From Verrucomicrobiota bacterium (GTDB lineage: Bacteria; Verrucomicrobiota; Verrucomicrobiia; Verrucomicrobiales; Akkermansiaceae), in assembly GCA_004293445.1 (NCBI GenBank), contig RDYP01000019.1, positions 1-44,946 of the forward strand: 44,946 bases of DNA. Direction: 5' to 3'. Position 1 is the stretch's first letter, and every line of letters begins with the position of its first letter. The position numbers were made by a program, and so were the translations under genes. Positions 1 through 44,946 of this stretch are shown piece by piece. The notes beneath the pieces were generated by a model. That model did not search any database. It was given only the letters and a program-made list of their open reading frames with translations, and was not told where the DNA came from.

Positions 1-1740
1 CACTACTCGAGGCGAAGTGAATTCGAGGACTGCGAGGAGTTGGCGGGCGCGACTAGCGCCCATGAACCAAGTGTAGGCAGAGAAGTCGTCGTTGAATTCC
101 TCAAAAGGCGGGAGACCGAGCAGGATTACCGCCCGGGCATCGAGGCCCTTTGCTTTGTTGATCGAGCAGTGGCGGATCGTGTTGCTGAAGGTGACGGGCT
201 CGGTGATTTCACGAAGGTTTCGATCGACCAAGACCCGGGTGCTGCCGAGTGCGCTGCGAGTGACGTCAGATTGCTTGTGAAGGATGAGGACTTCTTCAGG
301 TTCGCAGAGTCCGTCTTTTTTCCAGCGTGTGAGGATCGCGGTGATCCGTGCCACGGCTTCGGAGGAAGTGTTGTAAGAATATCGTTCTACTGGAGGCCCT
401 TCCGGTAGGTGATCACCATTGCCTAGAGCTTCGAGCATGGGGTTGATTGCGGGGTGCCGGTGTGTTTGAAAGAAACTCCAGAGTGGTCGGGTGTAGCGGA
501 CGGCAGGTTGCAGTCGGAGATGAACGGGCTGAGACCAAACGCTGGCGAGCGAGTGGGTGCTGAAACGTTCTGGGTCTCGAAATGGAGGACGTTGAGCCGG
601 ATCGTAGAAGATGCTCGCGGGTGCTTCACGGCCGGAGCGCAGGAGTTGTTGGTAGATCGACCACCACCCGCCTGGTTCCAAATTTGAATCGCTGGATGGA
701 GGAGTCGGCCAATTCGTGTCGTGGTCTTGGCCTTCGTCGACTACGAGGGCGTCGAAGATCGGCCATTTCGCACGTGCGGCTTCGATTTTTGAAAGTGCGA
801 GAACGTGTTGTGGGAGAAGAACTTCGTAGTAGTGGCGAAATTCCTCAAGTGAGGCGCCGGTTTGAGGACTGGGAGGTGGATTACCGGCGTCCGCGAGACT
901 TCGGAAAAGCTCTTCCCAGCCGAGCACGACCACTTTGCCGTGGTCGATTTTTCGCATGGCGACGATATTTTTGAGATGGGCGGTGAGAGCGAGATTGTAG
1001 ACAAGAAAGAGAACGTTTTGCCCGTCTGCTTGTTGGGCGTAGTGGAAAGCCTGTTCGAGCGCGTGCCAGGTTTTACCGGTTCCTGTTCCACCTCGAACGA
1101 GGAGTTGGCGGTTATCGCGAAGTTGATCGAGAAGTGAGAATTGTGTGGTGAGTTGGCGTTGGAAGAGTTGCTCGGTGTGGTCGAGAAAGTTTCGTCTGGC
1201 GACTGGCTGCACACTGGCTCCGAAGATGGCGAGTATCCGGTCACGCGTGGGATGAGGGACGGCTTGGGCAACCTTGTCGCCGAAGAGGTAGATCCAAGTG
1301 CGGATCCAGTTTTCGAGGTCGTTTTGAAAGACGAGCAAGTTTCGCGGGATGCCTTGAATGTTTGGATATTCCCGCGAGGCGACTTCGCCTGAAATGCACA
1401 GTGCTTTGGCGACCCAGATGGGCGATCCGGCGGCGTTGACCATGCGGCGTATGGCTGACCATTCGCTCATCAGTTGGTCGATCGGGTTTTCAGATTCACC
1501 TTCCCGAGCGCCTGTCGATTGGAACCAACGTGCGAGCTTGTTTTTGACTTCTAACACGAGCAATCCCCCGGCGGGGCCGAGCACGAGAAAGTCGCCTTCG
1601 CGATCGATTCCTTGCGCGTCGCGGTAGTAGTAGCCCCAGAGGATGGTCCATTTTTCATCGAGCTTCTTGAGCTGCTCCGCCACGCGGATTTCCGATGGGT
1701 GACAATGTTCGTTCGGTCGGTGGATAATCCAATGTGCCAT
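1..1740 (-). CDS. NERD-domain DNA helicase, 3' end outside the window
   Basis: An uninterrupted reading frame of 580 codons runs from ATG at 1740 to the left edge with no stop, so the C-terminus is missing. The N-terminal part (about residues 10-130) resembles the NERD nuclease-related domain: an early Glu in an SEIRVAEQL segment, then DREGDFLVLG and LLVLEVKNK, the usual D...ExK nuclease-like arrangement. A helicase core follows, with Walker A GTGTGKT (K223) and a Walker B-like DEGQD (D335-D339). Near the edge are INKAKGLDARAVIL and GASRAR, which fit helicase motifs V and VI, so only a short tail is probably missing. NERD fused to UvrD/Rep-like helicases is a known architecture in DNA processing and is sometimes found in accessory or defence loci; the exact role is unknown. 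It is divergent from the SOS cassette. An in-frame GTG at 1752 is an alternative start. Confidence 0.85.
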   Translation of the reverse strand, partial: MAHWIIHRPNEHCHPSEIRVAEQLKKLDEKWTILWGYYYRDAQGIDREGDFLVLGPAGGLLVLEVKNKLARWFQSTGAREGESENPIDQLMSEWSAIRRMVNAAGSPIWVAKALCISGEVASREYPNIQGIPRNLLVFQNDLENWIRTWIYLFGDKVAQAVPHPTRDRILAIFGASVQPVARRNFLDHTEQLFQRQLTTQFSLLDQLRDNRQLLVRGGTGTGKTWHALEQAFHYAQQADGQNVLFLVYNLALTAHLKNIVAMRKIDHGKVVVLGWEELFRSLADAGNPPPSPQTGASLEEFRHYYEVLLPQHVLALSKIEAARAKWPIFDALVVDEGQDHDTNWPTPPSSDSNLEPGGWWSIYQQLLRSGREAPASIFYDPAQRPPFRDPERFSTHSLASVWSQPVHLRLQPAVRYTRPLWSFFQTHRHPAINPMLEALGNGDHLPEGPPVERYSYNTSSEAVARITAILTRWKKDGLCEPEEVLILHKQSDVTRSALGSTRVLVDRNLREITEPVTFSNTIRHCSINKAKGLDARAVILLGLPPFEEFNDDFSAYTWFMGASRARQLLAVLEFTSPRVV

Positions 1741-1929
1741 CGCAGGCGGCACTGTGATTCATCGTGATGCGGGAGTAAAGGGACGGGTCGTGGTCGAGTG
1801 GTTCGTTGCCGTCGATTTTCGTGGCCAGGCCGATGGATTTGATGGAGGCCTTTATTTTAAAGTCGAGGTGGCTTGTTCCGAATTACTGGGCATCAGACTC
1901 CGGCGGGGCCTGCATCATTTTTCAAATAC

Positions 1930-1943
1930 TGTTCTATTGAACA
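1930..1943 (+). promoter_or_regulatory. LexA operator (SOS box), exact TGTTC-N4-GAACA palindrome
   Basis: The bases read TGTTC TATT GAACA, a perfect 5-4-5 palindrome 28 bases before the imuA ATG. This is exactly the form I recall as reported for verrucomicrobial LexA, and imuA-imuB-dnaE2 is one of its expected targets. The right half-site overlaps a possible -35 element, which fits repression by promoter occlusion. I saw no second copy in the window. Confidence 0.85.
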
Positions 1944-1965
1944 TTTAAAATGATCCATTTAGATT
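1937..1965 (+). promoter_or_regulatory. Predicted imuA promoter overlapping the LexA box
   Basis: TTGAAC at 1937-1942 and TAGATT at 1960-1965 are separated by 17 bases, a good sigma-70 spacing. Initiation would then fall near 1972, the imuA ATG itself, implying a leaderless message; no Shine-Dalgarno sequence precedes that ATG. An alternative -10, TAAAAT at 1946-1951, has a weaker -35 and would give a leader of about 14 bases. In either case the LexA box covers the core promoter. Confidence 0.45.
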
Positions 1966-1971
1966 GTGGTC

Positions 1972-2595
1972 ATGGTTGCGCCGACGATCGAGGATTTGCG
2001 TAGGAAGCTGCGGGAGAAGTTCCCGCAAGCGCATGAGGTTCGTGTTTTGGAAGAGGGCCAGGTCCGGTCGGAGAGGCCTTTTGATCCGATGTTTTTTCCA
2101 TCGGGAGCGATTTCTGAGGTTTTGGGGCCGGGGGGAGCTTTGATGTTGGCGGGTTTGCTGGGGGAACCGGAGGCTTGTGTGGCGTTGCCCGACTTCGTGC
2201 TGATCGACGCTGGGGATGGATTTGATCCGGGATCGTTCAGTGTGGCGGCGTGTTCGCGTTTGTTTTGGGTGCGTTGTTTGACGGTGGAGCAGATGTTGAG
2301 GGCCGCTGAGTTGTTGGTGCGGGATGGCAATTCGTCCTTCGTATTGCTGGACAGTCGAGGGGTGGCGCGGGCGGATTTGCAGGCCTTGCCGGCTTCCGCG
2401 TGGTGGCGCTTGAAATTGGCGACGGAGCTTGCCGGGTGCCGGGTCGTGGTCATGTCTGATGTTCCGCAGGTGCCGTGTGCTGCGTTGCGGATATCGCTGG
2501 CGGCACGCTTGGATCTGGCGGATTTTGAGCTGTCTCGGCGGGAATTGGTGCAACGAATGCGGGTGGTCTTGGAGCGTGGAAGGAGAAGTGCGTGA
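1972..2595 (+). CDS. imuA: ImuA, RecA-like accessory protein of the SOS mutasome
   Basis: A 207-residue protein. ImuA is a RecA/SulA-related accessory factor for translesion synthesis by ImuB and DnaE2. The segment GAISEVLGPGGALMLAGLL sits where the Walker A loop of RecA-like folds lies, but it lacks the GKT/GKS signature, as is usual in divergent ImuA proteins. The C-terminal part has the Leu/Arg-rich strands of this family (RISLAARLDLADF). Identification rests mainly on position: a LexA box upstream, then an ImuB-type polymerase and DnaE2 in the expected order. ATG 1972 is preferred over GTG 1966. The stop lies 38 bases before the imuB ATG. Confidence 0.75.
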   Translation: MVAPTIEDLRRKLREKFPQAHEVRVLEEGQVRSERPFDPMFFPSGAISEVLGPGGALMLAGLLGEPEACVALPDFVLIDAGDGFDPGSFSVAACSRLFWVRCLTVEQMLRAAELLVRDGNSSFVLLDSRGVARADLQALPASAWWRLKLATELAGCRVVVMSDVPQVPCAALRISLAARLDLADFELSRRELVQRMRVVLERGRRSA

Positions 2596-2632
2596 GTGGG
2601 GGGCTGGTTGTTTTACGACGCATCCAAGAATC

Positions 2633-4090
2633 ATGTTTGCAGCGCTTTATCTCCCGGATCTTTCGGTTTTGGCGGTTTTGCGACGTCGGGAGGACGCCCG
2701 TGTAAGGCCCTGTGCGGTGCTGGAAGTCGTGCAAGGTGCGGTTTTGGAAAAGGTGAAGTTGCCCTTGTTGGCAGTGAATGAATGGGCGCGCGGGGCGGGG
2801 ATTGATGTCGGGTGGCCGCTGAATCGGGCTTTGGTGCGATGCCCGGATTTGTTGGTTTTGCCGCCGGATCCTGCGGGTGAAGCGGAACTGCTGCAGGAGA
2901 TGATCGGTCTGGCGGAATGCATCACGCCGGATCTGGAAGTGGCGGGACGCGATACCTTGCTGCTCGATCTTTCGCGGGCTTCGTCGAAGCAGGCATCGGG
3001 ACTAGGTTCTTTGGAGATGTTGGAAGGCGAGCTGTGCCATGTGAAAGCCGCAACGCCGGATTTGGCGTGGTTGGCGGTGAGGCATGCGGCTTGCCATGGT
3101 CGGTATGTTTCGGCGGAGGATATCCAAGCTTTGCCGCTGGAGTTGCCTAGTGGGGTGGGGGTGCTCGGGGTGTTGGAGGATTGGGGGTTGCGAACCATGG
3201 GGGATTTCATGGCGTTGGCTCGTCAGGATTTGATGGAGCGACTGGGGCGTTGGGCTGGTGAGTGGCACGATTTGCTGCATGGCAAAAGGTGCCGACTGCT
3301 GCGACTCCATCGGCCCCCTGAGAATATGGCGCAGTCGGTGGATTTCGAAGATGGGATAGCTTTGGTGGAGCCTTTGGTTTTCACATTTCGGCGTTTGTTG
3401 CATGCCTTGTCGGCACGATTGATGGCGCGTCATGTGGCGGTGAAATCGATGAAGATCGGTTTTCGGTTGGAGTCGGGTGTGTGCTTGGAGCGGGTGATTC
3501 GTCTGCCCGAGCCTCGTGTGGGGGAGGTGGAGTTGCTGCGTCCGGTGGAAGTCTTGTTAGAAACGGTGAAGCTGAAGTCGCCGGTGAGTGGGCTGAGCTT
3601 GGATGTCGAAACCATGCCGCCGACTGCGGCGCAGCGGGATTGGTTCGTTCGCCAGCTTCCGCGGCCTGAGCGGTGGAGTGATACGCTGGCGAGGCTCGAT
3701 GCCTTGTTGGGGCCGGGTCGGACGGGGATTCCTGTACCGTCGTCGGGACATCGGCCGGATGATTTTCACATGCGGTCGGGTGATGGTTCGGATGCTTTGG
3801 AGGAGGGGGATTTTGTGCCGAATTGTCCGGTTCCTTTGCGTCGGTTCCGGCCACCGCATGAGATTGCGGTGGCTTTTGCGCCGGGGCCGCGGCCTCTGGC
3901 TTTGCTGAGTGGTCCGTATCGCGGAGAGATCGTCGCTTGTCGTGGGCCCTTCAAGCATTCCGGTGATTGGTGGGATGCTACCGTCGCGTGGAAGCGGCTG
4001 GAGTGGGATCTTTGTCTCGGTGGGCAGTGTTTGTTACGGTTGGCATTTTTGCCGCCAGATCGTTGGTGCTTGGAGGGGATTTATGCCTGA
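2633..4090 (+). CDS. imuB: ImuB, catalytically degenerate Y-family polymerase homologue
   Basis: A 485-residue protein starting MFAALYLPDL, the typical ImuB beginning. The frame is open further upstream into imuA, but that stretch reads as shadow sequence. Fingers/palm and little-finger-like regions are recognisable. The Y-family catalytic SxDE motif is absent: the equivalent strand reads TLLLDLSRASS, so the protein is expected to be inactive as a polymerase. In characterised systems ImuB is the hub that binds the beta clamp, ImuA and DnaE2. Helix-hairpin-helix-like sequence (LRTMGDFMALARQDLMERLG) lies near residues 180-205. It sits between imuA and dnaE2 under the same LexA-controlled promoter. 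Confidence 0.85.
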   Translation: MFAALYLPDLSVLAVLRRREDARVRPCAVLEVVQGAVLEKVKLPLLAVNEWARGAGIDVGWPLNRALVRCPDLLVLPPDPAGEAELLQEMIGLAECITPDLEVAGRDTLLLDLSRASSKQASGLGSLEMLEGELCHVKAATPDLAWLAVRHAACHGRYVSAEDIQALPLELPSGVGVLGVLEDWGLRTMGDFMALARQDLMERLGRWAGEWHDLLHGKRCRLLRLHRPPENMAQSVDFEDGIALVEPLVFTFRRLLHALSARLMARHVAVKSMKIGFRLESGVCLERVIRLPEPRVGEVELLRPVEVLLETVKLKSPVSGLSLDVETMPPTAAQRDWFVRQLPRPERWSDTLARLDALLGPGRTGIPVPSSGHRPDDFHMRSGDGSDALEEGDFVPNCPVPLRRFRPPHEIAVAFAPGPRPLALLSGPYRGEIVACRGPFKHSGDWWDATVAWKRLEWDLCLGGQCLLRLAFLPPDRWCLEGIYA

Positions 4091-4185
4091 AGCCTGAGAA
4101 GAGGGAGCGTGATGGATGACTTTCAGACAGGGACAAGTTGCTGGCGGCAAGAAGAGGCGGCCGGGGGCTGGGGTATTTTGCGTTG

Positions 4186-7100
4186 ATGAGAATTGAGCCG
4201 TCATTTTGTGAATTTCATGCCCGGTCGGCATTTTCGTTTCTGCGTGGTTCGAGCCCGCCGGAAGTGATGGTGGCGAGGGCGGCGGAACTGGGATTGGGGG
4301 CGATTGCGATTACCGATCATGAGGGATTTTATGGTTCTGCGCGTGCTCACAAGGCGGCCCTGGAACATGGGGTTCGGGCAATCGTCGGTGCGACCTTGGA
4401 GATCGATGGGGCGGGGGTGCCGGTGCTTTGTGCGACGCGTCGGGGATATCGTGCGCTGTCCCGTCATTTGAGTGATCGCCATCTAAAAACGGCGATGCTG
4501 GAAGGCTCGCTGGATGGTGGTGACCTGTTTGTGCTGAGTGGCGATCGTGAGGGGCCGGTGCTGCGGCACTTGCTACGAGATGACAAGAAAGCTGCTCTAA
4601 CAGCTCTGAGGGGCTTGGTTGCGGTGTTCGGTCGGGAGAATGTGTTCGTGCAGATCCAGCGCCATGAATTGCGGGATGATGCTCGATTGAATCGGCATCT
4701 GATCGATCTCGCGGGGCACTTAAGATTGCCGCTGCTGGCCAGCAACTCGCCCTTGCATGCGAAGCGGGAGGATCGGGCGTTGGCGGATGCTTTTGCCTGC
4801 CTGCGTCATCATGTGCCGCTCGATGGGGCGGGTTTGCTGCTCGCTCCGAATGCCGAGCGTCACCTCAAGTCGCCGCGCGAGATGGGTGTGTTGTTTGCCG
4901 ACTTGCCGGAAGCATTGGCGAACACTTGGCGTTTGGCGGAGAGGATCGATTTCACTTTGGAGAAACTGGGTTATGAGTTCCCGGATTTCCGGGGCGAAGA
5001 TGGTCGGGTGCTGTCGATGGGTGAGCAGACAGAGTATTTGCGCAGAGTGAGTCGTGAGGGGGCGATCCGGCGCTATGGATGCTATCGGGACGAGGTGCGG
5101 AGGCAGCTTGAAAAGGAGATCGAGTTGATCGCTCGCTTGGAGCTTTCCGGGTATTTTTTGATCGTGCGGGACATCGTCGAGTTTGCTCGAGCGGAGGGCA
5201 TTCTTTGCCAGGGTCGAGGTTCGGCAGCGAACTCGTTGGTTTGCTTTGTGCTCGGGATTACGAACGTCGACACGGTGAAGCATGGGCTGGTCTTCGAGCG
5301 TTTCCTGTCGGAGCATCTTGCGGGCGGCAAGCAGCACAAGAGTTGGCCGGATATTGATATCGATTTCCCTTCGGGAGCGCAGCGGGAGAAAGTGATTCAA
5401 TACGTTTTCCGTAAGTATGGAGAACGGGGTGCGGCGATGACGGCGAACGTGATCACGTATCGTCCGAAGTCGGCGTTTCGAGAAATGTCAAAGGTGTTGG
5501 GTTTTCCGTCTTCGTTGGCGGATCGCTTTTCCATGTTGGGAGGAGATGCAGAAGCGCCTCGTGATGGGGAAGAGAGGCGAGAGGGTTTCGAGAACCTCAT
5601 GGCGGGTTTGTTGCCGCCGTCGCATCCGCGCTTGCCGGCTTTGGAAAATCTCTATCACGCGGTGCTGGGGATGCCGCGGCATCTGGGTCAGCATTCAGGT
5701 GGGATGGTCATTTGTGACCGTGGGTTGGATGAGGTGGTGCCCATCCAGCCGGCGACGATGCCGGGGCGCACGGTGGTGCAGTGGGACAAGGATGATTGCG
5801 AGGATTTGGGGATCGTGAAGATCGATCTGTTAGGTTTGGGGATGCTGGCGGCGATGGAAGAGATGATCGAAATCACCGGCCGTTTGGGGACGAGGGTCGA
5901 GCCAGCAGGGATTGATCTGGCTGATCCCGCGGTGTTCGAGATGCTGCATCGTGCGGATACGGTCGGGACTTTTCAGGTTGAGTCGCGAGCGCAGATGGCG
6001 ACTTTGTCGATCTTGCGGCCAAATACTTTTTACGAGGTGGCGATTCAGGTGGCGATTGTGCGTCCCGGGCCGATTGTGGGTGAGTTGCTTCATCCTTACT
6101 TGCGGCGACGGAATGGTTTGGAGCGGGTGGACTGCATTCATGATGACCTGCGAGGGGTTCTGGGTCGGACATTGGGGGTCCCTTTGTTTCAGGAGCAGGT
6201 TTTGAAGATGTCGATGATCCTAGCGGGTTTCGACGGAGGAGAAGCGACGGAGTTGCGTCGCGCGATGGCCTTTCATCGTGATGACGAGCGGATGCGTCGT
6301 GTGGTTGCCAAACTGCGGCGGCGGATGAGTGAAAGGGAGGTGTCGGAAGAAGTTCAGGAGAAGGTCGTGGAGTCGACCGGGAACTTTGCGCTCTATGGAT
6401 TTCCGGAGAGTCATGCGTTGTCTTTCGCGTCGATCGCTTATTGGTCCTGCTGGTTCAAGGTTCACCATCCGGCGGCTTTCTACACGGGTCTGATCAATCA
6501 TCAGCCGATGGGTTTTTATTCTGCGCATTCATTGATTCAGGATGCGAAGCGGCATGGTATCCGGGTGTTGCCGGTTTGCTGCCTGAGCAGCGGGGTGGGG
6601 ACGAGGGTGGTGGATGCGGGGACGATCCGGCTCGGGTTGGATCGGGTGTCGGGATTGTCGGCTGCGACGCGGGAACGGATCGTGAAAGAGCGGGAGCGGG
6701 ACGCGTTCGTTTCGTTGGAAGATTTTCTCGGACGGGTCGTGCCGAATGCGAAGGAGCGACGATTGTTGGCAAAGTCGGGTGCCTTGAACGGGCTACCGGA
6801 AGCGGGGCATCGGCGGCGGGCGATGTGGCAGGTCGAGCTGCCCTTGTTCGATGATTTGCTAAGTGGGGTGGAAAAGAAAAGCGGGTGCGCGCTGCCCGAA
6901 ATGACGATTTCAGAGAGGCTGGCAGCGGATTTGGCGACTCAGGGGGCATCGACTGGGCCTCATCCGATGAAATTGTGGCGGCAGCGTTTAGGGTCGCCAC
7001 GGCTTTTGCGGGCGACGGATCTGGAGGCCTTGCCGCAGGGCTTGCCGATCCGAGTGGGTGGGCTGGTGATCTGTCGTCAACGGCCGGGTACGGCGAAGGG

Positions 7101-7326
7101 GCATTGTTTCATCTCGTTGGAGGACGAGACGGGAATTGCGAATCTGTTCGTGCCGAAGAAGACCTTTCAGAGGTTGCGGAGGGTGATTGTCAGCGAGTCT
7201 TTTTTGATGGCGGAGGGGCGGCTGCAGATTTCCGAAGGGGGGCAGCGGACGGTTCATGTGAGTGAGCTGGGGCCGCTACCGGGTTGCGAGCCGGGACATG
7301 TGGCGCGTTCGCATGATTTCCACTGA
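4186..7326 (+). CDS. dnaE2: DnaE2 (ImuC), error-prone DNA polymerase III alpha subunit
   Basis: A 1046-residue C-family polymerase of the DnaE2/ImuC type, which carries out mutagenic translesion synthesis with ImuA and ImuB. The N-terminal PHP domain begins EPSFCEFHARSAFSFLRG and keeps ITDHEGF near residues 43-49. The catalytic carboxylates are intact: PDIDIDF gives D389 and D391, and KIDLLGLGML gives D547. A C-terminal OB-fold (about 940-1010) reads IRVGGLVICRQRPGTAKGHC. The length is normal for DnaE2 and shorter than replicative DnaE1. ATG 4186 begins at the conserved N-terminus, although the frame is open from a TTG at 4138. About 95 bases separate it from imuB, probably in one operon. Confidence 0.93.
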   Translation: MRIEPSFCEFHARSAFSFLRGSSPPEVMVARAAELGLGAIAITDHEGFYGSARAHKAALEHGVRAIVGATLEIDGAGVPVLCATRRGYRALSRHLSDRHLKTAMLEGSLDGGDLFVLSGDREGPVLRHLLRDDKKAALTALRGLVAVFGRENVFVQIQRHELRDDARLNRHLIDLAGHLRLPLLASNSPLHAKREDRALADAFACLRHHVPLDGAGLLLAPNAERHLKSPREMGVLFADLPEALANTWRLAERIDFTLEKLGYEFPDFRGEDGRVLSMGEQTEYLRRVSREGAIRRYGCYRDEVRRQLEKEIELIARLELSGYFLIVRDIVEFARAEGILCQGRGSAANSLVCFVLGITNVDTVKHGLVFERFLSEHLAGGKQHKSWPDIDIDFPSGAQREKVIQYVFRKYGERGAAMTANVITYRPKSAFREMSKVLGFPSSLADRFSMLGGDAEAPRDGEERREGFENLMAGLLPPSHPRLPALENLYHAVLGMPRHLGQHSGGMVICDRGLDEVVPIQPATMPGRTVVQWDKDDCEDLGIVKIDLLGLGMLAAMEEMIEITGRLGTRVEPAGIDLADPAVFEMLHRADTVGTFQVESRAQMATLSILRPNTFYEVAIQVAIVRPGPIVGELLHPYLRRRNGLERVDCIHDDLRGVLGRTLGVPLFQEQVLKMSMILAGFDGGEATELRRAMAFHRDDERMRRVVAKLRRRMSEREVSEEVQEKVVESTGNFALYGFPESHALSFASIAYWSCWFKVHHPAAFYTGLINHQPMGFYSAHSLIQDAKRHGIRVLPVCCLSSGVGTRVVDAGTIRLGLDRVSGLSAATRERIVKERERDAFVSLEDFLGRVVPNAKERRLLAKSGALNGLPEAGHRRRAMWQVELPLFDDLLSGVEKKSGCALPEMTISERLAADLATQGASTGPHPMKLWRQRLGSPRLLRATDLEALPQGLPIRVGGLVICRQRPGTAKGHCFISLEDETGIANLFVPKKTFQRLRRVIVSESFLMAEGRLQISEGGQRTVHVSELGPLPGCEPGHVARSHDFH

Positions 7327-7357
7327 GGACGGGTGGCTCCGATCGGATGAGGCAGGC

Positions 7358-8395
7358 TTATTTCACGCAGCGGAAACCGGTGTGGTTGCTTGGCGATTCG
7401 TTGTCCTGCGAGTGGCGTGCCGCGGGTCGGTAGCGCATGCAATAGGAGATGTGGCAGAGGAAGGATCCGCCCTTGATCACGCGATGGATCATGCCTTGGT
7501 TTTTCAGGCCGGTATCGCGGTTGATCCAGTGGGTGGGGCCTTGTGGTTTGTCGGGGGAGCAGGTGCTGAAATAAGTGGGGTCGTAGAGGTCGTTGCAGAG
7601 TTCCCAAGCATTTCCTGCCATGTCGAAGAGGCCGAAGGAGTTGGGCGGGAAGGATCGAACCGGGGCGCTGCCGGGATGACCATCTTCGGCGCTGTTATGG
7701 TTAGGGAAGTCGCCTTGCCAAGTGTTGGCCATCCACTGGTTGTTTGGTGTGAGATCATTGCCCCAGATGTAGATTTTTCCGGTGAGTCCGCCACGTGCGG
7801 CGTATTCCCATTCTGCTTCCGTGGGAAGTCGCTTGCCGGCCCATTTCGCGTAGGCGCTGGCGTCTTCGTGGGTGACGCAGACGACGGGGTGGTCGTCCTT
7901 GTTTTCGATCGAGCTGCCTTTGCCTTCGGGGTTTCGCCAATTGGCATCGGGGTCGCAGCGCCACCATTCGATCGAGCGGCCGATTAGGTTCGGATCGCCT
8001 TCGATGCCGGCATTTTTGTTAAAGATGATGGAGCCGTTGCGGAGCGGTGTGGCGGAACGATCGTTGGTCACGGTTCGTTCGGCGAAGGTCAGATAGCGGG
8101 TGGCGGTCACGAATTCGGCGAACATCGCGTTGGTGACTTCGGTTTCGTCGATCCAGAAGCTGTCGACCGTGACGGAGTGGGCCGGGCCTTCTTCGGGGAA
8201 ATATTTCGGGCCGGAGGGGGTGTCGAGAGGGCCGTCTTGTCCCATCGTGAAGCTGCCGCCCGGCAGGTGGACCATGCCATCGCGGCGTTCGAGGCCGGGG
8301 ACTTGCGGGGGAAGGAAATGGGCGGGCTCGCTGGAGGCCGATTTTTTTTGGCAGCACGGCAGTAGCAGTGCGAGCAGAGGGAGCAGGTGTTTCAT
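7358..8395 (-). CDS. Formylglycine-generating enzyme-type protein (SUMF1 family), exported
   Basis: A 345-residue protein with a hydrophobic N-terminus (MKHLLPLLALLLPCC) that is a signal peptide, possibly a lipoprotein signal with an atypical lipobox. The rest is an FGE-sulfatase domain: MVHLPGGSFTMGQ, DSFWIDETEVTNAMF, RLPTEAEWEYAARGG, GNAWELCNDLY and RVIKGGSFLCHISYC. C314 and C319 match the copper-binding pair (C336/C341 in human FGE) that oxidises the sulfatase cysteine to formylglycine; most non-catalytic SUMF1-domain proteins lack them. It may therefore be a true sulfatase-maturing enzyme, fitting the sulfatase-rich genomes of this phylum, although no sulfatase gene is in the window. It is convergent with dnaE2. 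Confidence 0.87.
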   Translation of the reverse strand: MKHLLPLLALLLPCCQKKSASSEPAHFLPPQVPGLERRDGMVHLPGGSFTMGQDGPLDTPSGPKYFPEEGPAHSVTVDSFWIDETEVTNAMFAEFVTATRYLTFAERTVTNDRSATPLRNGSIIFNKNAGIEGDPNLIGRSIEWWRCDPDANWRNPEGKGSSIENKDDHPVVCVTHEDASAYAKWAGKRLPTEAEWEYAARGGLTGKIYIWGNDLTPNNQWMANTWQGDFPNHNSAEDGHPGSAPVRSFPPNSFGLFDMAGNAWELCNDLYDPTYFSTCSPDKPQGPTHWINRDTGLKNQGMIHRVIKGGSFLCHISYCMRYRPAARHSQDNESPSNHTGFRCVK

Positions 8396-8520
8396 CGGGC
8401 GGGGCGGAGGATGTGGGTTTCGCGGTGGGCGAGCACGCTGATTTCGAATCGAGGTTGATGAAAGGTGCCGGATGTCCCTTGGATTGCAAAAACGTCTGGC
8501 GTGGCGAGGGTGGCGTGGTG

Positions 8521-9852
8521 ATGAGGGATCGATGGTTTCATGGGCCTTGCGGCACTGCAGGTCGGGGGCAGGTATGGAGCTGGATTTCCTACGACGTGGC
8601 GAACCAGTCATTCACGCTGATCGTCAACACGATGCTGTTTTCGATTTTTTTCGCCCAAGTCGTGGTGAGAGACGAGACGACGGATGATCGGTGGTGGGCG
8701 CTTGCCTATGGTGGCAGCATGCTGGCTGCTGCGATTGGTTCGCCGTGGATTGGTGCCGTGGCGGATGATCGGGGATGGAAAAAGGCGGGGCTGATCGCGA
8801 CGGGCTTGCTGTGTGGCATCTGCACCTGCGGTTTGGCATGGATCGGGCCGGGACAGATTGCCTTGGCCATGCTGCTTTACGTGCCGGCGAATTTTGCGTT
8901 CGCGATCGGTGAAAATTTTCTGGCGAGTTTTTTGCCATCCTTGGCGAGTGAGGAAGAGGTGGGTGAGCTCAGCGGTTTTTCGTGGGGCGTTGCCTATGTC
9001 GCGGCCTTCTTGCTGCTTGTGGTAACTGCGGGTGGGATGTCCTTGTTCGGATGGACGGGGCCGGATCAGTGGCGTCCCTTTTTCGTCGTCGCGGGTTTGT
9101 GGTTTCTTGGGTTCATGGTGCCGACGCTGCTGTGGCTGCGTGAGCCGCCGGTTTCGCCTGGGCGAGTTTTGGTGGCGGGTCGATCCTGGTGGTCGACTGG
9201 GTTTGCCCGCCTGATTGATATCTGCCGGCATTTGCGCAGCCATCGCGATTTGGCGGTTTTGATGGCGGCCTCCTTCTTTTTCGCGACAGGGATGAGCGTG
9301 ATGGTGTCGTTCGCGAGCAAGCTGGCTGGTGAGTATGGTTTCAAAGAAGTGCAGATGGTGGTGTTCATCGCGGTGATCACGGTTTCCGGGGTGGTTGGAA
9401 CTCTCGTGCCGATGCGGTTTCAGGATCGGCTGGGTCATCGGGCCACGTCTGCCTTGTTGTTGGCCCTGTGGATTGTGGCGATTTTGGGTTTCGCGGCTTA
9501 CGCACATCTTTACGAGGCGCATCGAGAGGGCGGGGGTGGTTCGGATTATCCCACGTGGCCACTATGGGTGGTGGGGAATGTGATGGGGTTCGGTCTGGGT
9601 TCGCTGGGGGCGGCCAATCGGGCTTTTGTCGCTTATCTCGCTCCGTCCGGGAAATCGGCGGAGACTTTCGGAGTTTGGGGTTTGATGATCAAGCTGGCGG
9701 CGGTGATGACTTTTCCTTTCGCCTGGGTGAAAGACACGGCCGGGAGTCCTCGGGCCTTGCTGCTGCTGGCGTTGTTTCTAGTGGTGGGTTTGTTGCTGAC
9801 CTGGTGCGTTGATGAAAAGAGGGGGCGGGCCTTGGCAGGTGGGGCGAGTTGA
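8521..9852 (+). CDS. UMF1/Atg22-like major facilitator transporter
   Basis: A 443-residue polytopic membrane protein. The opening SWISYDVANQSFTLIVNTML matches the conserved first helix of the UMF1 (Atg22-like) branch of the major facilitator superfamily, whose bacterial substrates are mostly unknown. About twelve hydrophobic segments are visible, with the usual charged loop GAVADDRGWKK after helix 2. ATG 8521 follows a purine-rich GAGGGTGG and gives a natural N-terminus; the frame is open further upstream without family character. It ends 78 bases before the FmdB gene. Confidence 0.85.
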   Translation: MRDRWFHGPCGTAGRGQVWSWISYDVANQSFTLIVNTMLFSIFFAQVVVRDETTDDRWWALAYGGSMLAAAIGSPWIGAVADDRGWKKAGLIATGLLCGICTCGLAWIGPGQIALAMLLYVPANFAFAIGENFLASFLPSLASEEEVGELSGFSWGVAYVAAFLLLVVTAGGMSLFGWTGPDQWRPFFVVAGLWFLGFMVPTLLWLREPPVSPGRVLVAGRSWWSTGFARLIDICRHLRSHRDLAVLMAASFFFATGMSVMVSFASKLAGEYGFKEVQMVVFIAVITVSGVVGTLVPMRFQDRLGHRATSALLLALWIVAILGFAAYAHLYEAHREGGGGSDYPTWPLWVVGNVMGFGLGSLGAANRAFVAYLAPSGKSAETFGVWGLMIKLAAVMTFPFAWVKDTAGSPRALLLLALFLVVGLLLTWCVDEKRGRALAGGAS

Positions 9853-9929
9853 AGGGGTTGGCGGACCTGTGGCTTGCACCGGGGCGGCCGCGTGGTATGG
9901 ATGCCGCCCCGGTTCGCGGGGATCACGCC

Positions 9930-10217
9930 ATGCCAAATTACGATTACGTCTGCCAGAGCTGCGACCACCGATTTGAGGTCTTTCAAAGCATGAACGATCC
10001 GAAGCTGGAGGATTGCCCGGTGGCGGGCTGCGGGGGCAAGGTGAGGCGTTTGCTGGGAACGGGATCGGGACTTATTTTCAAGGGTTCGGGATTTTACCAA
10101 ACGGACTACCGTTCCAGTTCTTACCAGCAAGGGGCGAAGCAGGAAGGCGGTGCTTCCTCATCGTCCGGGACGTCTGCTCCGGCGAGCCCGGCACCTGCTA
10201 CGAAGGCTGCCGAGTGA
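9930..10217 (+). CDS. FmdB-family zinc ribbon protein
   Basis: A 95-residue protein beginning MPNYDYVCQSCDHRFEVFQS, the hallmark of the FmdB/CxxC_CXXC_SSSS putative regulatory family. The first knuckle is CQSC; the second is CPVAGCGG rather than a strict CxxC. A GSGFYQTDYRS segment typical of the family follows, then a low-complexity Ser/Ala/Pro tail. The family is widespread and its function is not established. Confidence 0.87.
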   Translation: MPNYDYVCQSCDHRFEVFQSMNDPKLEDCPVAGCGGKVRRLLGTGSGLIFKGSGFYQTDYRSSSYQQGAKQEGGASSSSGTSAPASPAPATKAAE

Positions 10218-10221
10218 GCGT

Positions 10222-10240
10222 GCTTTCCAAAGCTGAAAGC
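10222..10240 (+). terminator. Weak hairpin after the FmdB gene
   Basis: GCTTTC and GAAAGC form a 6-bp stem with a 7-base loop just after the stop codon, followed by CTTTGCTAATTCT, which is only modestly T-rich. It could be a weak terminator or processing site. Confidence 0.25.
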
Positions 10241-10259
10241 CTTTGCTAATTCTCCGTCC

Positions 10260-10964
10260 ATGGCCGATGAAATCGAGTTGAAACCCAAGGGCAGTTGCCT
10301 TGGCAAGTTGGTCACTCTGGTTGCGCTTTGCGGGGTGGCCGGGTTGGCGGTGGCCTTGTATTTTGTGGTCCGGGCGCAGGACATGTCGGACATCAAGCGC
10401 GGTGCCTCTGGCCGGCCGGCACGGGATTTGCGAGAGGTTTTGAAGAACTCGGTCGACCGCGGTTATCCTTTGACGCTGAGCGAGGAGGAGATCAACCGCT
10501 ACCTGAAGCAGACCCTGTTGGCGAAGCAGGGTGGGGTTTTGGGCGAGGCGGTGACGGTCGATGGCGTCCGGGTCCGGTTGGAGGAAGGGCGGGCGGAAAT
10601 TGTGATCGAGCGGTCGGTGATGGGTTGGCCGCTGACCCTGTCGATGTTCGTGCGGGTGGAGCAGACCGTGGGCATGAAGGGGGCGACGAGCACTTCGATT
10701 TTGCGCGATGGTGGGCCCTTCCTGCCCGAGGTGCCGAGGTTGGCGATGTTGGTCAAAGGCGGAAGATTTGGGCAGTTGGTGGTTCCTCAGGGTTTCTTGC
10801 TGCTGGTGCTGCCGTCTTTCGACAAGCTGGCGAAATTGTATGCGGCCGAGTTGGAGTTGGGGTTTCAGGAAATGTCGCGGATCTCGATCATCGACGGCAA
10901 GCTGGAGCTCGATCCACGGCCCGATGCCGGGAAGGGATTGCCCGGGGAGCGCGATGTGTTTTGA
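10260..10964 (+). CDS. Unrecognised membrane-anchored protein
   Basis: A 234-residue protein I cannot assign. A single hydrophobic segment (about residues 16-37, LVTLVALCGVAGLAVALYFVV) follows a short charged N-terminus, suggesting an N-in anchor with the remainder outside the cytoplasm. The extracytoplasmic part has a helical start (LREVLKNSVDRGYPLTLSEEEINRYLKQ) and then alternating beta-like strands. That layout resembles small lipid-transfer or YpmS-like envelope proteins, but this is only a structural guess. It overlaps the next gene, so the two are probably co-translated. Confidence 0.65.
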   Translation: MADEIELKPKGSCLGKLVTLVALCGVAGLAVALYFVVRAQDMSDIKRGASGRPARDLREVLKNSVDRGYPLTLSEEEINRYLKQTLLAKQGGVLGEAVTVDGVRVRLEEGRAEIVIERSVMGWPLTLSMFVRVEQTVGMKGATSTSILRDGGPFLPEVPRLAMLVKGGRFGQLVVPQGFLLLVLPSFDKLAKLYAAELELGFQEMSRISIIDGKLELDPRPDAGKGLPGERDVF

Positions 10965-12408
10965 GATGTCGGCCCGTGTCGTCAGCCTGTTCTTGCTCTC
11001 CGTCGCGGTGCTGGACGGCCAGGATTCGGCGTCGTCTGGCGGGCTGTCTCCTGCCGCGCCCGTGACGCGTCCCAGTGGCTCAGAACGCGCGATTAGCCGT
11101 TCCGAGATGTTTCGGGTGGCTGGCGGCGACAGCGAGCGGCGGGGATCGGTCGCCTTGTTTCTGGAGAAGGTCCGCGATGACTTTGAAGATTTGTTGCGTG
11201 ATCGCGATGCTTCCGAGGAGGGGCGGGTTGCTGAGAAAGGTGGCTTCGCCGAGGTGGCGCCGAGGCCTGATGATTTTGTCGTGCCGGTCGATGTCGTATT
11301 GCTGGGTAAAGAAGCGGACGAACCCGTGCCCCAGGCGATCGGCTTCGATTTGCGGTTCACGGAAGACTCGTTTTTGCTGCGACTGCGAGTTCACTTGGGC
11401 GGTGGGATTGATGAACTGGCATTGGAGCGGGCGGCGCTGACGGTATTGCTTTACGAGCGTTCGCTGCGGGGTTTGAAGCCTGGTGCTTTCGATGATCCGC
11501 TGTTGGTCAGGCCGTGGCTGGTCGAGGGCTTGCTTGAGGCCGCGCGTTGGCGTGCCGGCCGAGCGGACCGTGGAATTTATGAAGGGGTCTTCCGTCGGGG
11601 AGGGGGCTTCACCTTGGATGAGCTGTTCGAATTGCCGGAGCATCGTTTCAAGCAGCTCGACGGTGCCTCGCGGCTCGCATTTCGCGCCCTGTCCGGGGCT
11701 CTGGTCATTGCCCTGCTGGAACAACCGGGCGGGCGGGGTGGGTTTCGTGTATTCTGTGACGATGCCGCGCGTTTTTCCGGAGAGATGCCGGTTTTGTTGC
11801 GCCGCCATTTCCCGGACTTGAATTTGTCGGAGCAAAGTCTGGCCAAGTGGTGGGCCTTGACGCTGGCCAAGTTGGTCGAGCCGAAGCTTTCGGAAGTTCT
11901 CTCGATCCGAGAAACTGAGGAAGCTCTGGTGGCTGGCCTGACCTTTCACGGGCGCGATGCGTCGGGCAAACCGGTGAAGCGTGGGATTGAAGAATGGCGG
12001 AGCCTCGTTGAGCTGGATCCGGCTGATCGCGTGGAGGACTTGCGGGTGGCCGGGGAGGCATTGACGCGGCTGAGCTATCGATGTTTCCCCTCCTATCGTC
12101 CGATGTTGGCGGAATATCAGAGGATCCTGCGTGAGCTGGGAGCCGGAGGGAATCCGGAGCTCGATTCTCGGCTGGCGGAGTTGGCGGAGCAGCGTCGAGT
12201 GCGGGTGGAGCGAGCCTTGCGGGCGCGTGATTACATGGATTATTTCGAAATTTCCCGTGCCCGAGATTTGAGTGGGGAGTTCGACGACTACCTAAGGCTC
12301 AAGCAGGAGTTGGAATTGCGGCCACGAACCGCGCGGAAGGACCGGATCTCGCTACGTCTCGACACGATGCAGCGTCTCTATGAAGCCCCACGAAAGCCGC
12401 GGCCTTGA
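10954..12408 (+). CDS. Unrecognised secreted protein
   Basis: A 484-residue protein beginning MCFEMSARVVSLFLLSVAVLDG, which looks like a signal peptide. ATG 10954 overlaps the previous stop by 11 bases and sits 4 bases after GGGGAG; ATG 10966 (480 residues) is equally possible. The mature part is rich in Arg, Glu and Leu, with a predicted beta-containing domain near residues 90-210 (VDVVLLGKEADEPVPQAIGFDL, then IDELALERAALTVLLYERSLRG), and a highly charged helical C-terminus. No motif I recognise is present. The coupled upstream gene suggests an envelope-associated pair. Confidence 0.65.
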   Translation: MCFEMSARVVSLFLLSVAVLDGQDSASSGGLSPAAPVTRPSGSERAISRSEMFRVAGGDSERRGSVALFLEKVRDDFEDLLRDRDASEEGRVAEKGGFAEVAPRPDDFVVPVDVVLLGKEADEPVPQAIGFDLRFTEDSFLLRLRVHLGGGIDELALERAALTVLLYERSLRGLKPGAFDDPLLVRPWLVEGLLEAARWRAGRADRGIYEGVFRRGGGFTLDELFELPEHRFKQLDGASRLAFRALSGALVIALLEQPGGRGGFRVFCDDAARFSGEMPVLLRRHFPDLNLSEQSLAKWWALTLAKLVEPKLSEVLSIRETEEALVAGLTFHGRDASGKPVKRGIEEWRSLVELDPADRVEDLRVAGEALTRLSYRCFPSYRPMLAEYQRILRELGAGGNPELDSRLAELAEQRRVRVERALRARDYMDYFEISRARDLSGEFDDYLRLKQELELRPRTARKDRISLRLDTMQRLYEAPRKPRP

Positions 12409-12472
12409 GGTATTTTCGCTGGACCCATGGGCGTGGTTTGACAAGCCAGAGGACGATTCGCAGGGTTTCGGC

Positions 12473-13567
12473 GTGAGCATCATCCAAAGCAGTCCCCTTG
12501 AGGCGCTCCATCTTCGGCTTGGCGCCCGCATGGTGCCATTCGCCGGGTGGAACATGCCGGTTCAATACAGCTCGATCATGGACGAGCATGGCTCGGTCCG
12601 CAGCGGGGTGGGAATTTTCGACATTTCCCACATGGGTCAGTTTTTTGTGACCGGTCTCGGCGCGATGGCTTGGTTGAATCGGATGCTAACCAACAATGTC
12701 GCCAAGCTGGCGGTCGGGGAAGGGCAGTATTCGATACTGCTCAATGAGAAGGGTGGTGTGATCGATGACCTGATCGTTTATCGCAATGGCGAGGATTCGT
12801 TTTTCCTCGTGGTGAACGCATCGATGATTGACGAAGATTTCTTCTGGATGGCCAAGCATCAGCCGGATGATGTGGAGTTGAGGAATGAAAGTTCGCTGTG
12901 GGCGGGGCTCGCGGTGCAGGGGCCTGAGGCGGTGGCGGCTTTCGCACGAGTCTGCCCGGGCGTCTCGCTCCCTCCACGCAACGGGATCGCGAGCTTCGTC
13001 GTGGACGGTGTGACTTTGCTGGTGTGTCGTACGGGTTACACCGGAGAAGATGGCTTCGAGTTTTTCAGTCCAGCGGCCGACGGTGAGCGCTGGTTCGAGG
13101 CCTTTGTGGCGGAGGGCGCGAAGCCTTGCGGCTTGGGCGCGCGGGACAGCTTGCGTTTGGAAATGGGCTACCCGCTCAATGGCTCGGATCTTTCGCCGGA
13201 GCGGACGCCGATTGAGGCGGGCCTTGGTTTTTTCGTGGACCTCGACAAAGGCGATTTCATCGGACGCGAGGTGCTGGCGCGTCAGAAATCCGAAGGCCCT
13301 GCGCTCAAGTTGGTGGCTCTGGAATACACTGAAAAGGGCGCTCCCCCGCGCTCGCACTATCCGGTGTGCGACGCTGGGGGCGAAGTGGTTGGTGAACTTT
13401 CGAGCGGCATTCTCTCGCCGAGTCTCGGGAAGGGGATCGGCATGGCCTACCTGCCCGCCGCGCTCGCGAAGATTGGCACCCAGCTGACCGTCGATGTCCG
13501 AGGCCGGAATTTCCCGGCGCGGGTCGTGAAGAAACCGTTTTACAAGCCCGCCGCGCAAAAAGCATAA
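12473..13567 (+). CDS. gcvT: GcvT, aminomethyltransferase (T-protein) of glycine cleavage
   Basis: A 364-residue T-protein, which transfers the aminomethyl carbon from lipoyl-GcvH to tetrahydrofolate, releasing ammonia and 5,10-methylene-THF. LGARMVPFAGWNMPVQYSS near the N-terminus, FDISHMGQ, and GGVIDDLIVYR with the catalytic Asp at about D98 are all conserved. GYTGEDGFEFF and GLGARDSLRLEMGYPLNGSD belong to the folate-binding part. I chose GTG 12473, which follows AGGG at a normal distance and gives the expected length; ATG 12380 would add 31 residues unlike the family. gcvH starts 15 bases after the stop. Confidence 0.94.
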   Translation: MSIIQSSPLEALHLRLGARMVPFAGWNMPVQYSSIMDEHGSVRSGVGIFDISHMGQFFVTGLGAMAWLNRMLTNNVAKLAVGEGQYSILLNEKGGVIDDLIVYRNGEDSFFLVVNASMIDEDFFWMAKHQPDDVELRNESSLWAGLAVQGPEAVAAFARVCPGVSLPPRNGIASFVVDGVTLLVCRTGYTGEDGFEFFSPAADGERWFEAFVAEGAKPCGLGARDSLRLEMGYPLNGSDLSPERTPIEAGLGFFVDLDKGDFIGREVLARQKSEGPALKLVALEYTEKGAPPRSHYPVCDAGGEVVGELSSGILSPSLGKGIGMAYLPAALAKIGTQLTVDVRGRNFPARVVKKPFYKPAAQKA

Positions 13568-13581
13568 GCAACCAACTCCCA

Positions 13582-13959
13582 ATGAACGTTCCTCAAAATC
13601 TCCGCTACAATACCTCCCATGAGTGGGTTCTCTTGGAAGGCGATACCGCTACGGTCGGCATCACCGATCACGCTCAGGAAGAGCTTACCGACGTCGTTTT
13701 CGTCGAACTGCCGCCGGTCGGTAAGTCGGTCGATGTGGGTGATCCGACCGCCGTGGTCGAGTCGGTCAAGGCCGCCAGCGACATTTACGCGCCGGTTTCC
13801 GGCGAGGTGGTTGAGGTGAATCCGGCGGTCGAAGCCGATCCTTCGCTCGTCAATACCGATCCCTATGGCAAGGGTTGGATTTTCAAGCTTCAGCTCAAGG
13901 ATGCCGGCCAGCTCGGCGATCTGATGGATGCGGCTGGCTATCAGGCGATGATCGGCTGA
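13582..13959 (+). CDS. gcvH: GcvH, lipoyl carrier protein of glycine cleavage
   Basis: A 125-residue H-protein that shuttles the aminomethyl group between GcvP, GcvT and lipoamide dehydrogenase. The lipoylation site is K63 in VVESVKAASDIYAPVSGEV. The start (YNTSHEWVLLEGDTATVGIT) and FVELPPVGKSVDVGD are canonical. It is followed immediately by a terminator hairpin. Confidence 0.97.
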   Translation: MNVPQNLRYNTSHEWVLLEGDTATVGITDHAQEELTDVVFVELPPVGKSVDVGDPTAVVESVKAASDIYAPVSGEVVEVNPAVEADPSLVNTDPYGKGWIFKLQLKDAGQLGDLMDAAGYQAMIG

Positions 13960-13986
13960 TGCCGTTCTTTGTTGGCATGTTTTTTT
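13959..13986 (+). terminator. Rho-independent terminator after gcvH
   Basis: ATGCC at 13959-13963 pairs with GGCAT at 13974-13978 across a 10-base loop, followed by a G and seven T residues at 13980-13986. The stem starts inside the gcvH stop codon. It should partly end gcvTH transcripts and reduce or separate gcvP expression. Confidence 0.7.
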
Positions 13987-14112
13987 CGAGGGGGCGGGTG
14001 ATTCGGGGATAATTGGCACAGGCTGATTCCCGGGGTTGCGCGCCCTGCTTTTTCGACTATTCAGGGCGGGCCGCCGCAGGTGTTTTGCCTTCTCCCGGTG
14101 GCATTTTTCATC

Positions 14113-16947
<2,835 letters not shown>

Positions 16948-16992
16948 TCACCGGTGGGGGTGGCAAGGCGCCGCTCCCCGCATTCGCCCAAG

Positions 16993-18294
16993 ATGCCCGA
17001 GATCGCCGAACCCGCCTATCCCCTGACGAAATCAGCCTTCACCCGGGCGCTGATGACGGGGCACGGCCGAGCGCTGATCCATGCGGAGCGGTGCGGGACG
17101 GACGAGGTCCGCGATGAGATCCTGAATGTGGCGCTGTTTCCGAAGGTCTTTGACACGCAGTGCAACGGCCTTGGCGAGGCGTGGCTGGCCCGGTTGTGCA
17201 CCATGGCCGGGCTGGTAGAGTCGATTGTTTCCCGGAATCAAGGGATGGTTCGCGATGACGGTTGGCTTCGCTGCGCGTTGCTGAAGGAGTTCGCATTGCA
17301 GGGGCATGCCGCTGCCCGCCTAGCACTTCGGGAAATGTGCCGCTTTGACGAAGAAATCAACGATCTGCTTGGTTGTAGAGAAATCGCGGAAGTCGAGGGA
17401 GAGGAGGGCTGGATCTTCGCCATTGAACGGATCGGTGAGAGGCTGCTTACAGACAAGGAGTTCTGGGCGGATTTCTCGTTGGTTCGGATGCTGGACGAAA
17501 GGGTGGGGGAAGGTCGGGCGATGGAAATTCTGGATCGGGAGAGCGTGGGGAATCCGAACGTCGCCGCCTATCGCAAAGCCGTGGTTTCATGGCAGACCCA
17601 ACGAGCCGCGAGACCTGACCGTTCGCCGCCGTCCATTGATGAACTGATCGGGAAGATCTCCACTTCAACAAAGCGAATCCCGAGGCTCTCGACCTTCGGG
17701 AAGCAGGCAAGCTCCGATGAACGCCGCAGGATCGCAGCTCTGGACCACACCAAGATGAGCCCGATCTCGCTGGAAAACTACTTGTGCTGTTTTCAGGGTT
17801 CGGGCTTTCCGGAATTCAGGGACGAATACCTAAAGCTTTTGTCGCACCCGGAGGAGCGGGTGCGATGGGGGGCGCACTCGGCGCTGTCTTATCATGAGGA
17901 GCCGCAGGTAAGGCAGGCGGCCTATGAAGCTCTCGCACGGGGAGAGGTCGCGCACTTCGTGAAGCTTCTTCGTCGAAGTGGTCTTGCAGAAGACGTGGAA
18001 GCGCTGCTCAGCGCGATCCGTGATCCACGCAACATGAGCAATGACGAAGAGGTCCACTGTGTGGTCGGGGCTCTAAGTGAGGTGGTAAGGAATAACGGGA
18101 ATCTTCATGACCTGCGCCTGTCGGTTTGGATCTATGAGAACAGTCCCTGCCGCATCTGCCGGTTGGATGCCGTGGAAATCATGGTGGATCGGGCGATTCT
18201 GCCCGGGTGGATTGCCACCGAGTGTCTGAGCGATGCTTACGAGGGCATCCGGGATAGAGTGGCGAAGTATCTGGGTGTGGAGCGGGCGTTCTGA
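16993..18294 (+). CDS. Unrecognised alpha-helical repeat protein
   Basis: A 433-residue soluble protein with no signal peptide or membrane segment. Its C-terminal half has HEAT-like helical pairs: FRDEYLKLLSHPEERVRWGAHSALSYH, then VRQAAYEALARGEVAHFVKLL. The N-terminal half is also helical (HGRALIHAERCGTDEVRDEI, HAAARLALREMCRFDEE). Such proteins usually act in protein-protein contact; nothing more specific is visible. It lies 45 bases after gcvP on the same strand, but its content does not suggest a glycine-cleavage role. Confidence 0.65.
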   Translation: MPEIAEPAYPLTKSAFTRALMTGHGRALIHAERCGTDEVRDEILNVALFPKVFDTQCNGLGEAWLARLCTMAGLVESIVSRNQGMVRDDGWLRCALLKEFALQGHAAARLALREMCRFDEEINDLLGCREIAEVEGEEGWIFAIERIGERLLTDKEFWADFSLVRMLDERVGEGRAMEILDRESVGNPNVAAYRKAVVSWQTQRAARPDRSPPSIDELIGKISTSTKRIPRLSTFGKQASSDERRRIAALDHTKMSPISLENYLCCFQGSGFPEFRDEYLKLLSHPEERVRWGAHSALSYHEEPQVRQAAYEALARGEVAHFVKLLRRSGLAEDVEALLSAIRDPRNMSNDEEVHCVVGALSEVVRNNGNLHDLRLSVWIYENSPCRICRLDAVEIMVDRAILPGWIATECLSDAYEGIRDRVAKYLGVERAF

Positions 18295-18434
18295 GGACCA
18301 TCTATTTTTTGCGGGATGCGGCAGATGGCGATGACGGTCTCGGGAGAGGATCCAATTTCAGGAAGGAGCCGACAAACGCAGATCTTGGGACATCGGGCTT
18401 TTCCTGCGTCCCTTGGGGTGATTGTTTCCCGGGG

Positions 18435-18932
18435 ATGTCTTCTTCACCGATCGATTGGGCCAGTTGGCGCGCCGAGATTCACGCCACGCTCATGTTTGTC
18501 GTCCGGGACGGCGAAATTCTGCTGATCGAAAAAAAGCGTGGGATCGGTGCCGGTAAGATCAATGGTCCCGGTGGCAAGATCGATCCCGGCGAAACTCCTC
18601 TGGAGTGCGCCGTCCGGGAGACCCGTGAGGAACTTGGCATCGATGTGCTACGACCGGTCAAATATGGCGAGTTGCATTTCGCAATGTCGGACATTCCAGA
18701 CATCCTTTGCCATGTTTTCCTCGCGCGGGATTTCATAGGCTCGCCGATTGAGACCGATGAGGCAAAGCCATTCTGGTGTCGCTTGGCGGATATTCCGTAT
18801 GATCGGATGTGGAAGGATGATATTGATTGGCTGCCTCATTTGATCGATGGTCGAAAATTCCACGGACGTTTTGTTTTCTCTGGTGAGGACGTTTTGTGGA
18901 AAGATCTTCGCTTGGATACTCACTGGTCTTGA
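18435..18932 (+). CDS. Nudix hydrolase, MutT/MTH1-like
   Basis: A 165-residue protein with a complete Nudix box: GKIDPGE, TPLECAV, then RETREELGI, matching Gx5Ex7REUxEExGU. The preceding INGPGGK resembles the oxidised-purine nucleoside triphosphatases of the MTH1/MutT group. The likely role is sanitising 8-oxo-purine nucleotides, but substrates of Nudix proteins cannot be fixed from sequence alone. ATG 18435 follows GGGG and gives a natural N-terminus. Confidence 0.83.
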   Translation: MSSSPIDWASWRAEIHATLMFVVRDGEILLIEKKRGIGAGKINGPGGKIDPGETPLECAVRETREELGIDVLRPVKYGELHFAMSDIPDILCHVFLARDFIGSPIETDEAKPFWCRLADIPYDRMWKDDIDWLPHLIDGRKFHGRFVFSGEDVLWKDLRLDTHWS

Positions 18933-18962
18933 GGCTCTGAGCCGGATATCGTTATTCTCCAT

Positions 18963-18981
18963 TCGTTGCCTTATGCAACGA
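18963..18981 (+). terminator. Hairpin after the Nudix gene
   Basis: TCGTTGC at 18963-18969 and GCAACGA at 18975-18981 make a perfect 7-bp stem with a 5-base loop, 30 bases after the stop. No T-run follows (TTGGTATAAAA), so this is a possible but not classical terminator. Confidence 0.35.
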
Positions 18982-18988
18982 TTGGTAT

Positions 18989-19022
18989 AAAAAAGAACCC
19001 GTCGTCCTCGGGGGGAGACGGG
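18989..19022 (-). terminator. Rho-independent terminator for the small HTH gene
   Basis: Read on the minus strand, CCCGTC (19022-19017) pairs with GACGGG (19003-18998), followed by TT, C and six T residues at 18994-18989. On the plus strand the same stem is followed by CTTTT, so it may work in both directions between the convergent Nudix and HTH genes. Confidence 0.75.
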
Positions 19023-19050
19023 CTTTTGGGTTGTTTGAAAGTTGGTGAGA

Positions 19051-19389
19051 TCAGAGTGCTGCTTTGAGAGCGTTGAACTGGGTCTTCATTTTTCCCAGTT
19101 CCCGTTCAGCGCGGGATATCTGTTCATGGAGAGCTTGGAGCTTTGCCAATTTTCTGCTGATCGGACCCGAGGCGGAGTTCGATGAGATGGCAAAAGCCTC
19201 CGTGCCGCCGACGCCCGAGCGGATCCAACTGGCGATGGTAAGAGGGGAAATCTTGAACTTCTTGGCCGCAGCGCTTTGACCGCCTCTGCCTTTATCTGCG
19301 TTGACCTTGTCGACAAAGGCGACAATTTCAGCTTTTTCTTTCGCAGAATAACGTCGGCCCTTCGCCGCATTTATTTTTGAGTTGCTCAT
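19051..19389 (-). CDS. Small HTH and coiled-coil protein, probably DNA-binding
   Basis: A 112-residue basic protein. Residues about 12-58 (RRYSAKEKAEIVAFVDKVN, then QSAAAKKFKISPLTIASWIRS) look like the helix-turn-helix of transposase-type or Psq/homeodomain-like proteins. After a Ser/Gly linker, residues about 78-112 (RKLAKLQALHEQISRAERELGKMK) form a short coiled coil. No catalytic domain is present, so this is a stand-alone DNA binder or a domesticated transposase N-terminus rather than an active transposase. It is flanked by its own terminator and by AT-rich sequence upstream. Confidence 0.7.
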   Translation of the reverse strand: MSNSKINAAKGRRYSAKEKAEIVAFVDKVNADKGRGGQSAAAKKFKISPLTIASWIRSGVGGTEAFAISSNSASGPISRKLAKLQALHEQISRAERELGKMKTQFNALKAAL

Positions 19390-19614
19390 GACTCCGAATG
19401 GCTAGTCATCGTCTTGAGATGCCGCAAGGGGAATTTTCAATAGTTGCACTTTTTGTATCTATTCCAGCGATTTGTGTCTCGGTGCGGAATGGTGATAAGG
19501 GATATGAAATTTAATTTTTTCTGCCCTTTTATTGAGGTGCGATGATTTTAGTGGAGTTCAAAAGCACATCGCTAGAATGGGGGATGTGTTTTGATGAGAT
19601 ACTGCTTTGGATCT
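19390..19614. other. AT-rich intergenic stretch
   Basis: About 225 bases, clearly more AT-rich than the surroundings, between two minus-strand genes. It should hold the promoter of the small HTH gene and the end of the downstream operon transcript. I see no convincing gene, repeat or structured RNA in it. Confidence 0.4.
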
Positions 19615-20748
19615 CTATGCGTGGAATTTGCTATTGAAGCACTGTGTGACTACATCGGCAAGATCGGACATGTTGGTGAGCCAGGCATCGGCGCCTTTGC
19701 GTACGGCTTCACGGGGAACGATGCCGCCGAAACCGATGAAGAGATCGACCTCGGGTTTGGTTTCGAGGTCGGAGACGCCATCGCCGACCATCACGGTGAA
19801 CTGTGGGAGTAAGGCTTGCTTCCACTCGCGGATGACCTCGGGTTTGCCGCCGTTGCGGGTGGTGGGGTAGCACTCGCCGTATCCGGCGTATTGGCCCTGT
19901 GCGTCGAAGGATAAGGGCACGGCCTCCACGTGTTCGATACCGAGGGCTTCGGCGAGAGGTTGGATGAGGGGGGCGAAGCCTCCGGAGAGGATGATCGGTG
20001 TCCAGCCCTCGGCTTTCAGGCGGGCGATGGTTTCGGGAACGGCCGGAACGATGGTGTCGAGGTAGAGGCGTGCGATCCGATCGGCAGTCTCGCGGTCGGG
20101 GCGGATGATGTCCATGCGGCGCCCGAAGACTTCGCCGATCGGGACTTCGCCGTTCATCGCTTGGTGGGTGAGGTGTTCGACTAGTTGGAAGGCTTCCGGT
20201 CCGCGTGCACGGCCGAGTTCGTCGATTCCTTCGATGGAGGAGAGTGTGGAATCGCAATCGAAGAAGATCAGTTTGCCACGGGTTCGGGTTGGGGGCTGGA
20301 TTTCAAGGATCATGCCTGGCTGGATGAGGTTGTGGAGTTCGATGATGTCGTGGTTCGACATCCGGATGCAGCCATGGCTGGCGGCTTGGCCGAGGAGGTC
20401 TTCGCGGTTGGTGCCGTGGAGATAAATGAAGCGGTCGAAGCTGTTCGCGTTTTCCGGATCGAGCCCGCTGATGCGAATCACGCGGCTGAGGATGAGGTCT
20501 TGGTCGCTGGTCTCGCCCTTTTTCCAGAGGCCGACGGGTTCGCGTGCGACGAAGATGGTGCCCTCCGGCATGCCATCGCCGATTTTTTCTGCGATCACAA
20601 AACGCCCGGTGGGGGTGCGATGGCTGCCCGGGGTGAAGCCGACGCCTTTCGAGGCAGTCGATACAGGAAAGCTGCGGACCTGTTCCGGTCCGCGGAAGAG
20701 GTGAAGGGTTTGGTCGTCGATGGAGACTTCGAGTCGGAGGTCGTTCAT
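19615..20748 (-). CDS. Fusion of L,D-transpeptidase (YkuD) domain and SerB-like HAD phosphatase
   Basis: A 377-residue two-domain protein. Residues about 4-150 form a YkuD domain with H111 in YLHGTN and the catalytic SHGCIRM (C127), plus the upstream GSHRTPTGRF strand. Residues about 158-377 form an HAD-IB phosphatase of the phosphoserine phosphatase type: FFDCDSTLSSIEGID (D164, D166), ILSGGFAPL, GGKPEVIREWK and VGDGVSDLETK. Both active sites look intact. There is no signal peptide, unlike normal L,D-transpeptidases, which act on peptidoglycan outside the membrane. The ATG overlaps the stop of the upstream synthase gene by ATGA, so the two are translationally coupled. The joint function is unknown. 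Confidence 0.88.
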   Translation of the reverse strand: MNDLRLEVSIDDQTLHLFRGPEQVRSFPVSTASKGVGFTPGSHRTPTGRFVIAEKIGDGMPEGTIFVAREPVGLWKKGETSDQDLILSRVIRISGLDPENANSFDRFIYLHGTNREDLLGQAASHGCIRMSNHDIIELHNLIQPGMILEIQPPTRTRGKLIFFDCDSTLSSIEGIDELGRARGPEAFQLVEHLTHQAMNGEVPIGEVFGRRMDIIRPDRETADRIARLYLDTIVPAVPETIARLKAEGWTPIILSGGFAPLIQPLAEALGIEHVEAVPLSFDAQGQYAGYGECYPTTRNGGKPEVIREWKQALLPQFTVMVGDGVSDLETKPEVDLFIGFGGIVPREAVRKGADAWLTNMSDLADVVTQCFNSKFHA

Positions 20749-21926
20749 GGCGAGGCTTGGAGGGCGATCAGAGCGTTTTTTCCGCCGAGAGCGGAGGCGA
20801 GTTTGAAGATGGTGGCTGAGGGGGGAAGTGCTGCGGGCGTCATTGAAAGCCCGGGCGGGCAGGTGATGTCGGGCGGGGTGGGGGGGAGTTGCTTTGCCGC
20901 GAGGTAGGCAGCGAGGATGGTGGTTTCGAGCAGGCCGCCACCGCCGATTCCGTGGCCGAGGAAGGGTTTGATTGGGCGGATTGCGGTATCCGGTCCGAGG
21001 GCTTGCAAGATGGCCGCGGGTTCGAGCGTGGCGTGCGACCGGGTTCCACTGGCGTGGGGGCAGAGGGCGACGGGTCGGCCGAATTTTTCGCGGGCTTGGC
21101 GGAGGAGCGCGGCAACGCCGGGCGCGCCTTTCGGCATACCGATGGGGTCGGCACCGTCGGCGTTTGCCATGTATCCGCGCAGAAGGGGGTGGGACCGGGA
21201 ACTGCAGCGGCGGATGGCGATTGCCGCGGCCGCCTCGGCGGGAAGAATGCCACGGGTCTCGGGTGAGTAGGGGTCGTTCAGCCCATTGATCGAAAGAATG
21301 CCAGTGGCAGCGTAGCTGGCGAGCAGGGTAGGGGACAGGGGGAGATCGACGGCGACGACCAGCGCACGGTCCGCAAGGCCGGCCTGGAGCCAGAGGGCTG
21401 CCATGCCGAGGGCATCGAGTCCTGCAGCGCAGCCGCTGGCTTGGACCTGCCAGGGACCGCGGATTCCCAGTTCGATGCTGATCGCTGCGGCGGGTTCGCT
21501 GTGCAGGGAATTGCTGGCCGACATGAGCGGGAAAGCTCTGCGTGTCGGCCAGGGATCGATCCAACCATCGGCCGTGCCCCGGCTGGTACCGAGGAAAAGA
21601 ACGGTGTCAGCGAGATCGGATGCGGACCATCCGGCGGCGGCGATTGCCTCGCGGGCCACGTGGAGGGCTGCCATGCTGGCGGGCGCCCACTTGCGGCTGG
21701 TTAGGAGACTGCGGGGTTCGATCCAACTCGCGGGGAGTTTGCGGTGGGGGGAGTCGGTGCCCAGCAGTCCGGCGAGGGGTCGGAACGGATTTTGCCCGGT
21801 TGTGATCGCCTTGAGGTGCGATGGCAGGTCGACGCCGAGGCCAGAGAGGGCTCCGAGTCCGGTGATGGAAAGCGGTGTGTCGATGGGCGGGACTAGAATT
21901 GCTGGTGGCGTGATGCCAAGGAAAAT
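20745..21926 (-). CDS. Beta-ketoacyl synthase-like protein with no canonical start codon at its conserved N-terminus
   Basis: The first ATG, at 21674, gives 309 residues, but the same frame is open to the stop of the preceding gene and upstream encodes a typical KAS beginning: TPLSITGLGALSGLG, then about 55 residues up to SRKWAPAS. No ATG, GTG or TTG lies in that extension; ATT at 21926 is used here as a nominal start. The catalytic Cys is in QASGCAAGLD and the two His are in CPHASGTRSH and FLGHGIGG, so the C-H-H triad is present. It may condense acyl chains, or act as a partner in a specialised lipid or polyene pathway, but no acyl carrier protein is adjacent. Confidence 0.75.
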   Translation of the reverse strand: MFLGITPPAILVPPIDTPLSITGLGALSGLGVDLPSHLKAITTGQNPFRPLAGLLGTDSPHRKLPASWIEPRSLLTSRKWAPASMAALHVAREAIAAAGWSASDLADTVLFLGTSRGTADGWIDPWPTRRAFPLMSASNSLHSEPAAAISIELGIRGPWQVQASGCAAGLDALGMAALWLQAGLADRALVVAVDLPLSPTLLASYAATGILSINGLNDPYSPETRGILPAEAAAAIAIRRCSSRSHPLLRGYMANADGADPIGMPKGAPGVAALLRQAREKFGRPVALCPHASGTRSHATLEPAAILQALGPDTAIRPIKPFLGHGIGGGGLLETTILAAYLAAKQLPPTPPDITCPPGLSMTPAALPPSATIFKLASALGGKNALIALQASP

Positions 21927-21932
21927 GGTCGC

Positions 21933-22457
21933 TCAAAAGCTGGGCCGGTCGGCGGGAGCTTCGACCGCGGGGAGGAGCTTGCGGAGTTCCGCGGGCAGAC
22001 GGGGGATCAGATCGGGAGGGATCGGCGGAGTGTTTGGGCGGAGCTGGCCGGAGGCGATGGCGGGGCCGGAGCTTCCGCCTCCACCGGGTGATTTCACGTC
22101 GTAGTCGAGCTGGTCCTTACCGTTGAAAAACCAAAGCCGACCGGGTCTTTCGACGAAGACGAACCAGGGCTTGGAGGGATCGGCGAGCTGGATGGCATGG
22201 CTGCTCGACGAACTGCTGCCGCCCATGCCGTGCTGTTCCCTGATCGTCTGCAACAAGGTCACTGCCGTGGGGGCGGGAGTGACCGTCACCTCGTGGGTGA
22301 TCGCTCCGACGGCGTGGGTGTAGGTGCCGGCGCGGTCGATGAAAGTGCCCGCGACGAGGGTGTTCGAGGTGGCCGGGACCGAGGACACGGTCATCGTATG
22401 TTTGCGGCAGGCGATGGCGGACAGGGCGAAAGCCAGTATGAAGAGGATGAACTTCAT
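21933..22457 (-). CDS. Small lipoprotein, unrecognised
   Basis: A 174-residue protein with a short hydrophobic signal ending LSAIAC, so C17 is the probable lipidated cysteine. The mature part is Pro/Ser/Gly-rich, with a possible beta domain near 20-115 (AGTYTHAVGAITHEVTVTP, then PWFVFVERPGRLWFFNGKD). The ATG overlaps the ftsY stop (TGATG). No function can be assigned. Confidence 0.7.
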   Translation of the reverse strand: MKFILFILAFALSAIACRKHTMTVSSVPATSNTLVAGTFIDRAGTYTHAVGAITHEVTVTPAPTAVTLLQTIREQHGMGGSSSSSSHAIQLADPSKPWFVFVERPGRLWFFNGKDQLDYDVKSPGGGGSSGPAIASGQLRPNTPPIPPDLIPRLPAELRKLLPAVEAPADRPSF

Positions 22458-23308
22458 CACAGCATTTCCTCAACGAATTTCACCTTGTTGAACAGGGCGA
22501 ATTGATCGGGTTCCTCGCCCATGCCGAGGTAGCGGGGGGCGATGCCGAGCTGGTCGTGGATAGCGACGGCGACGCCGCCTTTGCCGGAACCGTCCATTTT
22601 GGTCACGATGATGCCGTCGAGCGGACAGGCTTTGTGAAATTCTTTGGCTTGCTGGAGAGCGTTCGCTCCGGTGGTCGCATCGACGACCAGCAGGGTGAGA
22701 TGGGGCGCGCTGGGATCGTTCTTGGCGAGGGTGCGTTTGATCTTGGCGAGCTCCTCCATCAGATTGTGGCGGGTGTGAAGACGGCCGGCGGTGTCGCAGA
22801 TCAGGTATTTCGAACCGTCGGCGATGGCCTTTTGGTGGGCATTGAAGCAGACGGAAGAGGGGTCGGCGTTAGGCTGGCCCTTGACGACCGGGATGTCGAG
22901 GCGCTGGCCCCAACGTTCCAGCTGTTCGACAGCAGCGGCGCGGAAGGTATCGGCTGCGGCGAGCACGGTGGGCTGTCCGCGGCGTTGGAGCCAGTGGGCG
23001 AGTTTGGCGCAGGAGGTGGTTTTGCCGACGCCATTGATGCCGACAACGAGGAAAACGAAAGGCTTGCCATCGGCGCGGGGGAGCAGGGGTGGGGAGTCGG
23101 GCGGCAGGCGATTGGCGACGTGGCGACGAGCGGTTTCGATCACATCGGTTGCCGAGACCTTGCGGCCGAGGGCGCGGAGTTCGTCGACGATTTGCAGGGC
23201 GAGTTTGGGTCCGAGATCGGCGCTGATGAGATCCGCCTCCAACTCGTCCCAGTCGATTTCCGCTTTGTTTGCGATCTTGTTGAAGAGAGATTTGAAAAAG
23301 CCTGCCAT
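22457..23308 (-). CDS. ftsY: FtsY, signal recognition particle receptor
   Basis: A 283-residue SRP GTPase that docks SRP-ribosome complexes at the membrane. The N domain (FNKIANKAEIDWDELEADLISADLG) is followed directly by the G domain: VVGINGVGKTTSCAKLA, AAADTFRAAAVEQL, DTAGRLHT and TKMDGSGKGG. The acidic A domain of E. coli FtsY is absent, as in many bacteria, so membrane contact relies on the N-terminal helix MAGFFKSLFNKIA. It is first in a minus-strand run with the lipoprotein, the KAS-like gene and the YkuD-phosphatase gene. Confidence 0.95.
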   Translation of the reverse strand: MAGFFKSLFNKIANKAEIDWDELEADLISADLGPKLALQIVDELRALGRKVSATDVIETARRHVANRLPPDSPPLLPRADGKPFVFLVVGINGVGKTTSCAKLAHWLQRRGQPTVLAAADTFRAAAVEQLERWGQRLDIPVVKGQPNADPSSVCFNAHQKAIADGSKYLICDTAGRLHTRHNLMEELAKIKRTLAKNDPSAPHLTLLVVDATTGANALQQAKEFHKACPLDGIIVTKMDGSGKGGVAVAIHDQLGIAPRYLGMGEEPDQFALFNKVKFVEEML

Positions 23309-23555
23309 GGGGTGGTGCTGCTCTTAGCGATGGGCGGTGTCGGGGGCAAGCGTGGTGCTTCTGCGGGGACTGGATGTCGCGGGTTGCTCGGTCGTTGGGA
23401 GTGAGATAGCTTGCCGGGATTCCGGAGTTTGGTGCGTCGAATTCGCCCGGAAGGATGAAGTCTTCTGTGGGGCGCTGTGATTTTTGCAGTTGAATGCGGC
23501 GGCTTACTGAGGATCAATCGCCCGGTCGCGTCGGTTGGCGTGGCATTATATTTTC

Positions 23556-23861
23556 ATGAGCCAAGGATTCAGACGAGGTGGTGGAGGCGGTGGTGGACGG
23601 CGGGGTTCCCGCGGTGCTCCTAGGGCGCGCAAGCTTGGACCGGACGGCGAGGAAAAGTCCGTCGAGGTCGAGGGCACGATCACTTCGGTGCTTGCGGGGA
23701 CGCAATTCCGCGTGCAGTTGCAAAGCGGTCACGAGGTTCTCGCTCATATTTCCGGCAAGATGCGGAAGCGTTTCATCCGCCTGGTTGTGGGTGACAAGGT
23801 CAAGATGGAGATGTCGCCCTACGATGTTTCCAAGGCGCGGATCACCTATCGTTTGGGTTGA
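23556..23861 (+). CDS. infA: Translation initiation factor IF-1 with Arg/Gly-rich N-terminal extension
   Basis: A 101-residue protein. The C-terminal 65 residues are a standard IF-1 OB-fold ([53 protein letters not shown]). Residues 1-36 form an extra tail ([20 protein letters not shown], then PRARKLG) that is strongly basic and absent from the usual 72-residue IF-1. ATG 23556 is chosen; the frame is also open from 23535. The tail could contact rRNA or mRNA. Confidence 0.88.
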
Positions 23862-23936
23862 TCCGCTCGTTTCCTTCGGCGGTTCTAAGAATCGCTTGAG
23901 TGACAACTCGGGGTCAAACGCCCGTGCATGCGAGAA

Positions 23937-23958
23937 TGAGCGGTGAATTCGCCGCTCA
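23937..23958. terminator. Strong hairpin between convergent infA and scpA
   Basis: TGAGCGGTG and CGCCGCTCA form a 9-bp stem (one G-T wobble) closed by an AATT tetraloop. It lies midway between the two convergent stops. There is no T-run on either side, so it may stabilise 3' ends or act as a Rho-assisted bidirectional terminator. Confidence 0.45.
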
Positions 23959-23985
23959 CTTCGTGTCGAGGGAGCTTGTTAATTG

Positions 23986-24765
23986 TTAGTCGAGGTCGTT
24001 CTCACTTTCCCCGCTTTCCGCGTCGGCATGAGGACCGGTGTGGAGTCGGCGTTCGATCTCGATTTCCCCTAGCAGGTGGGTCTGACGCAGGATGAATTGG
24101 TTCATTTTCATCAACTCGAGCACCGCGAGGAAGGTGACAATCACTTCCGCCTTGGTGGTCGCGGTTTCGAACAGCGAGTCGAAGCGGGCCGCTTGGCCGG
24201 GCACGAAACGAAAGAGGAGCATCTCGATTTTATCGGCGACCGTGTAGCGGTCATCGACAATATCCCCGAGGTCGTGGGATTCCTCAAAGCGTTTCAGGAC
24301 GTTTTGAAAGGCGCGGATGAGATCGAAGATCGAGACCTCGGCGAGGCCGAGCGGCTCTTCGGGAAGCTCGGGCATTTCGGGGTGAAAGGCAAAGGAGCCT
24401 TCTTGTTCGACTTCCTTGAGGCTTAGGAAGCCAGCAGCGTCTTTGAATTTCTTATATTCGATGAGCTGGCGGATGAGTTCCCAGCGTGGGTCATCGTCTT
24501 CCGCATCCTCTTCCGGCGGTTGATCTTGGCGGGGAAGCAGCGTGCGGCTTTTCAAATACATCAAATTCGCCGCCATGAGGATGAACTCTGCGGCGAGATC
24601 GATGTTCAGCATCCGGAAGGTCTCGATGTAATCGAGGTACTGGCTGGTAATCCGGGAGATCGAGATGTTGTGGATGTCCACCTCGTCTTTTTTGATGAGG
24701 TAGAGCAGCAGGTCGAGAGGGCCTTCGAAGATGTCCAGCCGGACCTTGTAATCGTTCGCTTCCAC
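23986..24765 (-). CDS. scpA: ScpA, kleisin subunit of the SMC condensin complex
   Basis: A 259-residue kleisin that bridges SMC heads in chromosome segregation. The N-terminal signature is clear: YKVRLDIFEGPLDLLLYLIK, then EVDIHNISISRITSQYLDYI and AAEFILMAANLMYLKSRTLLP. The C-terminal winged helix reads KAEVIVTFLAVLELMKMNQF. No ATG lies before the conserved start; GTG 24765 is the natural choice, whereas TTG 24885 would run into the divergent gene at 24871. scpB is not adjacent. Confidence 0.9.
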   Translation of the reverse strand: MEANDYKVRLDIFEGPLDLLLYLIKKDEVDIHNISISRITSQYLDYIETFRMLNIDLAAEFILMAANLMYLKSRTLLPRQDQPPEEDAEDDDPRWELIRQLIEYKKFKDAAGFLSLKEVEQEGSFAFHPEMPELPEEPLGLAEVSIFDLIRAFQNVLKRFEESHDLGDIVDDRYTVADKIEMLLFRFVPGQAARFDSLFETATTKAEVIVTFLAVLELMKMNQFILRQTHLLGEIEIERRLHTGPHADAESGESENDLD

Positions 24766-24870
24766 GAGCGGAGACGTAGGGGAAGGCGCGGGGGCGTGCG
24801 AGGGGAAATTTGCACTCGCCTCGCTGGGGCTGGCTGGTTGTAATTCCTGAAGTCGAGAGGCAGTGCATTT

Positions 24871-26484
24871 ATGGAGGCCGAGCAAACGCAGTCATTCAAT
24901 CAGAAGCTGAGCCAGTGGATCGCGAGCCAAGGTTTTTGGTTCCAGCTGCGGCATTCGATGTCAGGTGGCGGCGGTTGGGCGATGACCTTTCACCACTTGA
25001 TGCGCTTGGCTTTGAAGCTCTTCGTCGCCTTGTTGGTCGCTGCCGGTGCGTTCGGGATTTATTTGGTCAAGCGGGTGGATTCACCGAAATTCGTGGAGTC
25101 CTTGAATGGCAAGTTGGCGAGTGGTTTGGGGGCGACCGAGGTCAAGGTTTTGGATTTCGCGCGGGCGCAGGGTGAGGTTCAGATCCGGCGGGTGGGTGCC
25201 GAAGGTGGTGAGGGCTGTTTCTTCAAGAGCTTGGATGCGGGCAACCTGCGGATGAAGATGGGCTTGCTGGATGGATTGACCGGTACGTGGGATGCCGGGA
25301 CTTTGATTGCGAAGTGGATGGAGATCGACCTCAAGGCGGGTGCAGATAGTCCGGAAGAGGCTGAGGGTCTGGGTCGTTCTCTTTTTCGATATTGGGAAAG
25401 TTTCCGTTTTTCCTCGCTGGAGGTTGATGAAGCGACGCTGCGTTGGGGTTTCTCTCAGCGGACGCAGGGGCGGATTACGAAGAGTCGCATGACGGCGACT
25501 CGTTCGGTCGATGGCTGGCGCTTGGTTTTCCGCGGAGGCAGCTTTTCCCAGAACTGGCTGAAGGACTTGGAAATCGTCGAAATGGTTGCCGAAATCGGGT
25601 CGGGTGGCTTGAAAGTAACCAAGGGGGAATTCAAGAGCGGTGGCGGGGATGTGGTGTTCAAGGACGTGATCGTCACTGGTGGGGAGCGCCCTCAGGTGAG
25701 CGGTTCCGTGGAAGTCAACAAGGTGAGCTTGGATCCGTTCATTCCTCTGGCGGTGCATCCCTTTCTCGAGGGGGTGATTTCCGGGAATTTCGCGCTCTCA
25801 GGATCGACGAACTCCGTGGAGGGCATTCAGATCGAGGGCGATGTGACTTTGGGTGGAGGGAATCTCGTGAGCCTGCGTGAGCGCTTGGAGTTGTTGAACG
25901 CCCTGTCGGTCGTCGATGTCTACAACAGCTACCACAAGGTTCCGTTCGATCGGGGCAGCTTCCATTTGCGAACAGTGGGCGGGGCGATGGAGCTCACGCG
26001 GATCGATCTCAAGGCCGGTGAGTTGATGACGGTGCAGGGGCGGATTCAGGTGCGCTTCCCGCGGGATGAGGAGATGGTCGGCCCGGACGGGAATCCGCTG
26101 CTGGGTCAGTTTGCGACTGCGTCTGACGCCAACGGGGAAGTGAAGAAATCCAAGGCGGAGGAGCTTACTCTGGCAAAGGCGGCGAAGGCAGCATCGGGCG
26201 AGGAACAGGATATGGGTATTTTCTACCGTCGGGCCCAAGAGCGGATCGATGATCAGCTTTTGCAGGAGGAGATGGCTCGTCGGGCGAAATCGCTGCGCTG
26301 CGAAGGTGGGGTGCGGATCACGATACCGGGTGATGCCTTCGATCGTTCGGAAGTGCTGCGTGGCGCCTTCCCAGTGGATCCGTCGAATGGCCGGATCGCC
26401 ATGGATGTTCCGCTGCAGGGTGCCTTGTTCGAGCTGACCCTGCGTCAGGCTGAGGAGCTGCGGGATCTGGGCACGCGTCGGTGA
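24871..26484 (+). CDS. AsmA-like envelope protein
   Basis: A 537-residue protein with one hydrophobic segment near residues 45-68 (LMRLALKLFVALLVAAGAFGIYLV), then a long beta-rich extracytoplasmic part. Segments such as ISGNFALSGSTNSVEGIQIEGDVTLGGG, and SFHLRTVGGAMELTRIDL, resemble the C-terminal repeats of AsmA/TamB-like proteins, which take part in outer-membrane lipid or protein homeostasis. The family call is by pattern only. It is divergent from scpA. Confidence 0.7.
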   Translation: MEAEQTQSFNQKLSQWIASQGFWFQLRHSMSGGGGWAMTFHHLMRLALKLFVALLVAAGAFGIYLVKRVDSPKFVESLNGKLASGLGATEVKVLDFARAQGEVQIRRVGAEGGEGCFFKSLDAGNLRMKMGLLDGLTGTWDAGTLIAKWMEIDLKAGADSPEEAEGLGRSLFRYWESFRFSSLEVDEATLRWGFSQRTQGRITKSRMTATRSVDGWRLVFRGGSFSQNWLKDLEIVEMVAEIGSGGLKVTKGEFKSGGGDVVFKDVIVTGGERPQVSGSVEVNKVSLDPFIPLAVHPFLEGVISGNFALSGSTNSVEGIQIEGDVTLGGGNLVSLRERLELLNALSVVDVYNSYHKVPFDRGSFHLRTVGGAMELTRIDLKAGELMTVQGRIQVRFPRDEEMVGPDGNPLLGQFATASDANGEVKKSKAEELTLAKAAKAASGEEQDMGIFYRRAQERIDDQLLQEEMARRAKSLRCEGGVRITIPGDAFDRSEVLRGAFPVDPSNGRIAMDVPLQGALFELTLRQAEELRDLGTRR

Positions 26485-26513
26485 GAGGGGCTGGCGCTAC
26501 CTCCGACCTGGAC

Positions 26514-27422
26514 TCAGGATTGGGTCGGAACAATGCCGAGGCTCGCGTAGATTTCGCGGGTCGCCTTGCTTTTGTTGAGCGTGTAGAAATGGATGCCGTC
26601 GACTTGGTGGTCGAGCAGTTCTGCGCATTGCTGGGCCGCATAGTGGATGCCCACTTTCTCCACTGCGGCGGGGTCGCCTTTGGCTCGATCGAGTGCCCGC
26701 AGCAGTTTGGCTGGGAAGCGGGCGCCGGCGGCGAGTTCCGCCATCCTACCCATGCCCGAGAGTGAGGCGACGGGCATGATGCCGGCGATGATAGGCTTCT
26801 CGATTCCTGCCAAGCGACAGCGGTCGCGGAAGTCGAGGAAGTCGTGGTTGTCGAAAAACAACTGGGTGCAGATGTAGTCGGCACCCTGATCGACCTTGGC
26901 CTTGAGGTGGTCGAGTTCGATGAGACGGTTGGGAGTGGCGGGGTGGCCTTCGGGGAAGCCGGCGACGCCGATGCCAAAGCCGCGGGGATCGGGATGCGCG
27001 CCGGATTCGTTGAATTCGCGGATGAAGCGGACCAGATCCGCCGCGTGGCGGAAGTCGCAGTCCGACCAGTCGTAGTCAGGCCAGTCGCGTGGAGGGTCGC
27101 CTCGGAGCGCGAGGATGTTGCAAACGCCCGCGGCGGCGTATCGATGCAGGATTTCTTCGATTTGGGCTTTTGAGTGTCCGACGCAAGTCAGGTGGGGGAT
27201 GGGCGGGATACCGGTCGTCTGTTTGATTTTGACGACCAGGTCATGGGTCATTTCACGCGTGCTACCACCCGCTCCGTAGGTGACCGAGACAAAGGACGGT
27301 TCGAAGGGTTCGAGTTCGACGATGGTCCGGTAGAGGTCATCCGCTCCGGCCACAGTCTTCGGCGGGAAGAACTCGAAAGAAAAAGATGGGCGGCGGGCTG
27401 CCAGGATGTCGCGGATGTGCAT
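26514..27422 (-). CDS. metF: MetF, 5,10-methylenetetrahydrofolate reductase
   Basis: A 302-residue flavoprotein that reduces methylene-THF to methyl-THF for methionine synthesis. Conserved segments are FSFEFFPPKT (residues about 13-22), FVSVTYGAGGSTRE, HLTCVGHSKAQIEEIL, ILALRGDPP, GADYICTQLFFDN and GIMPVAS. ATG 27422 gives the standard N-terminus; upstream frame extensions are shadow sequence. A hairpin with a T-run lies 50 bases upstream in the sense strand. The product of glycine cleavage, methylene-THF, is this enzyme's substrate, although the genes are 10 kb apart. Confidence 0.95.
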   Translation of the reverse strand: MHIRDILAARRPSFSFEFFPPKTVAGADDLYRTIVELEPFEPSFVSVTYGAGGSTREMTHDLVVKIKQTTGIPPIPHLTCVGHSKAQIEEILHRYAAAGVCNILALRGDPPRDWPDYDWSDCDFRHAADLVRFIREFNESGAHPDPRGFGIGVAGFPEGHPATPNRLIELDHLKAKVDQGADYICTQLFFDNHDFLDFRDRCRLAGIEKPIIAGIMPVASLSGMGRMAELAAGARFPAKLLRALDRAKGDPAAVEKVGIHYAAQQCAELLDHQVDGIHFYTLNKSKATREIYASLGIVPTQS

Positions 27423-27471
27423 GGGCTTGAGGCTGCGGCAAGCATGGGGTGTGCGTGGCGGGCTTGGGAGT

Positions 27472-27499
27472 AAAAAACCGGGTTGGCCGCAACTTCCCC
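27472..27499 (-). promoter_or_regulatory. Terminator-like hairpin in the metF leader
   Basis: On the minus strand GTTG-CGGC-CAAC, flanked by GG and CC, is followed by GG and six T residues. The same GTTG could instead pair with a CAAC just upstream, giving a second, exclusive fold. As no minus-strand gene lies upstream, a terminator here would act on metF itself, as an attenuator. The stem is short. Confidence 0.35.
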
Positions 27500-27555
27500 G
27501 TTGGCGGGAGGTTTCTGGTCCGCTGAGTTTGCTTCTCCATCTTTTCGTTTCGGTC

Positions 27556-28353
27556 ATGAAAATCGCCACCTTTCTGTGCCTTGTTTCGTTCACCATCGGT
27601 TCCGGTCACGCACTGGAGGCACCGCAGGGCGAGCAAGCTCGGCCTGTCAGACCGCGTGACAACGATGGCGCTCCGCCTCCTCCACAGGGTATGCAAGAGC
27701 GGCCGGGTCATCGGCGCATCCTGGATGCGTGGAGACAGGCGGATGCCGATGGCGATGGATTGCTGTCGTTGGACGAGTTCGGTGGGATGGAGCGTCCCCG
27801 GCGTTTGCCGGAAGAGAAGCGGGCGCAGATTTTCAAGCGTTTGGACAAGAATGGCGATGGGCTGATCGGTCCGGCTGAGATGCCTAAGAGGCCTGAAGGC
27901 GGGATGCCGCCGTTGGCGCGGGTGGATGGCAACAAGGATGGGCGAATCGAGTTCGAGGAGTTCTGCCAGCTCGACTACGTGAAACGTCTGCCTGTGGAGA
28001 AGCAGCGCATGATGTTCCAGCGGATGGATCGGGATGGTGACGGACGCCTGACTCCAAGGGATCGCCCCGCGGGTGGTGGCGAGAAGCCTTGGAAGCGCGA
28101 TGGTGAGGGAAGAGGTGGACGAGAGCCTAAAGGGGCCGGGCCGCGTGGGCTTGAATTTTTGCGGCAGCTCGATCGCGACGGTGACGGTGCGCTTGGATTT
28201 GAGGAATTTCGACAAGCTCCCTTTCTCGCTGGAGCGAGTGAGGATGAGCAGGAGGACCGCTTCGAGCAAATGGACCGCAATGGGGACCTGAAGATCGATC
28301 CCGCGGACTTTCCGCCTCCGGGCAGCGTGATGCCGGAGGGCGCTCGCGACTGA
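27556..28353 (+). CDS. Secreted protein with six EF-hand loops
   Basis: A 265-residue protein with a signal peptide (MKIATFLCLVSFTIGSGHAL). Six calcium-binding EF-hand loops are visible at about residues 63-74, 97-108, 124-135, 158-169, 206-217 and 240-251; four have the full DxDGDG or DxNGDG core, while the third (DGNKDG) and sixth (DRNGDL) are slightly off. Pro/Arg/Gly-rich linkers separate the pairs. It is probably a periplasmic or surface calcium-binding protein. It is divergent from metF. Confidence 0.9.
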   Translation: MKIATFLCLVSFTIGSGHALEAPQGEQARPVRPRDNDGAPPPPQGMQERPGHRRILDAWRQADADGDGLLSLDEFGGMERPRRLPEEKRAQIFKRLDKNGDGLIGPAEMPKRPEGGMPPLARVDGNKDGRIEFEEFCQLDYVKRLPVEKQRMMFQRMDRDGDGRLTPRDRPAGGGEKPWKRDGEGRGGREPKGAGPRGLEFLRQLDRDGDGALGFEEFRQAPFLAGASEDEQEDRFEQMDRNGDLKIDPADFPPPGSVMPEGARD

Positions 28354-28366
28354 TCGCGCCGGGTTG

Positions 28367-29047
28367 TTAGAAGTTCACTTCGAACCAAAGACCCGCGAAT
28401 CCTTGGTTCGCCGTGGGTCCGCTGCTGGTAGGAATCGATGTCCCGACGAAGGGTGTGATCGAGACGCTGCGGTTGAAGACGTAGGTCCAACTCAGACGGC
28501 CATAAGCATCGTGCCAGCCGTCGCTTCCATAGTAATCGGCCGTGCAGGAACTCCCGGCGCAGGCGGACAGGAAGGAGGACTCGCCGAGTGGCTTCGACCA
28601 AGCAGCCTCGATACTGCTGTACCATCCACCGTCGCCAGCATCGTAGGCGAACTCTGCGGCAAGGTCCCAGTCGGAGCTCAGGTGCCAGGTCAATCCGGGA
28701 ACGACTTCGAGTCCGTCGCGGAAGATCGCGTTGGTAAAGTCGCGCCCTGTGGTGGCAATGCCTGCGCTCCACGTATCCGTTTCGTAGCGCAGTGCCAGAA
28801 ATCCGGCATTTTCAGAGAACTCGTTTTCGCCGCTGCCGTGGTTGCCGCCGAGGTTGAGAATCCAATGATCGGTGAGAGCGATTTCCGCTTCGGCTTGGAT
28901 ATCGATGAGGTCGTTGCCGAGTTCGAAGCCACGCTGGATGTAGCTGCTGCGGTAGCCTGTCACGACTTCGATCCCCAATGGAATCTCTGCGACGGAATCC
29001 GCGAGGCAGGGAGATACGAGGACAAGAGCGACAAGCTTGGATCTCAT
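28367..29047 (-). CDS. Outer-membrane beta-barrel candidate (Gcw_chp-like)
   Basis: A 226-residue protein with a signal peptide (MRSKLVALVLVSPCLA) and alternating amphipathic strands throughout, ending in Phe (FAGLWFEVNF), as typical barrel proteins do. IEVVTGYRSSYIQRGFELG near the mature N-terminus resembles the Gcw_chp (TorF-like) family of unknown function. Two Cys near SACAGSSCTAD may form a loop disulphide. It precedes no obvious partner. Confidence 0.72.
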   Translation of the reverse strand: MRSKLVALVLVSPCLADSVAEIPLGIEVVTGYRSSYIQRGFELGNDLIDIQAEAEIALTDHWILNLGGNHGSGENEFSENAGFLALRYETDTWSAGIATTGRDFTNAIFRDGLEVVPGLTWHLSSDWDLAAEFAYDAGDGGWYSSIEAAWSKPLGESSFLSACAGSSCTADYYGSDGWHDAYGRLSWTYVFNRSVSITPFVGTSIPTSSGPTANQGFAGLWFEVNF

Positions 29048-29136
29048 GATTCTGAGGATGGTGGGCTTGCTCACGGGCGGCAAGGAAGTCCTGCGTGGCG
29101 GGCGGAGTGCTCCGCCACGGGACGAGGGTGCCGCGT

Positions 29137-31608
29137 TCAGTGTGCGCTGCCTTGGATGTCGGCCTCTGCCAAAGTCGTCTGGAGGATCTCCTTGCGGAGG
29201 CTACCACCCTTGCGCTGGCTCCACCAGAGCACGACTGGTGAGGCGATGAAGACTGATGAATAGGTGCCGACGACCAGACCCACGAGGATCATCGCGGAGA
29301 AATCCTTCAGGGCGGCACCGCCGAAGATCGTCAGAATGACCACCGTGGCGATGGTGGTGAGCGAGGTCAGCAAGGTGCGGGAGAGCGTTGCGTTGATGGC
29401 CTCGTTCATCAGCGTCTTCACATCGCCGTCCTCGCCTTTCAAGGATTCGCGGATGCGGTCGAAAATGACGATGGTGTCGTTAATGGAGTAACCGGCGATC
29501 GTTAGCAGGGCACCGACGTGGATGAGTGAAAGCTCGCCACCGAAGAGAACGATGAGGCCGGCGGAAAGAATGACGTCGTGCAGCAGGGCGATGAAACCGC
29601 CGAGAGCGAAGGAGAATTCGAAGCGCAGCGTGATGTAAATGAGGATGCCGAAAAGTCCGAGGGCGAGGGCGATGCCGGACTGGGTGAGGAAGTCCTTGCC
29701 GAGGGTTGCGGAGACGGCTTCGGTGCTTTGCTGAACCACGAAAGACGCGCGGCCGGTGTCCTTGCCTTCCGCGTCGAGTTCCGGGGTTTGTTTCGCCAAA
29801 ATCGGGAAGCTCTCGCGCAGGTGAGTGACGACTTTCTCGGCATCCGGAGTTGCACAGCGGATCGTCAGCAGTTCGCCGGTGATCGAGGTTTCCTCCTGCA
29901 CGGTGGGCAGTTTCGAGGTCTGGAGTCCGGCGAGGGCCTTTTCGACCTCGGTTTGTGCGAGCTTTTCCTGGCCGAGCTGGAACTGGACGAGAGTGCCGCC
30001 GGTGAAATCGATGCCGAATCCCTTTTCGCCTTTCATCAGGAAGGCGCCCGCGCTTGCCAGCAGCAGGATGCCAGAGACGATGTAAGCGAGCTTGGACTTC
30101 GACAGGAAATCGATGCGGGTGGCCTTGATCAGGTCGAGGAAGCTGAGTTTCCGAAGGAGGTGAAGATCGTTGCTCCAGCGGAAGAGGACGCGGGTGACAA
30201 GGATGGCCGAGAACATCGATGCGATGATCCCGATGGTCAGGGTGATCGCGAAACCCTTGATGCTACCGCTGCCCATCCAGAAGAGAATGACGGCGGTGAT
30301 CAAAGAGGTCAGGTTGGAGTCGAAGATGGCGGTGAAAGCCTTTTCGTAGGACGCGGCGATGGCGCTGTTGAGCGACTTGCCGGCGGCGATTTCCTCGCGG
30401 AGGCGTTCGTAGATCAGGACGTTCGCATCGACGGCCATCCCGATGCTGAGGATCATTCCCGCGATGCCGGGCAGGGTGAAGGTGAAGTTGAACATCGCCA
30501 TGCCGCCGAAGATGATGACAGTGTTCACCATCAGCCCGAAGAGGGCGATGAGGCCGGCGGTGCGGTAGTAAACGAGGACGAAAAAGGCGGTCAGTGAGAG
30601 GCCGACGATGCCTGCCCAGACGCCTTGTTTCACGACGGCGGCTCCGAGGGTGGGCGAGACGACGCGCTTCTCGATGATCTCGAGCGCGTTCTCGAGGGGG
30701 TTCATCATCGCGTTCGAAAGTTCGCGAGCTTCTTTGGCGCTCTCCTGGCCTTCGATGATGAAATTCTTGTGGAGCTTGGCTTGGACGGTCGGAGCGGTGA
30801 TGACCTTGCCGTCGAGAACCACGGCGATGCGGTCAACGCCGAGAGTCAGGTTGCTGGTGAGGTCGAGCATCTTGTCGGCACCGGCGTTGGAAAGGCTGAT
30901 GGAAACGTGGTGGGCACCGCCCATGGATTCCGGCCAAGCCTGTTGGACGTCTTTTCCGGTAAGGGCGACGCGATTGTTGAGGAGAAGGTATTCGGTCCGC
31001 TGGTTGTTTTCGCGGTCCTTGTAGCTGTGCTCATAAACCCGGAAGCCCGGCATGCGGGGCTCGTCCTTGGTGTGGATGCGTTCGGCGAGAGAACGTCCAT
31101 CGGGACCGGGCTGGAAGCCTTCCGGGTTCACCTTGCGGAGTTCGAGGCGTGCAACCTTCTGAAGCAGGGTTTCGATTTCGGCGGAGACCTCGGGGGTCAT
31201 GCCGGGCATTTGGATCAGGATTTTGTCGGTGCCTTGCTCGACCGCCTGCATGTCGATGTTGCCGAACTCGTTGAGTCGCTTTTCGACGGTGTTCTTGGCC
31301 TGACGCACATCTTCAGTACTGAGAGGGATGGGTTGGCCGGTGACGTCATCAATCTTGGGCTTTACCTGTAAGGTGAAAGAGGATCCACCGGCGAGGTCGA
31401 TGCCGGCCTTGATAGCTTTATCACCGCTGAGAGCGAGGGTACAGATCGCGCAGAGGCCGAGGATAAGCAGGGATCCGATGTTACGCTTGCGGCTCTCCAG
31501 GTCGGTCGCGAAGTACCAGAAAAACAAGATCAGGAGGCTGAGGCCGGAGAGGAAAAGGACCATGGGGTCCTTGAGGTAAGCGACCGCGAGTAGCGTGGGC
31601 GGGAACAT
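29137..31608 (-). CDS. secDF: SecDF, fused protein-export membrane protein
   Basis: An 823-residue fusion of SecD and SecF, the RND-type proton-driven partners of SecYEG that pull substrates across the membrane. The SecD part has AGIDLAGGSSFTLQV, a large periplasmic domain and helices with GMAVDANVLIYERLREE. The SecF part begins near residue 490 and has FGIDFTGGTLVQF and TIAGYSINDTIVIFDRIRE. The order tgt-yajC-secDF is a common arrangement; yajC ends 40 bases upstream. Confidence 0.95.
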   Translation of the reverse strand: MFPPTLLAVAYLKDPMVLFLSGLSLLILFFWYFATDLESRKRNIGSLLILGLCAICTLALSGDKAIKAGIDLAGGSSFTLQVKPKIDDVTGQPIPLSTEDVRQAKNTVEKRLNEFGNIDMQAVEQGTDKILIQMPGMTPEVSAEIETLLQKVARLELRKVNPEGFQPGPDGRSLAERIHTKDEPRMPGFRVYEHSYKDRENNQRTEYLLLNNRVALTGKDVQQAWPESMGGAHHVSISLSNAGADKMLDLTSNLTLGVDRIAVVLDGKVITAPTVQAKLHKNFIIEGQESAKEARELSNAMMNPLENALEIIEKRVVSPTLGAAVVKQGVWAGIVGLSLTAFFVLVYYRTAGLIALFGLMVNTVIIFGGMAMFNFTFTLPGIAGMILSIGMAVDANVLIYERLREEIAAGKSLNSAIAASYEKAFTAIFDSNLTSLITAVILFWMGSGSIKGFAITLTIGIIASMFSAILVTRVLFRWSNDLHLLRKLSFLDLIKATRIDFLSKSKLAYIVSGILLLASAGAFLMKGEKGFGIDFTGGTLVQFQLGQEKLAQTEVEKALAGLQTSKLPTVQEETSITGELLTIRCATPDAEKVVTHLRESFPILAKQTPELDAEGKDTGRASFVVQQSTEAVSATLGKDFLTQSGIALALGLFGILIYITLRFEFSFALGGFIALLHDVILSAGLIVLFGGELSLIHVGALLTIAGYSINDTIVIFDRIRESLKGEDGDVKTLMNEAINATLSRTLLTSLTTIATVVILTIFGGAALKDFSAMILVGLVVGTYSSVFIASPVVLWWSQRKGGSLRKEILQTTLAEADIQGSAH

Positions 31609-31648
31609 GGCGAAAAGGGAGACGGGTGGAAGAGTAGAGCGGGTGCGC

Positions 31649-31974
31649 TTACTTGGCGGCGGCCTCTTTTTTGACGACGGTCGCTACGGCGGGCTTGTCG
31701 AATTCGATCAAAGTGGCCTCGGCGACCTTCAGCACGACGGTGCGCTCCTTGACGTGGTGAACGATCGCGTGGATGCCGGCGGTGGTGATCACCTCGTCGC
31801 CTTTCTGGAGTGAGGCGATGCGTTTTTCCAATTCCTTACGCTGCCTTTGTTGCGGGCGGATGAGCAGAAAGTAAAACATCACCACCATCAGGACCATCAT
31901 GACCCATGGCTGCGAGAGCGGGCTTGCGGAGCCGGCGGGCTGTGCTTGGGCGAGGACGGAGAGCAAGGAAGGGG

Positions 31975-31978
<4 letters not shown>
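31649..31978 (-). CDS. yajC: YajC, preprotein translocase accessory subunit
   Basis: A 109-residue protein with one membrane helix (VMMVLMVVMFYFLLIRPQQ) followed by the family signature RPQQRQRKELEKRIASLQKG and GDEVITTAGIHAIVHHV. YajC associates with SecDF. Its ATG overlaps the tgt stop (ATGA), so the two are translationally coupled. Confidence 0.95.
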
Positions 31979-33105
<1,127 letters not shown>

Positions 33106-33251
33106 CGGGGGCGCGGTTTAAGGCGGAATCGGCGCGTGGGCAATGGATAAGGCGGGAATTGCAGTGTCGTCGCTTTGGGAAGAGGGCCTGTTTGAAAGCG
33201 GGCGAAAGGCTCGATTGCAAGGTGTGTGGCTTGTTGGTAGGGTTGCGCCCG

Positions 33252-34106
33252 ATGAAGTTGATTCGGTACGGCGAGGCGGGGCGCGAGCAGCCCGGGGTGA
33301 TTTTGGAATGTGGCCGGCGGATCGACGCCAGTGGGCAGTTTGCCGATTACGACGAGGCGTTTTTCGCGATGGGTGGCATGGAGTCCCTGCGGCAGTGGAT
33401 GGACGAGGGCTGTCCGGGTGGGGTGGAGATTCCGGCGGAAGTGCGGCTTGGCGCTCCGGTCGGCAGGCCGTCGAAGATCGTTTGCGTGGGCAAGAACTAC
33501 CTCGACCACGCCTTGGAGTTTGGCGAGGGCTTGCCGAGCGAGCCGGTGCTGTTTCTGAAGGCGAGCACGAGTTGGAGCGGTCCATTCGACGACGTGGTCA
33601 ATCCGGTCGGCGCGACCCAGTTGGACTACGAAGTGGAGTTGGCGATCGTGATCGGCCGGACTGCGAGGGCGGTTGAGGAAGAAGTCTCAATGGAACATGT
33701 CGCGGGTTATTCGGTCTTTTGTGATTACTCCGAGCGTGCCTTTCAGAAGGAAATGGGTGGTCAGTGGACGAAAGGGAAGAGCTGCGACAGCTTCGGTCCG
33801 ATGGGGCCTTGCTTGGTTCCCGCGGCGGCGGTGCCGGAGCCTCAGGCATTGCGGCTGTGGACGAAGGTGAATGGCGAGCTGCGCCAGAACGGCTGGACGG
33901 GCGACATGCTTTTCAGCGTCCGGCATCTGGTGAGCTACATCAGTCGTTTCATGACCTTGTTGCCCGGCGATGTGATTGCGACGGGTACGCCCGGCGGGGT
34001 GGGGATGGGCATGCAGCCACCGCGCTACCTTGTGCCTGGCGATGGCGTGGAATTGGGCATCGAAGGACTAGGGGAGATGCGGCAGCGGGTGGTCGCCGCG
34101 ATCTGA
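33252..34106 (+). CDS. Fumarylacetoacetate hydrolase-family protein
   Basis: A 284-residue protein. The FAH core is clear: CVGKNYLDHALEFG, LDYEVELAIVIGR (metal-binding ExE), GYSVFCDYSER, KSCDSFGPMGPCLV and IATGTPGGVGMG. The family cleaves or decarboxylates 2-keto acids and acylpyruvates with a divalent metal; the substrate cannot be inferred here. ATG 33252 gives the conserved N-terminus MKLIRYG. It is divergent from tgt and lies 86 bases before purH. Confidence 0.88.
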   Translation: MKLIRYGEAGREQPGVILECGRRIDASGQFADYDEAFFAMGGMESLRQWMDEGCPGGVEIPAEVRLGAPVGRPSKIVCVGKNYLDHALEFGEGLPSEPVLFLKASTSWSGPFDDVVNPVGATQLDYEVELAIVIGRTARAVEEEVSMEHVAGYSVFCDYSERAFQKEMGGQWTKGKSCDSFGPMGPCLVPAAAVPEPQALRLWTKVNGELRQNGWTGDMLFSVRHLVSYISRFMTLLPGDVIATGTPGGVGMGMQPPRYLVPGDGVELGIEGLGEMRQRVVAAI

Positions 34107-34192
34107 GGCATTCACTCCGCGCTTGCCCCGGACCGGAACGGGGGGTACCCGGGACGGGTCTTCCGTTTCCCCGAATCAATCCTCCTATCCCG

Positions 34193-35734
34193 ATGTCTAT
34201 CCAGCGCGCTCTTCTTTCCGTTTCTGACAAGACCGGCCTCGCCGACTTCGCCCAACAGCTGCACGAAGCGGGTGTCGAGCTGCTCTCGACAGGTGGCACG
34301 GCCAAGGCGCTGCGCGATGCGGGGCTGCCGGTGATGGATGTTTCGGAGTTCACCGGCGCACCGGAATTGTTCGAGGGTCGGGTGAAAACCCTTCACCCGA
34401 AGGTTCACGGAGGCCTGCTGCACAAGCGCGACGACAAGGAGCATCTCGCCCAGGCAAAAGAGCATGGCATTCCACCGATCGATCTGGTGGTGGTGAATCT
34501 CTATCCGTTCGAAGAAACCGTCGCGAAGGACGGTGTGACGCTGGAGGATGCGATCGAAAATATCGATATCGGAGGCCCCTCGATGCTGCGGAGCGCGGCG
34601 AAGAATTACTCCAGCGTGACCGTGGTCACCGATCCCGCCGATTACGTGCGGGTCATCGCGGAAATGAAGGAGCACGGCGGGAACACGACCCTTGGTTTCC
34701 GCGAGCAGCTTGCGGTGAAGGTATTCCTCCGCACCTCGCAGTATGATGCGGCGATTTCGAATTTCCTCGGCCAGTGCAAGCAGGGGACACGTTGCAATTT
34801 CACTGTCAGTCTGCCGCTGGACATGGAACTGCGCTATGGGGACAACCCTCACCAGAAGGCCGCTTTGTTCGGTGACTTCCGCAGTTGCTTCTCGCAGCTC
34901 CAAGGCAAGGAGCTGAGCTACACCAACATCCTCGACATCGAAGCGGCTGCCGACCTGATTCTTGACTTCGTTCGTCCTACCATCGGCATTCTGAAACACA
35001 CCAATCCCTGCGGCGTGGGTCAGGACGACGAGGATCTGCGGATCGCCTGGCAAAAGGCGTTCGAGACCGATCGTCAGGCTCCGTTTGGCGGCGTGATCGT
35101 TTGCAATCGCCCCCTCACCGAAGGGGTCGCACGGATCATCTCCGAGATTTTCACCGATGTCATCATCGCCCCCGATTACGAGCCGGAGGCGCGTGCGGTG
35201 CTGCAGAAGAAAAAGAATCTGCGGATCATGAAGATCAACGAAGCCTACCTGACCGCGAAAAAGGCGCCGGTGGTGCGTTCCTGCCCGGGTGGTTTGATGG
35301 TGATGGATCGCGACCACACGGCTCTGGGCCTCGAAGATCTCGAGAGCAAAGTGGTGACCAAGCGCCCGCCGACCGGTGAAGAAATGCGCGCGATGCGCTT
35401 CGCCTGGCGGATCGTGAAGCACGTGAAGTCGAACGCCATCGTCTATGCCAAGTCCGACCGCACGCTCGGCATCGGCGCGGGTCAGATGAGTCGGGTCGAC
35501 AGCTCGCGGATTGCCGTTTGGAAAGCGAAAGAAGCGGGCTTGGAGCTCAAGGGGTCGGTCATTGCCTCTGACGCGATGTTCCCCTTCGCCGATGGCTTGC
35601 AAGCGGCGATCGAGGCCGGGGCAACGGCCTGCATCCAGCCCGGTGGCTCGATGCGCGATCAGGAGGTCATCGATGCCGCCGACGCGGCAGGCTTGGCGAT
35701 GATCTTCACCGGTCACCGTCATTTCAGGCACTGA
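34193..35734 (+). CDS. purH: PurH, bifunctional AICAR transformylase / IMP cyclohydrolase
   Basis: A 513-residue bifunctional enzyme of the last two steps of IMP synthesis. The N-terminal MGS-like cyclohydrolase has [28 protein letters not shown] and NLYPFEETV. The transformylase has [36 protein letters not shown] and [14 protein letters not shown] 34193 lacks a good Shine-Dalgarno sequence (CCTCCTATCCCG precedes it). It uses 10-formyl-THF, another folate one-carbon link with the gcv and metF genes. Confidence 0.97.
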
Positions 35735-35786
35735 AGCGCGGGCGGGTGTGCCCGTTCGCTGGGTAGGTTTTTCCCTCCGCTGTCCG

Positions 35787-36245
35787 ATGCCCAGCGCGAC
35801 TATCCACGAATCCATGCCTCGCCGGGCGGCGGTGGTGTTTGACCTCCTTCACGATTACGCGCGGAGGATGGAGTGGGACACCTTGTTGAGGGAGGCTCGC
35901 CTGACCCGGGGTTACGCCCAGGCGGCCAAAGGGGCGACCTCTCTGTGCGTCGGTAAAGCGCTGTTCGGATGGGTGGGCATCGAGACCCGATATCTTGTTT
36001 TTTCGCCCGGTCGGGTGGCGGCGGTGGAGATGATCGGTCGCGCACCTTTCTTCGAGCGCTTCGCCGCGAGCATTCGCCACGAGGACGAGGAGGAAGGTGG
36101 AGGATCGCTCCTGACCTACAAGCTTGCCTTCACGGCCCGGCCTGCCTGTTTGCGGTGGCTGCTGGAGCCGATGATGTTGGTTTTCCTGCGCCACGAAACG
36201 CGCAAACGGCTGCGTTCGCTATCGGAATTTTTACGCAAAGACTGA
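35787..36245 (+). CDS. SRPBCC-like (START fold) small protein
   Basis: A 152-residue soluble protein. The layout (MPRRAAVVFDLLHDYARRMEWDTLL, a helix-rich middle, then SLLTYKLAFTARPACLRWLLEPMML and FLRHETRKRLRSLSEFLRK) fits the SRPBCC/polyketide-cyclase-like fold, which binds hydrophobic ligands. Function is unknown. It follows purH by about 50 bases and converges on rsuA. Confidence 0.68.
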   Translation: MPSATIHESMPRRAAVVFDLLHDYARRMEWDTLLREARLTRGYAQAAKGATSLCVGKALFGWVGIETRYLVFSPGRVAAVEMIGRAPFFERFAASIRHEDEEEGGGSLLTYKLAFTARPACLRWLLEPMMLVFLRHETRKRLRSLSEFLRKD

Positions 36246-36264
36246 GAGCCCCGCGTCGCGGTGC

Positions 36265-36966
36265 TCAGAGGGTGGCGTGGCCGCTCATTTCGGATGGCGT
36301 CAGCGCTCGCCATTCTCCCGGCGCGAGGTCGGCGGGTAGGGTGATGGAGCCGATGCGTTCGCGATGCAATTTCACGACTCGGTTTCCGATCCGGTGGAAC
36401 ATTCGCTTGATTTGGTGGTAGCGGCCTTCGACGAGGGTCAGCCGCGCTTGGCGATCGCTGAGCAGTTCGAGTTCGGCCGGGCGGGTGACGATGTCCTCGG
36501 TGGCAAAGTGGAAACCGGCCCTGAACTTCGCCGCGGCATGGGCCGGGATGGGAGCCACTGTTTCGACGAGATACACTTTCGGCACTTTGGTGGCCGGGTT
36601 CATGAGGGGCTTCGACCATCGGCCGTCGTTGGTCAGAAGGATCAGTCCGCTGGTAGAGCGGTCGAGGCGGCCGACGAGGTGGAGGGAATGGCGGTCGGGA
36701 TCGGTGATGAGGTCGATCACTGTCAGGTGCTCTGCATCGCGGGTGGCGCTCACCACTCCGAGGGGCTTGTTCAGCATGAGGTAGAGCTTGCGGCTTGATG
36801 ATTGGATCAGGTCGGCATCGAGCTCGACAGCGGCGAAGCGGTCGATTTCCTGATCGAAGCGTCTCGCCACTTCGCCATCCACGCGGACCCGGCCGGCGAG
36901 GATCAGTGAACGGGCTTGCGAGCGCCCGATCGAGTCGTGCTTGGCGAGGAGGCGGTCGAGCTTCAC
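36265..36966 (-). CDS. rsuA: RsuA-type 16S rRNA pseudouridine synthase
   Basis: A 233-residue protein of the RsuA/RluB/E/F family. The S4 RNA-binding domain (MKLDRLLAKHDSIGRSQARS, RVRVDGEV) is followed by the catalytic domain with LMLNKPLGVVSATRD and GRLDRSTSGLILLTND, whose Asp is the catalytic residue. VEGRYHQIKRMFHRIGNRVVKLHR is the C-terminal signature. RsuA itself makes pseudouridine 516 in 16S rRNA; assignment within the family is likely but not certain. Confidence 0.88.
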   Translation of the reverse strand: MKLDRLLAKHDSIGRSQARSLILAGRVRVDGEVARRFDQEIDRFAAVELDADLIQSSSRKLYLMLNKPLGVVSATRDAEHLTVIDLITDPDRHSLHLVGRLDRSTSGLILLTNDGRWSKPLMNPATKVPKVYLVETVAPIPAHAAAKFRAGFHFATEDIVTRPAELELLSDRQARLTLVEGRYHQIKRMFHRIGNRVVKLHRERIGSITLPADLAPGEWRALTPSEMSGHATL

Positions 36967-37038
36967 CGCGGAGATTCCATCGACGTGGGCGCGAGCATGC
37001 GAGAGCGAAGGTGGCTTTTTTCGCTCTGTGGCGGAGCT

Positions 37039-37500
37039 TCAGTGCTGCGGAATGAAGCGAGATTCGAGTTCTTCGAGGCTTTGTCGGGTGAGGTCTCCGG
37101 ATTCTGCATGGCACAGATGGGCGCGGGTCGCAGGAGCGAGTGCGCGTTGCAGGGCAGCGAGGATGCTTTGGGGTGCCACCAGTCGCCAAGGCTCCTGAGG
37201 GCGAGCAGCGATTCGTCGATCGATCTCGGCGGCTACCGCCTCCAGCGCGTCATTTTCAAGCTCAGCCTTGAGATGATGTTCCTCGCCGTAGGACATGCCG
37301 GCGAGCCGGTCGATCGGGCCGCTCTGGGGGAAGCGGCCGGCGTGGTCGGTGACGACTTGGTGAATGCTATGCGGCCTCAGTTCGGCGCTGCCTTCGGGGG
37401 TGTCATGGAGGTGAGCCTTTTGCTGGGGATCATCGCCAGCTGGTTGGTAACGGAGGCTGCGCACACGGCCGAGATCGGCGAGGATGATGAGGTTTTCCAT
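37039..37500 (-). CDS. Host-attachment-protein family (PF10116-like)
   Basis: A 153-residue protein beginning MENLIILADLGRVRSLRYQ, with a C-terminal block EPWRLVAPQSILAALQRAL and GDLTRQSLEELESRF. Both are typical of the family named after a plant-attachment protein, whose biochemical role is unclear; the fold resembles eRF1/baeRF proteins. ATG 37500 begins the conserved N-terminus. It lies about 70 bases upstream of rsuA on the same strand. Confidence 0.75.
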   Translation of the reverse strand: MENLIILADLGRVRSLRYQPAGDDPQQKAHLHDTPEGSAELRPHSIHQVVTDHAGRFPQSGPIDRLAGMSYGEEHHLKAELENDALEAVAAEIDRRIAARPQEPWRLVAPQSILAALQRALAPATRAHLCHAESGDLTRQSLEELESRFIPQH

Positions 37501-37633
37501 GAGGTTAGGGGGTAATACACAAAGAAGATCGGAGGGTTTGCAGCGCTTGCAAGTGATGAAATCGATGGCCGTGGGCGACCCTCGGGGGTAGGGGCACCGA
37601 GTGGTGAAATTTCGGGTTTCCGAGTTCCGGAGG

Positions 37634-38821
37634 ATGGGCTTGTATCGATTCGATTTGATGCCGCTCCTTCCTTCCCTCGCGCAGCCGATCTGGTTCCTGC
37701 CGGCCTTTTTGTTAGGGGCCTGCATCGGGTCCTTTCTCAACGTGGTCATTCATCGCGTGCCATTGGGGCTGTCGGTGAACGAGCCGAAGCGATCGTTTTG
37801 TCCGAAGTGCAAGTCGGCGATCCCGATGCGCCTGAATGTCCCCTTGCTGAGTTGGTTGTGGCTGAGGGGGAAGTGCGCGAACTGTAGGGCTCCGATTGCG
37901 TTCCGCTACTTCGCGGTGGAGCTGCTGACGGCGCTGCTTTTCACCGCGATTTGGGGGTTCTTGCGGGAGTCGCTCGGGCGCGGTGCTGGCGTAGAAGTGG
38001 AGTGGTTCGCTTTGCTGCCGCTGTGGATCATGGCGGCTTTGTTCGTGGCGATCGCGTTCATCGATGCGGAGCACATGATCATCCCGAACGGGCTTACTAC
38101 GGCCGCGGTAATCGCCGGGGTGGCGGGAGCTGCCTTGTGGCCGCGATTGCCGGACTTGGCAGGATGGTCGGGCGATGCATTGCGGCCCGTGGACGGGCTA
38201 AAGCAGTCCTTGCTCGGCTGGACCATCGGCTTTTGCGGGCTGTGGTCGGTGGTGCTTTTCGGCAAGCTGGCTTTTGGCAAGAAGACCATGGATTTTCCGT
38301 CTGCGGTTGACTGGCGCTTGGTCGAACCCGAGGGGGGTGAGGAGCCGATCTGGTTCGAGATGAATGGTGAGCGGACGGGGTGGTGGGACATTTTTTTCCG
38401 CAAGAGCGACCGGTTGGTGATCGAGGCCGAGACCCTGTGCGTGAACGGTCGCGAGGTGGATGCTGGCATTGTGACGATCCGAGAGACCTACGTGGAGCTT
38501 CCTGATGGGACGAAGTTAGGGATCGAGGATCTGAAGTCGCTGGACGGAAAGGCGCGCCACGCTGTGATCCCGCGCGAGGCGATGGGCATGGGCGACGTGC
38601 ATTTGATGGGCGCGATCGGTGCCTTTTTCGGGTGGACGGGGGTGTTTTTCAGTCTCTTTGCAGCTTCGATTTATGCCATCGCGGCAGCGGTCCTAGGGAG
38701 AATCGGGTTCGGCATGCGCCTGCCCTTCGGGCCCTTTTTGATTCTTGGCGCGCTGAGCTGGATGTTTGGCGGATGGAAGATTGCGAGTTGGTATTTCGAT
38801 CTTCTAACAGGTGCCTTTTGA
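37634..38821 (+). CDS. Prepilin peptidase (type 4) with inserted soluble domain
   Basis: A 395-residue A24-family aspartic protease that cleaves and may N-methylate type IV pilin or pseudopilin leaders. The N-terminal methylation part has LGACIGSFLNVVIHRVP and two zinc pairs, C56-C59 and C81-C84. The catalytic Asp are D144 in AFIDAEHMI and D321 in GMGDVHL. Between them residues about 217-313 form a soluble insertion (DFPSAVDWRLVEPEGGEEP, then LVIEAETLCVNGREVDAG, VELPDGTKLG). GGAGG-like purines directly abut ATG 37634; ATG 37658 is an alternative. The 3' end overlaps the next, convergent gene by 18 bases. Confidence 0.92.
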   Translation: MGLYRFDLMPLLPSLAQPIWFLPAFLLGACIGSFLNVVIHRVPLGLSVNEPKRSFCPKCKSAIPMRLNVPLLSWLWLRGKCANCRAPIAFRYFAVELLTALLFTAIWGFLRESLGRGAGVEVEWFALLPLWIMAALFVAIAFIDAEHMIIPNGLTTAAVIAGVAGAALWPRLPDLAGWSGDALRPVDGLKQSLLGWTIGFCGLWSVVLFGKLAFGKKTMDFPSAVDWRLVEPEGGEEPIWFEMNGERTGWWDIFFRKSDRLVIEAETLCVNGREVDAGIVTIRETYVELPDGTKLGIEDLKSLDGKARHAVIPREAMGMGDVHLMGAIGAFFGWTGVFFSLFAASIYAIAAAVLGRIGFGMRLPFGPFLILGALSWMFGGWKIASWYFDLLTGAF

Positions 38822-39712
38822 GAGCGGTTCGATCCCGATCACTTGCTCCAATCGATCGATCAATTTTTGGCGGAGTGGGCGGGCGAGTGTGGCGAGGCGC
38901 GCCTGTTCTTGTTCGTAGCTGCGACGTCCATCTGCGGTCTCGATCGGGATCGCCTGGAGCCCGAAGGCAGAGAGATCGTAGGGGCTGGCGCGCATGTCGA
39001 GATCACGGAGTTCCAAGGCGAGTTCGAAGCAGTTCAGCAGGAGATCCGAACCTGCCCAAGGCATCGCTTTGAAAGCCCATTTGTAGAGGTCCATGTTTGC
39101 GTGGACGCAGCCGGATTGCTCGAAGTCGGGGCGATTCACGAGGGTTGGCTGCAAGCGATTCAGCGTTTGTGCGTCGGCGTGGAAAAAGCGGAAGGCATCG
39201 AAATGCGAGCAGCGGATCGGGCGGGATTCGATGAGTGCGTCGATTTCTTCCTGAGGCAAACGCAGCGGGCTGATTTCGGCATGGCGGACTTGGGTGCCGC
39301 GGTAAACCATCGCCCATTCATGCAGTCCGTGGCAGGCGAGGATCGGCGGTCGGTCGCGTGTGGCGACAAGCAGTTCGCGCAGCCAACGAAGGCGGGTCTT
39401 CTGTTTTTCGCTGAGCAACGAAGGATCGGCGACGAGCGCGCGGCCGGTCGAGCGATAGGGCGCTTTCCGCCAACAAGCGGGCATGACGGGCGCGACCTCG
39501 AGGGCGGTGCCGACCGGTGGGTGCCACTCTTCCAGTTTCGCGAAGGAGAAGGGGTAATAGGTGAAGAGGAAGTCCTCGACCGGATGGGGTCGATGCGATG
39601 CGCGGCGGCTCCTCGCGGGGGCGGTCCAGCGTTCGGCGCGGGCACGATGCGCCGCGGCCCGGGATTGCCAGTCGGTGGTATCGAGCGCGTTCGCGAGGGG
39701 CAGATCAGTCAT
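38804..39712 (-). CDS. Conserved hypothetical protein (often misnamed 3-methyladenine DNA glycosylase)
   Basis: A 302-residue soluble protein. Near residues 43-65 HPVEDFLFTYYPFSFAKLEE, and later HGLHEWAMVYRG, with LPQEEIDALIESRPIRCSHFDAFRFF, match a family found in Actinobacteria and others. Databases sometimes label these 3-methyladenine DNA glycosylases; I see no helix-hairpin-helix glycosylase motif, so the label is doubtful. His, Asp and Glu residues in these blocks suggest an enzyme. It overlaps the prepilin peptidase gene tail to tail. Confidence 0.7.
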   Translation of the reverse strand: MTDLPLANALDTTDWQSRAAAHRARAERWTAPARSRRASHRPHPVEDFLFTYYPFSFAKLEEWHPPVGTALEVAPVMPACWRKAPYRSTGRALVADPSLLSEKQKTRLRWLRELLVATRDRPPILACHGLHEWAMVYRGTQVRHAEISPLRLPQEEIDALIESRPIRCSHFDAFRFFHADAQTLNRLQPTLVNRPDFEQSGCVHANMDLYKWAFKAMPWAGSDLLLNCFELALELRDLDMRASPYDLSAFGLQAIPIETADGRRSYEQEQARLATLARPLRQKLIDRLEQVIGIEPLSKGTC

Positions 39713-39840
39713 CGCGCGCTGAAAAAAGCACGGGGCCTTCGGGAATTCCAGCTTCGGCTGGTGGGTGGAACTTGCGCTCGTTTTTGGAAGTCCAGGTGGA
39801 TTGACGTCGGGGGTGAGGCGTCGATAGCGTTCGCGGCGTG

Positions 39841-40590
39841 ATGAAAAGAAGCACCGCCTCGATCCGTCCCGGAGGAGTCCTCCGCTGGTCTACTGCCTGC
39901 ATTCTCGCGGGAGTGGGTTTGAGCGCTTGTGACCGTGGCTATGTGGCGACGGAAAAAGACGAGCAGATCGCCGAGGTTGAGAAGCGGATCGATACGCTGG
40001 ACGCATCGAAGGCGACTTTGATGGCGGGCGAGGTCCCGAACAACTTTCACTTGGACGGGGTCGGCTATTATCATGCCGCCGCGCGTGATTTTTTCCCCCA
40101 TCGCTATGGTTTCGCCGATGAGCGGGGTTGGTTTGTCAACGGCACTTGGGAGTTGAATCCCGGGCCTGACGAAGTGGCCGCGAGTCGTCCCACGGCGGAG
40201 GCTTTGAAGCGGGTCGAGGCCGCGTTGGAAGCCGAGCGGCAGGAACTCGCGGGAGAGCCTGGCGCGGCGTCGACGGCCACCTCTCAGGGTCACGCCCACA
40301 GCCATGGTTTTGGGATGGGTAATGCGCTCATGATGTATTGGCTCCTCTCTGGAAATCGTGGCTTCTTTTCGCCGGGACCGGGTTTTCGGAATGCCGATGG
40401 GAGCGCGGCTTCCTGGCAGCGTTCGGTAGAAAATCAACGTGCGGCGGTGAATTCTCACGCAGCGGCGAATCCGGGTTATCGGCGCATGGTCGAGCAGAGT
40501 CGCGCGAGTGGCCGGATGGTCCGTGCGGGTGAATCCGTTCGGGGAGGTTTCGGTTCCAGTCGCAGCGGCGGATTTTCCTCTGGTAGCTGA
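39841..40590 (+). CDS. YgiB-like lipoprotein coupled to an ATP-grasp gene
   Basis: A 249-residue lipoprotein with a signal ending GLSAC (C30). The mature region begins with a helix (ATEKDEQIAEVEKRIDTLDA), has a hydrophobic GMGNALMMYWLLSGNRGFF stretch near 160-178, and ends in a Ser/Gly/Arg tail (RGGFGSSRSGGFSSGS). E. coli YgiB (DUF1190) has a similar layout, including a hydrophobic Met-rich segment and an RGGFG...SSRS-type tail, and it too precedes a glutathionylspermidine-synthase-like gene. Sequence identity outside these features is low. The stop overlaps the next ATG (TGATG). Confidence 0.7.
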   Translation: MKRSTASIRPGGVLRWSTACILAGVGLSACDRGYVATEKDEQIAEVEKRIDTLDASKATLMAGEVPNNFHLDGVGYYHAAARDFFPHRYGFADERGWFVNGTWELNPGPDEVAASRPTAEALKRVEAALEAERQELAGEPGAASTATSQGHAHSHGFGMGNALMMYWLLSGNRGFFSPGPGFRNADGSAASWQRSVENQRAAVNSHAAANPGYRRMVEQSRASGRMVRAGESVRGGFGSSRSGGFSSGS

Positions 40591-41723
40591 TGAAGTCGCC
40601 CATTCGTTTTGAATCGGGCAGTCCCCGCACGGGTTGGCAGCAGAGGGTCGAGGAGGCGGGTCTGCTTTGGCACGGTGCGGGCGACGAGCCTTATTGGAGC
40701 GAGGATCGTCATCTGGTGCTCACGCTCGAAGCTGCCGAGATTTTAGAGGATGCGGCCAACGAGTTGCATGCGATGTGCCTCGATGCCTGCGGCGAGATTG
40801 TCCGTCGCGACTGGTGGCATCGGCTTGCGATTCCCGAGGCGGCGATCGGGATGGTCCAGACCTCATGGCTTGCCGGGGATTCGGCTCTCTATGGGCGCTT
40901 CGATCTCGCATGGGATGGCAGCGGAAAGCCGAAGCTCTTGGAATACAATGCCGACACCCCGACTTCGCTGCTGGAGGCCGCGGTGATTCAGTGGCAGTGG
41001 CTCGAAGAGGTTGCGCCCGAGAGTGATCAGCTCAATTCGCTGCACGAGGCCTTGGTCGAGCGTTGGAAGATATTCCCCGAGCGGAGCGTGCATTTTGCCT
41101 GTGTCTGGGATCATCCTGAAGATCGGCAGACCATCGCCTATCTCGCCGAAACAGCGGAACAGGCCGGCAAGAGCGTGGAGTTACTGGACATGTCGGAGAT
41201 TGGATTTTCCGAGCAGGGAGAATTCACCGATCCGGCCGAGCGTTCGATCGAACGTCTCTTCAAGCTCTATCCTTGGGAGTGGATGGTTGAAGAACCGTTC
41301 TTCGCCGAAATCGGCCAGCAGCGCTCGCGGTTCACCGAGCCCGCTTGGAAGATGATGCTGTCGAACAAGGCGATTCTCCCGATCCTATGGGAGCTGAACC
41401 CCGGGCATCCTTTGCTTTTGCCTGCGGCTTACACGCGCGAGGGGCTGGGTGAGGTCGATCGCTGGGTGGAGAAGCCGTTCTTCGGACGGGAAGGAGCAGG
41501 CGTGGCCATCCATCAGCGTGGCAGCTCACTGCCGCCGCTGCCTTCTACCGCGCCAATCGTGTATCAGCAGCACACGCCTCTTTTTCGAGCGGGCGATCAG
41601 CACGTGGTATGGGGGCTTTGGATGGTCGGTGACGTGTGTCGCGGGCTTTCAGCAAGAGGTGATGTGTCGCCGATCACCGGAAACCTCAGCCGATTCCTAC
41701 CGCATCGAATCGAAGTCTCGTGA
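40590..41723 (+). CDS. Glutathionylspermidine synthase-like ATP-grasp protein (YgiC/YjfC type)
   Basis: A 377-residue protein. LAWDGSGKPKLLEYNADTPTSLLEAAVIQW is the family signature. The ATP-grasp part carries WKMMLSNKAILPILWELNPGHPLLLPAAY, WVEKPFFGREGAGV and TGNLSRFLPH. The amidase half of the bifunctional E. coli Gsp enzyme is absent, as in YgiC/YjfC, whose true substrate is not settled. It is translationally coupled to the upstream lipoprotein, suggesting envelope-linked work. Confidence 0.88.
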   Translation: MKSPIRFESGSPRTGWQQRVEEAGLLWHGAGDEPYWSEDRHLVLTLEAAEILEDAANELHAMCLDACGEIVRRDWWHRLAIPEAAIGMVQTSWLAGDSALYGRFDLAWDGSGKPKLLEYNADTPTSLLEAAVIQWQWLEEVAPESDQLNSLHEALVERWKIFPERSVHFACVWDHPEDRQTIAYLAETAEQAGKSVELLDMSEIGFSEQGEFTDPAERSIERLFKLYPWEWMVEEPFFAEIGQQRSRFTEPAWKMMLSNKAILPILWELNPGHPLLLPAAYTREGLGEVDRWVEKPFFGREGAGVAIHQRGSSLPPLPSTAPIVYQQHTPLFRAGDQHVVWGLWMVGDVCRGLSARGDVSPITGNLSRFLPHRIEVS

Positions 41724-41740
41724 ATCTCTCAAAAAACCTC

Positions 41741-41768
41741 TTGCACCCGCTTTCGATCGGACTACGGT
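41741..41768 (+). promoter_or_regulatory. Predicted promoter of the initiator tRNA gene
   Basis: TTGCAC at 41741-41746 and TACGGT at 41763-41768 are separated by 16 bases, about 30 bases before the tRNA 5' end. It fits a sigma-70 promoter, but it is only a sequence match. Confidence 0.4.
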
Positions 41769-41798
41769 GCCGCCCCGCACCGCAAGGTGCTTCACAAT

Positions 41799-41874
<76 letters not shown>

Positions 41875-41887
41875 TCTTTCTTTTGAA

Positions 41888-41901
41888 GGCGCAGTAGCGC
41901 C
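41888..41901. repeat. Perfect inverted repeat 3' of the tRNA
   Basis: GGCGC-AGTA-GCGCC, 5-bp arms around 4 bases, beginning 14 bases after the tRNA. The preceding CTCTTTCTTTT run is on the wrong side for a plus-strand terminator of this hairpin. It could be a recombinase or RNA-processing site. Confidence 0.45.
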
Positions 41902-41912
41902 GATGGGGGCTA

Positions 41913-41928
41913 ATAACCAATGGGTTAT
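41913..41928. repeat. Second perfect inverted repeat before the integrase
   Basis: ATAACC-AATG-GGTTAT, 6-bp arms around 4 bases, 11 bases after the first repeat. Dyad symmetry of this size is typical of a protein-binding site, possibly for the adjacent recombinase or a regulator of it. Confidence 0.45.
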
Positions 41929-41989
41929 GGGCCGCGGGTTGGGTCAGGTTGACTCCGTTCCCAGCGTCATGAATGAGGCTGGTGACAAA

Positions 41990-43288
41990 ATGGCGACAAA
42001 CCGCGGGGACGCGGCCACTCCAAGCCGCGCCAAGGGCTCCAGAGGGAAGGGGCCGTTCACCAAGGTGAAATTCGGGTCCGCGGCGGTTCCAATCTACCGC
42101 GCCGCGTCCGGGGAGCGGGTTCGTTTCACGATTTCGTATCACCGGGACGGCAAACGGCTGCGCCAGACATTTGCGGATCTTGCTGCGGCCAAGAAGGAGG
42201 CCCTGTTCGTGGCGCAGCGGATCCAGGCCGGCATGCAGCACGTGACCGACCTCAAGCCGCACGAGCGCGACAGCTTCAAGGCGGCGGAGGCGATGCTTGA
42301 GAAATCCGGCATCCCGCTGGTCGCCGCCGTGGAAGACTACCTGCGCGCCCGCGAGCTTGCCGGGACCGAATCACTCGCGGCCATGGCGGAGGAATACGGC
42401 AGGCACTTCAGGAAAGTGGTCCGCAAGTCCTCCGCGGCCGATGTGCTCAAGGAGATGCTCAAGCAGCGCGAGCAGGACGGTGCGAGCAAGGCCTACCTGC
42501 AGCTGCTGAAGACCACCCTCAACCGGTTCACGGAGAAATTCCCGGGCGATCTGGTGAATGTGGAGGCTCACCAGATCGACGCCTGGCTCCGCTCGCTCAA
42601 GGTGGCGCTCTGCACGCGGAATTCGATGCTGAGGTGCATCAAGATCTTCCTCTCCTTCGCCCGCAGCCGCAATTACCTGCCGGAGGATCGGAATACCGCC
42701 GCCCAGAACCTGAAAATTGCCAAGGTGGTCACCGACGACAAGGACATCTTCAAGCCGGAGCAGATGGCGAAGCTGCTCCACCATGCGCCGCCGGATTTGA
42801 TTCCGATTCTCGCCATCGGCGCATTCTCCGGGATCCGCATGGCCGAGCTGAACCGGATCAACTGGTCTGCCGTGGATCTCGACCGCCGGATCATCGAACT
42901 CCGCGCCGGCCAGGCCAAGACGGGTTCGCGCCGGGTGATTCCGATCACCGACAATCTCGCCGCGTGGCTTGAACCGCTGGAGAGAAAGGGGAGGGTGGTT
43001 CCTTCGGTCAAGGCCCACCACCGGGCTGTCGCGGCTCATGCCGCCGCCCTCAAGATCGAATGGCCGCGCAACGTGCTGCGCCATTCCTTCATCAGTTACC
43101 GCATCGCGATCGTGAAAAGCGCCGACCAGGTCGCCCTGGAAGCGGGCAACTCGCCCTCCATCATCTTCAAGAACTACCGGGAATTGACCACGGAGCAGGA
43201 GGCGGAGAAGTGGTTCGGGATTTTGCCCCAAGAGGGCCAGTCGGAAAGCCGGGCAATCGGGTCAAAGAAGAAGCGCCGCGGCAGGTGA
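41990..43288 (+). CDS. Tyrosine recombinase (phage-type integrase)
   Basis: A 432-residue integrase. The core-binding domain spans about residues 110-230 (helical, with ASKAYLQLLKTTLNRF). The catalytic domain has R283 in FSGIRMAEL, K310 in GQAKTGSRR, R364 in NVLRHSFISY and Y396 in FKNYREL. The usual His before LRH is Asn, and the GHS block reads GNS, so two of the six canonical positions differ. The C-terminus is basic (KKKRRGR). ATG 41990 lies about 12 bases after GAGG; ATG 41903 would add 29 residues. Location next to tRNA-fMet suggests an integrated element or a remnant of one. Confidence 0.88.
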   Translation: MATNRGDAATPSRAKGSRGKGPFTKVKFGSAAVPIYRAASGERVRFTISYHRDGKRLRQTFADLAAAKKEALFVAQRIQAGMQHVTDLKPHERDSFKAAEAMLEKSGIPLVAAVEDYLRARELAGTESLAAMAEEYGRHFRKVVRKSSAADVLKEMLKQREQDGASKAYLQLLKTTLNRFTEKFPGDLVNVEAHQIDAWLRSLKVALCTRNSMLRCIKIFLSFARSRNYLPEDRNTAAQNLKIAKVVTDDKDIFKPEQMAKLLHHAPPDLIPILAIGAFSGIRMAELNRINWSAVDLDRRIIELRAGQAKTGSRRVIPITDNLAAWLEPLERKGRVVPSVKAHHRAVAAHAAALKIEWPRNVLRHSFISYRIAIVKSADQVALEAGNSPSIIFKNYRELTTEQEAEKWFGILPQEGQSESRAIGSKKKRRGR

Positions 43289-43710
43289 CCTCGTCCCATC
43301 TCCGCGCCAAGGACGCCTGAGGGACGAGGAATGGTTTTCGCGAGGGGAGGGGATACCGGACTCCTTGTGCGAGTGGCACGTGCTCCTACGGGGCTCCAAA
43401 CGCTCAATTCGAGGGAGGGAAGGGGATGGTTGGGCGAGCCTGAAGTTCCGGCCGAATCGGAGTGATTCGGAGCCTTCGATGGCGTTGGTCCGATTCATGG
43501 CGTCGAGGAGGTTGTTTGTCGTCACCCCGGCGGCGGACTGTCTCCGTCAATGGATCCCGCGCCTCGTCCAGCAAGGCGTGAAGTTCATCCGATTGCTGCG
43601 CGCCCCGCTGCTGGTCCCGTGCCCGTGGGACGAGGCCTGCGCCCGCCTGCGCCTGATTTACGCGAGATCTTAGCCCTCAACTTTGGACACCGTTCTTACC
43701 TAGCTGGGAT
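43289..43710. other. Non-coding or degraded stretch after the integrase
   Basis: About 420 bases without a convincing gene. Open frames exist on both strands (for example plus 43365-43673) but have no recognisable domain or start signal. It contains one perfect inverted repeat at 43452-43470. It may be the eroded edge of the integrated element. Confidence 0.4.
43452..43470. repeat. Inverted repeat CCGAATC-GGAGT-GATTCGG
   Basis: Perfect 7-bp arms around a 5-base loop. There is no T-run on either side, so a terminator is unlikely. Confidence 0.4.
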
Positions 43711-44049
43711 TCAACATGACACCGCTTCCTTGATCGCGCGCACGAGTTTTTTTTCCAATAGATTCGGGGATGCTCCGCGCTCAGTCACGATCGTTATAAT
43801 TCTACAGGCAAACGGTGGACAAAATCGCGTTACCGCGCCATCGCTTCCAAATCGGGCGTCACAAATGATCGTCGAAGCCCTCGTCAGCGAGGAAAATAGA
43901 TTGGGATCCTGTTCGCTTATTCTGCTCAACACTTGCCGAATCTCATTAAAGTGATACGGCGATGCCACTAGGAGACAGCGCTCGACTCGCTTGGAAAGGA
44001 ATCTCATTGGCATCCAGCATGTGAGCCAACGAAGTGTGTTTCTGATCAT
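43711..44049 (-). CDS. Small unrecognised ORF downstream of the RHS gene
   Basis: A 112-residue product starting MIRNTLRWLTCWMPMRFLSK. It is the nearest gene 3' of the RHS gene on the same strand, 11 bases after its stop, the position where immunity proteins to RHS C-terminal toxins are usually encoded. Composition is lower in GC than the core genes. No family is recognised and the ORF may be a shadow; support is positional only. Confidence 0.4.
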   Translation of the reverse strand: MIRNTLRWLTCWMPMRFLSKRVERCLLVASPYHFNEIRQVLSRISEQDPNLFSSLTRASTIICDARFGSDGAVTRFCPPFACRIITIVTERGASPNLLEKKLVRAIKEAVSC

Positions 44050-44060
44050 CGCTCAAAGGG

Positions 44061-44946
44061 TTAGTTGCTCCACGGCGTCCACATTGCCGGACCGGGACAT
44101 TCTCCTTCTGCACACGATGTTTCGACGGTTCCGGATTCAAATACAGGTCCGTCAGAGAACCAGCTTTGCTCCTCACAGGATGTCCGCGTTCTTTCCATCA
44201 ACTCATACTCGTAAACGCATCGATTCTTTGTTGTTAGCAGGTCTTCCTCGCACTCGCAGGCACAAGAGTGCGACTCTTTCAGTCTAGTTCTAATGACGGC
44301 ATAGGTGACCGATCCAGTTGCGCCTGTCTTCTGTGTCAGGCAAAAGAATGCTCCTACGCCAGTCCAGAAAGGAGGAAGGCCTGGAGGCCGGATTCCGCCA
44401 CCTCCTCCACCGTGTCGACCACCATGGCCGCCCCCACCTCCACCAGGTCGATTGTCGGCTGGATTTGGGGAATTTTGCCGAGGATTGTTGGTTCTTTTAA
44501 TGTCCTGAAGGACTCTCTCAGAGGTTGGGGTCTTCGGGCACTTAACGTTCTCAGGACCCTTTTCGCTAATCTGGCCATATACGGACAAAGCAGAAATAAT
44601 CAGGGATAGAAAGTCTCTTCGGTCGATAAGCCCGTAAGCGTCGACTTCGTTAATTCCGTCATTCCCGACGAAGCCATAAAGGTTGAAACCGCCCTCATCC
44701 TCGATGGGATCCCTGCTTGGCCACCGGCCAGTTGTCGGGTGGTAATACCGGTAACCGTAATAGTAAAGTTGTGCGTTCGGGATTTCATTATCCAAAGACT
44801 TGGTGCTAAAACGATACTTGTTCGCCGTGGCGTGGGTGCCGGTGGCGACAAGGGTGTTGCCGAAAGCGTCGTAGCGGTAGCGGGCGAGGTTATTACCGGC
44901 GAGGTCGGTCACTTCGGTGACGTTACCGTTTCCGTCATAGTGGAAG
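44061..44946 (-). CDS. RHS-repeat protein, 3' end with variable tail, 5' end outside the window
   Basis: The frame is open to the right edge. RHS/YD repeats (YDGNGNVTEVTDLAGNNLARY, YDAFGNTL) are followed by the RHS-associated core: KYRFSTKSLDNEIPNAQLYYY, YRYYHPTTGRWPSRDPIED and GFNLYGFVGNDGINEVDAYGL. After the core comes a non-RHS tail of about 190 residues with a Gly/His stretch (GGGGGGHGGRHGGGGGG), a hydrophobic PFWTGVGAFFCL and a Cys cluster (HSCACECEED, then NRCVYEYE and ETSCAEGECPG). Such tails are often toxins, but this one matches none I know. Base composition is lower in GC than upstream genes. Confidence 0.82.
   Translation of the reverse strand, partial: FHYDGNGNVTEVTDLAGNNLARYRYDAFGNTLVATGTHATANKYRFSTKSLDNEIPNAQLYYYGYRYYHPTTGRWPSRDPIEDEGGFNLYGFVGNDGINEVDAYGLIDRRDFLSLIISALSVYGQISEKGPENVKCPKTPTSERVLQDIKRTNNPRQNSPNPADNRPGGGGGGHGGRHGGGGGGIRPPGLPPFWTGVGAFFCLTQKTGATGSVTYAVIRTRLKESHSCACECEEDLLTTKNRCVYEYELMERTRTSCEEQSWFSDGPVFESGTVETSCAEGECPGPAMWTPWSN

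Follow-up and report, generated by a model that had tools for sequence, protein, structure and literature searches.

A leaderless YkuD domain fused to a SerB-like phosphatase in Verrucomicrobia: a probable L,D-carboxypeptidase and phosphoserine phosphatase in one chain

According to PMC8649774, YkuD domains usually belong to secreted transpeptidases, and ElsL of A. baumannii, a leaderless YkuD protein of the cytosol, serves murein peptide recycling as an L,D-carboxypeptidase. The same paper reports predicted ElsL orthologs from all Verrucomicrobia orders, obtained in a survey with a length filter of 105-200 aa (PMC8649774). The gene described here joins a leaderless YkuD domain to a SerB-like phosphatase domain of the HAD type. 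It could not appear in that survey because proteins of more than 200 residues were excluded; the chain has 377 aa and its YkuD half alone about 150, so it is the fused phosphatase that takes the protein outside the published filter.

Judging from sequence and predicted fold, we consider it probable that the gene encodes a cytosolic bifunctional enzyme, in which an ElsL-type L,D-carboxypeptidase and a phosphoserine phosphatase, the products of neighbouring housekeeping genes, were joined. No description of a YkuD-phosphoserine phosphatase fusion was found in the open-access papers searched, which agrees with an earlier note on this DNA, whose author knew of no described pathway with this pair. 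The same note had argued that a cytosolic YkuD enzyme implies a different acyl-transfer chemistry. This is not supported, since the ElsL class is published and the YkuD domain of the fusion falls within the leaderless clade. On the best reading the architecture is what is new, and both enzymes are of known kinds, with no new chemistry.

Architecture, distribution and origin of the fusion gene

The features of the window, i.e. the whole stretch of 44,946 nucleotides that was analysed, are listed in Table 1. As the earlier note had proposed, one chain carries two intact active sites, with SHGC at residues 124-127, DCDST at 164-168 and GDGVSD at 322-327, and both domains are matched by profiles. 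The N-terminus, MNDLRLEVSIDDQ, reads as neither hydrophobic nor a signal peptide. Neither a transmembrane helix nor a wall-binding domain was found in the chain, and the only Pfam and NCBIfam models that match it are those for YkuD and HAD. The absence of a signal peptide, also claimed before, is upheld by the start: the equivalent position is occupied by the start methionine in 16 of 18 relatives compared, the exceptions being longer by two residues (L043) or beginning with GTG three residues in (L041). An earlier start is not a source of a leader either, as the in-frame upstream extension to 21564 crosses the ketoacyl synthase-like (KAS) gene in a different frame. Given that there is no leader, the chain is probably cytosolic.

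The AlphaFold2 model of the fusion, computed from a 46-row alignment, has a mean pLDDT of 94.1 and a pTM of 0.90. Its YkuD half matches the fold of B. subtilis YkuD (4a1i_A, Z 18.5, rmsd 1.5, 112 residues aligned). The solved chain nearest to the HAD half by fold is human PSPH (6hyj_A, Z 29.1, rmsd 1.8, 206 residues aligned).

Table 1. Positions of the fusion gene, its domains and neighbouring genes in the window, and of two related single-chain fusions at other loci
Feature	Position	Strand	Properties	Evidence
YkuD-SerB fusion gene	20748..19615	minus	ATG start, 377 aa, leaderless	ORF list, profile matches
YkuD domain (L,D-transpeptidase fold), residues 5-148	20305..20736	minus		PF03734, E 6.5e-20
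HAD-IB SerB-like domain, residues 155-366	19651..20286	minus		TIGR00338, E 3.7e-30, 105.2 bits
KAS-like gene	20745..21893	minus	GTG at 21893 most likely start (382 aa); first ATG at 21674	
Small putative lipoprotein	21933..22460	minus	175 aa	no Pfam/NCBIfam match
ftsY	22457..23308	minus		TIGR00064, 292 bits, above cut-off
Basic protein, HTH-like by eye	19051..19389	minus	112 aa	no Pfam/NCBIfam match
KAS::YkuD single-chain fusions	L079:4693-6444 and L081:4693-6447

The joining of the YkuD and SerB halves is real and conserved. The reading frame is open at about 20290, where resequencing might have split it, and a search for YkuD-HAD fusions, which the earlier note had suggested, found the one-frame form in 17 of 17 genomes drawn from the same genus and in one further genome (G026). 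Among genome contigs, 46 named loci within the best 80 of 492 confirmed candidates carry the fusion; they are the top of that list and not a census. These loci are titled Haloferula, Luteolibacter, Akkermansiaceae or other Verrucomicrobia, with the titles of metagenome-assembled genomes taken as deposited (some read Akkermansia muciniphila or Prosthecobacter), and the nearest named relatives point to a Luteolibacter/Haloferula-like bacterium. The frame is open through the match in 45 of the 46. The remaining locus, L130, has one stop. It lies after residue 366, since no stop interrupts query residues 1-366 when the same contig is read as L033. With 46 such loci, a frame error as the source of the fusion, or any other artefact, is ruled out.

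A wider draw from the phylum comprised 387 genomes, 146 of which gave a match at E 1e-20 or better. Among the matches listed, a full-length one-frame fusion occurred only in genera g1, g10 and g13, family f1. In other genera of the same family (G022, G023, G024, G027, G031 and G034) the ykuD and HAD genes are separate yet adjacent and in the same order; in G025 they are one gene apart, in others of these genera they are not neighbours, and each is also found standing alone elsewhere. Genes were called by scripts with heuristic rules, namely a comparison of ORFs or the GC content by codon position, and neighbours were named by family search or by eye. The YkuD tree is consistent with a single origin of the fusion (support 79/78; 82% of bootstrap trees). 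Adjacent separate genes in relatives give the usual picture, a fusion of neighbours.

The YkuD half and peptidoglycan recycling

His111 and Cys127 are invariant in all 46 aligned fusions, the window included; His125 of the SHGC motif is kept in only 31. The ElsL model NF040925 is the second-best NCBIfam model for the YkuD half (E 1.5e-27, 96.4 bits), and at 96 bits the fusion is below the curated cut-off of 270 bits. All of six other Verrucomicrobia YkuDs scanned with the model also fail (91-108 bits). The model does not discriminate here, because a lipoprotein-type paralogue scores as high as the fusion, with 108 bits. By length filter and model score the fusion is thus not a formal ElsL member; from its sequence, it most likely works like one.

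A better separation comes from phylogeny. All 57 genomes drawn as relatives have a good YkuD match, and these matches are of two kinds. The first kind is a putative lipoprotein of about 190-260 residues whose N-terminal hydrophobic segment ends in Cys; the active-site motif was SYGC in all ten of this kind in which it was inspected. Among 19 such paralogues (L236 left out) the hydrophobic stretch ending in Cys was seen by eye in every one, and the strict lipobox pattern was found in nine. The second kind is leaderless and either about 150 residues long or fused. In a 64-row tree the 42 leaderless-type rows, of which 16 are fusions, and the 22 lipoprotein-type rows form two groups, a split with a support of 100/99; A. 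baumannii ElsL is not among the rows. The YkuD half of the fusion lies within the leaderless clade, apart from the one lipoprotein-type paralogue (L065) of the source genome. Many genomes also have weak partial YkuD matches that span about 50 residues, with E between 1e-6 and 1e-9; that of the source genome is at G000:C1:356033.

The gene inventory is consistent with an ElsL-like role. Mpl exceeds its cut-off in 51 of the 57 genomes and LdcA (PF02016) is absent from 52, the source genome being included in both counts. Nine genomes have the lipoprotein-type YkuD only (G019, G021, G029, G033, G035, G040, G046, G047 and G052). LdcA was found in four of these nine, as against one (G026) of the 48 genomes with a leaderless-type YkuD (Fisher 0.0015, not corrected for relatedness). 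The exchange is complete in family f2, in which LdcA is present in 4/4 genomes without a leaderless YkuD and in 0/3 with one. Against an ElsL-like role, five of the nine lack LdcA as well. A further point against it is the import permease AmpG (TIGR00901), which gave no match in the source genome; weak matches occur in 10 of the 57, and all of them fall short of the cut-off. The classical import step is therefore either missing or replaced.

The mechanism that we propose for this half follows the ElsL pattern. Cys127, together with His111, would attack tetrapeptides derived from old peptidoglycan at the bond that joins D-Ala to the L-centre of diaminopimelate. An acyl-enzyme would form at Cys127 and the tripeptide would be released to water, i.e. 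an L,D-carboxypeptidase reaction, after which Mpl would link the tripeptide to UDP-MurNAc.

Two candidate observations on the recycling setting were rejected. An operon of the AmgK-MurU type around the YkuD gene, which gene sizes had suggested, was not upheld: the neighbours are BioB (BATS plus radical SAM) and a protein that looks secreted and has no Pfam match. The LdcA gene beside a YkuD gene in G035 was set aside as support, the YkuD there being of the lipoprotein type. Two side observations are recorded. G026 has a second KAS copy, 43% identical, which follows LdcA and a gene judged VanW-like by eye (L117:4181-7167). At G000:C6:39997-41118 and in relatives, MurC/Mpl-type matches sit in long frames (about 770-840 aa) that may represent MurC joined to another ligase.

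The phosphatase half and serine synthesis

The HAD half looks, from its sequence, like a phosphoserine phosphatase. SerB (TIGR00338) is its best NCBIfam model, with a score below the cut-off of 144.15 bits; this cut-off is passed in none of the 57 genomes and in 7 of 14 control genomes. None of the 46 aligned fusions deviates at the HAD residues D164, D166, S255, K302, D323 and D327. The same holds for E173, M198 and R211, which align to E29, M52 and R65 of PSPH; these we take, with their numbering and role from PSP structures, to be the residues that bind serine. By sequence, too, the nearest solved chain is human PSPH (4e-34; 1.6e-34). Asp164 would accept the phosphate and Asp166 would serve as acid/base, E173, M198 and R211 holding the serine part, and the L-serine released would complete the last step of the SerA-SerC-SerB route.

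In the source genome the fusion is the sole full-length match to the serB model; two partial matches sit in frames of 926 and 842 residues that appear to encode P-type ATPases. SerA passes its cut-off in 52 of the 57 genomes, the source genome included. The SerC step is less clear. The serC_1 model has no match in the source genome and weak matches in 6 of 19 genomes, and serC_2 has none in the source genome and exceeds its cut-off in 2 of 57 (G030 and G052). A class V aminotransferase gene is immediately upstream in 5 of the 46 fusion loci (L150, L154, L156, L158 and L173) and one gene away in G026. Its best model is BhcA, an aspartate-glyoxylate aminotransferase (215 of 650 bits), and serC_3 gives 67 of 402 bits. 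According to PMC9026213, SerC3 proteins, which are of the same Pfam family, are predicted phosphoserine aminotransferases, and the SerC3 gene shares a putative operon with serA in bacteria that include Akkermansia. Whether the aminotransferase beside some fusions is a SerC is uncertain from its sequence. A SerA-linked operon was ruled out in the eight SerA loci of seven genomes searched (L126-L128, L209-L213), which at E 1e-3 contain no YkuD, no HAD of the fusion type and no class V aminotransferase of the G026 type; by eye, L213 has another HAD and another aminotransferase near SerA. In three genomes (G029, G032 and G051) SerA is present and the serB model matches nothing, so this step can be carried out by a different phosphatase.

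The HAD domain also occurs by itself. In 33 loci among the best 80 of 492 candidates it stands alone, 53-61% identical to that of the fusion, and no YkuD match was found in the stretch of each locus that was examined. Fourteen of the 33 are titled Opitutia, Opitutae, Opitutaceae or Opitutus, the rest Rubritalea, Akkermansiaceae or unclassified. In L054 and L062 (G021 and G033) the HAD gene adjoins BioB. As a separate observation, genes identified by eye as gcvT, gcvH and gcvP are at 12380-16947 of the window on the plus strand, a few kilobases from the fusion, and a gcvP homologue is within the examined stretch of 13 of 17 same-genus loci.

The stand-alone HAD loci bear on a different explanation, namely that the phosphatase half, too, works in peptidoglycan recycling, e.g. 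as a phosphatase for MurNAc-6-phosphate or another sugar phosphate in place of MupP, the fusion joining two recycling steps. The fusion itself and the repeated adjacency with an ElsL-like gene would fit this, as would the missing serC_1 and serC_2. There is also a structural match (Z 21.9) to the Dunaliella GPDH 6iuy, which we take to be a case of a SerB-like domain serving another substrate in a fusion. Against it are the invariance of the phosphoserine-binding residues in all 46 fusions, the presence of SerA without a second full-length serB match, the aminotransferase upstream of some fusions and the HAD-only loci without YkuD. Together, these results make a recycling phosphatase unlikely, and a phosphoserine phosphatase remains our preferred assignment for this half. 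The two halves would then be chemically independent of each other.

The ketoacyl synthase gene and comparison with known systems

Translational coupling of the fusion to the KAS-like gene, another claim of the earlier note, was confirmed: the KAS stop and the fusion ATG share ATGA, an overlap of 4 bases. Conservation of this neighbour was checked as well. The KAS gene is immediately upstream in 39 of the 46 fusion loci. Each of these 39 has an overlap with the fusion start, which measures exactly 4 bases in 35 of them, with starts as chosen by a script. The other seven loci comprise five with the aminotransferase and two with neither gene, one of these at a contig end. All 38 KAS rows that were aligned, from the window plus 37 loci and with two cut-off copies excluded, retain Cys-His-His. 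Farther upstream in the window, the ATG of the lipoprotein gene overlaps the ftsY stop; by eye this gene resembles cluster 7, which is present in eight same-genus loci. The genes ftsY, lipoprotein, KAS and YkuD-SerB are a probable same-strand run with ftsY first. On the other side, a homologue of the 112-aa basic protein is found downstream of the fusion in 36 of the 46 loci, and at L116:7283-7978 there is a longer version, which by eye contains repeated units.

The link between KAS and YkuD extends beyond the fusion. In another family of the order (G042 and G039) a KAS and a leaderless-type YkuD are combined in a single chain of 583/584 aa. The gene order BioB-KAS-YkuD occurs in G025, G028, L133 and L175, with YkuD as a separate gene in G025, G028 and Rubritalea marina L175. 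A secreted-looking protein gene precedes BioB in the same order in L133, L175, L045 and L064. Proteins of this secreted-looking family have 227-268 aa and a CxSWGCHTGESM-like motif. The family (cluster 6) comprises L044:9134-9868 and nine relatives and is beside or near BioB in 10 of 10 loci; the one member scanned, L044, has no Pfam match.

These data raise the possibility that KAS and YkuD belong to one pathway, in which an acyl or ketoacyl thioester made by the KAS is moved by the YkuD cysteine to an amine or to water, the phosphatase being a third step or a passenger. The overlap in 39 loci, the single-chain forms, the adjoining separate genes and the intact KAS site all speak for it. However, genomes G023, G024, G032 and G034 have a leaderless-type YkuD and no KAS match at E 1e-3, G029 has a KAS and no leaderless-type YkuD, and in G026, G041, G045, G048 and G053 the KAS is apart from YkuD, among neighbours that look unrelated by eye. 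A recurrent gene for an acyl carrier, ligase or acyltransferase was not seen beside the pair, and the pairing could reflect shared regulation alone. We therefore regard a common pathway as improbable. The functional link proposed in the earlier note stands in part: the overlap and the two KAS::YkuD fusions argue for it, but each gene also occurs without the other and the pair is not obligate. A more specific version is similarly improbable. It holds that KAS and leaderless YkuD are one unit, given the ATGA overlap, the two fusions and the BioB gene beside the pair in several cases, and that the YkuD cysteine moves a KAS-made acyl chain. Part of the recycling family would then have been recruited to an undescribed cytosolic acyl-transfer route, in which serine made by the fused phosphatase might be the acceptor. 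The coupling of KAS to the fusion is strong and unexplained, and perhaps it is regulatory.

It is very improbable that the chain is exported as an ordinary periplasmic L,D-transpeptidase, as would suit the mostly secreted nature of YkuD transpeptidases (PMC8649774), and we reject this explanation because the chain has no leader, a conserved start and a fused phosphatase of cytosolic metabolism, and because the source genome has a separate lipoprotein-type YkuD in the other clade.

The preferred reading, an ElsL-type carboxypeptidase joined to a phosphoserine phosphatase, would add to the cytosolic YkuD carboxypeptidases a fused version, which the length filter of the published survey would have missed. 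It provides a testable candidate for a cytosolic L,D-carboxypeptidase in Verrucomicrobia, and it identifies the fusion as the likely phosphoserine phosphatase of Luteolibacter/Haloferula-type bacteria. The strongly conserved link to the ketoacyl synthase is a concrete lead.

Four known systems can be compared with the fusion. ElsL shares with it a leaderless YkuD of about 150 residues, a cysteine nucleophile and a genome with Mpl and without LdcA; the fusion differs in its attached phosphatase, in its score below the NF040925 cut-off and in a genome in which AmpG was not found. The exported L,D-transpeptidases, such as B. subtilis YkuD (4a1i) and mycobacterial LdtMt2, have the same fold and Cys/His site, whereas the fusion has no leader and no wall-binding domain was found in it. 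SerB and human PSPH (TIGR00338; 6hyj, 1nnl) have the HAD-IB fold and all catalytic and serine-binding residues in common with the fusion, in which the domain sits behind a YkuD domain and scores 105 bits against a 144-bit cut-off. Closest in arrangement are the separate leaderless ykuD and serB-like pairs of relatives, e.g. in G024 and G027, which have the same two domains, adjacent and in the same order, but in two chains where the fusion has one.
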